This document shows, piece by piece, positions 1 through 64,000 of a DNA stretch of 64,000 bases; position 1 is the first letter of the stretch; each line of letters begins with the position of its first letter. The notes beneath the pieces are model-generated. The model was given only the letters and a program-made list of their open reading frames with translations. It was not told where the DNA came from and made no database searches. The position numbers were made by a program, and so were the translations under genes. The stretch comes from Bradyrhizobium sp. sBnM-33 (lineage in GTDB: Bacteria; Pseudomonadota; Alphaproteobacteria; Rhizobiales; Xanthobacteraceae), in the NCBI RefSeq assembly GCF_032917945.1, contig NZ_CP136624.1, forward strand, positions 7,068,001 through 7,132,000. Direction: 5' to 3'.

Positions 1-381
1 GTCGCCAATCCGCAGCGGCCGGTGGTCGCGATCACCGGCGATGGCGGCTTCATGTTCGGCGTGCAGGAACTGTCGACCGCGGTGCAATTCAAGATCGGCG
101 TTGTGACACTGGTGTTTAATAACAACGCCTATGGCAACGTGCGCCGCGACCAGCGCCAGCATTTTGACGGACGCGTCGTGGCGTCCGACCTGGTCAATCC
201 GGATTTCGTGAAGCTCGCCGAATCCTTCGGCGCGGGAGCTGCGCGGGTGACTTCGCCGGATCAGTTCCGGCCCGCGCTGGAGAAGGCGCTGGCCGACGGC
301 GGCCCATATGTGATCTCAGTCGAGGTGCCGACGGATTCGGAAGTCTCGCCGTGGACGTTTATTCATCCGCCGAAGCCGTAA
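1..381 (+). CDS. Thiamine diphosphate-dependent enzyme, C-terminal part (partial)
   Basis: The reading frame is open from base 1, so the gene begins before the window; 126 residues are visible. The fragment carries the ThDP/Mg-binding signature of the acetolactate synthase/benzoylformate decarboxylase superfamily: GDGGF at visible residues 13-17, followed about 27 residues later by NNNAYG. It ends with the usual helix and a SVEVPTDSEVSPW tail. It would be a cytoplasmic 2-oxoacid decarboxylase or carboligase. The substrate cannot be told from this domain alone, because specificity lies mostly in the missing N-terminal and middle domains. The stop is TAA at 379-381. Confidence 0.85.
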   Translation, partial: VANPQRPVVAITGDGGFMFGVQELSTAVQFKIGVVTLVFNNNAYGNVRRDQRQHFDGRVVASDLVNPDFVKLAESFGAGAARVTSPDQFRPALEKALADGGPYVISVEVPTDSEVSPWTFIHPPKP

Positions 382-390
382 GCGAAACAC

Positions 391-493
391 CGTCGTTCCG
401 CGGCGATGCGAAGCATCGAACTATGATGCGCAATTGCGCATCTGAGAACCTCGAGATTCCGGGTTCAATGCTTCGCATCGCCCCGGAATGACG
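391..493. repeat. Palindromic intergenic repeat, family A
   Basis: Imperfect inverted repeat between two convergent genes. The left arm begins CGTCGTTCCGCGGCGATGCG and the right arm ends CGCATCGCCCCGGAATGACG, with a central palindromic GCGCAATTGCGC. It may act as a bidirectional transcript end. Confidence 0.8.
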
Positions 494-494
494 A

Positions 495-1736
495 CTAAAC
501 TCCCCTCTCCTTCGCCGCACCCCGCTGCATCCGCGACGCCGCGATCACCAATAACCCCGCCCCTGCAACCGACCAGCACGCCACCGGCGCCCACTGCAAC
601 AGCGGCGCATATTCCGGCAGCTTCTGCAGGCCGCCGGCGACCGCCGCCATTCGCACAAAGGTCGCAAGCGCCAGCGCGGAGAACACCAGCCCCACCACCT
701 TGCCCTCGGCGCCGGTCTCGCCAATCGCCAGTGCCGCTGAAACCGCGGCCATCAGCATGCAGCCCCACGCAGCACCAGCGACGAACTGCGCCGCGATCAG
801 CATGTTGAGATTGCCGGCCATCTCCGCGCCCAGTACGGCGAGCGCACCGAGCAGGCCGGCCGCGCCCATCACGATCAGCCCGCCACGGTGCTTGACCACG
901 ACGCTTGCCGGAAACATCGCGATGTTGAAGCCGATCCAGAACACCGGCATCAGCCATGGCAATTCGTCCGGCTTGGCAAAGCGCAGGAAGAACGGCGTGC
1001 TGTTGATGGAAAAATGCAATTGGTAGCCGAGCGAGAGGATGACCATCGAAGCGATGAAGAACATCGGCACCGGGCCGAGCGATTTTGCAGGCGCCGCAGG
1101 CTGTTTCGCGACCGGTGGCGCCTGCGCCAGATCGCGCTCGACCTTCGAGAGCGCCAGGGTGGTGAGCAGCAATACCACGCCCGAGATCACGAAGGGCAGC
1201 CGCGGGTCGTGGTTACGCAGCACCACGCCGAGATAGGGCGAGACAGCGCCCGCCAGGCCGTAGCCGAGCATCGTCAGCGCCGACAAAAACGGAATCGCCG
1301 GCCGCGCGGCGTATTTGCCTAACAGCGTCAGTGGCGGCGCGCGCAAGGCCGACGACGTCACGACCCACACAAGAATCAGGACGATGAACCAGACCTGTGC
1401 ACCCGGCCCCGTACCCGCCACGAACGGCAGCGCGACAAAGGCCGCGCAGGAGATCGCGGTCAGGGCGCCGACGAACACGCCGAGTTTGCCGACGAACGGC
1501 ACGATCCTGTCGGCGGCGATTCCCATCGCGGTGTCGGTGACGGTGAAGATCGCCTGATCCAGCATCAGGATCAGGATCACGGCCGTCGGCGCAATGCCGA
1601 CATCGGCGCAGAGTTTTGGCAGGTAGATGACGTAAGTTGTCCAGCCCAGCGTGAACACCAGTTGCAGCACGGCGAGATAGACGCCGGTGCTATTAGCACT
1701 GGTGGCGGTGTCGGACTTTGCTTCTGTGGTGGTCAT
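495..1736 (-). CDS. MFS-type transporter
   Basis: A 413-residue integral membrane protein with about 12 hydrophobic segments, the usual length for the major facilitator superfamily. The stretch after helix 2 (LMLDQAIFTVTDTAMGIAADR) resembles the GPH/MFS_2 signature in which a conserved Asp precedes a D-x-x-x-G-x-x-x-D-R loop. A cytoplasmic loop around residues 190-205 (KVERDLAQ) separates the two halves. The ATG at 1736 (MTTTEAKSD) was chosen because the longer open frame runs back into a palindromic repeat. The substrate is unknown; sugars or organic acids are both possible. It stands alone, converging with the ThDP gene. Confidence 0.8.
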   Translation of the reverse strand: MTTTEAKSDTATSANSTGVYLAVLQLVFTLGWTTYVIYLPKLCADVGIAPTAVILILMLDQAIFTVTDTAMGIAADRIVPFVGKLGVFVGALTAISCAAFVALPFVAGTGPGAQVWFIVLILVWVVTSSALRAPPLTLLGKYAARPAIPFLSALTMLGYGLAGAVSPYLGVVLRNHDPRLPFVISGVVLLLTTLALSKVERDLAQAPPVAKQPAAPAKSLGPVPMFFIASMVILSLGYQLHFSINSTPFFLRFAKPDELPWLMPVFWIGFNIAMFPASVVVKHRGGLIVMGAAGLLGALAVLGAEMAGNLNMLIAAQFVAGAAWGCMLMAAVSAALAIGETGAEGKVVGLVFSALALATFVRMAAVAGGLQKLPEYAPLLQWAPVACWSVAGAGLLVIAASRMQRGAAKERGV

Positions 1737-1790
1737 GTCGGCCCCCCCGGCGGAGAGAGCATAGACCACGGGAAAGCTCGATGGAACGCC

Positions 1791-1935
1791 TCTTCCCTTC
1801 TCCCCTTGTGGGAGAAGGTGCCTTCGCGAAAGCGAAGGCGGATGAGGGGTCTCTATCCGCGGAGGCAGACCCCTCATCCGTCTCGCTGCCGCTTCGCGTC
1901 AGCGATCCACCTTCTCCCACAAGGGGGGAAGGAAG
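1791..1935. repeat. Palindromic intergenic repeat, family B
   Basis: Long inverted repeat: CCTTCTCCCC-TTGTGGGAGAAGG on the left pairs with CCTTCTCCCACAAGGGGGGAAGG on the right, with GATGAGGGG/CCCCTCATC pairing inside. It ends two bases before the alkB stop codon. Confidence 0.8.
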
Positions 1936-1936
1936 A

Positions 1937-2602
1937 TCACCGCGCTTTCCGAAAGGTCAGGTTGATGCGCTGGCGCCCCATCACGGCATGCTCGCCGTCG
2001 GCGAGCGGCGCCACGCCGTGAAAGAACAGCCGTGACGGCCCGCCCCAGACCACGACGTCGCCATGCTCCAGACGGTAACGGCGCGGCTTATCGGCCCGCT
2101 TTGCACCGCCGAACAAGAAGATCGCGGGCAACCCAAGCGACGCCGACACGATCGGCGCGGCAAAATCCTGCTCGTCCCTGTCCTGATGCAGCGACATCCG
2201 TGCGCCGGGCGCGTAGCGGTTTATCAGGCAGGCGTCGGGCTCGAAGCCGGCAAAGCCGGCCTCGGCAGCCGCCTGCTCCGCAATTGCGCGAAACGTCGGC
2301 GGCATCTCCGGCCAAGGCTGGCCGGAATTCGGATCAATGCCGTCATAGCGATAACCGCTGCGGTCGGTCACCCAACCGGCACTGCCGCAATTGGTCATGG
2401 CGACCGACATCTGGTGGCCACCAGGCGTAAACATGCGGCGGAATGGCGCTCGCGCGATGATCTCGCGCAACGCCGCGACCACTTCGTTTTCGAAGGGCTT
2501 CGTATATCCGCGCAGCAATACCGCGCCCTCCGCCATCGCTTCGCGCGATGGGCGCAGATCCGGCACGGCCTCGAACAAATCCGCAGTCAATTCAGTCCGC
2601 AC
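1937..2602 (-). CDS. alkB: AlkB-type DNA/RNA oxidative demethylase
   Basis: A 221-residue 2-oxoglutarate/Fe(II) dioxygenase (E. coli AlkB has 216 residues) that removes 1-methyladenine and 3-methylcytosine lesions from nucleic acid. Visible iron ligands are H139 and D141 (LHQDRDE) and H195 (FFHG). The 2-oxoglutarate-binding pair is R212 and R218 in RINLTFR, which matches the E. coli RYNLTFR site closely. A nucleotide-recognition lid with W87-type aromatics is present in the N-terminal half. It starts at GTG 2602, directly abutting the stop of the upstream oxygenase gene (2603), so the two are probably translated from one message. No Ada-box promoter was recognised. Confidence 0.93.
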   Translation of the reverse strand: MRTELTADLFEAVPDLRPSREAMAEGAVLLRGYTKPFENEVVAALREIIARAPFRRMFTPGGHQMSVAMTNCGSAGWVTDRSGYRYDGIDPNSGQPWPEMPPTFRAIAEQAAAEAGFAGFEPDACLINRYAPGARMSLHQDRDEQDFAAPIVSASLGLPAIFLFGGAKRADKPRRYRLEHGDVVVWGGPSRLFFHGVAPLADGEHAVMGRQRINLTFRKAR

Positions 2603-3343
2603 TCACTTGGCATCGTGAAAAATCACACCGACGGTGTGGCGATGGCCGGAGCGGATCCGGCTGACGCCATGGCGCAGATTAACGCGGTAGGGCCCGCGCG
2701 TCCCCTGCACCGGCCGGTGATGCACAGCAAACGCCACCGCATCGCCCTGCCTCAGCGGCACCACCTCGGGCCGCGACTGCATCCGCGGCCGCTGCTCGGT
2801 CAGCACGAACTCGCCGCCTTCGAAATCGCGCCCCGGTTCCGACAGCAGGATCGCGACCTGCAGCGGGAACACGTGCTCGCCATAGAGGTCCTGATGCAGG
2901 CAATTGTAGTCGCCCTCGCCATATTGCAGCAGCAGCGGCGTCGGCCGCGTCTGCCCGGCGTCATGGCAGCGCTTCAGAAAGGCCTCGTGGCGACTGGGAT
3001 AGCGGACATCGATCCCCATCGTCTCGTTCCAGCGATTGGCAACGCCGCAGAGCCGCGCATAGAGCGCGGGCCGCAACTGCGCGATCAGCTCCGGCAGTGG
3101 ATAAGCGAAATACTTGTATTCGCCGCGGCCGAACCCGTGGCTCCCCATCACGATGCGGCTGCGGAAGTTCCTGTCATCGGGATAAAGCGCGGCCAGCGCG
3201 GCGCATTCATCAGGGGGCAGCAATCCCTTCAGGACTGCGCAACCCTGCGCGTCGAGGTCGGCAGTTACCTGGGCCCAATCGATGGCAGCGACGCGGGCAG
3301 CGATGTCGGACCGGCGGTCGATATTTCTTGCGGTTGCTGTCAT
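2603..3343 (-). CDS. 2OG-Fe(II) oxygenase (prolyl-4-hydroxylase-like)
   Basis: A 246-residue protein with a double-stranded beta-helix dioxygenase core. Metal ligands are H150 and D152 (LHQDLYG) and a His at 208/209 (VHHRP), and the 2OG-binding Arg is R220 (GPYRVNLRHG). An N-terminal helical part (residues 1-60) precedes the core. The start ATG at 3343 was chosen over upstream ATGs that lie in a palindromic repeat. It is immediately upstream of alkB with no gap. Family members act on proteins or small molecules; the pairing suggests a role linked to alkylation or oxidative damage, but this is inference. Confidence 0.82.
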   Translation of the reverse strand: MTATARNIDRRSDIAARVAAIDWAQVTADLDAQGCAVLKGLLPPDECAALAALYPDDRNFRSRIVMGSHGFGRGEYKYFAYPLPELIAQLRPALYARLCGVANRWNETMGIDVRYPSRHEAFLKRCHDAGQTRPTPLLLQYGEGDYNCLHQDLYGEHVFPLQVAILLSEPGRDFEGGEFVLTEQRPRMQSRPEVVPLRQGDAVAFAVHHRPVQGTRGPYRVNLRHGVSRIRSGHRHTVGVIFHDAK

Positions 3344-3403
3344 GGCGTCAATCTCGCAATCAGGCCTCGACAAAACCACCCGATTTCTGACGAGTTCCAT
3401 CCT

Positions 3404-3487
3404 CGTCATTGCGAGCGGAGCGAAGCAATCCACGCCTCAGCTCGGGGACAGATGGATTGCTTCGTCGCTTCGCTCCTCGCAATGACG
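3404..3487. repeat. Palindromic intergenic repeat, family C
   Basis: Inverted repeat with arms CGTCATTGCGAGCGGAGCGA...GCAATCC and GGATTGCTTCGTCGC...CTCGCAATGACG. It is one of at least seven full copies of this family in the window, and lies between the oxygenase start and the DUF2848 gene end. Confidence 0.85.
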
Positions 3488-3498
3488 GCGGCGCCGCG

Positions 3499-4194
3499 TC
3501 AGCCCAGCACTGGCAGCGCGATCACATCATAACCATGGCTGATCTTGCGATTCAGGACGGGATCCTCCAGCTCGAACTCGAAGCGATCAGCCGGGCGGAT
3601 GCCGCCTTTGGCCGCAAATGTGCCGCCGAACATGGCGCAGCCGTCGGGCAGGCCTTTGCCGCCAAAGCCGCGCTCGATCAGGTCGTTGACCGGCAGCATG
3701 GCATCCAGCCTGCCCTCCTGGTAAAGCACGCGAGAGCCCCCGATCGTGGCCCAGGAGCGCAGGATCAGCCGGTCCCAGTGACCGATGACCTCCTCCAATT
3801 CCCACAGCACCGATGCCACCGGCTTGTCGCACATCTGTTTTGAGACCGTGACGCTGTAGCTCTCCACCTTGCGGTCGGTATGATCGGAGCCGCAGCCGAC
3901 AAAGATACGTCCCTGCCAGCCGATCAGCACGAACTCGGCCTCGCCGCTGGAATCGCCGCCCGTCACCTCGATACGATCGTCTTGGGTAATCCGCCGCGCC
4001 GAGCAGCGGTAATAGATCGGCGTCGTCGCGGGACGCGCGATGCCGATCGCTTCGAGTTCAGCGATATGCTTGTCGCGCGCGACCGGATCGCGCCCGGTCC
4101 AGCCGGCGATCACGGCTTGGTCGATCGCCAGCGTCAGCGGCGTCAACATGCCCTTGTCGTCGACGTTGAAGGTCAGATCAAACACGGATGACAT
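3499..4194 (-). CDS. DUF2848 family protein
   Basis: A 231-residue cytoplasmic protein without signal peptide or membrane segments, recognised as DUF2848 from its overall pattern: N-terminal beta-strands, a central GCGSDHTDR motif and the C-terminal FGGTFAAKGG...SHGYDVIALP stretch. The C-terminal half resembles the fumarylacetoacetase fold, which would suggest C-C or C-N bond hydrolysis of small acids, but no activity is established. The ATG at 4194 lies inside the end of the upstream amidase gene (17-bp overlap), indicating translational coupling and a shared substrate. Confidence 0.8.
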   Translation of the reverse strand: MSSVFDLTFNVDDKGMLTPLTLAIDQAVIAGWTGRDPVARDKHIAELEAIGIARPATTPIYYRCSARRITQDDRIEVTGGDSSGEAEFVLIGWQGRIFVGCGSDHTDRKVESYSVTVSKQMCDKPVASVLWELEEVIGHWDRLILRSWATIGGSRVLYQEGRLDAMLPVNDLIERGFGGKGLPDGCAMFGGTFAAKGGIRPADRFEFELEDPVLNRKISHGYDVIALPVLG

Positions 4195-5530
4195 CCTCCA
4201 TTCCGGCGGCGAGTTCAAAGATGCGGCGGTCCGATCCGCCGGCGGCTGCAAGCATCAGCCCGACCGGCACCTCGCCTTCGCGATGCGCGGGCAGTGAGAT
4301 CGCACAGCCGTCGAGCATGTTGATCAGGGTGCAATTGCGCAGCGCGCGCAGATTCTGTGTTGCGAATAGCTTGTCGTCGGCAACGAGGTCGGCGATGACG
4401 GGCGGCGCATTCGCCGTGGTCGGCAACACCAGCGCGTCATAGGGCGCGATGCGCTTTTCGGTCCGTGCAATGAACGCGCGGCGCGCGCCGACAATATCGA
4501 TATAATCCGCTGCGCTGATGCTTTCGCCGCGCAGGATCCGGACGCGAACACGAGGGTCGTAGACATCACCCTTGCTCGCGATGAGATAGCGGTGCCAGGC
4601 ATAACTCTCCGCCGCGGCAAATCCGCCCTTGCTGTTCATGACGGCGACATCGTCGAATTCCGGCACCGCAATCCGCTCGATTATTGCCCCCTCGCGCGAC
4701 AGCGTCGCAAGCGCGCGCTCAAAGGTTTTCGCGACGACATCGTCGAGATCGTCGAACGCAACCGTGGTCGGCACCGCGAGCCGCATGCCCTTAACCGGGC
4801 GCGGCTGCAACGGCTTCACCGCTTCATCTGCGAGCACGGCGTCAAGCACCGCGCAGCAGCCGACCGTGCGGGCCAGCGGACCAAAACTGTCGAGCGAGGA
4901 CGACAGCGGCACGCCGCCATCGAGCGGCACCCGGCGCTGCGTCGGCTTGTAGCCGACGATGCCGTTGAAGGCCGCCGGGATCCGGCAGGAGCCGCCGGTG
5001 TCGGTACCGAGCGCGCCGTAAGCCATGCGATCGGCGATCGATACCGCAGCCCCCGAGGACGAGCCGCCGGGCACATGACCGACGCTGCGATTAAACACGC
5101 TCTTCGGCGTGCCGTAATGCGGATTGATGCCGATGCCGGAATAGGCGAATTCGGTCATGTTGGTGCGGCCGATCACAATGAAGCCGGCCCGCCGCAGCCG
5201 CGCCACCACGGGCGCATCGGCTTCGGCCGGAGCCGAATCCTCCAGCGCGCGGGAGCCTGCGCGAGTCACCTGCCCCTTGATGTCGAACAGGTCCTTGATC
5301 GACACGGGGATGCCGGCATAGGGGGAGGGCGCGGCGCGCGCTTTGCGCAGATGATCCATTGCGTCGGCCGCGGCGATCGCTGCGGCCTTGTCGACGTGGA
5401 TGAAGGTCCGCGCCCCCTCACCGGCGGGATCGGCAATCCTTGCGAGACACTCCTCGACCAGCTTGCGCGCGGTGGTGCGTCCGGCTTCGAGGTCGGCGGC
5501 GAGGCTCGCAAGCGTAGGAAGGTCAGGCAT
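4178..5530 (-). CDS. Amidase signature-family hydrolase
   Basis: A 450-residue amidase. The Ser-cisSer-Lys triad is visible: K79 in PVSIKDLF, the cis-Ser in GGSSSG (residues 155-160) and the nucleophile S181 in GTDTGGS. The length is normal for the family (450-500). It would hydrolyse amides of small carboxylic acids in the cytoplasm; the substrate is unknown. The ATG at 5530 was chosen because the in-frame upstream extension is basic and lacks family similarity. It overlaps the following DUF2848 gene by 17 bp; the two probably act in sequence on an amide or the acid it releases. Confidence 0.9.
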   Translation of the reverse strand: MPDLPTLASLAADLEAGRTTARKLVEECLARIADPAGEGARTFIHVDKAAAIAAADAMDHLRKARAAPSPYAGIPVSIKDLFDIKGQVTRAGSRALEDSAPAEADAPVVARLRRAGFIVIGRTNMTEFAYSGIGINPHYGTPKSVFNRSVGHVPGGSSSGAAVSIADRMAYGALGTDTGGSCRIPAAFNGIVGYKPTQRRVPLDGGVPLSSSLDSFGPLARTVGCCAVLDAVLADEAVKPLQPRPVKGMRLAVPTTVAFDDLDDVVAKTFERALATLSREGAIIERIAVPEFDDVAVMNSKGGFAAAESYAWHRYLIASKGDVYDPRVRVRILRGESISAADYIDIVGARRAFIARTEKRIAPYDALVLPTTANAPPVIADLVADDKLFATQNLRALRNCTLINMLDGCAISLPAHREGEVPVGLMLAAAGGSDRRIFELAAGMEDVIRV

Positions 5531-5770
5531 GGCTCTCTTGTACTTTGCTCTGGATCGCGTCCTGATCAGGAGCATCCCGTTGAGAAGTGTGCCGGCAATT
5601 TGCCGTGGCGCGGACTATCTCCGATGACTGGCTGGCATACAAGCGCTCTCGTGCGCAGGAATGCGGCCATGCAATCCCCGCCGTCGCTGAACCGTTGACG
5701 GCCCACAGTCAATGTCGCATCAAGATCGCAACAAGCGGGTGGACGCCCGTACTTAAGGAGAGTAGCCGAT

Positions 5771-6184
5771 ATGGCGGAGCCCGCGCGCGCAAGACCAAAA
5801 CCCACGCCTGAAACCCAGCATTTCTGGGATGGAACGCAGGCCGGCGAATTACGCCTGCAGCGCTGCGATGCCTGCGCCAACGTCTATTTCCCGCCGCGCC
5901 CGTTCTGCCCCTCCTGCGCCTCGCGCAAGGTTTCCGTCTTCAAGGCCAGCGGCAAGGGCAAGCTCTATAGTTATGTCATCAATCACCGTCCGGCCGCGCC
6001 CGGCTTCACCCCGCCTTACGCCATCGCGGTGGTCGAACTCGACGAAGGGCCGCGCATGATGAGCAACATTATCGACTGCCCGCAGACGCCGGAGGCGCTG
6101 GAGCTCGACATGAAGCTCGAGGTCGCCTTCGAAAAGCTCGACGACAAGATCACCCTTCCCATGTTCCGTCCGGCGAAGGGCTAA
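5771..6184 (+). CDS. Zn-ribbon/OB-fold protein (DUF35 family)
   Basis: A 137-residue protein with a rubredoxin-like zinc ribbon (C32, C35, C46, C49) followed by an OB-fold of about 75 residues (GKLYSYVINHRP...PYAIAVVELDEGPRM). This is the classic DUF35 arrangement. DUF35 proteins form complexes with SCP-x-type thiolases or Ltp2-type aldolases, and the next gene, 5 bp downstream, is exactly such a thiolase. A clear AAGGAG lies about 10 nt before the ATG. It is probably a structural or substrate-channelling partner rather than an enzyme on its own. Confidence 0.9.
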   Translation: MAEPARARPKPTPETQHFWDGTQAGELRLQRCDACANVYFPPRPFCPSCASRKVSVFKASGKGKLYSYVINHRPAAPGFTPPYAIAVVELDEGPRMMSNIIDCPQTPEALELDMKLEVAFEKLDDKITLPMFRPAKG

Positions 6185-6189
6185 GCATC

Positions 6190-7329
6190 ATGCGCAGAAA
6201 CCAGGTCGCCGTCGTCGGAGCCGCCGAGACCACCGAACTCGGTGTTATCCCGAATATGTCGCAGATCCAGTTGCACGCGGACGCCGCGCTCAACGCCATC
6301 GCCGATGCCGGGCTAAAACTGTCCGATATCGACGGCATCGCGACCGCCGTCGAAACCCCGCAGCAGATCGCGCATTACCTCGGCATCACGCCGACCTGGG
6401 TCGACGGCACTTCCGTCGGCGGCTGTTCGTTCATGCTGCACGTCCGGCATGCCGCGGCCGCCATCGAGGCCGGCCTGTGCAAGACGGTGCTGATTACCCA
6501 CGCCGAGAGCGGCAAGTCGATGATCGGCAAATTACCACGTTCGATTCCCGCCGACAGCCTGCAGGGCCAGTTCGAGGCGCCGTTCGGCGTCTATGGCCCG
6601 CCCAGCATGTTCCCGATCCCCGTGCTGCGCTACATGAAGACCTACGGCATCACCCATGAGCAGATTGCCATGGTCGCCGTCGTGCAGCGCGAATGGGCGG
6701 CGAAGAATCCGCGCGCGACGATGAAGGACCCGATCACGGTTGCGGATGTCCTCAACTCGCGGATGATCGCCTATCCGTTCCGCCTGCTGCAATGCTGCCT
6801 CGTCACCGACGGCGGCGGCGCCCTGATCCTGACCTCGGCCGACCGCGCCAAGGACTTTCCCAGGAAGCCGGTCTATATTCTCGGCACCGGCGAGAGCGTG
6901 GAAACGCCGATGGTCAGCCAGATGGAGACGTTCAATTCTTCGCGCGCCTTCAAGGTCGCAGGCCCGACCGCCTTCAAGGAGGCCGGCATCAGCCACAAGG
7001 ATGTCGATCATTTGATGATCTATGATGCTTTCGCGCATCTGCCGCTCTACGGCCTCGGCGATCTCGGCTTCATGCCGCACGAAGAGACCGGCAAGTTCAT
7101 CGCCGATGGCAACACCCGCCCCGGCGGCAAGCTGCCGCTCAACACCAATGGCGGCGGATTGAGCTACATGCATTCGGGCATGTACGGCATGTACGCGCTG
7201 CAGGAGAGCGTGCGGCAAATGCGCGGCATCGCGCCGGCGCAGGTCAAGGACGCGAAGATTTCGGTCTGCCACGGCGTCGGCGGCATGTTCGCTGCCAGTG
7301 GCACGATCATCTTTACGAACGAACGCTAG
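6190..7329 (+). CDS. SCP-x/Ltp2-type thiolase
   Basis: A 379-residue thiolase-fold protein. Counterparts of the three catalytic residues are visible: C79 (GGCSF), H328 (YMHSG) and C360 (CHGVGG). True thiolytic cleavage of a 3-ketoacyl-CoA is therefore possible, unlike in Ltp2 aldolases. It follows the DUF35 gene by 5 bp and precedes an MFE-2-like SDR, which together look like the last steps of a beta-oxidation-type side-chain or branched-chain pathway. The start ATG follows GGGCTAAGCATC, with weak SD, so coupling to DUF35 translation is likely. The substrate is unknown. Confidence 0.88.
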   Translation: MRRNQVAVVGAAETTELGVIPNMSQIQLHADAALNAIADAGLKLSDIDGIATAVETPQQIAHYLGITPTWVDGTSVGGCSFMLHVRHAAAAIEAGLCKTVLITHAESGKSMIGKLPRSIPADSLQGQFEAPFGVYGPPSMFPIPVLRYMKTYGITHEQIAMVAVVQREWAAKNPRATMKDPITVADVLNSRMIAYPFRLLQCCLVTDGGGALILTSADRAKDFPRKPVYILGTGESVETPMVSQMETFNSSRAFKVAGPTAFKEAGISHKDVDHLMIYDAFAHLPLYGLGDLGFMPHEETGKFIADGNTRPGGKLPLNTNGGGLSYMHSGMYGMYALQESVRQMRGIAPAQVKDAKISVCHGVGGMFAASGTIIFTNER

Positions 7330-7360
7330 GAAATGGCGAGCCCGAGCGGAGCCCTCAATC

Positions 7361-7437
7361 CGTCATTGCCGGGCTTGACCCGGCAATCCATCTCTTCTGA
7401 AGAAGGATGGGTGCGCGGGTCAAGCCCGCGCATGACG
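7361..7437. repeat. Palindromic intergenic repeat, family D
   Basis: Arms CGTCATTGCCGGGCTTGACC and GGTCAAGCCCGCGCATGACG flank a central ATCCATC/GGATGGG. It lies between the thiolase and SDR genes and is related to the copy at 43861-43947. Confidence 0.8.
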
Positions 7438-7480
7438 AGTTGAGTTCTGCTTCGGCCGCACAAACAACACAGGAAAGATC

Positions 7481-8395
7481 ATGACAAAATCACTGCAAGA
7501 CAAAGTCATCATCGTCACCGGCGCAGGCCGCGGCATCGGGCGGGAGATCGCGCTGCTCTGCGCCGCGGAAGGCGCAAAAGTCGTTGTCAACGATCCCGGC
7601 GTCGCCGCCGACGGCGCCGGATCGAACGCGGCGCCCGCCGAGGAGGTGGTCGAGGAGATCAAGAAGCGCGGCGGCACCGCGGTCGCGAATTTCGAGTCGG
7701 TGGCGGAAGCGATTCCGGCGAGCAAGATCGTCAAGACCGCGACCGATCATTTCGGCCGTCTCGACGGCGTCGTCAACAATGCCGGCATTTTGCGCGACAT
7801 GATCTTCCACAAGATGAGCGTCGAAGCCTTCGAGGCCGTCATCAAGGTGCACCTGATGGGCTCCTTCTATGTCAGCCACGCCGCGGCAAGGCTGTACCGC
7901 GAACAGGAGAGCGGCTCCTTCGTGCACTTCACCTCGACCTCGGGCCTGATTGGCAATTTCGGCCAGGCCAACTACGCCGCCGCCAAGCTTGGCATCGTCG
8001 GCCTATCGAAGTCGATCGCGCTCGACATGGGCCGCTTCAACGTGCGCTCGAACTGCGTCTCGCCCTTCGCCTGGACCCGTATGATCGGCACTATCCCGAC
8101 GGAGACCGAGGCCGAGAAGGCGCGCGTGGCGAAAATCCAGCAGATGGGACCGGAGAAGATCGCGCCGCTCTGCGCCTATTTGCTCAGCGACGCCGCCAAG
8201 GACGTCACCGGGCAGATCTTCGGCGTGCGCATGAACGAGATCTTCCTGTTCAGCCAAAATCGTCCGCTGCGCTCGGTGCAGCGGAGCGAAGGCTGGACGC
8301 CGCAAACCATTGCCGAGCACGGCATGCCGGCGCTTGCGGGATCGTTCTACAAGCTCGACCGCTCCGCAGACATCTTCACCTGGGATCCGATCTAA
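7481..8395 (+). CDS. SDR-family 3-hydroxyacyl-CoA dehydrogenase-like protein (MFE-2 type)
   Basis: A 304-residue short-chain dehydrogenase with the cofactor motif TGAGRGIG (residues 13-20), NNAG (99-102), catalytic Ser near 152-154, Y165 and K169. The long insert after the second strand (NDPGVAADGAGSNAAP) and the DMGRFNVRSNCVSP segment match the dehydrogenase part of peroxisomal multifunctional enzyme 2. NAD-dependent oxidation of a 3-hydroxyacyl-CoA is the likely activity. It follows the DUF35-thiolase pair on the same strand, separated by a palindromic repeat, and may supply that thiolase's substrate. Confidence 0.87.
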   Translation: MTKSLQDKVIIVTGAGRGIGREIALLCAAEGAKVVVNDPGVAADGAGSNAAPAEEVVEEIKKRGGTAVANFESVAEAIPASKIVKTATDHFGRLDGVVNNAGILRDMIFHKMSVEAFEAVIKVHLMGSFYVSHAAARLYREQESGSFVHFTSTSGLIGNFGQANYAAAKLGIVGLSKSIALDMGRFNVRSNCVSPFAWTRMIGTIPTETEAEKARVAKIQQMGPEKIAPLCAYLLSDAAKDVTGQIFGVRMNEIFLFSQNRPLRSVQRSEGWTPQTIAEHGMPALAGSFYKLDRSADIFTWDPI

Positions 8396-8405
8396 CGAAC
8401 TCCTC

Positions 8406-8494
8406 GTAGCCCGGGTGGAGCGCAGCGCAATCCGGGGACGGTCTCGCAATTAGAGAAACTGTCCCCGGATTGCGCTTCGCTCCATCCGGGCTAC
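8406..8494. repeat. Palindromic intergenic repeat, family E
   Basis: Near-perfect long inverted repeat: GTAGCCCGGGTGGAGCG on the left pairs with CGCTCCATCCGGGCTAC on the right, with GGGGACGG...CTGTCCCC inside. It can form a hairpin of about 40 bp downstream of the SDR stop. Confidence 0.85.
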
Positions 8495-8525
8495 CCGAGC
8501 GGCGCCATCTCGGCCTGTTTCACAC

Positions 8526-8592
8526 AGCCCGCCCGCTTTATGCCGGAATGCGGGCTGATGTTTTCCTCCCAACAAAACAACGGGAGGAAATC
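8526..8592 (+). promoter_or_regulatory. Structured 5' leader with Shine-Dalgarno hairpin
   Basis: Two inverted repeats precede the SMP-30 gene. AGCCCGC (8526-8532) pairs with GCGGGCT (8550-8556). TTTCCTCCC (8562-8570) pairs perfectly with GGGAGGAAA (8582-8590), leaving an 11-nt A-rich loop. The second hairpin contains the whole Shine-Dalgarno sequence, 2 nt before the ATG at 8593, so translation should be blocked when it is folded. Regulation by temperature, a ligand, or ribosomes and proteins is possible. The pairing is seen directly; the regulatory role is inferred. Confidence 0.6.
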
Positions 8593-9759
8593 ATGACAAC
8601 CTCGCTGACCTTTCCCGATTCCCAACAACACAGCGGCGGTTTTGACCGCCGCAAAATATTGACAGGCGCGGCGGCACTTGCCGCCTCGGCCGTAACCATG
8701 AAAACGGCTTCTGCCGCCTCCGTCACGCCGCTCGGCCAGACTGCCGCGCCGACCACGGCAACGCAACCCCTGCCGCTCGGCCCGCTTCCCGGCGCCCGCT
8801 ATCCGGATTCTCGCCTGGAGTCGATGAAGAAGCCCAAGGTTTCGTTCGGGCCCACCGGTTTCCCGGCCTTCGCGGGCACCATGGCCGTCGAGCGCGTCGC
8901 CACCGGCTTCCGCTGGGCCGAAGGCCCGGTTTACTTCGCAGCCGGGCGCTACGTGCTGTTCTCCGATATCCCCAACAACCGCATCATGCGCTTCTCGGAA
9001 GATGACGGGCATCTCAGCGTCTACCGTCAGCCGTCGATGAACTCGAACGGCAACACCATCGACCGCGAAGGACGCCTGATCACTTGCGAACACAGCGGTC
9101 GACGGGTCACCCGGACCGAACTCGATGGCTCGATCACGATCATCGCCGACAAGTACAATGGCAAGAAACTGAACTCGCCGAACGACGCGGTCGTCGCGGC
9201 CGACGGTTCGATCTGGTTCTGCGACCCAGCCTACGGTATCGGCGGCTATTACGAGGGCATCAAGGCCGAGCCCGAGCAGGAAAAGAAAAACGTCTACCGG
9301 GTGGATCCGAAGTCCGGCGACATCAAGATGGTGGTCGATGACTTCGTGCAGCCGAACGGCCTTTGCTTCTCGCCTGACGAGAAGAAGCTTTATATCTGCG
9401 ATACCGGCTTCACCGACGGGCCGGACAACCCGTCGCATATCCGCGTGTTCGACGTGGATCTCGGGGCCGGAAAGCTTTCGAACAGCAAGGTCTTTGCGGA
9501 CATGCCAAAGCCCAGCATTACCGACGGGCTGCGCTGCGACACCGCCGGGCGTCTGTGGTGCTCCGTGGGTTGGGGCGATCCGAATGAAGACGGCGTGCGC
9601 TGCTACACTTCCGACGGCGATCTCCTCGGCAAGATCCACATACCGGAAACTGTCGCCAATCTGTGCTTCGGCGGGCAGCAGCGAAATAGGCTCTACATCT
9701 GCGGCTCGTCGTCGCTCTATGCCGTCTACACCAGTGCACAGGGCGCGATGAAGCCGTGA
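8593..9759 (+). CDS. Exported SMP-30/gluconolactonase-family lactonase
   Basis: A 388-residue protein with a twin-arginine-like export signal (FDRRKILTGAAALAASAV, ending ASAAS near residue 38), so it is likely periplasmic. The rest is a six-bladed beta-propeller of the SMP-30 family. Candidate metal ligands are the Glu of WAEGPVYF, the Asn of NSPNDAVV and the Asp of ITDGLRCD. It would hydrolyse sugar or aromatic lactones. The ATG at 8593 has an excellent SD (GGGAGG) which is held in a hairpin with an upstream TTTCCTCCC. It is a single-gene unit flanked by palindromic repeats. Confidence 0.88.
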   Translation: MTTSLTFPDSQQHSGGFDRRKILTGAAALAASAVTMKTASAASVTPLGQTAAPTTATQPLPLGPLPGARYPDSRLESMKKPKVSFGPTGFPAFAGTMAVERVATGFRWAEGPVYFAAGRYVLFSDIPNNRIMRFSEDDGHLSVYRQPSMNSNGNTIDREGRLITCEHSGRRVTRTELDGSITIIADKYNGKKLNSPNDAVVAADGSIWFCDPAYGIGGYYEGIKAEPEQEKKNVYRVDPKSGDIKMVVDDFVQPNGLCFSPDEKKLYICDTGFTDGPDNPSHIRVFDVDLGAGKLSNSKVFADMPKPSITDGLRCDTAGRLWCSVGWGDPNEDGVRCYTSDGDLLGKIHIPETVANLCFGGQQRNRLYICGSSSLYAVYTSAQGAMKP

Positions 9760-9770
9760 CCGGCCTTCGC

Positions 9771-9856
9771 CGTCATTGCGAGCGTAGCGAAGCAATCCAT
9801 CTCACCGAGTATGCGGACGCATGGATTGCTTCGTCGCTTCGCTCCTCGCAATGACG
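9771..9856. repeat. Palindromic intergenic repeat, family C
   Basis: Arms CGTCATTGCGAGCGTAGCGA and TCGCTTCGCTCCTCGCAATG. It lies in the gap between the convergent SMP-30 and ppc genes, where it could end both transcripts. Confidence 0.85.
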
Positions 9857-9868
9857 GTGGACGGCTCC

Positions 9869-12661
<2,793 letters not shown>

Positions 12662-12771
12662 GGCTGGCCACCTCAGAAACCGCCCGGCGGATTCCGAGTG
12701 TGCAATTTTTTTGCCGCAGTGCAAGATAAAGATGGAGGCGGTGCTCACCGTTGAACCCTCCCCGCACTCCG

Positions 12772-12867
12772 ACCTCATCCCGAGGAGCCGCTTTGGCGGC
12801 GTCTCGAGGGATAGGCCGCGGGCCACATGGTTCGAGACGCGCGAAGGCGCGCTCCTCACCATGAGGG
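12772..12867. repeat. Palindromic intergenic repeat, family F
   Basis: Inverted repeat with CCTCATCCCGAGGAGCC and GGTTCGAGACGCGCGAAGG...CTCCTCACCATGAGGG arms, located upstream of ppc and downstream of the acyl-CoA ligase gene. Confidence 0.8.
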
Positions 12868-12893
12868 TACCGGCTGAGGCCTGGACGACGGAA

Positions 12894-14438
12894 TCAAATC
12901 CTCCGCCCTGCTCGCTCCCAATAGGGATCGCGCAGACGGCGCTTGAAGATTTTGCCGGAATCTTCCCGCGGCAGATTGGACTGGATTTCGATGTGCTTTG
13001 GCACCTTATAGTCGGCCAGCGCGACCTTGAGCTGGCTGCGGATGGACTCCGGGTCGAGCGTCACCCCCGGCTGCGGCTCCACCACAGCCATCAGCGCCTC
13101 GCCGAATTCGGCGTTGGGAATCCCGAACACCGCGCAATCATGCACCCCCGGAATGGCGTGCAACGCGGCCTCGATTTCCGCCGGGTAGATGTTGACGCCG
13201 CCGGAAATCACCATGTCGCGTTTGCGGTCACAGATGAAGACATAGCCGTCCGCGTCGATGTAACCGACATCACCCGAGGTGATGAACCCGTCGCGATCGA
13301 TCTCGGACCGCTTCTCCGGCCTATTGTGATACGTGAAGTCGGGATTGCCCGCGATGCGCGAATAGATTTCGCCGATCTCGCCCTGCGGCAATTCGCGGCC
13401 GTCGTCACCGATGAATCGCAGCTCTGCGCCCGGTGCGATCTTGCCGACGGTGCCGGGCTTCTTCAGCGCGTCCTCGGAAGTCGCAAAGGTCACGGCGCCG
13501 GACTCGGTCGATCCGTAGAATTCGTAGATGATCGGCCCCCACCACTCGATCATCGCGCGCTTGACGTCGGCCGGACAGGGCGCGGCGGCATGGATGACGT
13601 GGCGCAAGGACGACATGTCGTACTTCCTGCGCACTTCCTCCGGCAACTTCATCAGCCGGATGAACATCGTCGGCACCATGAAGATGGTATCGATCTTTTC
13701 GGTCGCGACCACGCGCAAAAACTCTTCCGCATCGAAGCGCGGCATGATCACCAGCGCGCCGCCGAGGCGGCCGGCGCGCAGGCCGAACGAGTTCGGCGCG
13801 GAATGATACAGCGGCCCCGGCAACAGCGCGCGGGCGCCCGGTTTGAGGCCGTAGATCAGCGCGCGCATGCGCTCGGCGTTGGCGCTCTGCTCCGGCGTCG
13901 GCGCGAAACGACGCACGCCCTTGGGATGGCCTGTGGTGCCCGAGGTGTAGATCATGTTCTGCGGCTGCGGCACCGCCGGCCCGTCATAGCGCGGATGTTG
14001 TTTGAGCCAGGATTCGAAATCGATCGCGAAGTCAGGCGTCGTCAGATGATCCGGATTGATCTTGTAGTTGGCGATGATCTCCGGCGGGGTCGGCACGCTG
14101 AGCGCGGTGACGCCTTGCGGGATCGCCTCGCGTAACTGATGCAGCATGTCGGCATGCGCGATCAGCACCGATGTGCCGGAATCCTTCAGCACATAATTGA
14201 TCTCTTCCGGCTTGAAGTGCCAGTTGACCGGCACGCCATAGGCGCCGAGCCGCATCGCCGCATAGGCCGCCTCGATGAAGGCGATGTCGTTGCGCATCAG
14301 CATGGCGACGCTATCGCCCTGTTTGACGCCGAGTTTTTGCAAGCCGCTGGCGATGCGCTCAGTCCGTTCAGCGACCTCACCGTGGTCGCGCCGGCGCTGG
14401 CCGCTGGTGATGCCGAGGAAGAGTTGGGAGGCTGACAT
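12894..14438 (-). CDS. Acyl-CoA synthetase (AMP-forming ligase)
   Basis: A 514-residue ANL-superfamily adenylate-forming ligase. The P-loop-like motif is [11 protein letters not shown], the A5 motif EFYGSTESG, the A7/A8 hinge [12 protein letters not shown]...[12 protein letters not shown], and the catalytic Lys lies in [11 protein letters not shown] near the C-terminus. It activates a carboxylic acid to its CoA thioester; the acid is unknown. The ATG at 14438 (MSASQLF) follows a purine-rich AAAGAGACA leader. The gene runs in the same direction as the crotonase upstream but is separated from it by a palindromic repeat. Confidence 0.92.
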
Positions 14439-14472
14439 TGTCTCTTTCCGATCTGAAGTCGGGTTTTGAGTG

Positions 14473-14577
14473 ACCCTCATGGTGAGGAGCGCGCCCTCGC
14501 GCGTCTCGAATCATGAGGCCCACGGACGGGCCTACATCCTTCGAGACTGCGCTTTCGCGCCTCCTCAGGATGAGGGC
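14473..14577. repeat. Palindromic intergenic repeat, family F
   Basis: ACCCTCATGGTGAGGAGC on the left and GCGCCTCCTCAGGATGAGGG on the right, with nested CGTCTCGAA/TTCGAGAC pairing. It sits between two co-directional genes (crotonase, then ligase). Confidence 0.8.
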
Positions 14578-14582
14578 TGATA

Positions 14583-15398
14583 TTATCCCGCATCCGCAAA
14601 CCGCGGCGCGCGCTTTTCTATGTTGGCACGCACGGCTTCAGTCTGGTTCGGGCTGCCGAGCAGCTTCTGCTGCTCGATCGACTCGGTGAGCAGCGCTGGA
14701 GCGGGATCGACGGACAGCTTGTTGAGCATCCGCTTGGCGGCGCGGATCGCGTCGGGACTCTTGCCGGCAATCTCGCGCGCGACCTCGAAGGCCGCCGCGC
14801 GCGGATCGTCGCAGATCCGGGTCGCAAGGCCATAGCTCATGGCTTCCTGCGCGGAGAAGATGCGGCCGGTATAGGTGAGTTCGCGCAGGATATCGTCACG
14901 GACGAGGCTCGCGAGAATCGGCGTGCCGGCCATGTCGGGCACCAGGCCCCATCTGATCTCCATGATCGACATCCGCGCGTCTGGCGCGAGGAAGCGCATG
15001 TCGGCCCCGAGCGCGAGCTGGAAGCCGCCGCCGAACGCTACGCCCTGGATCGCAGCGATCACCGGCACCGGAAGCTGGCGCCAACCCCAGACCGCCTGCT
15101 GCGGAAAGTTCGCGATGCCATGTGTACGTGCAGTGAGGTCGCGCTTCTCGCCGCCGGCGATCCCATTGCCGCCATTTTCTTTCATGGCCTGAAAGCGTCC
15201 CATATCGAGGCCGGCGCAGAACGCCCGCCCTTCCCCGGACAATACTACCACCCGGACGCCTTTTTCGTGGGCCAGCCGCTCGGTCGCGGCCACCAGCGCC
15301 TCGAACATCGCGGCATCGAGCGCATTCATCTTGTCAGCCCGCACCAGTCGGACATCGGCAATGCCGTCCGAAATCGAGATCGAGACGCGCTGCTCCAT
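14583..15398 (-). CDS. Enoyl-CoA hydratase/isomerase (crotonase family)
   Basis: A 271-residue crotonase-fold protein. The CoA-binding/oxyanion motif GRAFCAGLDMGRF is near residue 70 and the second motif QGVAFGGGFQLALGADMRF near residue 140. It hydrates or isomerises an enoyl-CoA. The start ATG at 15398 (MEQRVSIS) is supported by an AGGAG 7 nt upstream; the frame remains open a further 415 codons into the opposite strand of the next gene, but that extension is not coding. It is divergent from the dienoyl-CoA reductase-like gene, with a 90-bp shared promoter region. Confidence 0.9.
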   Translation of the reverse strand: MEQRVSISISDGIADVRLVRADKMNALDAAMFEALVAATERLAHEKGVRVVVLSGEGRAFCAGLDMGRFQAMKENGGNGIAGGEKRDLTARTHGIANFPQQAVWGWRQLPVPVIAAIQGVAFGGGFQLALGADMRFLAPDARMSIMEIRWGLVPDMAGTPILASLVRDDILRELTYTGRIFSAQEAMSYGLATRICDDPRAAAFEVAREIAGKSPDAIRAAKRMLNKLSVDPAPALLTESIEQQKLLGSPNQTEAVRANIEKRAPRFADAG

Positions 15399-15488
15399 GA
15401 AAAATCTCCTCAGTTGCTGCTTTACAGAACGGTGTTGTCCGGTTTTAGTCAATCGACCAATTAACAGACAATCCCGTGGGTGGAAACG

Positions 15489-16361
15489 ATGTTCAACGAT
15501 CAGCTTCTCGCCGGGCGACGCATTCTGGTGACCGGAGGCGGCACCGGCCTCGGCAAGTCCATGGCGGCGCGGTTTCTCCAACTGGGAGCCGAGGTCCACA
15601 TCTGCGGCCGCCGCAAGATCGTCTGCGACGAGGCCGCGACCGAATTGATGGATCTGCATGGTGGGCGCGTCGTCAGCCACGGCGTCGACATCCGCAATGC
15701 GATGGCTGTCGACGAGATGATCGAACAGATCTGGACCTCGGGGCCCCTCACCGATCTCATCAACAACGCCGCCGGCAATTTTATCTCGCGCTCGGAAGAG
15801 CTCTCGCCGCGCGGTTTCGACGCTGTCGCCAACATCGTGATGCATGGCACGTTTTACGTGACGCACGCGGTCGGCCGGCGCTGGATCGCCGCCAAGCAGC
15901 GCGGCAACGTGGTGTCGATCACCGTGACCTGGGTGCGCAACGGCTCGCCCTATGTGGTGCCATCGGCGATGAGTAAGTCGGCGATCCACGCTATGACGAT
16001 GTCGCTTGCGGTCGAATGGGGCAAGTACGGCATCCGCCTCAACACCATTGCGCCAGGCGAAATCCCGACCGAAGGCATGAGCAAGCGAATCAAGCCCGGC
16101 GACGAGGCCGGCGCGCGCACGCGGGCGCAGAACCCGATGGGCCGCGTCGGCACCATGGAGGAATTGCAGAACCTCGCGGTGTTCCTGATCTCCGGCGGCT
16201 GCGACTGGATCAACGGCGAAACCATCGCCATGGACGGCGCACAGGCACTCGCGATGGGCGGCAATTTCTATCAGTTGCGCGACTGGAGCGACGACGACTG
16301 GAACAAGGCGCGAGAGTCGATCAAGGCGCAGAACGAGAAGGACCGCGCGGCACGGGGTTAA
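15489..16361 (+). CDS. 2,4-dienoyl-CoA reductase-like SDR
   Basis: A 290-residue SDR closest by eye to mitochondrial 2,4-dienoyl-CoA reductase: LVTGGGTGLGKSMA near residue 13, NNAAGNF near 94, and VVPSAMSKSAIHAMT...LAVEWGKYGIRLN. The usual YxxxK is replaced by SxxxK, as in the human enzyme's VVPSASAKAG stretch, so this is not a defect but a family mark. It would reduce dienoyl-CoA intermediates with NADPH during breakdown of unsaturated fatty acids. A GTG 9 nt upstream (15480) is an alternative start. It is divergent from a crotonase gene and followed by an acyl-CoA ligase. Confidence 0.85.
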   Translation: MFNDQLLAGRRILVTGGGTGLGKSMAARFLQLGAEVHICGRRKIVCDEAATELMDLHGGRVVSHGVDIRNAMAVDEMIEQIWTSGPLTDLINNAAGNFISRSEELSPRGFDAVANIVMHGTFYVTHAVGRRWIAAKQRGNVVSITVTWVRNGSPYVVPSAMSKSAIHAMTMSLAVEWGKYGIRLNTIAPGEIPTEGMSKRIKPGDEAGARTRAQNPMGRVGTMEELQNLAVFLISGGCDWINGETIAMDGAQALAMGGNFYQLRDWSDDDWNKARESIKAQNEKDRAARG

Positions 16362-16371
16362 ATCCCCGTGT

Positions 16372-16492
16372 GTCCCGGACGCGGCGCAGCGTTCTTCACG
16401 CTGCTCCGCAGAGCCGGGAGCCAATGCCAGTGGCAAGCAAGATGGACCCCGGCTCTGCAGTGCATCGCTAACGCGCTGCACTGCGTCCGGGG
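16372..16492. repeat. Palindromic intergenic repeat, family G
   Basis: TGTCCCGGACGCGGCGCAGCG on the left and CGCTGCACTGCGTCCGGGG on the right, with CCGCAGAGCCGGG/CCCCGGCTCTGCAG inside. It is nearly the same as the copy at 38396-38525. Confidence 0.85.
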
Positions 16493-16569
16493 AACGCCGT
16501 CCCCGTATTGTCTTTGTCGTGCGATGCCGCCACACTCCGCGCAACGATACAAGACGACACGGGAGAGAC

Positions 16570-18150
16570 ATGTCCGCGCCAGAGCAACTGACGAACCTTG
16601 CCGACATGGTGCGCGAACGCGCCAGAACGCGCGGCGACGCCATCGCCTACGAATTCGAGGGACGCCAGACCAGTTTCGCCGAGTTCGATATCAACACCAA
16701 CCGCGTTGCGAACGCGCTGATCGCGATGGGCATCAAGCCGGGTGAACGCATCGCCTATCTCGGCAAGAACAGCGACATCTATTTCGAACTGTTGATGGGC
16801 GCGATGAAGGCCAAAGTGGTGATGGCGCCGGTGAACTGGCGGCTTGCCGGCCCCGAGATCGCCTTCATCGTCGGCGATTGCAAGGCGCTGGCGCTGTTCG
16901 TGGGGCCGGAGTTCATTACGCAGGTTCGCAACATCAAGGCGCAAGTGCCCGATATGCGGCACGTGATCACCACCGAAGGCGGAGCGCCGGAATGGCAGGA
17001 TTTTATCGCCTGGCGCGACGCTGCCAGCAGCGACGATCCGAACGTGCCGGTCAGCCCGAAGGATATCGCGATCCAGCTCTATACCTCGGGCACCACGGGC
17101 AAGCCCAAGGGCGCGATGCTGTCGCACGCCAACTTCTTCAATCTGGTGCACGCGGGCAACGAGGCCGAGAATCCCGAGTGGAACAAGTGGTCGGCTGACG
17201 ACGTCTCGCTGGTGGCGATGCCGATCTTTCACATCGGCGGCTCCGGCTGGGGCGTGATGGGGCTTTATCACGGCGCCAAGGGCGTGATCGCGCGCGAGTT
17301 CGATCCGACCAAGGTGCTGGATTTCTTCGAGCAGTCCGGAATTACAAAATTGTTCATGGTGCCGGCCGCGATGCAGTTTGTCGTGCGGCAGCCGCGGGCT
17401 CGGCACGTCGATTTCTCGCGGCTGAAATACATGCTCTATGGTGCCTCGCCGATTCCAGCCGCGCTTCTGAAGGAGTGCATCGAGGTGTTCAAGTGCGGCT
17501 TCGTGCAGCTCTACGGCATGACCGAGACCACCGGCACCATCGTGGCGTTGCCGCCCGAGGACCATGTCGAGGGGCTGGAGCGCATGCGCTCCGCCGGCAA
17601 GGCGCTGCCCGGCATCGAGCTTGCGATACTCGATCCCGACGGCAACAGATTGCCGCCGCGCCAGGTCGGCGAGATCGCCACCCGCTCCGGCTCCAACATG
17701 GTCGGCTACTGGAATCTGCCGGAAGCTACCGCCAAAACGCTGGGCAGCGACGGCTGGCTGCGCACCGGCGACGCCGGCTACATGGACGAGGACGGCTATC
17801 TCTATATCCACGACCGCATCAAGGACATGATCATTTCCGGCGGCGAGAACATTTACCCGGCCGAGGTCGAGAGCGCGATCTGCGATCATCCTGACGTGGC
17901 CGAAGCCGCGGTCATCGGAATCCCGGACGACAAATGGGGCGAAGCGGTGAAGGCGATCGTGGTGATGAAGCCGGGGATGCAGGCGACCGCCACCGACATC
18001 ATCAATTTTACCCGCGAGCGCATTGCGGGATTCAAGACGCCGAAATCGGTCGACTTCATGGAGGCGCTGCCGCGCAATCCGTCGGGAAAGATCTTGCGGC
18101 GGAATCTGCGCGAACCGTATTGGGCGGGCAAGGATCGGCAGGTGAATTGA
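16570..18150 (+). CDS. Long-chain fatty-acid/acyl-CoA ligase
   Basis: A 526-residue ANL ligase with LYTSGTTGKPKGAML, QLYGMTETTG, TGDAGYMDEDGYLYIHDR, MIISGGENIYPAE and the C-terminal catalytic Lys in PSGKILRRNL. It shares its C-terminal REPYW-type ending with the ligase at 12894-14438 (RDPYW), so the two are related paralogues or cousins. The ATG at 16570 is preceded by GGGAGAG. It would feed acids to the crotonase, dienoyl-CoA reductase and acyl-CoA dehydrogenase genes around it. Confidence 0.93.
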   Translation: MSAPEQLTNLADMVRERARTRGDAIAYEFEGRQTSFAEFDINTNRVANALIAMGIKPGERIAYLGKNSDIYFELLMGAMKAKVVMAPVNWRLAGPEIAFIVGDCKALALFVGPEFITQVRNIKAQVPDMRHVITTEGGAPEWQDFIAWRDAASSDDPNVPVSPKDIAIQLYTSGTTGKPKGAMLSHANFFNLVHAGNEAENPEWNKWSADDVSLVAMPIFHIGGSGWGVMGLYHGAKGVIAREFDPTKVLDFFEQSGITKLFMVPAAMQFVVRQPRARHVDFSRLKYMLYGASPIPAALLKECIEVFKCGFVQLYGMTETTGTIVALPPEDHVEGLERMRSAGKALPGIELAILDPDGNRLPPRQVGEIATRSGSNMVGYWNLPEATAKTLGSDGWLRTGDAGYMDEDGYLYIHDRIKDMIISGGENIYPAEVESAICDHPDVAEAAVIGIPDDKWGEAVKAIVVMKPGMQATATDIINFTRERIAGFKTPKSVDFMEALPRNPSGKILRRNLREPYWAGKDRQVN

Positions 18151-18152
18151 TC

Positions 18153-18274
18153 CGTCATTGCGAGGAGCGTAAGCGACGAAGCAATCCATCGCTCCGTTAT
18201 GCCGCGATATGGATTGCTTCGCGGAGCCTGTCATCGGCGCGCGTTCGCGCGACCGCGTTGGCTCGCAATGACAG
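18153..18274. repeat. Palindromic intergenic repeat, family C, long-arm variant
   Basis: The left arm is the short type (CGTCATTGCGAGGAGCG). The right arm carries an extra nested hairpin (TGTCATCGGCGCGCG...CGCGACC) before GGCTCGCAATGACA. Separates convergent ligase and GFA genes. Confidence 0.85.
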
Positions 18275-18289
18275 TGGTGATAGCAGCAC

Positions 18290-18760
18290 CTACTTCTTCA
18301 TCCGCTCGCGCAACACACGCCTGCGCTCTTTGGCCTCTTCCGACCAGACCTCGTCGATATCGTAGAACTCGGGGACCGCCTTTGCGTCCGGTGGCAGCGT
18401 CACCCAAGGCTGCTTGGTGGAGGTGAAGATGTGAACGTCCGGCGGGCACTGTGACGGATCATCCATGGTGCCGACGCGCACGAAACGCACCGCGGGCCCG
18501 GAGCCCGGATAATTGCTCCAGACGGCGACCTTGCAAATCGGGCAGCGGGCGATGCGCTGGCCCTTGCCGCTTGCCGACGGCGTCATGATGATCTCGGGTT
18601 CGGCCGCGATATGCTCGACCCTGTCGGCCTCGTACATCGCATTGAGCGCGTGCACCGTCCCGGTCTCGCGCTGGCACCACGTGCAATGGCAGGCATGCAC
18701 GATCATAGGCCTGCCGTTCAGGCGGTAGCGGACATGCCGGCACGTGCATCCACCTTCCAT
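18290..18760 (-). CDS. GFA-family (CENP-V/GFA domain) protein
   Basis: A 156-residue zinc-binding protein of the glutathione-dependent formaldehyde-activating enzyme family. Cys ligands are seen in GGCTCRHVRY (residues 3-12), CHCTWCQRETG and CPICKVAVWSNY. The C-terminus is charged and helical (EEAKERRRVLRERMKK), longer than the domain itself. An ideal GGAGGAG precedes the ATG at 18760. Many GFA-domain proteins have no proven formaldehyde activity, so the function stays open. It is downstream of the acyl-CoA dehydrogenase (24 bp gap), likely co-transcribed. Confidence 0.85.
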   Translation of the reverse strand: MEGGCTCRHVRYRLNGRPMIVHACHCTWCQRETGTVHALNAMYEADRVEHIAAEPEIIMTPSASGKGQRIARCPICKVAVWSNYPGSGPAVRFVRVGTMDDPSQCPPDVHIFTSTKQPWVTLPPDAKAVPEFYDIDEVWSEEAKERRRVLRERMKK

Positions 18761-18783
18761 GATCTCCTCCTTGGCTTTGCTCC

Positions 18784-20058
18784 TCAGTGTTTCCCCGCCC
18801 CCATATAGCCGAACAGGAATCCCGCCACCTTGCGCTTCTGTATTTCTTCGCTGCCTTCGGTGATGCGGTAGCGCCGGTGGTGGCGATAGATGTGCTCGAA
18901 CGGCTTGTGGCGCGAATAGCCCATGCCGCCATGTACCTGCATGGCGCGGTCGGCGGCCTCGCAGCACAGGCGGTTAGCCCAGTAATTGCACATCGAGACG
19001 CGATCGGAGAGTGTATGCTCGACCTGCGCCTGGGTGAGCTGGTCCATCTCCCACGCGGTCTTGCGGATCAGCAGCCGCAGCATTTCGGCCTGCGTTGCCA
19101 GTTCGACCAGCGGCCACTGGATCGCCTGGTTCTCCGCCAGCGCCTTGCCGAACGGCTTTCGCTCGCGCGCGTATTTGACGCTCTCGTTGATGCAATAGAC
19201 CGCCGCGCCAAGCGAGCTTGCCGCCTGCCGGATCCGGTTCTCGTGCACAAAGCATTGCGCCAGGGACAGCCCGCGGCCGATCTCGCCGAACAATGCGTCT
19301 TCGGGCACGAATACATCGGTGAAGCTGACGCGCGGATGGTCGGTCGGCATGTTGAAGGTCCACATATATTCCTCGACCTTCACGCCTGCGCTCTTGGCCG
19401 GCACCAGGAAACAGGTGATGCCGTGCGCGTCGCCGTCGTTGCCTGAGGTGCGGGCAAACAGCGCACAGTGGGTCGCGACATGCATGCCGGTGGTCCACAT
19501 CTTCTGGCCGTTGATGATCCAGCCCTTGACGTTGTCACGGGTCGTCTGCACCGCCCTGGTTTCCATATGCGTCGCATCGGAACCGTGGTCGGGCTCGGTG
19601 AGGCCGAACGTGATACGATATTTGCCGGTGATCGAGCCTTCGATCATCGCCTTCTGCTCATCGGTGCCGTAGCGGTCGAGCATGGTCACCAGCGGCAGGT
19701 TGCCGACGATCGAGTGCTCGTTCTGCAGATCATTGTGCAGGCCAAGCCCCTTGGAAGCGAAATGCTCGCGTATCACGGCCATCCAGAGGTTGGACCCGTC
19801 CTTGCCGCCGTAGCGCTTCGGGATCGCGAACCGCAAATGCCCGGCGGCGTCCGCCAGATTCTTGGCCTTGCGCAGCAGCGCTTCCCAATCACGCCGCGGC
19901 AGGCCGCCGTTCTCGAAATCGGTACGCGCCCATTCGCGACGATGATCGAAGAAGCGGATACTGTCGTCGGCCTCCTCCAGCGGCTTGATCTCGCGCGCGA
20001 TGAAGCGGTCGAGTTCGTCGAGATAGGCCGCGAGGTCGGCAGGCAGGTTGAAATCCAA
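18784..20058 (-). CDS. Acyl-CoA dehydrogenase
   Basis: A 424-residue FAD-dependent acyl-CoA dehydrogenase: FGLTEPDHGSDATHMETRA (substrate/FAD loop), WIINGQKMWTTGMH, and a C-terminal helical domain with MQVHGGMGYSRH and YRITEGSEEIQ, the usual FAD-binding end. It resembles the larger ACAD10/11-type clade. The start is a TTG at 20058 (MDFNLPADL) behind GGGAGAG; the nearby ATG at 20063 is out of frame. The DUF6285/APH genes often found next to this clade are 1.2 kb away. Chain-length preference is unknown. Confidence 0.9.
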   Translation of the reverse strand: MDFNLPADLAAYLDELDRFIAREIKPLEEADDSIRFFDHRREWARTDFENGGLPRRDWEALLRKAKNLADAAGHLRFAIPKRYGGKDGSNLWMAVIREHFASKGLGLHNDLQNEHSIVGNLPLVTMLDRYGTDEQKAMIEGSITGKYRITFGLTEPDHGSDATHMETRAVQTTRDNVKGWIINGQKMWTTGMHVATHCALFARTSGNDGDAHGITCFLVPAKSAGVKVEEYMWTFNMPTDHPRVSFTDVFVPEDALFGEIGRGLSLAQCFVHENRIRQAASSLGAAVYCINESVKYARERKPFGKALAENQAIQWPLVELATQAEMLRLLIRKTAWEMDQLTQAQVEHTLSDRVSMCNYWANRLCCEAADRAMQVHGGMGYSRHKPFEHIYRHHRRYRITEGSEEIQKRKVAGFLFGYMGAGKH

Positions 20059-20277
20059 GGCATCTCTCCCGGAAATGTCGTTTATTGCTTTTGCGTCTAG
20101 GCGCTACGCGGCGCTCCTGCTCGGATCGATTTAGGTTGGAAGACCGCGCCCAAGTCAAGCAACGGAATGGAGCTTGGCACGCGCGGGGGCCTTGCGTAAT
20201 TGGATGGTTTCGGACGCCGGGCTGACGCTATGATCGCAGCCAATCTTCGCCGCAGAAAATCGAAAACGGGAGCAAAC

Positions 20278-21057
20278 ATGGACCTGAAATTCTCCAAAGT
20301 GACGCGCAAGGGGCCGATCACGATCATCACGCTGTCGCGGCCGGAAGTGTACAATGCGTTGCATATCGATGCGCATTTCGAGCTCAACAAGGTGTTCGAC
20401 GATTTCTCCGCCGATCCCGCGCAATGGGTGGCGATCGTCACCGGCGCCGGCGACAAGGCGTTCTGCGCCGGCAACGATCTGAAATGGCAGGCGGCCGGGG
20501 GAAAGCGCGGCTGGGACAAGGGCGGCTTCGCCGGCCTCACCTCGCGCTTTGACTGCGACAAGCCGATCATCGCCGCCGTCAACGGCGTCGCGATGGGCGG
20601 CGGTTTCGAAATCGCGCTGGCCTGCGACCTCATCATTGCCTCGGAAAATGCGACCTTCGCGCTGCCCGAGCCGCGCGTTGGCCTCGCCGCGCTCGCCGGC
20701 GGCGTGCACCGGCTGCCGCGCCAGATCGGGCTGAAGCGCGCCATGGGCATGATCCTCACCGCCCGCCACGTATCGGCCAAGGAGGGCCTTGAGCTCGGCT
20801 TCGTCAACGAGGTGGTTCCCGCCGGCGAAGCGCTCGCCGCGGCGGAGCGCTGGGCGGAGACGATCTGCAAGAACTCGCCGATGTCGATCCGGGCCTCCAA
20901 GCAGGCGATTCAGCGCGGGCTTGAAGTTTCGCTGGAACAGGCTATCGCCGAGCAGCGGGAATATCCGGCGGTGAAGGCGATGGCGGCTTCGCAGGATTAC
21001 ATCGAGGGACCAAAGGCGTTTGCCGAGAAGCGGCCGCCGAAATGGCTGGGGCGGTGA
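20278..21057 (+). CDS. Enoyl-CoA hydratase (crotonase family)
   Basis: A 259-residue crotonase. Motifs: KAFCAGNDLKW near residue 63 and NGVAMGGGFEIALACD near 102. A Glu in ALPEPRVG fits the hydratase acid/base position. The pattern is close to crotonobetainyl-CoA hydratase-like members but the substrate is not certain. The ATG at 20278 (MDLKFSKV) follows GGGAGCAAAC; an upstream in-frame ATG at 20200 would add 26 basic residues not typical of the family. Divergent from the acyl-CoA dehydrogenase gene, sharing a 219-bp control region. Confidence 0.92.
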   Translation: MDLKFSKVTRKGPITIITLSRPEVYNALHIDAHFELNKVFDDFSADPAQWVAIVTGAGDKAFCAGNDLKWQAAGGKRGWDKGGFAGLTSRFDCDKPIIAAVNGVAMGGGFEIALACDLIIASENATFALPEPRVGLAALAGGVHRLPRQIGLKRAMGMILTARHVSAKEGLELGFVNEVVPAGEALAAAERWAETICKNSPMSIRASKQAIQRGLEVSLEQAIAEQREYPAVKAMAASQDYIEGPKAFAEKRPPKWLGR

Positions 21058-21077
21058 AGTTCTCGACGCCGCCTCCC

Positions 21078-21223
21078 CGTCATTGCGAGCCAACGGGTCG
21101 CGCGAATGCGCGCCCGATGACAGGCGCCGCGAAGCAATCCATTCCTCAACACGGGGATAGATGGATTGCTTCGTCGCTGCGCTCCCTTGCGCAAACGCTT
21201 CGCGTTTGTCGCAGGCAATGACG
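21078..21223. repeat. Palindromic intergenic repeat, family C, long-arm variant
   Basis: The left arm is the long type (CATTGCGAGCCAACGGGTCG, with nested hairpin and CGATGACAGGCG). The right arm is GGATTGCTTCGTCGC then a nested AAACGCTTCGCGTTT hairpin before GCAATGACGG. Lies between convergent crotonase and DUF6285 genes. Confidence 0.82.
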
Positions 21224-21243
21224 GTGGAGACTTGATCACTGCT

Positions 21244-21618
21244 CTACTTGCTCCCCAGCTCCCTCTTGTACGACGCGTAGTTCGGCTGATCGACAGCGAG
21301 CTTGTCCATGGTGGTCTGCCAGAGATGCTCTGATAGCCCCGGCGTCTGCAGATCGACTTCGCCTTTTGCAATTTTCTCCGACAGCGCGCGATTGAGGTCC
21401 ATCAGCGAGCCATCCATGCCGAGCAATCGCTTCAGCCGTGCCGCCTCGGCCGCATCGCTCCCCTGCTCCAGCGCCAGTTGCCGTGTGACGAGGTCCAGCG
21501 CATTGATGCCGACGCGGAGCTTGAAGGCGCTGTGGCCCTTGATCTCGGGAGCGATCTCGTTGCGGAGGAAATCCGCAACCGCTTTGATCAGTTCGGTGGG
21601 TGTCGGTTCGTCCTGCAT
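21244..21618 (-). CDS. DUF6285 family protein
   Basis: A 124-residue helical protein (MQDEPTPTELIKAVADFL, INALDLVTRQLALEQ, LWQTTMDKLAVDQPNYASYKRE), without signal or membrane segments. The pattern fits DUF6285, small proteins typically encoded immediately after an APH-like phosphotransferase in acyl-CoA dehydrogenase clusters. Here it starts 1 bp after the phosphotransferase stop. It probably assists that kinase, for example as a subunit, but no biochemistry is known to me. Confidence 0.72.
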   Translation of the reverse strand: MQDEPTPTELIKAVADFLRNEIAPEIKGHSAFKLRVGINALDLVTRQLALEQGSDAAEAARLKRLLGMDGSLMDLNRALSEKIAKGEVDLQTPGLSEHLWQTTMDKLAVDQPNYASYKRELGSK

Positions 21619-21619
21619 T

Positions 21620-22606
21620 TCACCCTCCTCGCGGCGCAAGCAGTCGTAGCAGATCGATCTCCGTCTCCGACGAACGCCGGCCGATCATGGCACGTTCCAT
21701 CGAGTGATCGGGGCCAGTGCGGAAGCGCTGCATCATGCCGCAGCACATGATGCCCCAGCGCAACGTGCCCATCACTTCCCAGAACATCACTCTGATAGGA
21801 TCGACCTTGCGGCCGCGTTCCTCGTAGCCTGCGAACAATTCCTCGCGGGAGCCGAAGCCGCCGACCGGCTTGTCGATCTCGCCGAAGCGCCAGGAGTTGA
21901 CGCAGATCCATCCCAAATCTTCCATCGGGTCGCCGAGATGCGCGAGCTCCCAATCCAGCACCGCGCGCACGCCATCGGGGCCGATGATCAGGTTGCCGTG
22001 GCGGAAATCGCCATGCACCAGCGTTACCTCTTTCGACGGCCCGGGATCGCGCTCGCGCAGCCAGCGCAGGGCGAGTTCGAACACCGGCCGCGGCCAGTTG
22101 AAGCTGCGGTATTCCCGCTCGAGGTCGGCGATCTCCTTTGTCGTGCTCATCTCGCGCAACTTCGGCAACTTCGTAGCCGGCAGGCCGTGTATGCCGGCGA
22201 TCACGCGGCCGAGCTGTCGCGCCAGGATCGGCCGCGCCTTGGCGAACTGCTCATCGCGCAGAATCTTCCGCGCGATGGTCTCGCCCTCGATGCGTTGCAT
22301 GATGAAGCCGCGGCCGAGTTCGTCCTCGGGCTTGAGCACATGCATCACGCGCGGCGACGGCAGGCCGGCGTCATGGGCCAATTGCATAAGCGTCGCCTCG
22401 GCATCGAGGCCGGCGGCGCGCCCCGGCGAAGCGCCATAGCCCGGCGGCGCGCGGCGCAGGATGGCGCCGATATTGCCGCCGGGATGCACGATGTCGAAGG
22501 TCCAGGTCTCCTGGCTGGCGCCACCGGAGAGCTTGGCGGCGCCGGTCACGCCGGTTGCTCCCGGATACCAGGAGGCGACGCAGCGCCCAAGTTGGCTCTC
22601 GATCAT
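21620..22606 (-). CDS. APH-type phosphotransferase (ACAD10/11-associated kinase)
   Basis: A 328-residue aminoglycoside-phosphotransferase/choline-kinase fold protein. The catalytic loop HGDFRHGNLI is near residue 197 and the metal-binding DWELAHLGDP near 216. The N-terminal GGASQETWTF is the nucleotide-binding loop. Family members of this clade (kinase domain of ACAD10/11) phosphorylate hydroxyacyl-CoAs so that an acyl-CoA dehydrogenase can eliminate phosphate. Its start overlaps the crotonase stop by 4 bp (ATGA) and it is followed directly by DUF6285, giving a three-gene operon. Antibiotic resistance is unlikely given this context. Confidence 0.88.
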   Translation of the reverse strand: MIESQLGRCVASWYPGATGVTGAAKLSGGASQETWTFDIVHPGGNIGAILRRAPPGYGASPGRAAGLDAEATLMQLAHDAGLPSPRVMHVLKPEDELGRGFIMQRIEGETIARKILRDEQFAKARPILARQLGRVIAGIHGLPATKLPKLREMSTTKEIADLEREYRSFNWPRPVFELALRWLRERDPGPSKEVTLVHGDFRHGNLIIGPDGVRAVLDWELAHLGDPMEDLGWICVNSWRFGEIDKPVGGFGSREELFAGYEERGRKVDPIRVMFWEVMGTLRWGIMCCGMMQRFRTGPDHSMERAMIGRRSSETEIDLLRLLAPRGG

Positions 22607-23394
22607 TTGCCCTTAAACTTGGCGGGACGTTTTTCCAGGAACGCGGTGACGCCTTCCTTGAAATCTTCGGCCGCGCCGGCGATGCGTTGCGATTCGAATT
22701 CGAGGTTGAGCTGTTCCTCAAAGGAATTTTCCGGGCTGTCCCAGTAAAGCTTTCGGATCAGCGACAGCGCAATCGTCGGGCCATTGGCGAGTTCATGCGC
22801 GAGCTTCATCGCCTCTTCCATCAGAACTGCGTCGTCATAGACACGGTTGACGAGGCCCCATTCCAGCGCCTTCTCTGCCGGCAACCGGTCGCCCATCAGC
22901 GACAATTCGACCGAGCGCGCCTTGCCGATCATGCGCGGCAACAGCCAGGTTGAGCCGCAGTCCGGCACCAGGCCGATGCGTCGGAACGCCTGCAGGAAAT
23001 AGGACGAGCGGGCGCAAAGGATCATGTCGCCCATCAGCGCAAAGCTCATGCCAGCGCCCGCAGCGGGACCGTTGACGGCCGTGACGATCGGACAATGCAG
23101 CCGGCGCAGCCGCCGCAGGAACGGATGAAAGCCGATCTCCAGCGATTGCCCGGCGTTGCTCTTGCCGGGCTTCTGGTTGTTGCGGCCCTGCAGATTGGCC
23201 CCGGTGCAGAACGCGCGTCCGGCGCCGGTCAGCACGACGCAACGCACCTCCTCCCGCTTCTCCTCGATCGCATCGAGCGCCTCGCCGAGCCCGCCCAGCA
23301 TGTCCATCGAGACCGCGTTCATGACCTCCTGATGGTCGAGCTTGAGAACCGCGACCGGGCCATCGAAATCGAGCGTGACGTGCTTGAACTGCAT
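22603..23394 (-). CDS. Enoyl-CoA hydratase/isomerase (PaaG-like)
   Basis: A 263-residue crotonase. GRAFCTGANLQG near residue 63 and NGPAAGAGMSFALMGDMIL near 115 are the two oxyanion-hole motifs. The RRIGLVPDCGSTWLLPR segment with an Asp is typical of PaaG-type isomerases (2-(1,2-epoxy-dihydrophenyl)acetyl-CoA isomerase) and dienoyl-CoA isomerases. No other paa genes are in the window, so phenylacetate use cannot be claimed. It is the first gene of the crotonase-kinase-DUF6285 operon and is divergent from an SDR gene. Confidence 0.9.
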   Translation of the reverse strand: MQFKHVTLDFDGPVAVLKLDHQEVMNAVSMDMLGGLGEALDAIEEKREEVRCVVLTGAGRAFCTGANLQGRNNQKPGKSNAGQSLEIGFHPFLRRLRRLHCPIVTAVNGPAAGAGMSFALMGDMILCARSSYFLQAFRRIGLVPDCGSTWLLPRMIGKARSVELSLMGDRLPAEKALEWGLVNRVYDDAVLMEEAMKLAHELANGPTIALSLIRKLYWDSPENSFEEQLNLEFESQRIAGAAEDFKEGVTAFLEKRPAKFKGK

Positions 23395-23547
23395 TGTTTC
23401 CTCATGACTTGTGTTTACGCGCTATTTCGCTGCGCGGAAGATCGGACGGTGTCTCGCCCATATTTGATTTTCCTGACGGCGTTGTCCATGCTTGCAGCAG
23501 AACATCTGCCCGCCACTGGGCGCACGACCTATCGCGCCCCAAAGCGA

Positions 23548-24339
23548 ATGGAAACATCCATGAGCATCTTTGATCTTACCGGCCTAACAGCCGTCATCAC
23601 TGGCGGCAACGGCGGCATTGGTCTTGGCATCGCGCAGGCGCTGAACGCGCAAGGCTGCAACGTCTCGATCTGGGGCCGCAATGGCGAGAAGAACAAGAGC
23701 GCTGCCGCGACGATGTCGGCCGGGCCCGGCAAGGTGCATACGCAGGTCTGCGATGTCTCGCATACCGCCTCCGTCAAGGCCGCGATGCAGGCAACGCTCG
23801 ACACGTTCGGCCGTGTTGACGGCTGTTTTGCCAATGCCGGCATCGGCGGCGGCGGACGCCGCGCCTTCATCGACCGCACCGAGGAGGAATGGCGACGCAT
23901 GTTCGCGACCAATCTCGACGGGGTCTTCCACGTGTTTCAGGCCGCCGCCCGCCACATGACCGAACGTGCGGAAGCCGGCGACAAATTCGGCCGGCTGGTT
24001 GCGACCTCGAGCCTGGCGTCCTTGTTCGGCACCGCGCGCAACGAGCATTACGCCGGCACCAAGGCGGCGCTGAACGCGCTGTGCCGGGCGCTCGCGGTTG
24101 AGCTGGCGCGCTACGGCGTTACCGCAAACGCGATCCTGCCCGGCTGGATCAAGAGCGACATGACGTCGGGGCTGATGGCCAACGACAAGTTTGTCGGCAA
24201 CGTGATGCCGCGCATTCCGGTGCGCCGCTTCGGCGAACCCGCGGATTTCGGCGGCATCGCGGTCTACATCATGAGCAAGGCATCATCGTATCATACGGCG
24301 GATTGCTTTGTAATCGATGGCGGATATACGGCGTTTTGA
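23548..24339 (+). CDS. SDR-family oxidoreductase
   Basis: A 263-residue classical short-chain dehydrogenase: ITGGNGGIGLGIA near residue 18, ANAG near 95, catalytic Ser in ATSSLAS, and YAGTK providing Tyr and Lys. It ends with CFVIDGGYTAF, the usual SDR tail. The N-terminus could be ATG 23548 (METSMSIF) or ATG 23560; neither has a strong SD. Divergent from the PaaG-like crotonase with a 153-bp gap. It probably oxidises a 3-hydroxyacyl-CoA or similar alcohol in the same pathway. Confidence 0.88.
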   Translation: METSMSIFDLTGLTAVITGGNGGIGLGIAQALNAQGCNVSIWGRNGEKNKSAAATMSAGPGKVHTQVCDVSHTASVKAAMQATLDTFGRVDGCFANAGIGGGGRRAFIDRTEEEWRRMFATNLDGVFHVFQAAARHMTERAEAGDKFGRLVATSSLASLFGTARNEHYAGTKAALNALCRALAVELARYGVTANAILPGWIKSDMTSGLMANDKFVGNVMPRIPVRRFGEPADFGGIAVYIMSKASSYHTADCFVIDGGYTAF

Positions 24340-24368
24340 GGTTGGGCCGCATTGATGTAACGACTTCG

Positions 24369-24460
24369 TGGTTCGAGACGCGCGGCGTTGCCGAACTCCT
24401 CGCCATGAGGGTCTAAGATCTCATCCTGAGGAGGCGCGAAGCGCCGTCTCGAAGGATGCA
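24369..24460. repeat. Palindromic intergenic repeat, family F
   Basis: GGTTCGAGACGCGCGG on the left and CGCGAAGCGCCGTCTCGAAGG on the right, with CTCGCCATGAGGG/CTCATCCTGAGG pairing. It is adjacent to the left side of the IS110-type element. Confidence 0.75.
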
Positions 24461-24479
24461 GGTCCGCGCTCTCTCCACG

Positions 24480-25845
24480 TCATGTATGGACGGCTCCCTC
24501 TCGGCAAGGGCTTTTTGGTGCTTCGGCAATGGATCGGGGAGCGGTCATGTATACGGCCTCGAGAAGCGGCCATTGACCGCGGGCCCTGATGGAGATCGCG
24601 GATCGAATTCCAATCATTGCGGCGCGCTGTGACGCGCGATGACGTGTCGGAGTGTTTCGATCCTGGTTTCCTGACCATTTGCCATCACACCTTAATTGCC
24701 CTTCCGATAGGGGATGAGCGCGAGCGCGGCGGCTGTCGCCCTTCAACTAGGCAGCAGCCGGCGCGCTCGCGCGGTCTCGGTAAACTTCTCCTTTGCTCAG
24801 CATGGCCCAGAGGATGCGCGCGGCTTTAGCGGCGAACGCCACCATGGCGACCTTGTAAGGCCGCCGCGCCAAAAGATCGCGCAGCCACGGGTCGCTGACG
24901 CCGCGCCTCTTTTGCTGCCGCAGATGGGCGCTGGCTCCGCTGATCAGCAGCGCGCGCAACATACGATCTCCCTGTTTGGAGATACGCCCTGGGCGATGCT
25001 TGCCGCCAGTACCGTGGTCCTTGCCGGTGAGCCCGATCCAGGCGGCGAAGTCCCGACCGGAGCGAAACACCTTCGCATCGGGCACTTTGGCCAACACCGT
25101 ACTGGCGATGATCGGGCCGACGCCTGGGACTTCCATCAGCCGGCGCGCGTCCCGATCGCATCTGGCAGCCTTCGCGATCTGCCGTTCAAGCACGCGTTCA
25201 TCGGCATTGAGCGCCTGCCAGTGCTGCGCCAGCATCAACAGAGCACATCGCATCATCTCCGGAATCTCTTCGCTCGGCTCCTCAAGCTTGGCCATCAGCT
25301 CACACAGCCCCTGATGTCCTTGCGCGGCCACGATCCCGAGCTCGCTCAGCGCTGCCCGCAAGGCGTTTGCCACCATCGTCCGCTGGCGAACCAGCAAGGC
25401 ACGTGTGCCATGAACCGCCAGCGTGGCCTGTTGCTCGACGCTCTTCACCGGAACAAAGCGCATCGTCGGCCGGCCCACTGCCTCGCAGACACCTTCCGCA
25501 TCCCGGCCGTCGTTCTTGTTGCGCTTGACGTAGGGCTTCACATAGGCCGGCGGCATCAGTCGCACCTCATGGCCATAGCGCCTGATCACCCGGGCCCAAT
25601 GATGTGCGCTCCCGCAAGCCTCCATGCCAACCAGGCACGGTGGCAACCCCGCAAACTACGGCAGCCCGCCTGAGCTGCCGCCTCAGCACAACCCTTCCCG
25701 ATGCATCAATCCCGTGAACCTGAAACACGTTCTTAGCCAGATCCAACCCAATCGTGCTAATCTTCGTCATGGACGGTCCCCTTGTCTGGTTCGACTCAGC
25801 ATCGCCAGTCTGGCACATCGATGCCGTTCGGGGGCCGTCCACCCC
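24480..25845 (-). mobile_element. IS110-type insertion sequence (approximate limits)
   Basis: The element holds one disrupted transposase gene plus about 265 bp of non-coding sequence on its 3' side. IS110-family elements usually lack terminal inverted repeats, and none is obvious here. Similar ATGGACGG(C/T)(T)CCC motifs lie at 24486 and 25769 in direct orientation. The limits are set by the flanking family F repeat (left) and family C repeat (right), and are uncertain by tens of bases. Confidence 0.6.
24747..25770 (-). pseudogene. IS110-family transposase, frameshifted
   Basis: The N-terminal part starts at ATG 25770 (MTKISTIGLDLAKNVFQVHG, with the first catalytic Asp of the DEDD domain). 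The reading frame is lost near 25655-25658, just before FAGLPPCLVGMEACG. The rest continues in another frame to 24747 with KRNKNDGRDAEG (two acidic residues), LMEVPGVGPIIAS and a C-terminal TransposIS20 domain (DFAAWIGLTGKDH). The coding span is 1,024 bp, not a multiple of three, which agrees with a single frameshift. The element is therefore probably unable to move on its own, unless recoding occurs. Confidence 0.87.
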
Positions 25846-25960
25846 ATCATTGCGAGCCAACGGGTCGCGCGAATGCGCGCCCGATGACAGGCTCCGCGAA
25901 GCAATCCATCTTTCCGTGTACGAGGTGACAATGGATTGCTTCGCTGCGCTCGCAATGACG
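25846..25960. repeat. Palindromic intergenic repeat, family C, long-arm variant
   Basis: The left arm is almost the same as that at 21078 (ATTGCGAGCCAACGGGTCGC with nested GCGCGAATGCGCGC and GATGACAGGCTCC). The right arm is the short type ending CTCGCAATGACG. Confidence 0.85.
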
Positions 25961-26021
25961 GGGATATGGCTTCGCGATCTCGCGACGCGCTTGCGAGCGC
26001 GGCAAACCGGTCGGCGGAGCT

Positions 26022-26114
26022 GTAGGGTGGGCAAAGCGATAGCGTGCCCACCATCAAGTACCGTGCTCGATGATAGATGGCGGGCACGGCGCTATCGCGC
26101 CTTTGCCCACCCTG
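26022..26114. repeat. Palindromic intergenic repeat, family H
   Basis: GTAGGGTGGGCAAAGCGATA on the left and GCGCCTTTGCCCACCCTGC on the right, with GCGTGCCCACCAT/ATGGCGGGCACGG inside. It lies just downstream of htpX. A second copy is at 33523-33611. Confidence 0.85.
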
Positions 26115-26129
26115 CGGACTTGACCTCAG

Positions 26130-27065
26130 TTATCCCCACGGGCCGCGCGAGGCCGAGGTTCGGCCCCACGGACTGCGGCGCGGATAGTTGCCGCGGGCGT
26201 TGACGGAAAGCGTTCCACCGTGTGCGCCCATCTGCGCCGCGAGCTGCTGCAACGCGGCGATGCGGTTCTCGGTCGAGGGGTGCGTCGTGAACAGATTGTC
26301 CATGCCCTGACCCGACAACGGGTTGATGATGAACATGTGCGCCGTCGCCGGATTGCGCTCGGCTTCGACATTCGGCACGACATGCGCGGCGTTGGCGATC
26401 TTGGCCAGCGCGGACGCGAGCCACAGCGGCTGGCCGCAGATGCGGGCGCCGAGATCGTCAGCGGCGTATTCGCGCGTCCGGCTGATCGCCATCTGCACCA
26501 GCATGGCGCCAAGCGGGGCCAGGATCATCATGGCGATCGAGCCGATGATACCCGGGCCTTGGTCGCGGTTGCCGCCAAAGAACATACCGAACTGCGCCAG
26601 CATCGAGACCGCACCGGCAATGGTCGCGGTGATGGTCATCAGCAGCGTATCGTGATTCTTGATGTGCGCGAGCTCGTGCGCGATCACGCCCGCGAGTTCT
26701 TCGCGGCTGACCGACTGCACCAGACCCGTGGTGACCGCAACCGCCGCGTTCTGCGGATTGCGGCCGGTGGCGAACGCGTTGGGCTGCGGCTCGTCCATCA
26801 GGAACACGCGCGGCATCGGCAAACCGGCGCGGCCGGCGAGTTCAGCCACGAGATTGAAGAGGTCGGGCGCCGTGCGCTGGTCGACCTCATGGGCGCCGTA
26901 CATCGACAGCACCATGCGGTCCGAATTCCAGTAGGCGAACAGGTTGGTCGCAGCCGCGATCACGAGCGCGATCGTGGCACCGCTGGCGCCGCCGATCAGA
27001 TAGCCGACGCCCATGAAGAGGCCGGTGAGACCGGCCAGCAGAATGGCAGTCTTCAGATAGCTCAT
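26130..27065 (-). CDS. htpX: HtpX-type membrane zinc metalloprotease
   Basis: A 311-residue inner-membrane M48 protease that degrades damaged membrane proteins. Two N-terminal membrane helices (residues 5-22 and 28-46) precede the active site HELAH in [14 protein letters not shown]; two more helices follow ([17 protein letters not shown] and [15 protein letters not shown]). The third zinc ligand is a Glu in [13 protein letters not shown]. The start ATG at 27065 (MSYLKTA) is preceded by GGGAGAC. The C-terminus ends [15 protein letters not shown], Pro/Gly/Trp-rich as in rhizobial HtpX. Single-gene unit; stress-dependent control is known elsewhere but no site was recognised. Confidence 0.95.
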
Positions 27066-27417
27066 TGTCGTCTCCCTGCTACCGTGGCCGAAGCCCACGG
27101 CCGTCTACGGCCGCGGCCGAAGCCCGCGGCTGTATCCAAGAGGTAGGAACTCCCCCGCCAGCGCTTCAAGACGTCGGGGTGCGTCGAGGCGCCGCGTTTG
27201 GAAACCAATTTCCGGCACCGGATTACCGACGCGTAATCTGCCAGTTCAGGCCGCCTCGCAGACCTCCCGCCGGTTGCCACCCGCCTGCTTGTACAACGCC
27301 AACGGCGCCGTCTACATTACCTGTCAACGAGCAGCGCGCGGGGGTGTTCCGTCCCGAGAGGGTAAAGCGCAAAGCAAAGGCGTCTGTTCGTCGGAAAAAC
27401 TGGGAGGAATTTTAAGA
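27066..27417. other. 352-bp intergenic region between htpX and the VOC gene
   Basis: It holds a local GGCCG-rich repeat (27085-27133: CGAAGCCCACGGCCG and CGAAGCCCGCGGC), the htpX promoter side, and near its right end the promoter at 27289-27318. No small gene is supported. Confidence 0.5.
27289..27318 (+). promoter_or_regulatory. Sigma70-like promoter of the VOC gene
   Basis: TTGTAC (27289-27294), an 18-bp spacer and TACATT (27313-27318). It is followed by CAACGAGC at 27324-27331. The same hexamers, spacing and downstream box occur before the acyl-CoA dehydrogenase gene at 29328-29357. Located about 100 bp before the ATG at 27418. Confidence 0.6.
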
Positions 27418-27798
27418 ATGTTTTCGCATGTGATGATCGGCACCAACGACCTCGACAAGGCCAAGGCGTTCTATGACGCATTGCTCGGCACGCTTGGTGT
27501 GCGGCCGGCGCGGGTCGACGGCCACCGCATTTTCTACATCACCAAGACCGGAATATTCTCGGTGACCAAGCCGATCAACGGCCAGCCCGCGACCCCGGCC
27601 AATGGCGGCACGATCGGCTTTGCGGCGGACTCGCCCGAACAGGCCGACGCATGGCACGCGGCCGGCATCGCCAATGGCGGAACGACTTGCGAAAATCCGC
27701 CGGGCATCCGCGAAGGCAGCACTGGCAAACTCTACCTCGCTTACTTGCGCGATCTCGACGGCAACAAGATCTGCGCGATGCACCGGATGCCGGCGTAA
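27418..27798 (+). CDS. VOC (glyoxalase/dioxygenase-fold) family protein
   Basis: A 126-residue single vicinal-oxygen-chelate module: FSHVMIGTNDLDKAKAFYDALLG at the N-terminus gives the first metal-side His, and the C-terminal YLRDLDGNKICAMHR ends the second beta-alpha-beta-beta-beta unit. Enzymes of the fold include glyoxalase I and ring dioxygenases; without more ligands the reaction cannot be assigned. The ATG at 27418 has a good SD (GGGAGGAAT, 8 nt upstream). Its promoter closely matches that of the acyl-CoA dehydrogenase at 29421, so the two are probably co-regulated. Confidence 0.85.
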   Translation: MFSHVMIGTNDLDKAKAFYDALLGTLGVRPARVDGHRIFYITKTGIFSVTKPINGQPATPANGGTIGFAADSPEQADAWHAAGIANGGTTCENPPGIREGSTGKLYLAYLRDLDGNKICAMHRMPA

Positions 27799-27808
27799 AC
27801 GAAGATTG

Positions 27809-27843
27809 CAGGGTGGGTTTAGCCGAAGGCGTAACCCACCCTG
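27809..27843. repeat. Short palindrome, possible terminator
   Basis: CAGGGTGGGTT (27809-27819) pairs with AACCCACCCTG (27833-27843), an 11-bp perfect stem with a 13-nt loop, just after the VOC stop codon. Confidence 0.65.
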
Positions 27844-27883
27844 CGCAGCACGGGTTGCGGCACAATCGAAGGAACGTCCGGCC

Positions 27884-29218
27884 ATGAAGCGATCTGTCAT
27901 GTCATTGGCGGCGTCCGCCGCGCTATTCGCAACTATCACGCTGCCCGCCCATGCCGAGCTCGATGTCGCCACCCTGCAGAAGGTGATCGAAGCCTCGCTC
28001 GCAAGCGACTATCCGAAGCTCGACGCGCTCTACAAGGAAATCCATGCCCATCCTGAGCTTGCGTTTCAGGAGGTAAAAACCGCCGCGAGGCTCGCCGCGG
28101 AAATGCGCGCGCTCGGCTTCGAGGTCACCGAGAAGGTCGGCAAGACCGGGCTGGTCGCCATTTACCGAAACGGCGACGGCCCCACCATCATGGTGCGCAC
28201 CGAGCTCGATGCGCTGCCGATGGAGAAGACCGGCCTCGACTATGCGAGCCGCGACAAGGCCAACTGGAACGGGCGGGAGGTATTCGTCGCCCATAGCTGC
28301 GGCCACGACATCCATATGGCGAGCTGGGTCGGGACGGCGAAGACGCTGCTTGGCCTGAAAGAGCATTGGCGCGGCACGCTGATGTTCATCGCCCAACCGG
28401 CGGAAGAAATCGTGGCGGGCGCCAAGGCCATGTTGGCGGATGGCCTGTTTACGCGCTTTGCCAAGCCCGATATCGCCCTCGCCCTGCATGCCGGTCCGTT
28501 CTCTCATGGCACGGGCTTCTATCGCACAGGAGTAGGCTCGTCCGCCGCCGACGGCCTCGATATAACATTCCACGGCCGCGGCGGTCACGGTTCGGCGCCG
28601 CACACGACCGTCGATCCCGTTGCGATTGCGGCGCGGTTCATCGTCGACGTACAAACTGTGATCAGCCGCGAGAAGGATCCAACTGAATTCGGCGTCGTGA
28701 CCATCGGCGCCATTCACGGCGGCACCGCTCCAAATATCATCCCGGACTCGGTGCGGCTCTCCGGCACCATTCGCTCCTACAAGCCCGAAGTTCGCGCCAA
28801 ACTACATGCCGGGATCGAACGAACGGCAAAGGCGGCCGCGGCGATGTCGGACGCTCCCGCTCCCGACATCAAGATCGTCGAGGGTACCAAGCCCGTCATG
28901 AACGATCCGGATGTGGTCGCGGCCACCGCAGACGTGCTGAAGGCGGCATTCGGCGATAAGTTCAAGATTTCACCGCCGGGGACCGCCAGCGAGGACTTCT
29001 CCGAATTCGCCGGCGCGGGCGTACCGTCGATGATGTTCAACATCGGCGTCTATGACCAGGAACGTATCGTCGCGGCACGCAACGGCACCGGCCCGCCGAT
29101 GCCGTCAAATCATTCGCCGCTGTTCGCGCCGGTGCCGAGGCCGACCATCGAAACCGGCGTCACCGCGATGACGCTCGCCGTGCTGAGCGCGTTCGATCGG
29201 CACGCCAGGCGCAAATGA
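27884..29218 (+). CDS. Exported M20-family amidohydrolase (IAA-amino acid/hippurate hydrolase-like)
   Basis: A 444-residue protein with a signal peptide (MKRSVMSLAASAALFATITLPAHA, cleavage about residue 24). The M20D metallopeptidase core follows: LDALPMEKTGLDY, the Cys/His metal site AHSCGHDIHMASW, AEEIVAGAKAM with the catalytic Glu, GRGGHGSAPHTTVDP in the lid domain, and TASEDFSEFA near the end. Family members release amino acids from N-acyl conjugates such as indole-3-acetyl-amino acids or hippurate. Secretion to the periplasm is unusual enough to note. The chosen ATG follows GGAACGTCCGGCC (weak SD). Confidence 0.9.
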   Translation: MKRSVMSLAASAALFATITLPAHAELDVATLQKVIEASLASDYPKLDALYKEIHAHPELAFQEVKTAARLAAEMRALGFEVTEKVGKTGLVAIYRNGDGPTIMVRTELDALPMEKTGLDYASRDKANWNGREVFVAHSCGHDIHMASWVGTAKTLLGLKEHWRGTLMFIAQPAEEIVAGAKAMLADGLFTRFAKPDIALALHAGPFSHGTGFYRTGVGSSAADGLDITFHGRGGHGSAPHTTVDPVAIAARFIVDVQTVISREKDPTEFGVVTIGAIHGGTAPNIIPDSVRLSGTIRSYKPEVRAKLHAGIERTAKAAAAMSDAPAPDIKIVEGTKPVMNDPDVVAATADVLKAAFGDKFKISPPGTASEDFSEFAGAGVPSMMFNIGVYDQERIVAARNGTGPPMPSNHSPLFAPVPRPTIETGVTAMTLAVLSAFDRHARRK

Positions 29219-29223
29219 ACTCT

Positions 29224-29282
29224 AGGATGGGGTAGAGCCAACGGGTCCACCGTTGACCGGCCTCGTTGGCTCCACCCATCCT
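29224..29282. repeat. Palindromic intergenic repeat, family I-like
   Basis: AGGATGGGGTAGAGCCAACG on the left and CGTTGGCTCCACCCATCCT on the right form a long imperfect stem directly after the amidohydrolase stop. Confidence 0.75.
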
Positions 29283-29327
29283 GCGCGCTTGCCATGAGGC
29301 GGAAAATCGTCGCCAACCTGCCCGCGC

Positions 29328-29357
29328 TTGTGCAAGCCCTCTCCTCCCGTCTACATT
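29328..29357 (+). promoter_or_regulatory. Sigma70-like promoter of the acyl-CoA dehydrogenase gene
   Basis: TTGTGC (29328-29333), an 18-bp spacer and TACATT (29352-29357), then CAACGAGC at 29363-29370. It matches the promoter at 27289-27318 in hexamers, spacing and downstream box. About 65 bp before the ATG at 29421. Confidence 0.6.
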
Positions 29358-29420
29358 GCCGGCCAACGAGCCGAGCGCGCGCCCGCAGATGAATGGTCTG
29401 CGCAATGGGAGGAATAATCC

Positions 29421-30695
29421 ATGAAACACGCCTACATCCCGCGAACGACGACCTACAATCTCAACCCGGGTGAAGAACTCAACGATTTGCGCATGTCGGA
29501 CGAGGTTCGTCCGCTGTACGAGCACGTCAAAAAATTCATCCGCGAGACCGTCGATCCGATGTCGGTCGAGTTCATGCGGCTCGGCGAGGGCAAGAAGGAC
29601 CGCTGGAGCTTTACGCCGGAGCAGCTCGCGGTACTGCAGAAGGCCAAGGACAAGGCCAAGGAAGAAGGCCTATGGAATTTCTTTTTGCCTGATGCCGAGA
29701 CCGGCGAAGGCCTGAAGAATCTCGATTACGCCTATATTGCGGTTGAGCTGGCGAAGAATCCGCTGGCGTCGGAGACCATGAACTGCTCGGCGCCCGATAC
29801 CGGCAACATGGAGGTGCTGGAGCGCGTCGGCACCAAGGAGCAGAAGGAGAAGTGGCTGAAGCCGCTGCTGGCCGGCGAAATCCGCTCGGCTTACGCGATG
29901 ACCGAGCCCAATGTTGCGTCGTCGGACGCCAAGAATATTTCGACGACGGCAAAACTCGTCTGCGACGAATGGGTGATCAACGGCGAAAAATATTACATCT
30001 CCGGCGCCGGCGATCCGCGCTGCAAAATCATGATCGTGATGGTGAAGACCAATCCCGATGCGCCGCCGAGCAAGCAGCAGTCGCAGATCCTGGTGCCGAT
30101 CGACACCCCCGGTGTCGAGATTTTGGGCCCGATGCATGTGTTCGGCCACGACCACGCGCCGCGCGGCCACATGCATCTGCGCTTCAACAATTGCCGGGTG
30201 CCGAAGGAGAACATCCTGCTCGGCGAAGGCCGCGGCTTTGAAATCTCGCAAGTTCGCTTGGGACCAGGCCGCATTCATCACTGCATGCGCACCATCGGCA
30301 AGGCAGAAAAGGCGCTCGACCTGATGGTGTCGCGCGGGCTCACCCGCGAAGCCTTCGGCAAGAAGATCGCCCATCTTGGCGGAAACCTGCAGATCATCGC
30401 GCAGGCGCGCTGCGAGATCGAGGCGATGCGGCTGATGGTGCTGAAAGCCGCGAAAGCGATGGACGTGCTCGGCAACAAGGAGGCGCGGATCTGGGTCAGC
30501 ATGGTCAAGGCCATGGTGCCGGAGCGGACCTGCAAGATTATCGACCAGGCGATCCAGATGCATGGCGCGACCGGCATTTCGCAGTGGAGCCCGCTCGGCG
30601 AGATGTACCAGGACGTCCGCCACCTCCGCTTCGCCGACGGTCCGGACGAGGTGCACTGGATGGTGGTCGGAAGGCATGAACTGAGCATGCCGTAG
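29421..30695 (+). CDS. Acyl-CoA dehydrogenase
   Basis: A 424-residue FAD enzyme of the ACAD11-like type: AMTEPNVASSDAKNI (residues 158-172), WVINGEKYYISGAGDPRC, the QMHGATGISQWSPL loop and RHLRFADGPDEVH near the C-terminus. It has an N-terminal extension of about 25 residues (MKHAYIPRTTTYNLNPGEELND). The SD is GGGAGGAAT, 9 nt before the ATG. It lies downstream of a promoter like that of the VOC gene and upstream of a flavin reductase. This clade often handles short-chain or hydroxylated acyl-CoAs; the substrate is unknown. Confidence 0.92.
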   Translation: MKHAYIPRTTTYNLNPGEELNDLRMSDEVRPLYEHVKKFIRETVDPMSVEFMRLGEGKKDRWSFTPEQLAVLQKAKDKAKEEGLWNFFLPDAETGEGLKNLDYAYIAVELAKNPLASETMNCSAPDTGNMEVLERVGTKEQKEKWLKPLLAGEIRSAYAMTEPNVASSDAKNISTTAKLVCDEWVINGEKYYISGAGDPRCKIMIVMVKTNPDAPPSKQQSQILVPIDTPGVEILGPMHVFGHDHAPRGHMHLRFNNCRVPKENILLGEGRGFEISQVRLGPGRIHHCMRTIGKAEKALDLMVSRGLTREAFGKKIAHLGGNLQIIAQARCEIEAMRLMVLKAAKAMDVLGNKEARIWVSMVKAMVPERTCKIIDQAIQMHGATGISQWSPLGEMYQDVRHLRFADGPDEVHWMVVGRHELSMP

Positions 30696-30696
30696 T

Positions 30697-30830
30697 CTCT
30701 TCCCCTTCTCCCCGCCTGCGGGGAGAAGGTCGGGATGAGGGGCTCTCACCGCGCATCCGATTCGCGGATACTCCCCTCACCCGCCGCGCTGCGCGCGTCG
30801 GCCTCTCCCCGCAAGCGGGGCGAGGCAAGG
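30697..30830. repeat. Palindromic intergenic repeat, family B
   Basis: CTTCTCCCCGCCTGCGGGG AGAAGG and GGCCTCTCCCCGCAAGCGGGG arms, with GATGAGGGG/CTCCCCTCA inside. It begins directly after the acyl-CoA dehydrogenase stop codon. Confidence 0.82.
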
Positions 30831-30853
30831 ACCTCCGCCGGAGTAGACAACCC

Positions 30854-31474
30854 ATGCAATACGACCCTAGCGACTTAAAACCCCGCGAGCGCTACAAGGT
30901 GCTCACCTCCTTCGTGCTGCCGCGGCCGATCGCCTGGGTGACGACGATCGGTCCGACCGGCGTGGTCAACGCGGCGCCGTTCAGCTTCTTCAACGTGTTC
31001 TGCGAGGATCCGCCGCTCTGCATGTTTGCCGCCAATCTGCGGCCCGACGGCCGCGTCAAGGATACTGTGATCAACATCCGGCGGACTAACGAGTTCGTGG
31101 TCAACTTGACCGACGAGCCGCTCGCTTGGGCGATGCACGAAAGCAGCGGCGACTTTCCCCCTGACATCGGCGAGCCGGACTATCTCGATCTCAAGCTGGC
31201 GCCCTCGACCAAAATCGCCGTACCGCGGCTCGCGGATGCGCCGTTTGCAATGGAATGCAAGACCTGGAAGGAGATCGACGTCAACGGCGATCGCCTCCTG
31301 GTGATGGGCGAAGGTATCCACTTCCACATCCGTGACGAATTATGGGACCACGCCGCGATGCGCGTGCACATGGAGCGCTATCACCCGATCGGCCGCATGT
31401 TCGCGGACCGTTATTGCCGTACGGACGATCGCGTGGTGTTTCCGCCGGCGGAAGGGGCGAAGACAGCGGTCTAG
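30854..31474 (+). CDS. Flavin reductase-family protein (FMN-binding split barrel)
   Basis: A 206-residue protein of the flavin reductase/DIM6 family. LPRPIAWVTTIGPTGVVNAAPFSFFN is the FMN-binding segment at residues 22-47 and FVVNLTDE follows near 80. Members bind FMN and either reduce free flavin for partner monooxygenases or act as small oxidoreductases. The Baeyer-Villiger-type enzyme 3 kb downstream has its own FAD/NADPH sites and does not need a reductase, so the partner is unclear. Next to an acyl-CoA dehydrogenase on the same strand, separated by a palindrome. Confidence 0.87.
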   Translation: MQYDPSDLKPRERYKVLTSFVLPRPIAWVTTIGPTGVVNAAPFSFFNVFCEDPPLCMFAANLRPDGRVKDTVINIRRTNEFVVNLTDEPLAWAMHESSGDFPPDIGEPDYLDLKLAPSTKIAVPRLADAPFAMECKTWKEIDVNGDRLLVMGEGIHFHIRDELWDHAAMRVHMERYHPIGRMFADRYCRTDDRVVFPPAEGAKTAV

Positions 31475-31476
31475 AA

Positions 31477-31556
31477 GTAGGATGGGTGGAGCGAAGCGAT
31501 ACCCATCAATACCGTTCGCGATGCCGATGGGTATCGCTTCGCTCCACCCATCCTAC
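31477..31556. repeat. Palindromic intergenic repeat, family I
   Basis: GTAGGATGGGTGGAGCGAAG on the left and CTTCGCTCCACCCATCCTAC on the right, perfect over at least 20 bp, with CGATACCCAT/ATGGGTATCG next to it. Located between the convergent flavin reductase and hydrolase genes. Confidence 0.88.
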
Positions 31557-31559
31557 GGA

Positions 31560-32315
31560 CTATGACATCGGCCGGTGCGCGCGCAGGAAAGAGCGGATCT
31601 GGCGCACCGCGAGCGGCACTCGCTCTTTCGGCTCCTTCCACGGAAACAGGCTGACTTCCGCATTCGGCGCCAGCAACGCGCTTTCCATCGCGACTGCGTA
31701 AGGATGGGCCGGGATATCGTCGGGCAGGATCAGCACCGGCGTCTGACATTGGCGGACAAAATCGCGCGTCACGGTGAAGACGAAATCGGGATCGGTGCGA
31801 TACATCCGGGTCAGGAATTTTTCCGTCTGCTCCATCGTGATGTCGGGCCGACGTTTTGTCAGTTCCGGCGCCCAGCCGGTCATGTTGTTATTGTAAAACA
31901 GGTCGCGCATTTCGGGACGCGAGCCTGACGGCATCGCCAGTACGGCGGCGGCGACGCGATCCGGCGCGCGCTTGATCAGATTCCAGATCAAGGGGCCACC
32001 GATGCAAAAACCCAGCACCATGAATTTTTCAAAACCGAGGTGATCCATCAGCGCAAGCTGATCGTCGGTGTGGGAATCCCAGGGGCGCTCGATCTCGAGC
32101 GGGCCGGTGGATTGGCCGGGCGGCGCGTTGCGCAGGTCATAGGCGATGCAGCGGTATTCGTTGCCGAACTCCTTGATGGCATTGAAGGGCGGATAGTCGC
32201 CGGTGATGCCGGAGATATTCGAATTCAATCCGCCGCCGGCGATCAGGAGCAGCGGGAAGCCGGAGCCGGCTTCCTCGTAGTGGATCCGGACTGGGCCTTT
32301 TTCGAAGAAGCTCAT
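31560..32315 (-). CDS. Alpha/beta hydrolase with Cys at the nucleophile position
   Basis: A 251-residue alpha/beta-hydrolase-fold protein: GFPLLLIAGGG (oxyanion loop), the nucleophile elbow GFCIGG near residue 100, and an acid candidate in ILPDDIPAH. The elbow has Cys where most members have Ser, as in dienelactone hydrolase. At the end, where the catalytic His is expected before the last helix, the sequence reads FPWKEPKERVPLAVRQI with no His. The enzyme may be inactive as a classical hydrolase or use a different His (for example in PAHP). The ATG at 32315 is preceded by AGGAGG. A lactone hydrolase role beside the monooxygenase is possible. Confidence 0.8.
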   Translation of the reverse strand: MSFFEKGPVRIHYEEAGSGFPLLLIAGGGLNSNISGITGDYPPFNAIKEFGNEYRCIAYDLRNAPPGQSTGPLEIERPWDSHTDDQLALMDHLGFEKFMVLGFCIGGPLIWNLIKRAPDRVAAAVLAMPSGSRPEMRDLFYNNNMTGWAPELTKRRPDITMEQTEKFLTRMYRTDPDFVFTVTRDFVRQCQTPVLILPDDIPAHPYAVAMESALLAPNAEVSLFPWKEPKERVPLAVRQIRSFLRAHRPMS

Positions 32316-32395
32316 GGCGGTTTCCTCCTGCCCCATGTTGTTGCGCGTATGCGGCGACGGACTTTTTGGGCTGCTATGTAGAGTCCCCGTGGGGC

Positions 32396-32571
32396 GCCCC
32401 CACCCCGGCCCTCCCCCGCAAGCGGGAGAGGGAGACGAGCGCGCCGCTTGGTGAGAGCTTAGTCGACAAGCCGGATGCGGCCAACCACGATGGCCCGTTG
32501 CTTGATCGGTCGGTTCAACAAGCGCCGGTGCGCCCCCTCTCCCGCTTGCGGGGGAGGGTTGGGGTGGGGGT
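32396..32571. repeat. Palindromic intergenic repeat, family B
   Basis: CCCCCACCCCGGCCCTCCCC, CGCAAGCGGGAGAGGG on the left and CCCTCTCCCGCTTGCGGGGG, TTGGGGTGGGGG on the right, long near-perfect outer arms around about 85 bp of weaker pairing. It lies between the hydrolase start and the yghU end. Confidence 0.82.
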
Positions 32572-32612
32572 ATCTCCGCGCATTCGATCGCGGAGAGGCC
32601 CCCGCCCTCGCC

Positions 32613-33506
32613 TCACCCCTTCGCGGGCTCGCCGATCTTGTCCTGCGTCTTGGTATCGAAATCGCTCGCATCGTGCCGCTCGTGCAACTGGCTTGCCGGA
32701 TCGCCGGAGATGCGGTTGACCATGCGCCCACGTTTCACCGCCGGACGCTTGGCGATCGCGTCGGTCCAGCGCTGCACATTTTTGTATTCGTGTACCGAGA
32801 GGAATTCGCCGGCGCCGTAGACCAGGCCCTTGGCCAGCGCGCCGTACCATGGCCAGGTCGCCATGTCGGCGATGGTGTATTCGCTGCCTGCGAGAAATTC
32901 GTTATCGGCCAAACGACGGTCGAGCACATCGAGCTGGCGCTTCACTTCCATGGCGTAGCGGTCGATAGCGTATTCGATCTTGGTCGGCGCATAAGCGTAA
33001 AAATGGCCAAAGCCGCCGCCGAGAAACGGCGCGCTGCCCATCTGCCAGAACAGCCACGACAGGCATTCGGCCCGCGCCGGCCCACTCGCCGGCAGGAAGG
33101 CGTCGAACTTTTCGGCGAGATGCATCAGGATCGCGCCAGACTCAAAAACCCGGATCGGCGTCGGCCCGCTGCGGTCCATCAGCGCGGGGATCTTCGAGTT
33201 CGGATTAACAGCGACAAAGCCGCTGCCGAACTGGTCGCCGTCGATCTTGATCAGCCAGGCGTCGTACTCCGCACCGCTGTGGCCAGCCGCAAGCAACTCC
33301 TCGAACATCACGGTGACCTTGACGCCGTTGGGAGTAGCCAGCGAGTAGAGCTGGAACGGATGGCGGCCGACCGGCAGCTCCGCCTCATGCGTAGGGCCTG
33401 CGATCGGGCGATTGATGGCGGCGAACCGGCCGCCGCTTGCCTTGTTCCAGGTCCAGACCTTTGGCGGGACGTATTCGGCGGGGTCGGTGGTGGGGGCGTC
33501 GGTCAT
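32613..33506 (-). CDS. yghU: Glutathione-dependent disulfide-bond oxidoreductase YghU
   Basis: A 297-residue GST-family enzyme that matches E. coli YghU closely over its whole length: VWTWNKASGG, INRPIAGPTHE, LPVGRHPFQLYSL, TPNGVKVT, YDAWLIKI, GDQFGSGFVAVNPNSKIPAL, FLGGGFGHFYAYAP and the tail LHERHDASDF. YghU binds two glutathiones and reduces disulfides such as 2-hydroxyethyl disulfide. The ATG at 33506 was kept because the N-terminal MTD...PPKVWTW begins like the family. It is cytoplasmic and monocistronic, flanked by palindromes on both sides. Confidence 0.96.
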   Translation of the reverse strand: MTDAPTTDPAEYVPPKVWTWNKASGGRFAAINRPIAGPTHEAELPVGRHPFQLYSLATPNGVKVTVMFEELLAAGHSGAEYDAWLIKIDGDQFGSGFVAVNPNSKIPALMDRSGPTPIRVFESGAILMHLAEKFDAFLPASGPARAECLSWLFWQMGSAPFLGGGFGHFYAYAPTKIEYAIDRYAMEVKRQLDVLDRRLADNEFLAGSEYTIADMATWPWYGALAKGLVYGAGEFLSVHEYKNVQRWTDAIAKRPAVKRGRMVNRISGDPASQLHERHDASDFDTKTQDKIGEPAKG

Positions 33507-33522
33507 TTATTTCTCCAGTGCC

Positions 33523-33611
33523 GTAGGGTGGGCAAAGGCGCGCTTGCGCCGTGCCCACCATTTGATGTTCGTGTTGGATATGGTGGGCACGCTGCGCTTT
33601 GCCCAGCCTAC
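33523..33611. repeat. Palindromic intergenic repeat, family H
   Basis: GTAGGGTGGGCAAAGGCGCG and GCGCTTTGCCCAGCCTAC outer arms, with GTGCCCACCAT/ATGGTGGGCAC inside. Second copy of the repeat at 26022-26114. Confidence 0.85.
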
Positions 33612-33624
33612 AGCCCGCAACTTT

Positions 33625-33710
33625 CGTCATTGCGAGGAGCGAAGCGACGAAGCAATCCATCTTTATTTTACGTGGAGAGATGGATTGCTTCGCTTGCGCT
33701 CGCAATGACG
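33625..33710. repeat. Palindromic intergenic repeat, family C
   Basis: CGTCATTGCGAGGAGCGAAG on the left and GCTTGCGCTCGCAATGACG on the right with AAGCAATCCATC/GATGGATTGCTT inside. It ends 1 bp before the monooxygenase stop codon at 33712. Confidence 0.88.
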
Positions 33711-33711
33711 G

Positions 33712-35370
<1,659 letters not shown>

Positions 35371-35600
35371 AAAGGCGGGCTCCCTTTAAAGCTTATCTCT
35401 TGATTTAGTTGCCAGCATTCTCTCCGCAGCTTGAAAGCGCAAGATGCAAATCGGCGGCATGGCACTGCATATTTTGCGCGGTGGAATGTTCGCGCCGCAT
35501 GGCGAGAAGCAAGGCCGCTTGGCATGCAAGCCTTCCATGGGCTAGCGTCTCGTGGAAAGCCGAGCAGCAACCACCGAATGCTGCCGCCGGGAGGAGCAAC

Positions 35601-36734
35601 ATGAAATCGCCGATCTGCGACATACTGGGAATCGAATTTCCGCTGCTCGCCTTCAGCCATTGCCGCGACGTGGTCGCCGCCGTCAGCCGCGCCGGCGGGT
35701 TTGGCGTATTGGGCGCGACCGCGCATTCGCCTGAAACCATCGAACAGGAACTGAAATGGATCGACGATCACACCGATGGCAAGCCCTACGGGCTCGACGT
35801 GCTGATTCCCGAAAACATGTCGACCGCGGGCGAAAAGGACGTCACCTGGAAGAGCCTGGAGGCGCGGATCTCGCCGCAGCATCGCGATTTCACCCGCAAC
35901 CTCCTGAAGAAATACGGCGTCGAGCTGACGACGACCAATGTCGCCGACAACCAGCCGCAACCGTTTGACGCGCAGCGCGCGCTTGACGTGCTCGAGGTCT
36001 CGTTCCGCCATCCGATCAAGCTGATTGCCAACGCGCTTGGCGTGCCGCCAAAACAGATGATCGACATGGGCCGCCAGCATGACGTACCGGTGGCGGCGCT
36101 CATTGGTTCGAAAGAGCACGCGCTGCGGCAGGTCGCTGCCGGCGTTGATATTTTGGTTGCGCAAGGCACCGAGGCCGGCGGCCATTGCGGCGAGGTCTCG
36201 ACCATGGTGCTGGTGCCCGAGGTGATCAAGGCGATCAAGCCGGTCCGCGACGTGCCGGTGCTTGCCGCCGGCGGCATCATGACCGGTAAGCAGATGGCGG
36301 CCTGCATGGCGATGGGCGCCGCCGGCGCCTGGACCGGGTCGGTGTGGCTGGCGACGGTGGAATCGGAGACCACCGAAATTTTCCGCGAGAAGATGATCGC
36401 GGCATCCTCGCGCGACGCGGTACGCTCCAAGGGCCGCACCGGCAAGCCGGCACGACAACTGCGCTCGGTGTGGACCGACGCGTGGGACCGCAGTCCCGAC
36501 AGCCCCGGCGCATTGCCGATGCCGCTGCAAAGCATCGTCAGCCGCGACGCCTTCAACTCGATCGACCGCGCCGCCGCTGCCGGTAACGTGCAGGCGCGCG
36601 ACCTCGTGACCTACTTCGTCGGCCAGGGTGTCGGCCTGATCGACAGCGTGAAATCGGCCGGCGCGGTGGTGCAGGAGTTCAAGAAAGATTTTGCCGACGC
36701 GGTGGAGCATATGAACATGCTGATGGAGGAGTGA
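35601..36734 (+). CDS. Nitronate monooxygenase-family protein
   Basis: A 377-residue FMN-dependent TIM-barrel protein of the nitronate monooxygenase/2-nitropropane dioxygenase family. FPLLAFSHCRDVVAAVSRAGGFGVLG (residues 14-39), QGTEAGGHCGE with the catalytic-type His near 190, and VLAAGGIMTGKQMAACMAMGA for phosphate binding of FMN are all visible. The native substrate may be a nitronate (detoxification) or an enoyl-CoA-type compound; many members are only assumed. SD GGGAGGAG lies 8 nt before the ATG. It is divergent from the monooxygenase gene (230-bp gap). Confidence 0.88.
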   Translation: MKSPICDILGIEFPLLAFSHCRDVVAAVSRAGGFGVLGATAHSPETIEQELKWIDDHTDGKPYGLDVLIPENMSTAGEKDVTWKSLEARISPQHRDFTRNLLKKYGVELTTTNVADNQPQPFDAQRALDVLEVSFRHPIKLIANALGVPPKQMIDMGRQHDVPVAALIGSKEHALRQVAAGVDILVAQGTEAGGHCGEVSTMVLVPEVIKAIKPVRDVPVLAAGGIMTGKQMAACMAMGAAGAWTGSVWLATVESETTEIFREKMIAASSRDAVRSKGRTGKPARQLRSVWTDAWDRSPDSPGALPMPLQSIVSRDAFNSIDRAAAAGNVQARDLVTYFVGQGVGLIDSVKSAGAVVQEFKKDFADAVEHMNMLMEE

Positions 36735-36749
36735 CCCTCTCTCTCTCCA

Positions 36750-36829
36750 CGTCATCGCGAGCGAAGCGAAGCAATCCATCTCGCCAAAAAAGTATGGATT
36801 GCTTCGTCGCTCCGCTCCTCGCAATGACG
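36750..36829. repeat. Palindromic intergenic repeat, family C
   Basis: CGTCATCGCGAGCGAAGCGA and TCGCTCCGCTCCTCGCAATG arms. Located between the nitronate monooxygenase stop and the thiolase-like gene. Confidence 0.85.
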
Positions 36830-36875
36830 GAACAACGAACCGCGAATTGATCTCTGGAAAGCGAAACAAGAAGAA

Positions 36876-38390
36876 ATGACAAAAGCCCCCCTCTCCGAAG
36901 ACCGCGTTCCCGTCATCGTCGGCGTCGGCGAAATCGTCGATCGGCCAAAGGACATCGCCGCTGGTCTCGAACCGCTGGCGCTGCTCGAACAGGCGGTGCG
37001 ACGCGCGGAAGCCGATAGCGGCGCAAAGCTGCTCGGCGAGCTCGGCTCGCTCGACGTCGTCAATTTCCTGAGCTGGCGCTACCGCGATCCCGAGAAGCAG
37101 CTCGCAGCAAAGCTTGGTGCTGCGCCGGCGCATTGCTATTACGGCCCGGTCGGCGGCGAGAGCCCGATCCGCTACATTCACGAAGCCGCACAACGCATCG
37201 CGCGCGGCGAGTGCAGCGTGGCGGTGGTCTGCGGCGCGGAAGCGCAATCGACGGCGACCAGGGCCGAGCGCGGCGGTATTGCGCTGCCGTGGACGCCGTT
37301 CGCTCACGACGTCGAGGAGCCGAAACGCGGTGCGGCGTTTCAGAAGCCGATGGCGGTGAAGCTCGGCGTGTTCCGCCCTATCACGGTTTATCCGCTTTAC
37401 GAATCTGCAACCTCGGCGCATTGGGGCCAGACGCCGCGCGAGGCGCTCGCCGAATCCGGCGCGCTGTGGTCGACCTATTCGAAGGTCGCGTCGGAAAATC
37501 CGAACTCCTGGTTGAAGAAACGATTCACACCTGACGAGATCATCACGCCGACGCCGGAGAACCGGCTGATCGCGTGGCCCTATACAAAACTGATGGTGGC
37601 CAATCCGACCGTGAACATGGGTGGGGCGGTGCTGCTGACGTCGCTGGCGAAAGCGCGCGCGGCCGGTGTCCCTGCAGATCGCCTGATCTATCCGGTCGGC
37701 GGCGCCTCGGCGGAGGAACCGCGCGACTATCTGGTGCGCGACCAGTTTTATGAAAGCCATCCGCAGAACGCGGTGCTGAAGGCGATGATGGACCTTGTCG
37801 AGGGCGACGGCAGGAAATTCGACGCCATCGAGCTCTATAGCTGCTTTCCCTGTGTGCCGAAGATGGCGCGGCGGACGCTGGGCTTGGGCCCCGACGTGCA
37901 GCCGACGGTGACCGGCGGCCTCACCTTCTTCGGCGCGCCGCTCAATACCTATATGACGCACGCGGCGATTGCGATGGTGCGCAAGCTACGTCAAGACGGC
38001 AAGCTCGGCCTGCTCTACGGCCAGGGCGGCTTTGTCACCAAGCATCACGGGCTGGTGCTGTCGCGTGAGGCGCCGAAAGAGGCGCTCAAGCAGGACACCA
38101 GCGTGCAGGCCGAGGCCGACCGCAACCGCCGCACGGTGCCGGACTTCGTCACGGAGGCCTCAGGCAAGGGCAAAGTCGAGAGCTTTACCGTGATCTACAA
38201 GGGCAAGGGCGAGGTCGAGCACGGCGTCGTGATGCTGCGCACCGAGCAGGATGCGCGGGCGCTGGCGCGTGTGCCGGCCAATGACGCGGCGACGCTCAAG
38301 CATTTGTTAGATATGAACCGGACGCCGGTGGGGTCGGTGGGCGATATCGTTGCGGCCGACGACGGCGTGCTGGAGTGGCGGGTGGCTTAA
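36876..38390 (+). CDS. Thiolase-like protein with extra C-terminal domain (acyl-CoA binding, probably not a thiolase)
   Basis: A 504-residue protein: thiolase fold (about residues 1-400) plus a C-terminal domain of about 100 residues (FTVIYKGKGEVEHGVVMLRTEQ...), an OB-like module. By alignment with the thiolase at 6190-7329, its GGESP stands where GGCSF has the nucleophile Cys, GAPLNTYM where the active His lies, and LYGQGGF where CHGVGGM has the second Cys. All three catalytic residues are therefore missing. Bacterial thiolase-like proteins (SCP2-TLP type, e.g. mycobacterial) show the same pattern. It may bind acyl-CoA or lipids. Same-strand neighbour: nitronate monooxygenase. Confidence 0.82.
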   Translation: MTKAPLSEDRVPVIVGVGEIVDRPKDIAAGLEPLALLEQAVRRAEADSGAKLLGELGSLDVVNFLSWRYRDPEKQLAAKLGAAPAHCYYGPVGGESPIRYIHEAAQRIARGECSVAVVCGAEAQSTATRAERGGIALPWTPFAHDVEEPKRGAAFQKPMAVKLGVFRPITVYPLYESATSAHWGQTPREALAESGALWSTYSKVASENPNSWLKKRFTPDEIITPTPENRLIAWPYTKLMVANPTVNMGGAVLLTSLAKARAAGVPADRLIYPVGGASAEEPRDYLVRDQFYESHPQNAVLKAMMDLVEGDGRKFDAIELYSCFPCVPKMARRTLGLGPDVQPTVTGGLTFFGAPLNTYMTHAAIAMVRKLRQDGKLGLLYGQGGFVTKHHGLVLSREAPKEALKQDTSVQAEADRNRRTVPDFVTEASGKGKVESFTVIYKGKGEVEHGVVMLRTEQDARALARVPANDAATLKHLLDMNRTPVGSVGDIVAADDGVLEWRVA

Positions 38391-38395
38391 CTCAT

Positions 38396-38525
38396 GTCCC
38401 CGACGCGGTGCAGCGCCCTTGGCGCTGCTCCGCAGAGCGGGGACCCATTGCGGCCAGTCGCTGCTCTCGCAACATGGGCCCCGGCTCTGCAGCGCATCAC
38501 TTGCTTGCTGCGCTGCGTCCGGGGC
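38396..38525. repeat. Palindromic intergenic repeat, family G
   Basis: GTCCCCGACGCGGTGCAGCG on the left and CGCTGCGTCCGGGGCG on the right, with CCGCAGAGCGGGG/GCCCCGGCTCTGC inside. It lies between the convergent thiolase-like gene and the first chemoreceptor gene. Confidence 0.85.
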
Positions 38526-38545
38526 GCGAAAACGTGACAGCCACC

Positions 38546-40285
38546 TCACGCCGCCCGCACCGTATCCAGGAACTTGCCGACCTCGAGCTTGAGGCGGTTC
38601 GAGTCGGCAGAGAGCGACTGTGCCGCCGAAAGCACCTGCGCGGAAGCCGAGCCGGTCTCGCCGGCCCCGCGTTGCACGTCGATGATGTTGGCTGAAACCT
38701 GCTGGGTGCCATCGGCCGCCTGCTGCACGTTGCGGGAGATTTCCTGGGTCGCCGCTCCCTGCTCTTCCACCGCCGCGGCGATGGTCGAGGCGATCTCGGC
38801 CAGCCGTTCGATGGTGCCACTGATTTCCTTGATGGCGCCGACGGATTCGTGAGTCGCGCCCTGGATGCCTGATATCTGCTGACTGATCTCACCGGTGGCC
38901 TTGGCGGTTTGTTCGGCGAGCGCCTTCACTTCCGACGCCACCACCGCAAAGCCGCGGCCGGCCTCACCGGCGCGCGCCGCCTCGATCGTGGCGTTGAGCG
39001 CCAGCAGGTTTGTTTGGCCTGCAATGGTGTTGATGAGTTCGATGACGTCGCCGATGCGCGCTGCCGCCTTCGACAATTCGCTGACCCTGTCATTGGTGGT
39101 GCGCGCCTGGTCGACGGCTTCACCCGCCATTCGCGCCGATTCCTGCACCTGGCGGCTGATCTCGTTGACCGAAGACGACAGTTCCTCGGTCGCCGATGCA
39201 ACCGACTGCACGTTGGTGGTCGCCTCCTCGGAAGCAGCGGCCACCGTGGTCGTTACCTGCTGTGCGCGCTCCGCGGTCGCGGTCAGCGTGCTGGCGGAAG
39301 CCTCGAGTTCGGTAGAGGCCGACGATACGGTTTCGACGATCTCGCCGACGGCTGCCTCGAAGGAATCCGCGAGCCTGACCATTTCAGCCTTGCGCTGCTG
39401 GGCGGCGATCTGGTCCTGCTTGATCTTGGCCTCCGCCTCGTCGCGGGCCTTCTGTTCCGAGACGATCTTGAACTTCTCGACTGCGCCGGCGACCGCGCCG
39501 AGCTCATCCTTGCGTCCAAGGCCCGGCAGCACCACCGCGAAGTTACCGCCGGCGAGCTCGTCCATCGAGACGCTCAGCGCGCGCATCGGACGGGCGATCA
39601 TGAAGTAGGAGAATATGCTGGTTCCGATCAGCAACAGGATCGTGCCGATACCGATTGCCATGGATTCCCGTTCGGCCGCAGCCATTTCCCGGGCTGCTTC
39701 GGCCGCGACCTCTTCAACGCCGCGCTTTGCCAGGTCGGCGATCTGGTTGGCGAGCTGTTCGAGTTCGGCTGCGATCGGCAGCGTCGTCTCACGCGCGATG
39801 CGAACGGCTTCCTCGTTGAGCTTTGCAATTTTCGCTGCGGCATCAGTCCCGCTACCCGCGGCGGCAATCGCTTCAGCTCGAACCGCCGCAATCTGCTGAG
39901 CGCCTTTGGCATAGTCAGCCGACCTCGACTTGAGTTTTTCAATACGGGCACGATTTTCGGCCGACGAGAGGTTGAGCATCTCGTCGGCAAAACGATTCAC
40001 GGATTTGAACCGGGCGGCGAGATAGTCGGTGGCCTTTTGCATGTCCGCCGGATTGTTGACGAGGCGGAGATCCCGCACGCCGATCTGCATGCCGCGAATT
40101 GAAGCCTTCGCATCCACCGCATCCCGGGCAATCGCTTGCTGCACGGACTTGCGAGCATCCGCATCGCGGATGGCAGTGTTGGCGCGCATCTGGATGATCA
40201 CCATCGTACCAACAAGCAGAACGCCAAGGCCCGAGGCGATGCCGAGCTTGGCGCCGATCGACAGGTTCAGGATGAAACGGGACAT
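38546..40285 (-). CDS. Methyl-accepting chemotaxis protein (chemoreceptor 1)
   Basis: A 579-residue inner-membrane chemoreceptor. TM1 is about residues 10-30, then a helical periplasmic domain of about 170 residues, TM2 (about 205-228, [18 protein letters not shown]), a HAMP linker ([19 protein letters not shown]) and the cytoplasmic signalling hairpin. The conserved tip reads [20 protein letters not shown], followed by [15 protein letters not shown]. There is no C-terminal CheR/CheB tether pentapeptide; it ends FLDTVRAA like its three neighbours. Ligand unknown. First of four receptor genes on the minus strand. Good ATG at 40285 (MSRFILNL). Confidence 0.95.
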
Positions 40286-40544
40286 GGCCTTGCGTCCTTC
40301 AAATGAAAACGACCCGGGGAAACCACAGCGCTGCCGTTTATTTCCCGCACGGCGGGATCACGGTGAAGAAGTGCCGGGCCAATTTGGGACGAGCCGATTC
40401 GTGCGAACGAAGGGCTCCTGCGGCGGCATAGCCACAGAGCGGCACCCATGACCGCCAACCTTTCATACGATGGTTAATCAGCGTCTAAGGCGGCACGGTC
40501 CGGGAATTGGTAGTATTACGGACGCGCAGAGCGCTTGACCGCCC

Positions 40545-41513
40545 TCATGCCGGATCGTCCAACCGCTTGCGCGATGCCGACAGCGTCTGCTGCGGTGTTT
40601 CGCCAAACAGCTCGCGATAGAGCGCGGTGAACTCGCCCATGTGCCAGAAGCCGTTCACGAGCGCGACCGCCTTCACCGACTGCACCGACGCGCCGCTCAC
40701 CAGTTGTTGTCGTACATTCCACAGCCGCCGCAGCCGCATGTAGCGATGCATGCTCATGCCGCGAATGGCAACCACTGCGTTATGCAGCGTTCGCACCGAG
40801 ACCCCGAGTTGCCGCGCCACGTCGGCGCTGTACAGCGTCTTGCCGGCGTTGTCGGCCACGAACTCGTCGAGCTTACGGACCAGCGCCAGATAGTGGCTCA
40901 GGCTCAGGCGCTTGGCTTCGGGTGTGGGCGATGCCGCAGCCAGCGCCAGATCGACCGCCTGCAGGATCGATTCTTCGACGTGCTCGATCACGTTCGGCTG
41001 CGCGAAACTATCGGGCGAATGCGAAGCGAGCGTCAGCGCATCGCGAACCGTCACCCGGAGTGTCTCGCATCTATCCGGCAGCGTCGCGATCAATTGAGCA
41101 CTGTCGGCATCGCCTGGCCAGCCGCGATCGTCGATGGAAGCAAAATTCACAAGCGCGACCAGATTGGCCCGCTGTTCGACGATCTCACACGTCGCGGTAC
41201 CCTTGACCAGGAGCAGGGTCGGCGCACGGGCTTCAACGCCGTCGATGATCAGAGAAGCCGCATCATCCATCGTGAAGCCGACGATCGCGCCGGTCGTGGA
41301 ATACTGCATCTGCAGAATTCGAGGGAACGTCCGCTGCAGATGGACCGAACAGGACTTCAACTTCAACGAGGCGAAACCGGCGGCGAAGTGCTTGGCGTCG
41401 ATCGGAATGCTCTTGGCATCGCCCAGTCCTTCGATGTTCCGGAAACGATCGATGTCCAGAGACCGGCTAACCTTTACGAACTCAGACTCAACCAGTTCAT
41501 CAAGCAACGACAC
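40545..41513 (-). CDS. AraC-family transcriptional regulator
   Basis: A 322-residue regulator. The C-terminal 100 residues hold the two helix-turn-helices of the AraC/XylS family: LYSADVARQLGVSVRTLHN and VKAVALVNGFWHMGEFTALYREL, ending in FGETPQQTLSASRKR. The N-terminal 220 residues would be the effector domain, resembling AraC-binding-like-domain (PF14525) proteins. GTG 41513 is the first start in frame. It is placed between chemoreceptors 1 and 2 on the same strand; it could control one of them or catabolic genes elsewhere. Its usual target site cannot be named. Confidence 0.9.
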   Translation of the reverse strand: MSLLDELVESEFVKVSRSLDIDRFRNIEGLGDAKSIPIDAKHFAAGFASLKLKSCSVHLQRTFPRILQMQYSTTGAIVGFTMDDAASLIIDGVEARAPTLLLVKGTATCEIVEQRANLVALVNFASIDDRGWPGDADSAQLIATLPDRCETLRVTVRDALTLASHSPDSFAQPNVIEHVEESILQAVDLALAAASPTPEAKRLSLSHYLALVRKLDEFVADNAGKTLYSADVARQLGVSVRTLHNAVVAIRGMSMHRYMRLRRLWNVRQQLVSGASVQSVKAVALVNGFWHMGEFTALYRELFGETPQQTLSASRKRLDDPA

Positions 41514-41978
41514 GCGGCGGTTATCCGAGCCGTCGGCGGCGATCGTCGCAACAACGAAAAAGGACGCTAGCCGGGATTGAGAAGTATCGTATGCGCAACT
41601 TGACCATGACGGATGGGTGCCTCGATGCGCCTTTCCTTTGGATGAAGCGGGTTGAGTCCTGGCTGATCTTTATTGACGCAGAACACATGGCAGATCTTCC
41701 GGCATCAGACGTTCTGACATCAGATCGTCACAATACTTCTGCCTCTTACCACTTTTTCCCGACCGCGAAAGTTCGTTCGCCGCATTTTGTCCCAGTTTCG
41801 CCCACTGCGATTGATCGGCACGCGCAGCAATCGCAACTTTACGATCTAGGGATGTCTCCCGCTCCTCTTGCAGCCGACAAACCGACTGCTCATGGCAATT
41901 CGCGTTTCTGATTCGGATCGTCAGGGATCGCGAAGCCGGTATTAGGAACCGGCTTCGAACCGAATAGGAGGTACGAGA
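41514..41978. other. 465-bp gap upstream of the AraC gene
   Basis: It contains no convincing gene. A 106-codon frame at 41591-41911 (+) has AT-rich third positions unlike its neighbours. A repeat of GTTCTGACATCAGAT/CATCAGACG type at about 41702-41728 could be an AraC-type half-site pair. The right end has the hairpin at 41931-41957. Confidence 0.4.
41931..41957 (-). terminator. Hairpin downstream of chemoreceptor 2
   Basis: CGAAGCCGGT (41931-41940) pairs perfectly with ACCGGCTTCG (41948-41957) around a 7-nt loop. It lies 20 nt after the chemoreceptor 2 stop. There is no T-run on the exit side, so termination may need Rho or be partial. Confidence 0.5.
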
Positions 41979-43679
41979 TCAGGCCGCCCGCACCGAGTCG
42001 AGGAACCGGCCGACCTCGAGCTTGAGACGGTTCGAATCGCCTGACAGCGATTGCGCCGCCGCAAGCACCTGCGAAGACGCCGACCCGGTTTCGCTGGCGC
42101 CGCGCTGCACGTCGGTGATGTTGGAGGACACCTGCTGGGTGCCCATGGCAGCCTGCTGCACGTTGCGGGAGATTTCCTGGGTCGCGGCGCCCTGCTGTTC
42201 CACGGCCGCCGCAATCGTCGACGAAATCTCCGACAGCTTCTCGATGGTGCCGCTGATCGCCTGGATCGCGTTCACGGATTCCTGGGTGGCGGCCTGGATG
42301 CCGGTGATCTGCTGGCCGATTTCGCCGGTGGCTTTGGCGGTCTGCTCGGCGAGCGCCTTTACCTCTGAGGCCACGACCGCAAAACCGCGACCGGCTTCGC
42401 CAGCGCGTGCCGCCTCGATGGTGGCGTTGAGCGCAAGCAGGTTGGTCTGGCCGGCGATGGTGTTGATCAGTTCGACGACGTCGCCGATGCGGGTTGCCGC
42501 CTTCGACAGTTCGCTGACGCGGTCATTGGTGGTGCGTGCCTGGTCCACGGCGTCGTTGGCCATCCGCGCCGATTCCTGCACCTGGCGGCTGATCTCGGTG
42601 ACGGACGAGGCCATCTCTTCGGTGGCCGATGCCACCGACTGCACGTTGGTGGAAGCTTCTTCGGAGGCTGCCGCAACCGTGGTCGTGAGTTCCTGCGCGC
42701 GCTCCGCGGTCGCGGTGAGCGTGCCGGCCGAGACCTCGAGCTGGCTCGACGCCGCCGAGACGGCCTCGACGATCTGGCCGACCGCGGCTTCGAAATCGTC
42801 GGCCATCTTGCTCATGTCCGCCCTGCGGCTTGCCACGGCGCGGGTCTCCGCCGCGCGTTGCTCGGCCTCCAGCGACTGGCGGGCGACGGCGTTGCTCTTG
42901 AACACTTCGACGGCTTTGGCCATCTCGCCAACCTCGTCGCCGCGCCCGATGCCCGGCACTTCAACGGCAAGATTGCCGCTGGCAAGATCGTTCATGGCGG
43001 CGGTCATGCGCTGCAGGGGCGCGGTGATGCTCCGCGCCACGAAGATCGACACCGCAAGCATGAACAGCAGGATCACGCCGGAGACGATCAGCGAGCGCTG
43101 GGTTGACACCCAGGCCTGTGCGTTGAGGTCGTCGATGTAGACGCCGGTGCCGATGACCCAGTTCCACGGCGCAAAACCGACCACGTAGGACAGTTTCGGC
43201 TGAGGCTTGTCGAAGCCCGGCTTGGGCCATTCATAGGGGACGAAGCCTGAGCCGTCCTTTTTGACGGTGTTGACGAAGTCGACGAACAGCAGCTTGCCGT
43301 TCGGGTCCTTGTAGGCCGACAGATCGTTGCCGTTCATCTCTGACCTGATCGGATGCATCACCATTTTCGGATGCATGTCGTTGATCCAGTAATAGTCGTT
43401 ATTGCCGTAACGAAGCGCCGCGACGCGCGCCATCGCCTGCTTCTGCGCGTCGGCGTCCGAAACACCGCCCTTCTGCGCCGCGGCATGCTCTTCCTTGACG
43501 ATGCCAATCGCGAGTTCGCCGAGGTGCCGCAATTCAATCTGCTTCTGCTGATTGAGGCTCGAAGCCAGCTCGCGCGACTCGAGAAAGGTCACGCCCAGGA
43601 GCCCGACGAAGCTGAGGCAGATGAGGCCATAGATCTTTCGGCCAACCGTCAGCTTGGCCCGACGTACCATTGCAAACAT
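41979..43679 (-). CDS. Methyl-accepting chemotaxis protein with single Cache domain (chemoreceptor 2)
   Basis: A 566-residue chemoreceptor. TM1 (about residues 15-35) is followed by a periplasmic sCache_2 domain with the hallmark [15 protein letters not shown] (about residues 97-111) and [22 protein letters not shown]2 is about 190-210, then HAMP ([20 protein letters not shown]) and a signalling domain almost the same as in the other three receptors. sCache_2 domains typically bind short carboxylates. It ends FLDSVRAA without a CheR-binding tail. The ATG at 43679 (MFAMVRRAK) was chosen for its GGAGATC SD; the longer frame (43718) is less likely. Confidence 0.95.
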
Positions 43680-43860
43680 GCTTGATCTCCACGCGACGAC
43701 GGAGGTCGTCTGTCCCATTGCGCGGAATCGTATAGGTCAGCCGCTTTCTACCCGTTAATTTTGTACTCAGTAGATCTACGGAGTCCCATTAATCAGGACC
43801 CCTGCGGGCCCAGTGCTATCGCATATGCGGTCATGTAGTGGTTCGGTGTGCCCACAAACT

Positions 43861-43947
43861 CGTCATGCCCGGGGCTTGTCCCGGGCATCCACGTCTTGGT
43901 CTCCGCGCGAGAAGACGTGGATGGGCGGGACAAGCCCGGCCATGACG
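43861..43947. repeat. Palindromic intergenic repeat, family D, in a 343-bp gap
   Basis: CGTCATGCCCGGGGCTTGTC and GACAAGCCCGGCCATGACG arms with ACGTCTTGGTCTC/GAGAAGACGT inside. The gap 43680-44022 also has an outer pair CTATCGCATATGC (43816) and GTCATATGCGACAG (43982) but no gene. Confidence 0.82.
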
Positions 43948-44022
43948 ATGCGGAAACTTGAGCGCTCGCGAGCTCAGCGCCGTCATATGCGACAGCCCTG
44001 CCCTTGCGGGGCCCGGGCGACC

Positions 44023-46053
44023 TCAGGCCGCTCGTACCGAATTCAGGAACTTGCCGACCTCGAGCTTGAGGCGGTTGGAATCCGACGACAGCGACTGGGC
44101 CGAAGAGAGCACCTGCGTCGAGGCCGATCCGGTCTCGCCGGCCCCGCGCTGCACGTCGGTGATGTTGGCGGAGACCTGCTGGGTGCCGCGGGCCGCCTGT
44201 TGCACGTTGCGGGAGATTTCCTGGGTTGCGGCACCCTGCTCTTCCACCGCGGCCGCAATGGTCGAGGATATTTCCGAGAGCTTCTCGATCGTGGAGCTGA
44301 TCGCCTGGATCGCACCGACGGACTCCTCCGTCGCGGCCTGAATGCCTGTGATCTGCTGGCCGATCTCGCCGGTCGCCTTCGAGGTTTGTTCGGCGAGCGC
44401 CTTCACCTCGGAAGCCACGACGGCGAAGCCGCGGCCGGCGTCGCCGGCCCGGGCCGCCTCGATAGTGGCGTTGAGCGCGAGCAGATTGGTCTGTTCGGCG
44501 ATGGTGTTGATGAGTTCGACCACTGCGCCGATGCGGGCGGCCGCCTTCGCCAATTCGCTGACCCGGCCATTGGTGGTGCGGGCCTGGTCGACAGCTTCAT
44601 TGGCCATTCGCGCCGATTCCTGGACCTGACGGCCGATCTCGGTGATCGACGAGGCCATCTCTTCGGTGGAGGAAGCCACCGACTGCACGTTGGTAGAGGC
44701 TTCCTCGGAAGCCGCAGCCACCATCGTGGTCAGCTCCTGGGCGCGTTCGGCGGTCGCGGTCAGCGTGCCGGCGGCGGCTTCGAGTTCGGTCGAAGCCGAG
44801 GACACCGTGTCCACGATTTCGCCGACCGCGCCTTCGAAATCGTCGGCGAGCTTGATCATTTCTTGCTTGCGCCGCTGCGCCGCGACCTGGTCCTGCTGGA
44901 CCTTGGCCTCGGCTTCCTCGCGCGCCTTGTGTTCGGCGTTCTCGCGGATGACCGTCACCGTCTTGGCGAGGTCGCCGATTTCGTCGCCGCGGCCAGCGCC
45001 GGGAATCTCGACGTCGAGATTGCCGCCGGCCATTTCGCCCAGCGCACCGTTCAGCCGCGTCATCGGACGCGCGACCCCGAGGAAGGAGAATACCACCGAA
45101 GCGATCAGCGACGCGACGACGATGATCGCCATGATCAGGTTGATGCGGTTGGCGCGCTCGGTATCGGCCATGACCTCGTCTTTGGAGGTCTTGGCATCCC
45201 TTTGCGCGGCCTCGACGGTTGTTTCCATCAGATTGGCAACATCTGCGGCGGCCTTGACGGTGCGGTTGGTGATGATGTCGTTCTTGACCTGCTCGGTCTT
45301 TACCGCTTCCTCATTGGCGGCCAGGAAGCGCTTGACGGTCGAGGAAAGGTTGCTGACCACGACCAGCAACTCGCGATCGTCGGCCTCGCCGCGCAGCTTG
45401 TTAAAGACGTCCTTCAGCGAGGCCTCGGTCTTGGCCATCTCCGTGACCAGGTTGGCATCGCCGGTCGCGCCGAGCTTCCAGGCGGCTGCCCGCAGCGCGT
45501 TCACCTTTCCATCGGCCTGAAATAGCAGACGCTCGATCTCGAGACGGTTATCCAACTTCGCCATGGCCGGCAACTTCAACTGAGCATCGACCGCCTTGGT
45601 CCATTCCTCCGAGATCACCGAGCGCTTCTCGATCTGCGCCAGCAACGTGCTCTGCGCCTTGGCGAGATCTTCCACGGCGGCGGTAAAGCCATCCATCAAG
45701 GTCTTGATCTTCTGCAGCCGTTCCCTGGCGTCAGGCCGCTGCGCGGTCGCGAGCGCGGCGTCCAATTCCTTTGCTGCGCTCGCCTTGTGGCGCTGCAAAT
45801 CGGCAATGGCCTTTTCGACCTCGGCGGGGGCTCGCGCCAGCCTGACGTCGCCGGCGGCAAGCTGAATCTTGCGCAGGTCGATATGGGCAGAGAGCGAGTT
45901 GTCGGCCACTTGCTGCGACCGGGCGGCACGCTCGCTGGCTTCCTCGATCCTCGATTCGGTGACCATCTGGTTGGTCACCATGCCGATCGCCAGCAGGACG
46001 CCGACCGCGCCGGCCAAGCCCAGTTTGTTTCCGATGCGGTTGAGCTTGATCAT
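44023..46053 (-). CDS. Methyl-accepting chemotaxis protein with long helical sensor (chemoreceptor 3)
   Basis: A 676-residue chemoreceptor. TM1 ([20 protein letters not shown], about residues 12-31) is followed by a long, all-helical periplasmic part of about 300 residues, probably two stacked four-helix bundles (HBM-type). TM2 is about 346-368 ([23 protein letters not shown]), then HAMP and the shared signalling domain with [19 protein letters not shown]. Note E for G in the IAGQT segment. It ends [11 protein letters not shown] receptors elsewhere sense TCA acids or purines, but this is only suggestive. ATG 46053 (MIKLNRIG) was chosen; an upstream 58-codon extension has no family similarity. 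Confidence 0.94.
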
Positions 46054-46245
46054 GTCGACGACCCCAAATTCTTCTGAAGCAGTTTTTCCGGAGGCGGAAT
46101 TCGCGATGCAAGGAACCGGCAGCCTGCGCGCGCGAATCCCGGAGATGCAGGGGCAGCCTAGCGGGGACCGGTTAATTTCCGCTTGCGTGAAACTACGGAT
46201 TGTCCAGCCGGGTTGCGGCGCCGCCAAATTCGCGCAGCACGAGAA

Positions 46246-46278
46246 AAGGCCCGGCGCCCTTTCCGGGAGCCGGGCCCT
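46246..46278 (-). terminator. Rho-independent terminator of chemoreceptor 4
   Basis: On the minus strand GGCCCGGC (46276-46269) pairs with GCCGGGCC (46255-46248), followed at once by TTTTCTCG. It lies 24-60 nt after the chemoreceptor 4 stop codon, separating it from chemoreceptor 3, so each receptor is probably its own transcription unit. Confidence 0.75.
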
Positions 46279-46299
46279 TCGTCTGCGGCCGGCCGGTTG

Positions 46300-47991
46300 T
46301 CACGCTGCCCGGACCGATTCCAGAAACTTGCCGACTTCGAGCCTGAGGCGCTGGCTGTCGCCCGACAGCGACTGCGCCGCCGACAGCACCTGCGAGGCGG
46401 CCGCACCGGTCTCGCCGGCGCCGCGCTGCACATCGGTGATATTGGTGGAGACCTGATGGGTGCCGCGGGCAGCCTGCTGCACGTTGCGGGAGATTTCCTG
46501 GGTTGCGGCGCCCTGCTCTTCCACGGCGGCCGCGATAGCCGAGGAGATCTCCGCCAGCCTTTCGATGGTGCCGCTGATTTCCTTGATCGCGCTAACAGAC
46601 TCCTGGGTCGCGCCCTGGATGCCGGCAATTTGCTGGCTGATCTCGCCGGTGGCCTTTGCCGTCTGTTCGGCCAGCGCCTTCACCTCCGAGGCCACGACCG
46701 CAAAGCCGCGGCCGGCTTCGCCCGCGCGCGCCGCCTCGATGGTGGCGTTGAGCGCCAGCAGATTGGTCTGGCCTGCGATGGTGTTGATGAGTTCGACGAC
46801 GTCGCCGATCCGGCCCGCCGCCTTGGACAATTCGCTGACCCGCTCGTTGGTGACGCGGGCCTGACCGACTGCGTCTGTCGCCATCCGCGCCGACGCCTGC
46901 ACCTGGCGGCCAATCTCGGTGACCGAGGAAGAAAGCTCTTCAGTCGCCGAGGCCACGGACTGCACGTTGGCGGAGGCTTCGCCGGAAGCCGAGGCCACCG
47001 CCGAGGTCAGCGTCTGCGAGCGCTCGGCGGTCGCCGACAGCGTGCCGGCCGACGCTTCGAGCTGCGTCGAAGCCGAAGATACCGTCTGCACGATCTCGCC
47101 GATCACGCTTTCGAAGTTGCGGGTGATGCCGTCGACCCGCCGGCCGCGCTCGATCTTGGCTTCGGCGTCAGCGGCGGCGGCTTCGTCGGCAGCTTTCTTG
47201 GCAATCAGCGCTTCCTTGAATACCTGCAAGGTATCGGCCATCGCGCCGATTTCGGTTTTCTCGCCCTGGTGCGGCACCTTCGCGCTCAGATCGCCCATAC
47301 CCAAGGCCTGCATCGGCGTGACGATGGAGGCAATGCCGCTGGAGACATCGCGAACCAGGTAGGCACTGATGCCGACGCCGATCATGACGGCGGCGCCGAG
47401 GATCAAGGCAAGCATCATGAGAGCGGCGGTGTAGCTGTCGGCCGCCTCTCTTGCCGCCTTGTCCGCGCCGGCATTGTTCAAGTCGACGCTCTTTTTCAGG
47501 ACGGCGTCGGCGTCGAGGCCGATCTTGTTGACGGTGGTGGTATTCAGGTCGTTGGCTTCGGTAGGGATATTGCCAGCCGCCTTGCGCGACAGTTCCATGA
47601 CCTCTTGGGTGCCCTTCCGATATTTATCCCATAGCTTCGACCATTCGGTATACAGCGCGCGTTCCTCCGCCGAGGTGATCAGCGGCTCGTAGGCGGCGCG
47701 GATCTTGGTGTTGCTCTCGATGACCGCAGCGAGTGTCTTTTCCATCGCCAGCTTCTCGTCCAGCGTCTCGGACAGCATGTGCTCGCGGATTACGTTGCGG
47801 TACGTAATGACGCCGGCCCGCAGGTCGCCCAGCACTCGGATGCTCGGCATCCAGTTGGTTGCGATATCGACCGTATTGGCGTTAATGGCGCGCATATTCT
47901 TCACCGCGAGCAGACCCATGCCCGCCATCGCGGCGAGCAGGAAGGCGACCACGGCGATGATCTTGGCGCGGATCGAATAGCGGGCGAGCAT
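46300..47991 (-). CDS. Methyl-accepting chemotaxis protein with 4HB sensor (chemoreceptor 4)
   Basis: A 563-residue chemoreceptor. TM1 is about residues 8-30; the periplasmic part (about 31-190) fits a four-helix bundle (4HB_MCP): [21 protein letters not shown]...[12 protein letters not shown]2 is about 191-213 ([21 protein letters not shown]), then HAMP ([22 protein letters not shown]) and the shared signalling domain ([19 protein letters not shown]). It ends FLESVRAA. The start at ATG 47991 ([10 protein letters not shown]) is clear. Related 4HB receptors sense amino acids or sugars; ligand unknown. Rho-independent terminator follows. Confidence 0.95.
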
Positions 47992-48158
47992 GGGCGGAAT
48001 CTCTTGATTTTGGGCGCGCGGGATGTCGGATAGGAAAGGCGAGAGTCGGAAAAGAAGGATGCCTTGCGGATATCAAACCCGACGCGTCCTCAAGTTGAGT
48101 TAATTCGCGTCGGTACAAATACCTACGCGACAGTTCTCACCAGGAAATGAATGTCGGA

Positions 48159-49436
48159 TCAGCGCATCAGCTTTAGGGCGTCGGAGAAGAATTCCGCTCC
48201 GCCGAAATTGCCTGATTTTAGGGCAAGCAGCATCTCGCCGTCATTGGCGCCGACCGCGCGCAAAACCGGTACGCCTGCAGCGATTTCCTCGCCCACGAGG
48301 AAGCCGGGAATGCGCAGGCGATCGACCACGGCGCCCGAAGTTTCGCCGCCGGCGACCACCAGTCGCCGCACGCCTGTGCGCACCAGGCCTTCGGCGATAT
48401 CGGCCATCGCCTGCTCGATGGCATGTCCGGCTGCATCGCGGCCATGCCGAGATTGCAGAGCCACAACCTGGTCCGGCGTCGAGCTGCTGGCGATCAGAAT
48501 GGGACCGTAAGTGATTCGGTCGCTTGCCCAGGCCAGCGCCCGTCGCGCCTCTGCCGGTCCCGCGATGATCTGCTCGGGATCGAGATGCAGCACAGCCATG
48601 GTCTTTTCGGCATTGGCGATCTGCGCCAAGGTCGCCTGCGAGCAGCTCCCAGCAAGGCACGCGGCCGGTCCGCCGACCGGCGCGCCGGACGCCGCGCCCG
48701 CAGAAGCCGCTTTGACCTTGCCGGAGGCGACCAGCGCCCGGGCGAGGCCGAGACCGATGCCGGACGCGCCGACGGACAGGCGGTGATCCAGCGCCACGGC
48801 GCCGATGGTTTCCAGATCGCGATCAAAGACCGCATCGATGATGGCGGCGCCGATACCCTTTGCCGCCAGCTCCGCGAGACGTCCGCGAACCGCCTCCGCG
48901 CCGCGCGTGAGCGTGGCAAGATCCACCAGCCCGACCTGGGTACGGCTCTGGCGCGCCAGCACCCGCACCAGGTTGGAATCGTGCATCGGGTTGAGCGGAT
49001 GGTCCTTCAGCGGGCTTTCGTTCAGCGGCACGGAGCCGACGAACAGATTGCCCTGGTAGACCGTGCGGCCGGTTTCCGGAAAAGCCGGCGTCACCAGCAC
49101 GATTGCGTCGCCGGAATCGGCGCGCAGCGCGTCCATCACCGGACCGATATTGCCGGCGTCGGTGGAATCGAAGGTCGAGCAGATCTTGAACAGCACGTGG
49201 CTGGCGCCGCGGCCGCGCAGCCATTTTTCAGCGGCGCGCGAACGCTCGACCGCAACATCAGCCTCGATCGAGCGGCTCTTGAGCGACACCACGACCGCAT
49301 CGACCTCCGGTAGCGCCAGATCGTCTGGCGGCACGCCGATGGTCTGCACCGTGCGCAGGCCCTGACGGGTCAGCGTGTTGGCGAGATCGGAGGCGCCGGT
49401 GTAGTCGTCGGCAATACAGCCCAGAGACAATTTCAC
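48159..49436 (-). CDS. otnK: 3-oxo-tetronate kinase
   Basis: A 425-residue four-carbon acid sugar kinase (DUF1537 family). The N-terminal sugar-binding motif is IADDYTGASDLANTL (residues 8-22), with FKICSTFDSTDAGNIGPV near 83. The C-terminal nucleotide domain has VVAGGETSGAVVDRL and PVLRAVGANDGEMLLALKSGNFGG. It phosphorylates 3-oxo-tetronate at the 4-hydroxyl with ATP. Its start overlaps the otnI stop by 4 bp (ATGA), and it is last in the ltnD-otnI-otnK operon. The assignment to tetronate rather than another sugar acid rests on the neighbours. Confidence 0.93.
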   Translation of the reverse strand: MKLSLGCIADDYTGASDLANTLTRQGLRTVQTIGVPPDDLALPEVDAVVVSLKSRSIEADVAVERSRAAEKWLRGRGASHVLFKICSTFDSTDAGNIGPVMDALRADSGDAIVLVTPAFPETGRTVYQGNLFVGSVPLNESPLKDHPLNPMHDSNLVRVLARQSRTQVGLVDLATLTRGAEAVRGRLAELAAKGIGAAIIDAVFDRDLETIGAVALDHRLSVGASGIGLGLARALVASGKVKAASAGAASGAPVGGPAACLAGSCSQATLAQIANAEKTMAVLHLDPEQIIAGPAEARRALAWASDRITYGPILIASSSTPDQVVALQSRHGRDAAGHAIEQAMADIAEGLVRTGVRRLVVAGGETSGAVVDRLRIPGFLVGEEIAAGVPVLRAVGANDGEMLLALKSGNFGGAEFFSDALKLMR

Positions 49437-50215
49437 GATTTTGCTCCGGCATAGGGCTTGAACCAGCCGAGGCCATCGGTGGTCTTGCCGCGCGGGTTGT
49501 ATTCGCAGCCGACGAAGCCGCTATAGCCGAGCCGGTCGAGCTCGGCGAACAGGAACGGATAGTTCAGCTCTTCGCCGTCGGGTTCATTGCGCGAGGGAAT
49601 GCTGGCGATCTGGACGTGGCCGATGATCGGCATCATCTCGCGCAGCCGCATGGTGACGTCGCCATGGATGATCTGGCAGTGATAGATGTCGAACTGCAGT
49701 TTCAGGTTCGGGATTTTCAGCTCGGTGATCAGGTCGCGCGCGAAGCCGAAATCGTTGAGGAAGTATCCCGGCACGTTGCGCGGATTGATCGGCTCGATCA
49801 CGACGTCGAGATCATAGGGCGCGTAGAACTCGGCGGCCCATGTCACCGACTTGTAGAACTGTTCGACGGCCTTGGTGTTGTTGCGGTCAGCGATGCCCGC
49901 CATCAGATGCAACCGCTTGACGCCGGTCGCCTTCGCGTAAGGCAGTGCGGTCTCCAGGCTTCGCTTCAGATCGTCAAAGCGCTCCGGCAGCGCGGCAAAA
50001 CCTTTTTCGCCGGCGTCCCAATTACCCGGCGGCAGGTTGAACAGCGCCTGCGTCAGGCCATTGCGCTTCAACCGTTCGCCGACGGCGTCTGCCGGATGAT
50101 CGTAAGGAAACAGGAATTCGACCGCAGTGAAGCCGGCTTTCGCCGCCGCATCGAAACGGTCGAGGAACGGGACCTCGGTAAACATCATGGAGAGATTGGC
50201 GGCAAAGCGCGGCAT
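49433..50215 (-). CDS. otnI: 2-oxo-tetronate isomerase
   Basis: A 260-residue TIM-barrel protein of the hydroxypyruvate isomerase (Hyi) family. It begins MPRFAANLSMMFTEVPFLDRF and has VVIEPINPRNVPGYFL with a metal-binding Glu, LQFDIYHCQIIHGD with an Asp and His, and GFVGCEYNPRGKT with the last Glu. In the tetronate pathway OtnI turns 2-oxo-tetronate into 3-oxo-tetronate. 26 bp downstream of ltnD and overlapping otnK by 4 bp, so translational coupling is likely. Without these neighbours it would have been called hydroxypyruvate isomerase. Confidence 0.93.
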   Translation of the reverse strand: MPRFAANLSMMFTEVPFLDRFDAAAKAGFTAVEFLFPYDHPADAVGERLKRNGLTQALFNLPPGNWDAGEKGFAALPERFDDLKRSLETALPYAKATGVKRLHLMAGIADRNNTKAVEQFYKSVTWAAEFYAPYDLDVVIEPINPRNVPGYFLNDFGFARDLITELKIPNLKLQFDIYHCQIIHGDVTMRLREMMPIIGHVQIASIPSRNEPDGEELNYPFLFAELDRLGYSGFVGCEYNPRGKTTDGLGWFKPYAGAKS

Positions 50216-50241
50216 CTACGGTCCCCTTCTTGATCTTGCTC

Positions 50242-51156
50242 TTACTTCGGCTCGCCCGGCAGATGCGTGCCGGTCACTCTTGCATACATCCGCGCCACCG
50301 AGGCGTCGTCGTCACGGCCCATGCCGGCGGCTGACGTCATCAGGAACATCTGCAATGCCGCAGCGGAAACCGGCACCGGGAATTTCTGCGAGCGCGCCAT
50401 GTCCTGGATGATGCCAAGGTCCTTGACGAAGATATCGACCGCGCTGCGCGGCGCATAATCGCCGTCGAGCACATGCGGCATGCGGTTCTCGAACATCCAG
50501 GAATTGCCGGCGGACGCCGTGATCACCTCGTAGACTTTTCGGATGTCGAGGCCCTGCTTGGCGGCGAATGCGATGGCCTCGGAAGCGGCGGCAATGTGCA
50601 CACCGGCCAGCAACTGGTTGATCATCTTGAACGCCGCGCCCTGCCCGGCGGCATCGCCGAGCTCGTAGAGTTTTGCGGCCATCGCATCGAGCGCCGGCCG
50701 CGCTTTGGCAAAGGCGGCCGGACTGCCGGATGCAAGGATGGTGAGTTCGCCCTGCGCCGCGCGCTGCGCGCCGCCGGAGATCGGCGCGTCGAGGTAGTGC
50801 CGGCCGGTTTCTTCCAACTGTTTGGCGAGCCGCCGCGCGACATCGGGATCCATGGTGGCGGAGGAAATGAATACCGCGCCTTTGGCTAGCGTTTCCGCGA
50901 CGCCATTGGCGCCGAACAGGATAGTCTCGGTTTGCGCGGCGTTGACGACCACGCTGACGACGATGTCGGCCGATTTTGCCGCCTCCGCCGGCGTCGCCGC
51001 GCCCTTGCCGCCGTCGGCGACGAACCGCTTGACCGTGTCAGGCGAGACGTCGCACCCGGTGACATCTAGTCCGGCGCGGCGCAGCGAGGTCGCCATGCCA
51101 TACCCCATCGAGCCCAGCCCGATGACGGCGACGCGCGGTTTGGCGGATTCTGGCAT
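50242..51156 (-). CDS. ltnD: L-threonate dehydrogenase
   Basis: A 304-residue beta-hydroxyacid dehydrogenase with the NAD motif VAVIGLGSMGYGMA (residues 9-22), the substrate loop DAPISGGAQRAAQGELTILASG near 125, and the catalytic Lys in AFKMINQLLAGVHIAAASEA near 175. LtnD oxidises L-threonate to 2-oxo-tetronate, the first step of the pathway. The ATG at 51156 (MPESAKPR) was chosen, as the upstream 43 codons lie in the divergent promoter region and overlap otnC. It heads the minus-strand operon ltnD-otnI-otnK. Confidence 0.92.
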   Translation of the reverse strand: MPESAKPRVAVIGLGSMGYGMATSLRRAGLDVTGCDVSPDTVKRFVADGGKGAATPAEAAKSADIVVSVVVNAAQTETILFGANGVAETLAKGAVFISSATMDPDVARRLAKQLEETGRHYLDAPISGGAQRAAQGELTILASGSPAAFAKARPALDAMAAKLYELGDAAGQGAAFKMINQLLAGVHIAAASEAIAFAAKQGLDIRKVYEVITASAGNSWMFENRMPHVLDGDYAPRSAVDIFVKDLGIIQDMARSQKFPVPVSAAALQMFLMTSAAGMGRDDDASVARMYARVTGTHLPGEPK

Positions 51157-51272
51157 GCGGCGGTTCCTCGATAGTTTCTGTTCAGCGGCCATTCGGCCGG
51201 CGGCTTGGCCCTGCGTATCACGGCTTGGCCGCGCTGCCAAAGCGTGAGACAAGGCGGAAAAGAGGTCGGTCC

Positions 51273-51935
51273 ATGAGCGAAACAAGGATCCGCGAGGAAA
51301 TCTGCCGCTTCGGCCGCTCGCTGTTCGAGCGCGGGCTGACGCCGGGCTCCTCCGGCAATATCAGCGTAAAGCTCGACGACGGCGGCTGGCTGGTAACGCC
51401 GACCAACGCCTCGCTCGGCTTCCTCGATCCGGCGCGGATGTCCCGGCTTGGCCCCGATGGACGGCTGGTATCCGGCGACACGCCGACCAAGGAAGTGCCG
51501 CTGCACACCGCGCTCTACCAGACCCGTAGCGCCGCGCGCGCCGTGGTGCACCTGCATTCGACGCACTCGGTAGCGTTGTCGATGCTGCCCGAGATCGACC
51601 CCCGCGCCGCGCTGCCGCCGATGACCGCTTATTACGTGATGAAATGTGGCCAAACCGCGCTCGTGCCCTATTACCGGCCGGGCGATCCCGCCGTCGCCGG
51701 CGCGATCAAGGGGCTGGCGGGGAAATATTCATCCGTGCTGCTCGCCAACCACGGCCCGGTGGTTTCGGGCGATACGCTGGAGGCCGCGGTGTTCGCGATG
51801 GAGGAACTGGAGGAGACGGCGAAACTGTACCTGCTGCTGCGCGGCCTGAACCCGCGGTACCTGTCGCCTGAGCAGGTGAAGGATTTGACGAAGGTGTTTG
51901 GGTTAGCGCTGCCCGAGCATGAGGAGCATTCGTAG
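51273..51935 (+). CDS. otnC: 3-oxo-tetronate 4-phosphate decarboxylase
   Basis: A 220-residue class II aldolase-family protein: LTPGSSGNISVKLDDGGWLVTP (residues 23-44) holds the phosphate-binding loop, AVVHLHSTHSV near 94 gives two zinc His ligands, and LLANHGPVVSG near 160 the third. OtnC splits 3-oxo-tetronate 4-phosphate to dihydroxyacetone phosphate and CO2. It is divergent from ltnD with a 116-bp shared control region. ATG 51273 (MSETRIRE) was chosen over the upstream extension because the family starts here. No dedicated regulator lies next to the cluster. Confidence 0.92.
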   Translation: MSETRIREEICRFGRSLFERGLTPGSSGNISVKLDDGGWLVTPTNASLGFLDPARMSRLGPDGRLVSGDTPTKEVPLHTALYQTRSAARAVVHLHSTHSVALSMLPEIDPRAALPPMTAYYVMKCGQTALVPYYRPGDPAVAGAIKGLAGKYSSVLLANHGPVVSGDTLEAAVFAMEELEETAKLYLLLRGLNPRYLSPEQVKDLTKVFGLALPEHEEHS

Positions 51936-51954
51936 CGATTTACTGCCAAGCTCC

Positions 51955-51989
51955 CTCCACGTCATTGCGAGCGAAGCGAAGCAATCCAG
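51955..51989. repeat. Solo arm of a family C palindrome (left flank of GIY-YIG gene)
   Basis: CTCCACGTCATTGCGAGCGA followed by AGCGAAGCAATCCAG: 35 nt that match, base for base in inverted orientation, the segment 52391-52425 on the other side of the GIY-YIG gene. No partner arm is found within 100 bp. Confidence 0.9.
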
Positions 51990-52023
51990 GGCCACGGAAA
52001 AACTAATTACTTCGGGCGCTCCA

Positions 52024-52330
52024 ATGCTGGCAAGAGATCGAATGACACAGCCCTGCGTCTACATCATGGCGAGCCGCCGCAACGGAACACTCTATACAGG
52101 CGTGACAAGCAACCTCCCGAAACGAGCTTTCGAACATCGCGAAGGGCTGGTTGCGGGGTTTTCTAGAAAGCACGGGTGCAAGATTCTGGTTTGGTTCGAA
52201 CTTCATGGCAGCATGACCGAGGGCCATCACTCGCGAAAAGCAGATCAAGGCGGGCAGCCGCGCGAAAAAGCTGGCGTTGATTGAGGGCCTGAGCCCCGAC
52301 TGGAAGGATCTCTACGGCGATCTGATTTGA
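52024..52330 (+). pseudogene. GIY-YIG nuclease-family protein, frameshifted
   Basis: From ATG 52042 (or 52024) the frame reads CVYIMASRRNGTLYTGVTSN, LPKRAFEHREG and ILVWFELHG, typical of small GIY-YIG/URI-type proteins of about 95 residues. At 52217-52220 (GAGGGCC) one extra G shifts the frame. The other frame continues with the expected ITREKQIKAGSRAKKLALIE and SPDWKDLYGDLI to a TGA at 52328-52330. With one G removed the gene would be intact (96 codons). Active-site Tyr, Tyr and Arg residues lie before the shift; the Glu region is affected. Boxed by inverted palindrome arms. Sequencing error, decay or recoding are all possible. Confidence 0.87.
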
Positions 52331-52333
52331 GCT

Positions 52334-52425
52334 CGTCATTTCGGGGAAGTAAGCGATCAAGATATCCAGACCGCCTCTGCGGTGAAATTTCTGGATTGCT
52401 TCGCTTCGCTCGCAATGACGTGGAG
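52334..52425. repeat. Family C palindrome (right flank of GIY-YIG gene)
   Basis: A complete but degenerate copy: CGTCATTTCGGGGAAGTAAG...ATATCCAG on the left and CTGGATTGCTTCGCTTCGCT then CGCAATGACGTGGAG on the right. Its right arm (52391-52425) is the perfect inverted partner of the solo arm at 51955-51989. Confidence 0.85.
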
Positions 52426-52452
52426 AGAGCTGCCGTCACCAGTCTACAGCAA

Positions 52453-53157
52453 CTACAGCCCCAGATACGCCTTCCTTACATCCGGATTGACGCTGATCTC
52501 GGCCGCGCTGCCCTGCATCAGGACGCGGCCGGTTTGCAGGATGTAGGCGCGGTCGGCGATTTCCAGGCATTCGGACATGCGCTGCTCGACGATCAGCACG
52601 GTCATGCCGGCGTCGCGGATGCGTTTCACGGCCTGGAAGATCTCATCGACCAGCTTTGGCATGATGCCCTGCGACGGCTCATCCAGCATGAGTAGCCGCG
52701 GGCGGGTCATCAGCGCGCGGCCGATCGCGAGCATCTGCTGCTCGCCGCCTGAGAGCGTTTCGGCGCGCTGCTCCAGCCGCTCGGACAATCGCGGAAACAG
52801 CTTGAAGACGAGATCGAGCGGGGCCTCGCGGTTCGCTTCGCCGCGATAGAGATAGCTGCCGAGTCTTAAGTTGTCGCGCACCGAGAGGCGCGGAAACAGC
52901 CGGCGGTTTTCCGGCACATAGGCGATGCCGCGCGAGGTGATGATGTGCTGCGCCATGCCGTCAATGCGGGCGCCATCGAACGTCACGGTACCGGAGCGCG
53001 GCCGCTCGGCGCCCGCAATCGATTTCAGCAGCGTCGACTTGCCGGCCCCGTTGGCGCCGGCGACGCAGACGATCTCGCCTTTTGCCACCTCGATCGAAAC
53101 CGCCGAGATCGCGACCAGGCCCTGATAGGCGGTGGTGACTTCATGCACCGACAGCAT
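52453..53157 (-). CDS. livF: Branched-chain-amino-acid-type ABC transporter ATPase LivF
   Basis: A 234-residue ABC ATPase: Walker A GANGAGKST (residues 38-46), signature LSGGEQQMLAIGRAL, Walker B LLMLDEPSQGI and the switch His replaced by Gln in IVEQRMSE, as is usual in LivF. The C-terminus ends DVRKAYLGL. ATG 53157 (MLSVHEVTTAYQ) overlaps livG by 17 bp. It powers import with LivG. Last gene of a six-gene minus-strand cluster that starts with the hydro-lyase-like gene or the binding protein. Confidence 0.94.
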   Translation of the reverse strand: MLSVHEVTTAYQGLVAISAVSIEVAKGEIVCVAGANGAGKSTLLKSIAGAERPRSGTVTFDGARIDGMAQHIITSRGIAYVPENRRLFPRLSVRDNLRLGSYLYRGEANREAPLDLVFKLFPRLSERLEQRAETLSGGEQQMLAIGRALMTRPRLLMLDEPSQGIMPKLVDEIFQAVKRIRDAGMTVLIVEQRMSECLEIADRAYILQTGRVLMQGSAAEISVNPDVRKAYLGL

Positions 53158-53872
53158 GACGATCCCCCAGATAGGCGGTGATGACTTTCGGATCGCGAAC
53201 CACGTCGGCAGGCTTGCCCTCGACCAGCATCTTGCCGAGGTCGAGCACGATGGCACGGTCGACCAGCGGCATCACGATCTCCATGACATGCTCGACCATC
53301 AGCACGGTGACGCCGGTGTCACGCACTTTGCGTACCAGTTCGACGCCGGTTTTGGCTTCGACCGGCGTCAGTCCCGTGAGCACCTCGTCCAGCAGCAATA
53401 GTTTCGGCTCGGTCGCCAGCGCACGGGCGACTTCGAGCCGGCGCTTTTCTGAAGGGACGAGATCGCTGGCGAGTACATTGGCGCGCGGGCCAAGGCCGCA
53501 GAACTCCAGCACCTCGTGCGCCTTGCGGCGGGCATCGCGCATCACGGTGGTTCGAACCAGCGCGCCGACGATGACGTTGTCGATCACGGTCATGGTCTCG
53601 AAACTTTTGACGACCTGGAAGGTGCGGCCGATGCCGCGCTGGCAGCGTTCCGCCGCCGGCAACGCGGTGACGTCCTCGCCGTCGAAGATGATCGAGCCCT
53701 GGGTGGGCGGCAGCACGCCCGCGATCAGGTTGAACAGCGTCGACTTGCCGGCGCCGTTCGGCCCGATCAGGCCGACGATCTCGCCGCGCCCGACGGATAT
53801 CGAGACGTCACTGTTGGCGATCAGGCCGCCGAAGCGCTGCCAGACGCCGCGAGTTTCCAGAAGGGCCGTCAT
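53141..53872 (-). CDS. livG: Branched-chain-amino-acid-type ABC transporter ATPase LivG
   Basis: A 243-residue ABC ATPase: Walker A GPNGAGKST (residues 37-45), Walker B LLLLDEV with the catalytic Glu, and switch His in MVEHVME. The signature stretch is unusual: SDLVPSEKRRLEVARAL instead of the usual LSYGDQRRLEIAR, and the D-loop reads DEVLTGL rather than DEPAAGL. The long Q-loop region GIGRTFQVVKSFETMTVIDN is standard for LivG. The ATG at 53872 overlaps the livM end by 4 bp. Still expected to work as LivF partner, with the LivF signature perhaps dominating. Confidence 0.92.
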   Translation of the reverse strand: MTALLETRGVWQRFGGLIANSDVSISVGRGEIVGLIGPNGAGKSTLFNLIAGVLPPTQGSIIFDGEDVTALPAAERCQRGIGRTFQVVKSFETMTVIDNVIVGALVRTTVMRDARRKAHEVLEFCGLGPRANVLASDLVPSEKRRLEVARALATEPKLLLLDEVLTGLTPVEAKTGVELVRKVRDTGVTVLMVEHVMEIVMPLVDRAIVLDLGKMLVEGKPADVVRDPKVITAYLGDRHAVGA

Positions 53873-54879
53873 CGGACAGCCTCCTTGCGCTTGGGCGCAA
53901 ACAGTCCGGCGAAGCTCTTGAACGAGAACAGGCCGATCAGCCCTTGCGGCCGCGCCAGCGAGATCGCGATGATCAGGCCGCCATAGACGATCAGGTCGAC
54001 ACCGCGGCCGGAGCCACCGACATAGGAGCGCGTCAATTCGGTGAGCGGGATCAGGATGACCGCGCCCAGCATCGGCCCCCACAGCGTGCCGATGCCGCCC
54101 AGCACCGCAGGCAGCGCCATCAGCAGCGAGAATTGAAAGCCCATAACGCTCTCGGGATCGATGAAGTAGACGAACTGCGCATAGAAGCTGCCGCCGACCG
54201 CAACTAGGAACGCCGACACCGCGGCCGCGCCCATCTTGGAATTGAACACGACCACGCCGAGGCTTTCAGCCGCCTCCGGATTGTCCTTTACCGCGCGCCA
54301 CCAATAGCCCCATTTGGAATCCTCCAGCCACCAGGTGACGAACCAGGCGACGCAGGCCAGCGCCAGCGCGAAGTAAAAGTATGGCAGCTTGCTGCGCGGG
54401 AACTGGAATTTCAGCCAGCTATCGCCACGCGCTGGGATTTCGATGCCCATCGCAGCACCAGCCCAATCCCAATTGTGGAACAGAAGCAGCCCGATCTCGG
54501 CAATGACGATGGTGGCGATGACGAAGTAATGTCCGCGCAGCCGGAAACAGGGATAGCCAAGCGCCATCGCAATCAGCGCGGAGATCACGCCGCCGCCCAG
54601 CATGCCGAACCATGGCAGCACGCCGAACTTGGTGAACAGCAGCGCGGTGGTATAGGCCCCGATGCCGAAATAGAGCGCGTGGCCGAGCGAGATCTGCCCG
54701 CAATAGCCGGAAAGGATGTTCCAGCTCTGGGACAGCGCGCCCCACATCAGCGTAAGCACCATGATGTTCTGGACGTAAACGTCCTTGACGAACAGCGGGA
54801 CCGTGGCCGCAATCGCGGCAAGTACACAGGCGACGATGAGGTCGCGCCGGCGGCGTTCTGCGAAAGCGGTATCCATCAC
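53869..54879 (-). CDS. livM: Branched-chain-amino-acid-type ABC transporter permease LivM
   Basis: A 336-residue permease with about ten membrane segments. Family motifs: LSGYCGQISLGHALYFGIGAY near residue 57, and the cytoplasmic coupling helix region WWRAVKDNPEAAESLGV near 200. It ends with the basic KSFAGLFAPKRKEAVR. It pairs with LivH to form the channel. Overlaps livH and livG by 4 bp each, so the three are tightly coupled. Solute specificity is set by the binding protein at 55917-57161. Confidence 0.94.
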   Translation of the reverse strand: MMDTAFAERRRRDLIVACVLAAIAATVPLFVKDVYVQNIMVLTLMWGALSQSWNILSGYCGQISLGHALYFGIGAYTTALLFTKFGVLPWFGMLGGGVISALIAMALGYPCFRLRGHYFVIATIVIAEIGLLLFHNWDWAGAAMGIEIPARGDSWLKFQFPRSKLPYFYFALALACVAWFVTWWLEDSKWGYWWRAVKDNPEAAESLGVVVFNSKMGAAAVSAFLVAVGGSFYAQFVYFIDPESVMGFQFSLLMALPAVLGGIGTLWGPMLGAVILIPLTELTRSYVGGSGRGVDLIVYGGLIIAISLARPQGLIGLFSFKSFAGLFAPKRKEAVR

Positions 54880-55754
54880 ATCGATCCGAACAGGCCGCGC
54901 GGCCGGACAAAAACCACAAGGAGATAGACGGCATAGATGCCGACCGCCTTGAGCGACGGCGGCAGCAACATTGCGGTGGTGGCCTCGACGAGGCCGACAA
55001 TGATGCCGCCGGCGAAGGCGCCGAACACGCTGCCAAAGCCGCCGAGCGCCACCGTGACATAGGCAATTAGCGCGAAGGAGGCGCCGACGTCGGGATAGAT
55101 GTAGAAGAATATGGCCATGATCGCGCCGGCGAGGCCGACCAAAGCCGCGCCAAGTCCCCAGCCCAGCGCAAACACCTTGTTCTTGTCGATGCCGACCAGC
55201 GCCACCGCACCGGCATCCTCACGGGTCGCCTCCAGCGCGCGGCCGAAGTCGGTACGGTGGATGAAGAGATAGAGTGCGCCGAAGGCCGCGATCGCCACCA
55301 GCGCGCCGACCAGTTGCGGCACAGGCAGGAAAATGCCGGCCACCGAGACCGTCTTGCCGCCGAGCCAGGAATGCGTAACGCTGCGGTAATCAGGCGTGAA
55401 AAAATACTGCGCCAGGCCGCGCATGACGATGGCCAAGCCGAAAGTGGAGAAGATCTGCACCATGCCGGCATTGGCTTTCGCACGCACGGCAAAGCGTACA
55501 ATTAACAGATAGACCACCGCCCCGAACACGAACAACGCCGCCGCGACCAGTGGCGCCGACAGCAAGGGGTCTACCGCGAAGAACACGAACAGGAAGAACG
55601 TCGCGTACATCGCGATCATCAGGAATTCGCCGTGGGCGAAGTTGACGACGTCCATCAGCCCGAAGATCAGCGCGAGGCCGACAGCGATGAGGCCGTAAAG
55701 CAGGCCCATGAGCAGGCCGCTTGCCAGGCTTTGGATGATGGTTTCGGCGGTCAC
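54876..55754 (-). CDS. livH: Branched-chain-amino-acid-type ABC transporter permease LivH
   Basis: A 292-residue permease with about eight membrane segments. GLLYGLIAVGLALIFGLMDVVNFAHGEFLM (residues 19-48) is the classic LivH N-terminus and FGRALEATREDAGAVALVGID near 165 is the coupling helix. The first 15 residues (MTAETIIQSLASGLL) agree with the family start. It is preceded, in the gap to the binding-protein gene, by a family F palindrome which may reduce read-through into livHMGF. Confidence 0.94.
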   Translation of the reverse strand: MTAETIIQSLASGLLMGLLYGLIAVGLALIFGLMDVVNFAHGEFLMIAMYATFFLFVFFAVDPLLSAPLVAAALFVFGAVVYLLIVRFAVRAKANAGMVQIFSTFGLAIVMRGLAQYFFTPDYRSVTHSWLGGKTVSVAGIFLPVPQLVGALVAIAAFGALYLFIHRTDFGRALEATREDAGAVALVGIDKNKVFALGWGLGAALVGLAGAIMAIFFYIYPDVGASFALIAYVTVALGGFGSVFGAFAGGIIVGLVEATTAMLLPPSLKAVGIYAVYLLVVFVRPRGLFGSM

Positions 55755-55774
55755 GACCGTTGCTCCAAGTACAG

Positions 55775-55884
55775 GTCCTCACCCTGAGGAGCTTGCGAAG
55801 CAAGCGTCTCGAAGGATGGCGGCAAAAGCGCACTCGCGGCCATCCTTCGAGACGCGCGCAAAGGCGCGCTCCTCAGGATGAGGA
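55775..55884. repeat. Family F palindrome between binding-protein and livH genes
   Basis: GTCCTCACCCTGAGGAGC on the left and GCGCTCCTCAGGATGAGGAC on the right, with CGTCTCGAAGGATGG/CCATCCTTCGAGACG nested inside. It lies 33 bp after the stop of the binding-protein gene, inside the probable operon, where such palindromes can protect upstream mRNA. Confidence 0.85.
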
Positions 55885-55916
55885 CCGGTGCTGCGGGATG
55901 GCGGAAGCGCTGCATT

Positions 55917-57161
55917 CTATTTCATCGGCCAGACGGCTTCGGCGATGGCGGCTTGCGGCGGAAAGATGGTGACGAATTTGCCGCCGATGTATTGCAGCAG
56001 CACGGGGTCGGCGTCGTTGTTCTGGCCCAGCTCGTCGAATCTGACGCGCTTCCAGGGCATGATGGTCTGCTCGCCCGGAATGTCGGTCGCGACCAGCGCC
56101 TCGCGGATCTTTTCGCCGTCGATCGACTTGGCGCGGTTGATGGCGTCCGCCATCACCAATAGGCCCATGAACTGGCGCGAGGTGAGGTCGTTGAAATCCT
56201 TGCCCGACTTCTCCTTGAACATGGCATTGATCTTGCCGACCATCGGCCGCTTGGCGGCGAGATCGAGCGAGAAGCTGCCACGCGAGATCACGCCTTCGAG
56301 CTTGTCGCCGACCGCGTCATAGAGCGCCTTTTCGGAGAAACCGGCGTTCTGTGCGACGATCGCGTTCGGCTTGTAGCCGAGCTCGGCCATGGTCTTGACC
56401 AAAAGGATCCCGTCCGTGGTGTAGCTCGAAGGCATTAGCACGTCGGCATTCGCGTTCTTGAGCTGCTGCACCTCCGCCGACAATGACGGCGAGTTGGAGC
56501 GGTACTTGATGTCGGAGATGACCTTGTAGCCGCGATCGGCAGCCAGCTTGAGCTGGGTGTTGGCGGAGTCGGTGCCGAAAATGGTGTCCTCATGGAACAG
56601 CGACAGCGTATCGATCTTGGTGCCCTTCTTCTTCATCGCGTCGAAGAAGTTGAACATCGCAGCCGAAAACATCTCGTCGTGCGGCGCAGCGCGGAAATAG
56701 AATTTGAGGCCGCGCTTGTGCAGGCTCGGCGAGGAATTGTCCGCCGAGATGAACGGGACCTGGTAGCGCTCGCAGATCTGACTGACGGTCACCGCGACCG
56801 AACTCTGATAGGTGCCGATGACGGCGCAAACCTTCTCCTGGGTGATCAGGCGCTCGGTCTCGGCGCGGCCCTTCTGCGGGTCGGCCTGATGGTCGGCGAA
56901 CACGAGGCGGATCTTGGCGCCGCCGAGACCGGGCAATCCCTCGCCCTTCGCCAGCGGCAGATCGAAATCGTGGTTCTTGTTGATGATGTCGAGCGCAGTC
57001 TCAAACGACTTCTGGGCGTCAACGCCCATCTGCGCACTGGCGCCGGAGAACGGATAGATTACGCCGATCACCACTTCGGACGTTTGGGCGTGCGCGGCGA
57101 TCGGGCCGAGCGCAGCGGCGGCGGTAGCTCCAAGCAATACGTCACGGCGGCTGATGTTCAT
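55917..57161 (-). CDS. ABC transporter substrate-binding protein (amino-acid/amide type)
   Basis: A 414-residue periplasmic binding protein of the leucine-binding (Peripla_BP_6) family. The signal peptide carries a twin Arg: MNISRRDVLLGATAAAALGPIAAHA, cleaved about residue 25, suggesting Tat export. EVVIGVIYPFSGASAQMG opens the mature domain and VCAVIGTYQSSVAVTVSQICERYQVPFISADNSS is the first ligand loop. The ligand is not known; the adjacent catabolic genes point to an amino-acid derivative. First gene of the transporter part of the cluster and separated from livH by a palindrome. Confidence 0.93.
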   Translation of the reverse strand: MNISRRDVLLGATAAAALGPIAAHAQTSEVVIGVIYPFSGASAQMGVDAQKSFETALDIINKNHDFDLPLAKGEGLPGLGGAKIRLVFADHQADPQKGRAETERLITQEKVCAVIGTYQSSVAVTVSQICERYQVPFISADNSSPSLHKRGLKFYFRAAPHDEMFSAAMFNFFDAMKKKGTKIDTLSLFHEDTIFGTDSANTQLKLAADRGYKVISDIKYRSNSPSLSAEVQQLKNANADVLMPSSYTTDGILLVKTMAELGYKPNAIVAQNAGFSEKALYDAVGDKLEGVISRGSFSLDLAAKRPMVGKINAMFKEKSGKDFNDLTSRQFMGLLVMADAINRAKSIDGEKIREALVATDIPGEQTIMPWKRVRFDELGQNNDADPVLLQYIGGKFVTIFPPQAAIAEAVWPMK

Positions 57162-57243
57162 GGCGATATCCTTTGTTGGTCGGCAACTATCGATGAAACG
57201 GGCGAAGGGTACGGTAAAGCCTCAATGAGCAGCACGGGCTGCA

Positions 57244-58095
57244 TCAAAGCACGGCAAGCTGCTTGTTCATGAGATCGGTCACCAGCATCAATCCGGGCGC
57301 ATGCGTGATGGCGAACGGCAGCTTCGCGGCTGCGATTACCGATTGCGGGGTAACGCCGCACGCCCAGAACACCGGAATCTCGTCGGCTGCGACCGGCACC
57401 GGATCTCCGTAGTCGGGCTTGCTGATGTCGGCGATGCCGATCGACTGTGGATGGCCGAGATGCACCGGCGCACCGTGCACCGCCGGAAAGCGCGTGGTGA
57501 TCTGCACGGCGCGGATCGCATCCGCCGGCTTGAACGGCCGCATCGATACCACCATGGGACCTGCGAAAGGGCCCGCCGGGCTGCAGGCGATATTGGTGCG
57601 GTACATCGGCACGCGAACCTTGCGCTCGATGTGACGGATCGGCAGGCCCTCCGCCAACAGCGCCTCCTCGAACGAGAACGAACATCCGATCACGAAGGCA
57701 ACGAGATCATCGCGCCAATGCGCCATGATGTCGGTCGGCTCCTCCACCACTTCGCCGTCGCGCCAGACGCGATAGCGCGGCAAATCAGTGCGGACGTCGA
57801 GATCGATGCCGAGCGCGGGGATGCGGGGATCGCCGACATCGGACATGCCGATGATCGGGCACGGCTTGGGATTGAGCTGGCAGAACCGGTGAAATGCGCT
57901 CGCGAGTTTTTCCGGCAGGATCGCGAGGTTGCCCTGCACGAAACCGTTGGCGACTCCGGCCGTCGACGAAGTCATGCCGCTGCGGCAGGAATGGCGGGCC
58001 GCCACGCTGGGCGATAAATCTGGCCTATCGCGGCCCGTAATTTCCGTCCTCGCCAAGCCGGTCATCGTTGTCCCCGCTTCCGTTCTTATCGACAT
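57244..58095 (-). CDS. Putative hydro-lyase/D-glutamate cyclase family (DUF1445)
   Basis: A 283-residue cytoplasmic protein of the DUF1445/YcsI-type family. Core motifs: [11 protein letters not shown] (about residue 52), [70 protein letters not shown], and the C-terminal [12 protein letters not shown]...[13 protein letters not shown]. The mammalian relative (C14orf159) converts D-glutamate to 5-oxo-D-proline. Start ATG 58095; a second ATG 10 codons on is possible. Divergent from the LysR gene across a palindrome, so probably a LysR target. It lies 82 bp upstream of the binding-protein gene. Confidence 0.87.
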
Positions 58096-58146
58096 CTACT
58101 CCCGCATATGGCTATGATAATGTCTAATCGTCTTTTCTAATCAAGT

Positions 58147-58167
58147 TCGATAAATCGAATTTATCGA
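58147..58167. promoter_or_regulatory. Perfect palindrome with LysR box (T-N11-A)
   Basis: TCGATAAAT-CGA-ATTTATCGA: 9-bp perfect arms with a 3-bp centre. It contains ATAA-N7-TTAT and fits T-N11-A (T58151, A58163). It lies 18 bp before the LysR start and about 50 bp from the divergent hydro-lyase-like gene, which is the expected place for a LysR autoregulatory/activating site. Confidence 0.75.
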
Positions 58168-58185
58168 CTTGCGGGCAGAGGGTGC

Positions 58186-59103
58186 ATGACTGATTTCAAG
58201 GCAATTGAGACGTTCATGTGGGTGGTGACGCTCGGCAGCTTCCGCGGCGCGGCCCAGAAGCTCAACACCACCCAACCCGCGATCTCGCAACGGATCGCGC
58301 AGCTCGAACGCGAAGTAGGCGTGAAGCTCTTGCAGCGCGACCGCCGCATGGTGCTGCCGACGCCGAGCGGACGGCAATTGATGGTCTATGCCGAGAAGCT
58401 GATCGGACTGCGCTCGGAAATGCTGGCGGTGGTCGGCGACCATTCGGCGATGCGCGGCGTGCTGCGGCTCGGCGTCGCCGAGACCATCGTGCACACCTGG
58501 CTGACGCAGCTGATCAAGAGCGTCAATCACGCCTATCCCAACCTCTCGCTCGAGATCGAGGTCGACATCACCTCGAATTTGCGGACGCGGCTGCTAGCGC
58601 AGGAAATCGAGCTCGCATTCGTGCTCGGGCCGCTGACCGCGCCGAGCATCAGCAACCGCGTGCTGTGCGACTATCCCGTAGGATTCCTGGCCAGCCCCAT
58701 GCTTGGGCTGGGCAACCGTCAACTCACGGTGCACGATCTGGCAAAATTTCCGATCATCACCTTTTCGCGCCGGACGCAGCCCTATGAGATGGTGCGCTCC
58801 CTGTTCAACCGCCCCGATCTGCCGCCGATCCGCCTGCACGCCAGCGCGTCGATCGCCACCGTCATCCACATGGCGATCGAAGGCCTCGGCATTGCCGTGA
58901 TACCGACCGCGATCGTCGATAGCGAAATGGCCGATGGGCGGCTGCAACTGCTGTCGACCAATGTACAACTGCCGCTACTCACGTTTTCGGCGAGTTGGCT
59001 TGCCTCCCCCGATACGGTCGCGGTTGAGCGCGTGGCCGAACTTGCCGCCAATCTCGCGCAGGGCGGCGTCATTGTTGACGCGCCGCGCGAGGCGCGTCAT
59101 TGA
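58186..59103 (+). CDS. LysR-family transcriptional regulator
   Basis: A 305-residue LysR regulator. The N-terminal winged helix-turn-helix reads FMWVVTLGSFRGAAQKLNTT, QPAISQRIAQLEREVG (residues 8-44), and the effector domain (about 90-290) has GVLRLGVAETIVHTW and IEGLGIAVIPTAIV. It starts at ATG 58186. It is divergent from the hydro-lyase-like/binding-protein/liv cluster and co-directional with the hydrolase and dehydrogenase genes, so it is placed to control both sides through the palindrome at 58147-58167. The inducer is unknown. Confidence 0.94.
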   Translation: MTDFKAIETFMWVVTLGSFRGAAQKLNTTQPAISQRIAQLEREVGVKLLQRDRRMVLPTPSGRQLMVYAEKLIGLRSEMLAVVGDHSAMRGVLRLGVAETIVHTWLTQLIKSVNHAYPNLSLEIEVDITSNLRTRLLAQEIELAFVLGPLTAPSISNRVLCDYPVGFLASPMLGLGNRQLTVHDLAKFPIITFSRRTQPYEMVRSLFNRPDLPPIRLHASASIATVIHMAIEGLGIAVIPTAIVDSEMADGRLQLLSTNVQLPLLTFSASWLASPDTVAVERVAELAANLAQGGVIVDAPREARH

Positions 59104-59143
59104 AAAGCTAGCCTCGCGTATCGTCTGAACTTCGGAACGGCCA

Positions 59144-60394
59144 ATGACAAAAATCGCCTCCAACCTGCAAATCGATTCCGCCCGGCTGTGGGGCACGATT
59201 CACGAAACCGCCAAATTCGGCGCGACGCCGAAAGGCGGCGTGCGGCGGCTGACGCTCGGGCCTGAAGACAAGCAGGTGCGCGACTGGTTCCGGAACGCCT
59301 GCGAGGCCGCAGGGCTGGAAGTGCATGTCGATGCGCTCGGTTCGATGTTCGGCCTGCGCAAGGGACGCGACATGTCGAAGGCTCCCGTCGGCCTCGGCTC
59401 GCATCTCGACACCCAGCCGACCGGCGGCAAATATGACGGCGTGCTCGGCACGCTGGCGGCGCTGGAAGTGGTGCGCACGCTCAACGATGCCGGCATCGAG
59501 ACCGAAGCGCCGATCTGCATCTGCAACTGGACCAACGAGGAAGGCTCGCGCTTTGCGCCGGCGATGATGGCTTCTGCCGCTTATGTCGGCGATTTCACGA
59601 CCGACGACATTTTGTCGCGCAAGGACGCCGAGGGCGTCACGGTGGCGGAGGCGCTCGACAGCATCGGCTATCGCGGTGACGCGCCGGTGGGGCGCCAAAA
59701 ATTCTCAGGCTTCGTCGAGCTGCATATCGAACAGGGCCCGATCCTGGAGGCCGAGAACAAGACCATCGGCGTGGTCGATTCCGGTCAGGGCGTGTTGTGG
59801 TACGACGGCAAGATCACCGGGTTCGAGAGCCATGCCGGCTCGACGCCGATGCCGCTGCGCCGCGATGCGCTGGCGACGCTGTCGGAAATCGTGCTGGCGA
59901 TGGAAGCAATCGCCAAGAAGCACGGTCCGAAAGCGGTCGGCACCGTCGGCGAAGCCGTGATCGCCAACCCCTCGCGCAACGTCATTCCCGGCGAGATCGC
60001 CTTCACCGTTGATTGCCGCAGCGCGGATGCGGCCATCATGGACGCGCTGGACAAGGATTTGCGCGCTGCGATTGCCGAGATCGCGGCGCGGCGCAAGGTC
60101 GAGGTTCAGTTCGATCTGATCTGGCGCAAGTCGCCGACCCATTTCGATCCCAAACTGGTGGATGCGGTGGAGAACGCCGCAAAAATGCTCGGCTATTCGC
60201 ACCGCCGCATCACCTCCGGCGCCGGCCATGATGCCTGCAACCTCAACATGGTGATGCCAGCGGCGATGGTGTTCGTGCCTTGCAAGGACGGCATCAGCCA
60301 CAACGAGCTGGAGGACGCCACGCAATCCGATTGCGCGGCGGGCGCCAACGTGCTGATGCATACCGTGCTGGCGCTGGCCGGCGTCGCATCCTGA
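59144..60394 (+). CDS. Zn-dependent amidohydrolase (N-carbamoyl-L-amino-acid hydrolase/allantoate amidohydrolase type)
   Basis: A 416-residue M20-family hydrolase of the AmaB/HyuC/AllC group. Metal and catalytic motifs: GLGSHLDTQPTGGKYDGVLG (residues 83-102), NWTNEEGSRFAP near 127, VELHIEQGPILE near 188, SGAGHDACNLN near 357 and GISHNELE near 385. Members remove the carbamoyl group from N-carbamoyl-amino acids, or hydrolyse allantoate or ureidoglycolate-type compounds. 40 bp after the LysR gene, before a 2-hydroxyacid dehydrogenase. No signal peptide. Confidence 0.92.
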   Translation: MTKIASNLQIDSARLWGTIHETAKFGATPKGGVRRLTLGPEDKQVRDWFRNACEAAGLEVHVDALGSMFGLRKGRDMSKAPVGLGSHLDTQPTGGKYDGVLGTLAALEVVRTLNDAGIETEAPICICNWTNEEGSRFAPAMMASAAYVGDFTTDDILSRKDAEGVTVAEALDSIGYRGDAPVGRQKFSGFVELHIEQGPILEAENKTIGVVDSGQGVLWYDGKITGFESHAGSTPMPLRRDALATLSEIVLAMEAIAKKHGPKAVGTVGEAVIANPSRNVIPGEIAFTVDCRSADAAIMDALDKDLRAAIAEIAARRKVEVQFDLIWRKSPTHFDPKLVDAVENAAKMLGYSHRRITSGAGHDACNLNMVMPAAMVFVPCKDGISHNELEDATQSDCAAGANVLMHTVLALAGVAS

Positions 60395-60421
60395 TATCAA
60401 ACCAAGAAACGGGGGAATGCC

Positions 60422-61336
60422 GTGCGCGGAGTTTTCGTCGACGCCAATGAATCGCTGGCCGTAATCTTTGAGCGGCTGCAGCAGCCCGGCGATCCCGAGG
60501 TGCTGATCCACCGGGATCCCGATATCACCTCGGATCAATATCCCAAGATCCTCGACGGCGCCGAGATCGCAATCGTCGATCACACCGCGCTGCCCACCGA
60601 TATCGCGAAGAAATGCACGGGCCTGAGGCACGTGGTGTTTCTCGGCACCGGCGCACGCAGCTACATGAATCCGGAAGAGCTCGCCGAGCTCGGGATCGAG
60701 GTGCACCTGATCAAGGGCTATGGCGACACGGCGGTCGCCGAATGCGCTGTTGCGCTGATGTGGGAAGGCGCGCGCGGCCTTGCCAAGATGGACCGCGGTA
60801 TCCGCGCCGGCAACTGGCTGCGCGACGACGGCATGCAACTGACCGGCAAGACGCTCGGCCTGATCGGCTTCGGCGGCATCGCCGCCGAAGTCGCGCGGAT
60901 CGCGATCGGCTCCGGCATGCGCGTGATCGCCTGGAACCGGTCGCCGAAAAAACATCCGAAGGTCGAGTTCGTCGATCTCGACGAACTCTTGACTGAGAGC
61001 GACGTGGTCTCGATCCATCTGCTGCTCAACGACGAGACACGCGGCATGATCTCGCGCGCCTGCATCGAGGCGATGAAACCCGGCGTCATCCTGATCAACA
61101 CCGCGCGCGGCGCCATCGTCGACGAGGAAGCGATGATCGATGCCCTGAAATCGGGCCAGATCCGCCATGCCGGCCTCGACGTCTTCAACATCGAACCGCT
61201 GCCGGCCGATCATCCCCTGACCAAGCTCCCCAACGTGACGCTGTCGGCGCATTCGGCGTTCCGTACGCCGGAAGCGAGCGAGAATCTGATGCGCGCGGCG
61301 TGGGAGCATTGCCGAAGGATTGTGAAGCGAAAATAG
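60422..61336 (+). CDS. D-isomer-specific 2-hydroxyacid dehydrogenase
   Basis: A 304-residue NAD-dependent dehydrogenase. The Rossmann motif LGLIGFGGIAAEVARIA is near residue 146; the catalytic Arg is in INTARGAIVDEEAM, the Glu in DVFNIEPLP, and the His in SAHSAFRTPEA. It could reduce a 2-oxoacid or oxidise a 2-hydroxyacid formed after deamination of the transported compound. The start is GTG 60422 (MRGVFVDAN) with GGGGGAA 8 nt upstream. 27 bp after the hydrolase gene; the two are likely co-transcribed, with a hairpin overlapping the stop codon. Confidence 0.92.
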   Translation: MRGVFVDANESLAVIFERLQQPGDPEVLIHRDPDITSDQYPKILDGAEIAIVDHTALPTDIAKKCTGLRHVVFLGTGARSYMNPEELAELGIEVHLIKGYGDTAVAECAVALMWEGARGLAKMDRGIRAGNWLRDDGMQLTGKTLGLIGFGGIAAEVARIAIGSGMRVIAWNRSPKKHPKVEFVDLDELLTESDVVSIHLLLNDETRGMISRACIEAMKPGVILINTARGAIVDEEAMIDALKSGQIRHAGLDVFNIEPLPADHPLTKLPNVTLSAHSAFRTPEASENLMRAAWEHCRRIVKRK

Positions 61337-61356
61337 CGGCAGCGAACCCTGCCGCT
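61335..61356 (+). terminator. Hairpin at the end of the LysR-hydrolase-dehydrogenase unit
   Basis: AGCGGCAG (61335-61342) pairs perfectly with CTGCCGCT (61349-61356), with a 6-nt loop. The left arm includes the last two bases of the stop codon. No T-run follows. Confidence 0.5.
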
Positions 61357-61435
61357 TGAACCGGCCCGCACGATCGCGCGACAACGAAGAGCGGCACCTC
61401 GAGGGCCGCCGGCCGGCGCGCCATCCGAGGTCCAC

Positions 61436-61803
61436 ATGCTGTCACTCTTCAAGAAGCCGCTGTTCAATCGAGACAAGTCCGCTACCCCTGCGGATCCCCA
61501 TGCACTGCGGCTCGCGCTTACGAGCGGGAGCTTGGCGAACCCGAATATACATTCCGCGATCCCGGCGACCGTCGCATCGACGGCCGCGATTTCGTGCCAG
61601 ATTGCGAAGAGGGTTCGGATGAAGGCTACGTTCTGCTGACCAACGGCATGAGCGAGCAGCGCATGGCCGTTCCAGCTCAGGCGGAAGCAAAGCGCGGCGC
61701 CGAGCTGACGTGGTACGTCCGCGACGCGACGCCGGAAATCAGCACGACCCTGCGCTGGCTGGCTTCGTTGCCGTTCATCGACAATACCTGGTTCGGATTT
61801 TGA
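61436..61803 (+). pseudogene. SUFU-like domain protein, frameshifted and truncated
   Basis: ATG 61436 opens MLSLFKKPLFNRDKSATPADPHALRLA. Near 61512-61516 one base seems lost, and a second frame continues AYERELGEPEYTFRDPGDRR, then YVLLTNGMSEQRMAVPAQ, AELTWYVRDATPEIS and LRWLASLPFIDNTWFGF before a TGA at 61801. The second part matches bacterial suppressor-of-fused-like proteins, which normally continue FGHTxPMP for another ~80 residues. Here the stop follows directly, and MPWQNPP appears in another frame 61802 on, suggesting a second frameshift. SUFU-like proteins are known as immunity proteins of polymorphic toxins. Confidence 0.68.
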
Positions 61804-62019
61804 TGCCGTGGCAAAATCCGCCTTGTTTCGCCGACATGCGCGGCTTGGACGAGCCCCATGGCGACCCCGGTGCTAAACTTGGGTCTGCTGAACCGGCAAT
61901 GCGCATGCGGCGCTGCGGCGTTTCTCGGTGGCATCTGGATCCAACGCGCGAGTGCGACAGGATCGAGCAAGATCCGTTTCGTAAGCTTACGAAACAGGCC
62001 ATCAACCAGTCGCCGAATT

Positions 62020-62490
62020 CTATTTGGCCAAGGACAAGCTAATCCGCGTGACGATAGCATCCCATTGGCGTTCCTCCGCCGCTGGATAATTGATCAAGAC
62101 GCAGTTCATGAAGCCTTTCGCGCGGTTGCACCGATTATACCAAGTGTGGCCGTTTAGAACACCGGAAACGGCGAAAAACTTAGGAGTCACTCTTCTGTAT
62201 TGCATATCGGCTGGCGGCCGCATCTTTTCCAGAAAAACGGCAGGGGAATCGTTATCTGGATTAGGAAACGACTTGATCGTGAGGTTGGCCCGGTAATCCT
62301 TCGTAAAAAGATGGCGCTCAAGTGTCCCCTCTGTTGCGCCCCTGTCCTCCTCGAAAATTGATACTGGAACATCCACGCTCAGTCCGGTGGCGGGAATTGC
62401 GTATCTTCGCCATTCCACGCTGGCCGCAGTAGCCTCCGCTAAGGGCATAAAGCTGAGAACAATAGCAGCGAGCCGCCGACCCGAGCACAT
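62020..62490 (-). CDS. Secreted hypothetical protein
   Basis: A 156-residue protein with a probable signal peptide (MCSGRRLAAIVLSFMPLAEATAA, cleaved about residue 23). The mature part has a beta-rich pattern, WRRYAIPATGLSVDVPVSIF, and a C-terminal GHTWYNRCNRAKGFMNCVLI with two Cys that could form a disulfide; the end is ERQWDAIVTRISLSLAK. It looks like a family of periplasmic proteins in related soil bacteria, function unknown. No operon partner. Its codon use is less GC-biased than that of the core genes in the window. Confidence 0.72.
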   Translation of the reverse strand: MCSGRRLAAIVLSFMPLAEATAASVEWRRYAIPATGLSVDVPVSIFEEDRGATEGTLERHLFTKDYRANLTIKSFPNPDNDSPAVFLEKMRPPADMQYRRVTPKFFAVSGVLNGHTWYNRCNRAKGFMNCVLINYPAAEERQWDAIVTRISLSLAK

Positions 62491-62977
62491 GGTCGAGATC
62501 CAACATCCTTAACTCAAGCACCAGCCGCCCGCGTTGCCGCGCGGTTCTAAACGACCGGCAAAATGGTCAACGATCTGATGGCGTTCACGTTCCTCGATCA
62601 TGCTTGCCGACGGCTCCGGGAAAAGGGTCGGTTACAAAAAATTTGCTTATGAAACTTTCAGAGACCCATGTGTAACCCACGGCGGTTACGACTGTCGTCA
62701 CTTTCAATATGTGGAGAACACGCCGTGCCCATTCCTGTTTCGACAGTTCGCGGCTTCAATAGCTTCGGCATCACGCTTCATATTCCCGGCAGGGACGCTG
62801 ACGATCTCTTAGAAATTTGGATCAGCCGCCAAATAGGCGAACATCGGACCATATTTTGATCCTCAACTGCGGCTGCGAGGAGGTTGCAGATCATTCGGTA
62901 GACGATTGATCTTGCCAGCGCCGCGCTTGCCCTGACAATGGCGGCGCGGCGGCCGCGATTCCGAACTCGCCTCAGTG
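62491..62977. other. 487-bp low-coding stretch
   Basis: The sequence is more AT-rich than the core of the window. Only the 44-codon frame at 62725-62859 is worth mention. No repeat of the families seen elsewhere is present. Confidence 0.4.
62725..62859 (+). CDS. Possible small hypothetical protein
   Basis: A 44-residue frame from GTG 62725 with GGAGAA 8 nt upstream: MPIPVSTVRGFNSFG, ITLHIPGRDADDLLEIW, ending HRTIF. The amino-acid composition is protein-like, but there is no recognised family and the frame is short. It could be the remains of a larger gene. Confidence 0.3.
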   Translation: MPIPVSTVRGFNSFGITLHIPGRDADDLLEIWISRQIGEHRTIF

Positions 62978-63097
62978 ATGGATGCCGCGCGACCGATCCA
63001 TCCGCGCGAGCGCGATGCTTTCCTGTGCGATGTGATCGGCGAGCTTCAGAAGTATCCCGAGCTTGGTCCCGGCATCGTCGGCCGTGTCGATCGCTGA
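62978..63097 (+). CDS. Small hypothetical protein (probably truncated)
   Basis: A 39-residue frame from ATG 62978: MDAARPIHPRERDAFLCDVI, then GELQKYPELGPGIVGRVDR. The pattern (arginine-rich start, helix, ELGPGIVGRV) resembles small proteins of about 80 residues seen in rhizobial accessory regions, so a C-terminal half seems missing. Its last 14 bases overlap the start of the DUF2285-like gene (63084). Confidence 0.45.
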   Translation: MDAARPIHPRERDAFLCDVIGELQKYPELGPGIVGRVDR

Positions 63098-63333
63098 CGT
63101 AGCGCCAGCCGGACCAGCCCTCACTGAGTATGACGAGGAGCACATGATCACTTACATGCGCGTGCTTGCCGACCAACAAGGCGCCGACTGGCGTGAAGTC
63201 TCTCGGATCGTGCTGCACATCGATCCAGACACCGAGGCCGACCGCGCGCGGCTGGCGTTCGAAAGCCATCTCTTGAAGTGCCAGATGGATGACGGAGCAA
63301 GGTTATCGCCATTTGTTGCGACGCGGCTCCTGA
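63084..63333 (+). pseudogene. DUF2285-like protein, frameshifted (QseM/FseA-type family)
   Basis: From GTG 63084: MSIADVAPAGPALTEYDEEH, MITYMRVLADQQGADWREVS, RIVLHIDPDTEADRARLAFE, SHLLK. One extra T at about 63279 shifts the frame; the other frame continues ARWMTEQGYRHLLRRGS to a TGA at 63331. The restored 82-residue protein has the YD-H...GADW...IDP...SHL-RARWMT-GYR-LL pattern of DUF2285. On the Mesorhizobium symbiosis element such proteins (QseM; FseA, made by a programmed frameshift) control excision and transfer. No stop codon sits at the shift in frame 0, so mutation is more likely than recoding. Confidence 0.65.
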
Positions 63334-63388
63334 TCATTGCGACGCCTGCCCTTCTAGTCTCGATCATCGCTAGGCGTAGCCTTCTCGG

Positions 63389-63613
63389 CTAGAGCCTTGA
63401 TGGTGTGGACCGGATTGTTAGGGGCGCTTGCGGTCGCGGTCGTGGCAAAGGAGGTGATAGAGGCTCCGCGAAGGCAATGGGCTTGACCACGGGAGGCTGC
63501 GGCTGCGTGATCGAAGCGACTGGCGCGTTGTCAACGGGATTGCTGTGGCGGCCTAAAGTGTACGCCCCTAGCGCAGTGGCACCCAGCAGAACGAGTAGCG
63601 CTTTTGCCCGCAT
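63389..63613 (-). CDS. Small membrane-anchored or secreted Pro-rich protein
   Basis: A 74-residue protein from ATG 63613: MRAKALLVLLGATALGAYTL is a hydrophobic N-terminal anchor or signal, followed by a Pro-rich tail (TQPQPPVVKPIAF...PLPRPRPQAP). Such proteins usually cross the periplasm. An upstream ATG (63649) would add 12 residues but overlaps the neighbour. It lies 16 bp downstream of the small gene at 63630-63806, likely one unit. Function unknown. Confidence 0.55.
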   Translation of the reverse strand: MRAKALLVLLGATALGAYTLGRHSNPVDNAPVASITQPQPPVVKPIAFAEPLSPPLPRPRPQAPLTIRSTPSRL

Positions 63614-63629
63614 ACTCGCGCCGCTACCT

Positions 63630-63806
63630 TTAGCCGGTCTTTCGAGCATTCATGGCCCGCTCAACCTCGTCGGCTAATTCATCCAGATGCCGCGCAAGCC
63701 GGTCGAACATTTCACGCTTCGCTTTGTCGGTAGCCAAGTCCCTGACAAGCGCGCATTCGGCCGCGTCTTTGCGCAGCTTCTCCAGATGGGTTTGATAATC
63801 CTTCAT
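63630..63806 (-). CDS. Small helical hypothetical protein (58 residues)
   Basis: From ATG 63806: MKDYQTHLEKLRKDAAECAL, VRDLATDKAKREMFDRLARH, LDELADEVERAMNARKTG, stop TAA. Strongly helical and charged, of a type common in Bradyrhizobium (KDY...HL-KLRKDAAE...ATD--KR-MF-RLA-HL). GGGGAC lies 5 nt before the ATG. Two palindromic operators lie 60-100 bp upstream (63863-63902). Confidence 0.75.
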   Translation of the reverse strand: MKDYQTHLEKLRKDAAECALVRDLATDKAKREMFDRLARHLDELADEVERAMNARKTG

Positions 63807-63862
63807 CGTCCCCTGCCTGTCTTAATTTTTCATGACCGTGGCACGGAGAAACAGGAAACTGA

Positions 63863-63902
63863 CTAACAAATGTTAGGTCGGGCAGGAACTAACAAATGTT
63901 AT
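63863..63902. promoter_or_regulatory. Tandem palindromic operators
   Basis: CTAACAAATGTTAG (63863-63876) and CTAACAAATGTTAT (63889-63902): inner arms TAACA/TGTTA, centre AA, repeated at a distance of 26 bp, about 2.5 helical turns. Such paired sites are typical of TetR-type repressors or similar dimers; the protein is not in the window. They lie 57-96 bp upstream of the small gene at 63630-63806 and may also serve a gene beyond the window's end. Confidence 0.6.
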
Positions 63903-64000
63903 TATTCCGTCCCGCGTTGTTTGACGAACGAGATATCGAATGATGCGGCACTGACCGGACGCGCGATCACGACTTCCCGGTGTGTGCATCAAGCCTCGAC

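What the first reader, a model, noticed from the sequence alone, without database searches (positions are those of the whole stretch)
51955..52425. GIY-YIG nuclease gene boxed by perfect inverted arms of a dispersed palindrome
The segment 51955-51989 is, over 35 nt, the exact inverted copy of 52391-52425. Both are arms of the family C palindrome that recurs through the window, and a GIY-YIG nuclease gene lies between them. In RAYT/REPIN systems a transposase-like enzyme gene is flanked by the same palindromes that are scattered through the genome. Here the enzyme type differs: a GIY-YIG endonuclease could nick or cut hairpins and so spread the palindrome, a possible undescribed system. The arms are seen directly; the mobility is inference.
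Basis: partly seen in the sequence, partly recalled or inferred. Interest (0 to 1): 0.72.

Follow-up and report, generated by a model that had tools for sequence, protein, structure and literature searches.

The report
Nuclease gene boxed by dispersed palindromes
A small DNA-cutting enzyme gene in a soil bacterium sits between two mirror-image copies of a short palindrome scattered through the genome, and the same pairing recurs in very different bacteria, which suggests this enzyme family spreads a large class of palindromes whose mover was unknown.

Summary
Observation confirmed. The 35-nt exact inverted arms are there (41 nt at 98%). The arm is a CGTC-tagged REP with 132 copies at up to 2 mismatches in this Bradyrhizobium-like genome; 29 of 30 copies examined are halves of an ~86-bp hairpin dimer. 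The GIY-YIG gene in the window is frameshifted.

The pairing is general. Of 215 GIY-YIG genes of this clade, 113 have a CGTC-type REP on both sides, against 8 of 1547 other ORFs in the same loci; with intergenic room matched, 25 of 41 against 3 of 205. A sister GIY-YIG clade shows 0 of 36. REP type follows the protein tree, not host class (4 changes; 20.9 in within-class shuffles, 0 of 500). The unit recurs at unrelated sites, homology ending at the REPs; gene-less palindromes occupy the same site in relatives.

[quoted passage not shown] No paper listed in ten literature searches names this enzyme. Best reading: a REPIN/RAYT-like system with an unrelated, Slx1-like nuclease. Cleavage and transposition are inferred; copy number tracked the gene in one of three palindrome families tested.

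The parts
51949..51989 (+). Left outer arm of the unit; the CGTC-tagged REP proper is 51960-51989 (5' CGTC tag, 3' CCA tail toward the gene)
52005..52026 (-). Degenerate inner arm of the left REP dimer (same place as a clearer inner arm in relative G119)
   Evidence: read by eye against the G119 sequence printed
52024..52284 (+). GIY-YIG nuclease gene, N-terminal part in frame (start at 52024 or 52042); frameshifted, so a pseudogene here
52202..52330 (+). Same gene, C-terminal part readable in another frame up to the stop at 52328-52330
52334..52369 (+). Degenerate inner arm of the right REP dimer
52391..52431 (-). Right outer arm, inverted copy of the left one; REP proper 52391-52420
3404..3487 (+). 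Gene-less F1 REP dimer (84 bp), folds as one long hairpin (-29.9 kcal/mol for 3404-3488, z -6.8)
9771..9856 (+). Gene-less F1 REP dimer (86 bp)
18153..18273 (.). F1 REP dimer with a second palindrome nested in one arm
21078..21223 (+). F1 REP dimer with nested palindromes in both arms
25845..25960 (.). F1 REP dimer with a nested palindrome in the left arm
33625..33710 (-). Gene-less F1 REP dimer, arms in the opposite order
36750..36829 (+). Gene-less F1 REP dimer (80 bp)

Best explanation
The 51949-52431 block is one (decayed) autonomous copy of a mobile element family. Its ends are CGTC-tagged palindromic repeats and its only gene encodes a ~95-residue, single-domain, Slx1-like GIY-YIG nuclease. 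Shown: gene and arms form a unit that recurs at unrelated sites; nuclease clade and palindrome type are inherited together across bacterial classes; the protein is under purifying selection; and the same palindromes exist in far larger numbers as gene-less dimers. Inferred: the nuclease recognises its cognate palindrome when it is extruded as a hairpin or cruciform (in replication or supercoiling), cuts it near the branch or loop, and thereby starts copying or moving of the palindrome and, in cis, of its own gene. It would thus be the missing dedicated enzyme of CGTC REPs, analogous to RAYT for GTAG REPs, with unrelated chemistry.
For: ORF-level control with matched intergenic space: both-side CGTC REPs 25/41 vs 3/205, inverted arms 26/41 vs 1/205; unmatched 113/215 vs 8/1547. 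Inverted arms (score >=20) against sliding windows: 59/82 vs 4/5281 and 36/64 vs 0/1611, 48/77 vs 7/2455. Strict REP detector: 27/62 boxed vs 0/33,099 windows. Specificity: within-genome permutation 0.573 vs 0.394 (sd 0.028), 0/1000; REP type on the protein tree 4 changes vs 22.6 shuffled, 0/500, and 0/500 when shuffled within host class, while host class itself changes 18 times. Unit: blocks of about 405 bp delimited by REPs in unrelated contexts. Same-site states with gene, with dimer only, or with neither; Sinorhizobium filled/empty pair, 95.8% identity in the matched pieces; unit between sufB and sufC in Azospirillum. dN/dS median 0.37, maximum 0.77, in 481 of 1929 non-syntenic pairs with dS < 1.5. 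Presumed active-site positions invariant in 20 rows; best structural matches UPF0213 (E 8.5e-4), then UPF0213, Slx1 and UvrC at E 0.02-0.3. F6 palindrome copies: median 52.5 with gene (n=8) vs 4 without (n=17), p=0.003. The genome's only PF01797 (Y1_Tnp) match is bracketed by GTAG palindromes.
Against: F1 palindrome copies do not depend on the F1 nuclease gene: median 113.5 with (n=6) vs 95 without (n=19), p=0.92; F2b: 24 (n=5) vs 14 (n=20), p=0.13. So one of three families shows the dependence, and gene presence was assigned by me from arms and matches. Genome G008 has no match to the window protein yet 157 F1 copies. The F6 test is not corrected for phylogeny, and two of its eight 'with gene' genomes have a broken gene or weak arms. 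Of 215 clade-I genes, 61 show no CGTC REP on either side and 77 no strong inverted arms. The expected outward orientation of the tag was seen by pattern in 61 of 106 armed genes, inward in 8, both in 8, unclear in 29. No insertion event with exact single-base ends was captured: the strict scan found 0, the looser one found empty sites with ragged edges. No target-site rule was found (flank complementarity 65/500). I saw no biochemistry on these proteins.
Confidence: 0.6

Rival explanations
1. Homing parasite. The GIY-YIG gene is a selfish gene that uses existing CGTC palindromes as its homing site: the nuclease cuts a gene-less palindrome and the break is repaired from a gene-bearing one. The palindromes themselves are spread by something else.
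For: The same site carries the gene in some species and a canonical gene-less dimer in another (G000, G119, G130 vs G023). In Sinorhizobium K101 the site holds only palindromes where strain Ak57 holds the unit. GIY-YIG domains are known homing nucleases (PMC1564403, passages). It would explain why F1 copy number is independent of the gene and why G008 has REPs but no gene.
Against: Window, Azospirillum and Shinella units are flanked by whole dimers on each side, not by one split dimer (by eye). No DNA-binding NUMOD or intron/intein context; the protein is the bare domain. It leaves the spread of CGTC REPs unexplained. F6 copies do track the gene.
Confidence: 0.22
2. Passenger or landing-site effect. 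Palindromes are frequent beside any small gene in intergenic space, or REPs attract insertions as they do for some IS elements, and the pairing has no functional meaning.
For: REPs are concentrated in intergenic DNA, and REPs are reported as targets of insertion sequences (PMC1525189, title and start of abstract in a search listing only).
Against: The intergenic-matched ORF control is 3/205 vs 25/41. The sister small GIY-YIG clade has 0 of 36 CGTC REPs. REP type co-varies with protein clade within genomes and across classes. Neutral arms would have decayed over the divergences sampled (52-85% identity to the query in the 80 loci).
Confidence: 0.08
3. Domesticated structure-specific nuclease. 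The protein limits or repairs damage from palindromes (cuts cruciforms), and proximity to its substrate is regulatory or self-limiting; it does not spread them.
For: Slx1-like fold; prokaryotic Slx1-like proteins were predicted to act in double-strand break repair (PMC1564403 section 11).
Against: Patchy distribution (139 of 249 genomes have any match, the sister clade included), many paralogues and many broken copies (intact-like 65 of 82 and 51 of 64), and units at non-homologous sites look selfish rather than housekeeping.
Confidence: 0.06
4. A RAYT (Y1 HUH transposase) moves the CGTC palindromes in trans and the GIY-YIG genes hitch-hike.
For: RAYTs are the proposed movers of GTAG REPs (PMC3733652 abstract and passages). 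One Y1_Tnp gene exists in this genome.
Against: That gene has GTAG palindromes on both sides and no F1-type head within about 1 kb (the one TGTC-tagged hairpin found beside it is the same GTAG palindrome read on the other strand). Di Nocera et al. found no tyrosine transposase gene flanked by CGTC repeats.
Confidence: 0.04

Closest known systems
REPIN / RAYT (REPtron) systems
   Same: Enzyme gene boxed by inverted copies of a short palindrome that is scattered through the genome, mostly as gene-less head-to-head dimers; several enzyme-palindrome pairs can coexist in one genome; palindromes carry a 4-nt tag at the foot of the hairpin
   Different: The enzyme is an unrelated GIY-YIG nuclease, not a Y1 HUH transposase; the tag is CGTC/TGTC, not GTAG; both kinds occur in this genome
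CGTC-tagged REP superfamily (Di Nocera et al. 2013, PMC3733652; per its section 6 includes neisserial dRS3 and Rickettsia RPE-4/RPE-6)
   Same: CGTC/TGTC/CCTC 5' tag, CCA tail, head-to-head dimers, alphaproteobacterial bias; Bradyrhizobium is listed as a host
   Different: That paper reports no associated transposase gene; here 154 of 215 clade-I GIY-YIG genes have such a repeat on at least one side and 113 on both. The F1 arm of the window has a shorter, imperfect stem than the 8-9 bp they give
Stand-alone prokaryotic GIY-YIG nucleases of the Slx1 cluster (UPF0213 / COG2827; solved 1zg2, 1ywl)
   Same: Same fold, size and invariant residues; the COG number is recalled
   Different: The published phylogenomic survey (PMC1564403; passages and section 11; the word stem 'palindrom' does not occur in its text) discusses repair and restriction-modification links. 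It notes a GIY-YIG domain recently inserted into an HsdR gene, which a mobile unit could explain
GIY-YIG homing endonucleases (I-TevI type)
   Same: GIY-YIG catalytic domain in a selfish element
   Different: No NUMOD targeting domain, no intron or intein, ends are palindromes
MITE / insertion sequence pairs
   Same: Non-autonomous short elements plus a rarer coding copy with the same ends
   Different: No known transposase; no target-site duplication was demonstrated

Membership tests
REPIN/RAYT system | Enzyme is a Y1 (HUH) tyrosine transposase, Pfam PF01797 | tested here: not met
   Gene matches only GIY-YIG PF01541; the genome's one PF01797 match lies elsewhere
REPIN/RAYT system | Palindromes carry the GTAG tag | tested here: not met
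   Tag is CGTC in the window; the RAYT-like gene of this genome is the one with GTAG palindromes on both sides
REPIN/RAYT system | Enzyme gene flanked by the same palindromes that are dispersed in the genome | tested here: met
   generally 113 of 215 both sides
CGTC-tagged REP superfamily | 5' CGTC (or TGTC/CCTC) tag and 3' CCA tail | tested here: met
CGTC-tagged REP superfamily | 8-9 bp stem with 4-5 nt loop | tested here: inconclusive
   Met for families such as F2 (30-nt arm folds at -11.4 kcal/mol, z -4.9); the F1 arm of the window alone folds poorly (-2.7 kcal/mol, z about 0), but a whole F1 dimer is a strong hairpin
CGTC-tagged REP superfamily | Mostly arranged as head-to-head dimers | tested here: met
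   29 of 30 F1 copies examined in this genome (read by eye); 66 distinct dimers in the loci fetched
GIY-YIG homing endonuclease | Extra DNA-targeting domain (NUMOD) and location in an intron, intein or phage context | tested here: not met
   Single ~95-residue domain (no NCBIfam family above cut-off in 4 proteins); flanks are an aldolase-like and an ABC-transporter gene
GIY-YIG homing endonuclease | Cleaves the unoccupied target site | not testable with these tools
   needs biochemistry
UPF0213/COG2827 (prokaryotic Slx1-like) | Fold and conserved GIY..YIG, Arg, Glu positions | tested here: met
   (invariant Y7, Y18, G20, R28, H32, E65, N84 among others). That these are catalytic positions is recalled
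UPF0213/COG2827 (prokaryotic Slx1-like) | Structure-specific cleavage of branched DNA or hairpins | not testable with these tools
   known for eukaryotic Slx1 (PMC6902002, start of abstract in the listing); not shown for these proteins
Insertion sequence / MITE | Target-site duplication | not tested
   No systematic test; none obvious by eye in the 45 flank pairs printed

The most novel reading that the evidence does not exclude
Stand-alone Slx1-like GIY-YIG nucleases are a previously unrecognised class of transposition enzyme for palindromic DNA. One clade spreads the whole CGTC superfamily (alphaproteobacterial REPs, neisserial dRS3, rickettsial and legionella relatives, cyanobacterial and Bacteroidota look-alikes), and a second clade spreads a different superfamily of dispersed palindromes (the CCTGAG...TCGAAGG type), each nuclease being specific for its own hairpin. 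Bacterial genomes would then hold two unrelated kinds of REP machine, HUH-based and GIY-YIG-based, at times in the same cell.
Probability: 0.4. Interest if true: 0.93.

Novelty: categorically new. Interest (0 to 1): 0.84.

Why it matters
Tagged REPs (GTAG and CGTC together) were reported from more than 80 species in 8 phyla, and the 2013 survey that defined them left the mover of the CGTC half as an open question ('apparently lack a dedicated transposase'; PMC3733652 abstract). The association found here names a concrete candidate, gives matched enzyme-palindrome pairs in many species, and turns the question into a simple cleavage and insertion assay. If right, a DNA-repair-like nuclease fold has been recruited as a mobility enzyme for hairpin DNA, independently of HUH transposases.

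Tried and rejected
(1) 'Arms F1 only': scanning GIY-YIG loci for the window's own arm found it only at the window gene among six PF01541 genes of this genome; looking for any inverted arms then showed that other copies carry other CGTC-type families. (2) Copy number as a test of dependence, three families, chosen by me: F1 negative (p 0.92), F2b not significant (p 0.13), F6 positive (p 0.003); only the 25 genomes of the window's genus were used, the 16 others in the search having few or no copies. (3) Insertion into a palindromic target: flank complementarity of 66 dimers not above chance, 65/500. (4) Exact empty sites: strict scan 0, looser scan 124 candidates with ragged edges; the best pair came from Sinorhizobium records. 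(5) Near-versus-far REP density exaggerates enrichment because REPs are intergenic; replaced by the intergenic-matched ORF control, whose gene calls are a crude longest-ORF scheme. (6) RAYT as mover: rejected. (7) A first dN/dS figure (median 0.24, 115 pairs) used an extra cut on dN and an incomplete synteny list; replaced (0.37, 481 pairs). (8) NCBIfam gave no family for three of four proteins and a sub-threshold hit for the fourth.

Dropped or partial data: all 75 rows were examined (62 in set A, 13 in A2, plus 7 further loci in A2). Of the 30 loci, 5 loci of the window's genus and one unframed locus (L173) were dropped. 40 further clade-I rows and 36 clade-II rows were chosen by hand from a truncated listing. 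3 of 80 loci were dropped for contig ends, and 2 of 80 from the tree for length; itself kept the best 80 of 586. In one search, 215 of 226 clade-I loci had enough flank. In one search, 9 of 78 rows had no REP label. Of 36 plasmid-collection records with a match, 11 gene loci were fetched.

Literature: ten searches in an open-access library without preprints. In seven of them more papers matched than were listed, so only listed titles were judged; none of these showed a link between GIY-YIG genes and REPs. That is absence from those lists only.

Full report
WHAT IS THERE. The window lies in a 9.18-Mb single-contig genome. The genus is taken as Bradyrhizobium because contig C1 of same-genus genome G012 has the length, 374,118, of a named Bradyrhizobium contig. 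Between an aldolase-like gene and a branched-chain-type ABC-transporter gene, 51949-51989 and 52391-52431 are inverted copies, 41 nt at 98%; 35 nt are exact. The arm starts with CGTC and ends with CCA. Its 28-nt core has 132 copies at up to 2 mismatches in the genome, control 0. In 29 of 30 copies looked at (by eye) the core is half of an asymmetric dimer: one arm, about 20 nt spacer, and a longer inverted arm. 66 distinct dimers in the loci fetched by then are mostly 84-88 bp long. A window dimer folds as one hairpin, -29.9 kcal/mol, z -6.8. The window holds seven gene-less dimers.

THE GENE. The enclosed gene is a single GIY-YIG domain. In this genome it is frameshifted. Relatives are about 95 residues long with Y7, Y18, G20, R28, H32, E65 and N84 among the positions invariant in 20 rows. 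The AlphaFold model of an intact relative (pLDDT 95) matches UPF0213 protein 1zg2 best (E 8.5e-4), then 1ywl, Slx1 and UvrC N-terminal domains at E 0.02-0.3; by sequence profile only 1zg2 and 1ywl match.

IS THE PAIRING GENERAL? Each of the 75 matches to the window protein in 41 relatives was examined, with 7 further copies. 59 of 82 have inverted arms scoring 20 or more within 300 bp, against 4 of 5281 sliding windows in the same loci. In a phylum-wide sample the figure is 36 of 64 against 0 of 1611; in 77 of 80 loci from a titled genome collection it is 48 against 7 of 2455. By an explicit CGTC-REP test these 80 loci have REPs on both sides in 56 and on at least one side in 71; control windows 3 and 154 of 2455. 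REPs are intergenic, so the fair control is other ORFs with as much non-coding space. With at least 100 non-coding bp on each side, 25 of 41 clade-I genes have REPs on both sides against 3 of 205 other ORFs, and matched inverted arms 26 of 41 against 1 of 205; without matching 113 of 215 against 8 of 1547, and at least one side 154 of 215 against 176 of 1547 (gene calls are a crude longest-ORF scheme). A sister clade of small GIY-YIG proteins gives 0 of 36 for CGTC REPs. Of 11 gene loci fetched from the plasmid collection (36 records matched), 6 have arms scoring 20 or more (Neisseria gonorrhoeae, Sinorhizobium twice, Shinella twice at one site, Azospirillum); 3 score 13-17 but show CGTC/TGTC palindromes by eye (Planktothrix, Cyanobacteriota; Aeromonas; Spirosoma, Bacteroidota); a Rhizobium tumorigenes and a Photobacterium copy have no matched arms. 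That the gonococcal repeats are dRS3-like is recalled.

DOES EACH NUCLEASE HAVE ITS OWN PALINDROME? As far as heredity shows, yes. Many genomes have several clade-I genes with different CGTC-type families. For 106 genes with arms in 62 genomes, the arm resembles that of the nearest non-syntenic protein relative in another genome (0.573) more than when arms are exchanged among paralogues of the same genome (0.394, sd 0.028; 0 of 1000). In the titled sample the arms fall into two kinds, GTCATTGCGAG (40 of 80) and perfect-stem (31 of 80), with 9 unlabelled. On the protein tree the kind changes 4 times against 22.6 in shuffles and 20.9 (minimum 14) in shuffles within host class, 0 of 500, while host class itself changes 18 times. 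The tree is short (96 columns) and weakly supported in places. Because the arms travel with the gene, part of this is linkage. That matched arms persist between proteins only 52-60% identical to the query argues that they are functional.

IS IT MOBILE? Blocks of about 405 bp that begin and end at the REPs recur in unrelated surroundings (for example L089, L097 and L101). At the aldolase/ABC site, 3 of 30 loci (own, G119, G130) carry the gene-bearing unit; 3 (G023, G089, G118) carry an F1 dimer without gene, that of G023 at exactly the same point; 4 were unresolved or not printed; the other 20 show no F1 dimer, one having a fragment. G119 also carries a second copy in which the gene is lost and leader and trailer are joined (read by eye). 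Sinorhizobium K101, C101 and M103 match the neighbourhood in two pieces with 95.8% identity; where strain Ak57 has a gene remnant and a full unit, K101 has only palindromes, one two-tagged and one single REP (C101 and M103 not aligned). In Azospirillum lipoferum the unit sits between sufB and sufC. The protein is under purifying selection: dN/dS median 0.37, maximum 0.77, in 481 of 1929 non-syntenic pairs with dS under 1.5. Roughly a fifth of the copies look broken (65 of 82 and 51 of 64 intact-like). This is the pattern of a selfish element.

WHAT DOES NOT FIT. Copy number was compared with gene presence for three palindrome families among 25 genomes of the genus. F1: medians 113.5 with and 95 without, p 0.92; F2b: 24 and 14, p 0.13; F6: 52.5 and 4, p 0.003, uncorrected for phylogeny and with two uncertain assignments. 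G008 has no gene match but 157 F1 copies. REPs may outlive their enzyme, as reported for REPtrons lost in E. coli strains (PMC3733652, passage), but this was not shown here. No exact insertion was caught and no target rule emerged. Of 215 clade-I genes, 61 have no CGTC REP on either side. The tag faces outward by pattern in 61 of 106 armed genes, inward in 8, both in 8, unclear in 29.

MECHANISM. Shown: unit, linkage, specificity by descent, selection, occupied and unoccupied sites. Inferred: the nuclease acts on the extruded palindrome. Eukaryotic Slx1 cuts branched DNA near the branch point (PMC6902002, abstract start in the listing), and an extruded REP dimer is a branched structure, so a cut at its foot or loop followed by repair or replication would copy it elsewhere. 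The main rival is homing into existing palindromes.

KNOWN OR NEW. Di Nocera et al. 2013 (abstract, passages, section 6 and part 1 of section 17) define CGTC REPs, list Bradyrhizobium among hosts, tabulate 'association to TPAse genes: -' for CGTC, and leave the mover open. The GIY-YIG survey of 2006 (PMC1564403, passages and section 11) has no occurrence of 'palindrom'. No paper listed in ten literature searches showed the link; seven of the lists were capped and no preprints were searchable. By membership it is not a RAYT system, because the enzyme family and the tag were tested and not met; it works like one. I rate it categorically new because no described REP system that I know of uses this enzyme class; its layout is the known REPtron layout.

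Noticed in passing
L228, L229, L232, L233, L237, L238, L239, L250, L253, L261 (clade-II GIY-YIG loci): A sister clade of small GIY-YIG genes is flanked in 10 of 36 cases by inverted arms of a different palindrome type (mostly CCTGAG...TTGTCGAAGG or CCTCATCCTGAGG...CGTCTCGAAGGATGAGG, by eye), against 1 of 1380 control windows: a second nuclease-palindrome pairing.
   Followed up: partly
window 18153-18273, 21078-21223, 25845-25960: Some F1 REP arms carry a second palindrome (AACGGGTCGCGCGAATGCGCGCCCGATGACAGG and similar) nested at the same place in the arm, as if one palindrome family inserted into the loop of another.
   Followed up: no
window 51936-52449 and the orthologous site in L127-L156: The aldolase/ABC intergenic region is a hot spot: different species of the genus carry different palindromes there, including a GATGGGTAGAGCG...CGCTCTACCCATC family.
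   Followed up: partly
L003 1320-1405 and L004 1239-1314: Two other GIY-YIG genes of this genome start about 100 and 190 bp after a tRNA-Tyr and a tRNA-Ala gene, without CGTC arms of the F1 type: a different, tRNA-linked GIY-YIG type.
   Followed up: partly
L069 (G016 C710) and L285: Tandem copies of the unit: two matching genes 518 bp apart in G016, and a gene remnant next to a full unit in Sinorhizobium Ak57.
   Followed up: no
L375 (own genome 3536120): The only PF01797 (Y1_Tnp, RAYT-like) match of this genome has GTAG palindromes on both sides, so two kinds of REP machinery seem to coexist.
   Followed up: partly
window 38546-46599: Four ~300-nt direct repeats at 82-83% identity, spaced 2-3.4 kb, probably paralogous genes.
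   Followed up: no
window 16371-16492 and 38395-38524: Two copies of the TGTCCCGGACGCG...GAGCCGGGA(C/G)CCA palindrome, the type that flanks another GIY-YIG gene of this genome near 4490101.
   Followed up: partly
NZ_CP119140.1, CP090106.1, NZ_AP026896.1: Records filed as plasmids that are chromosome-sized (2.2, 3.7 and 4.9 Mb).
   Followed up: no
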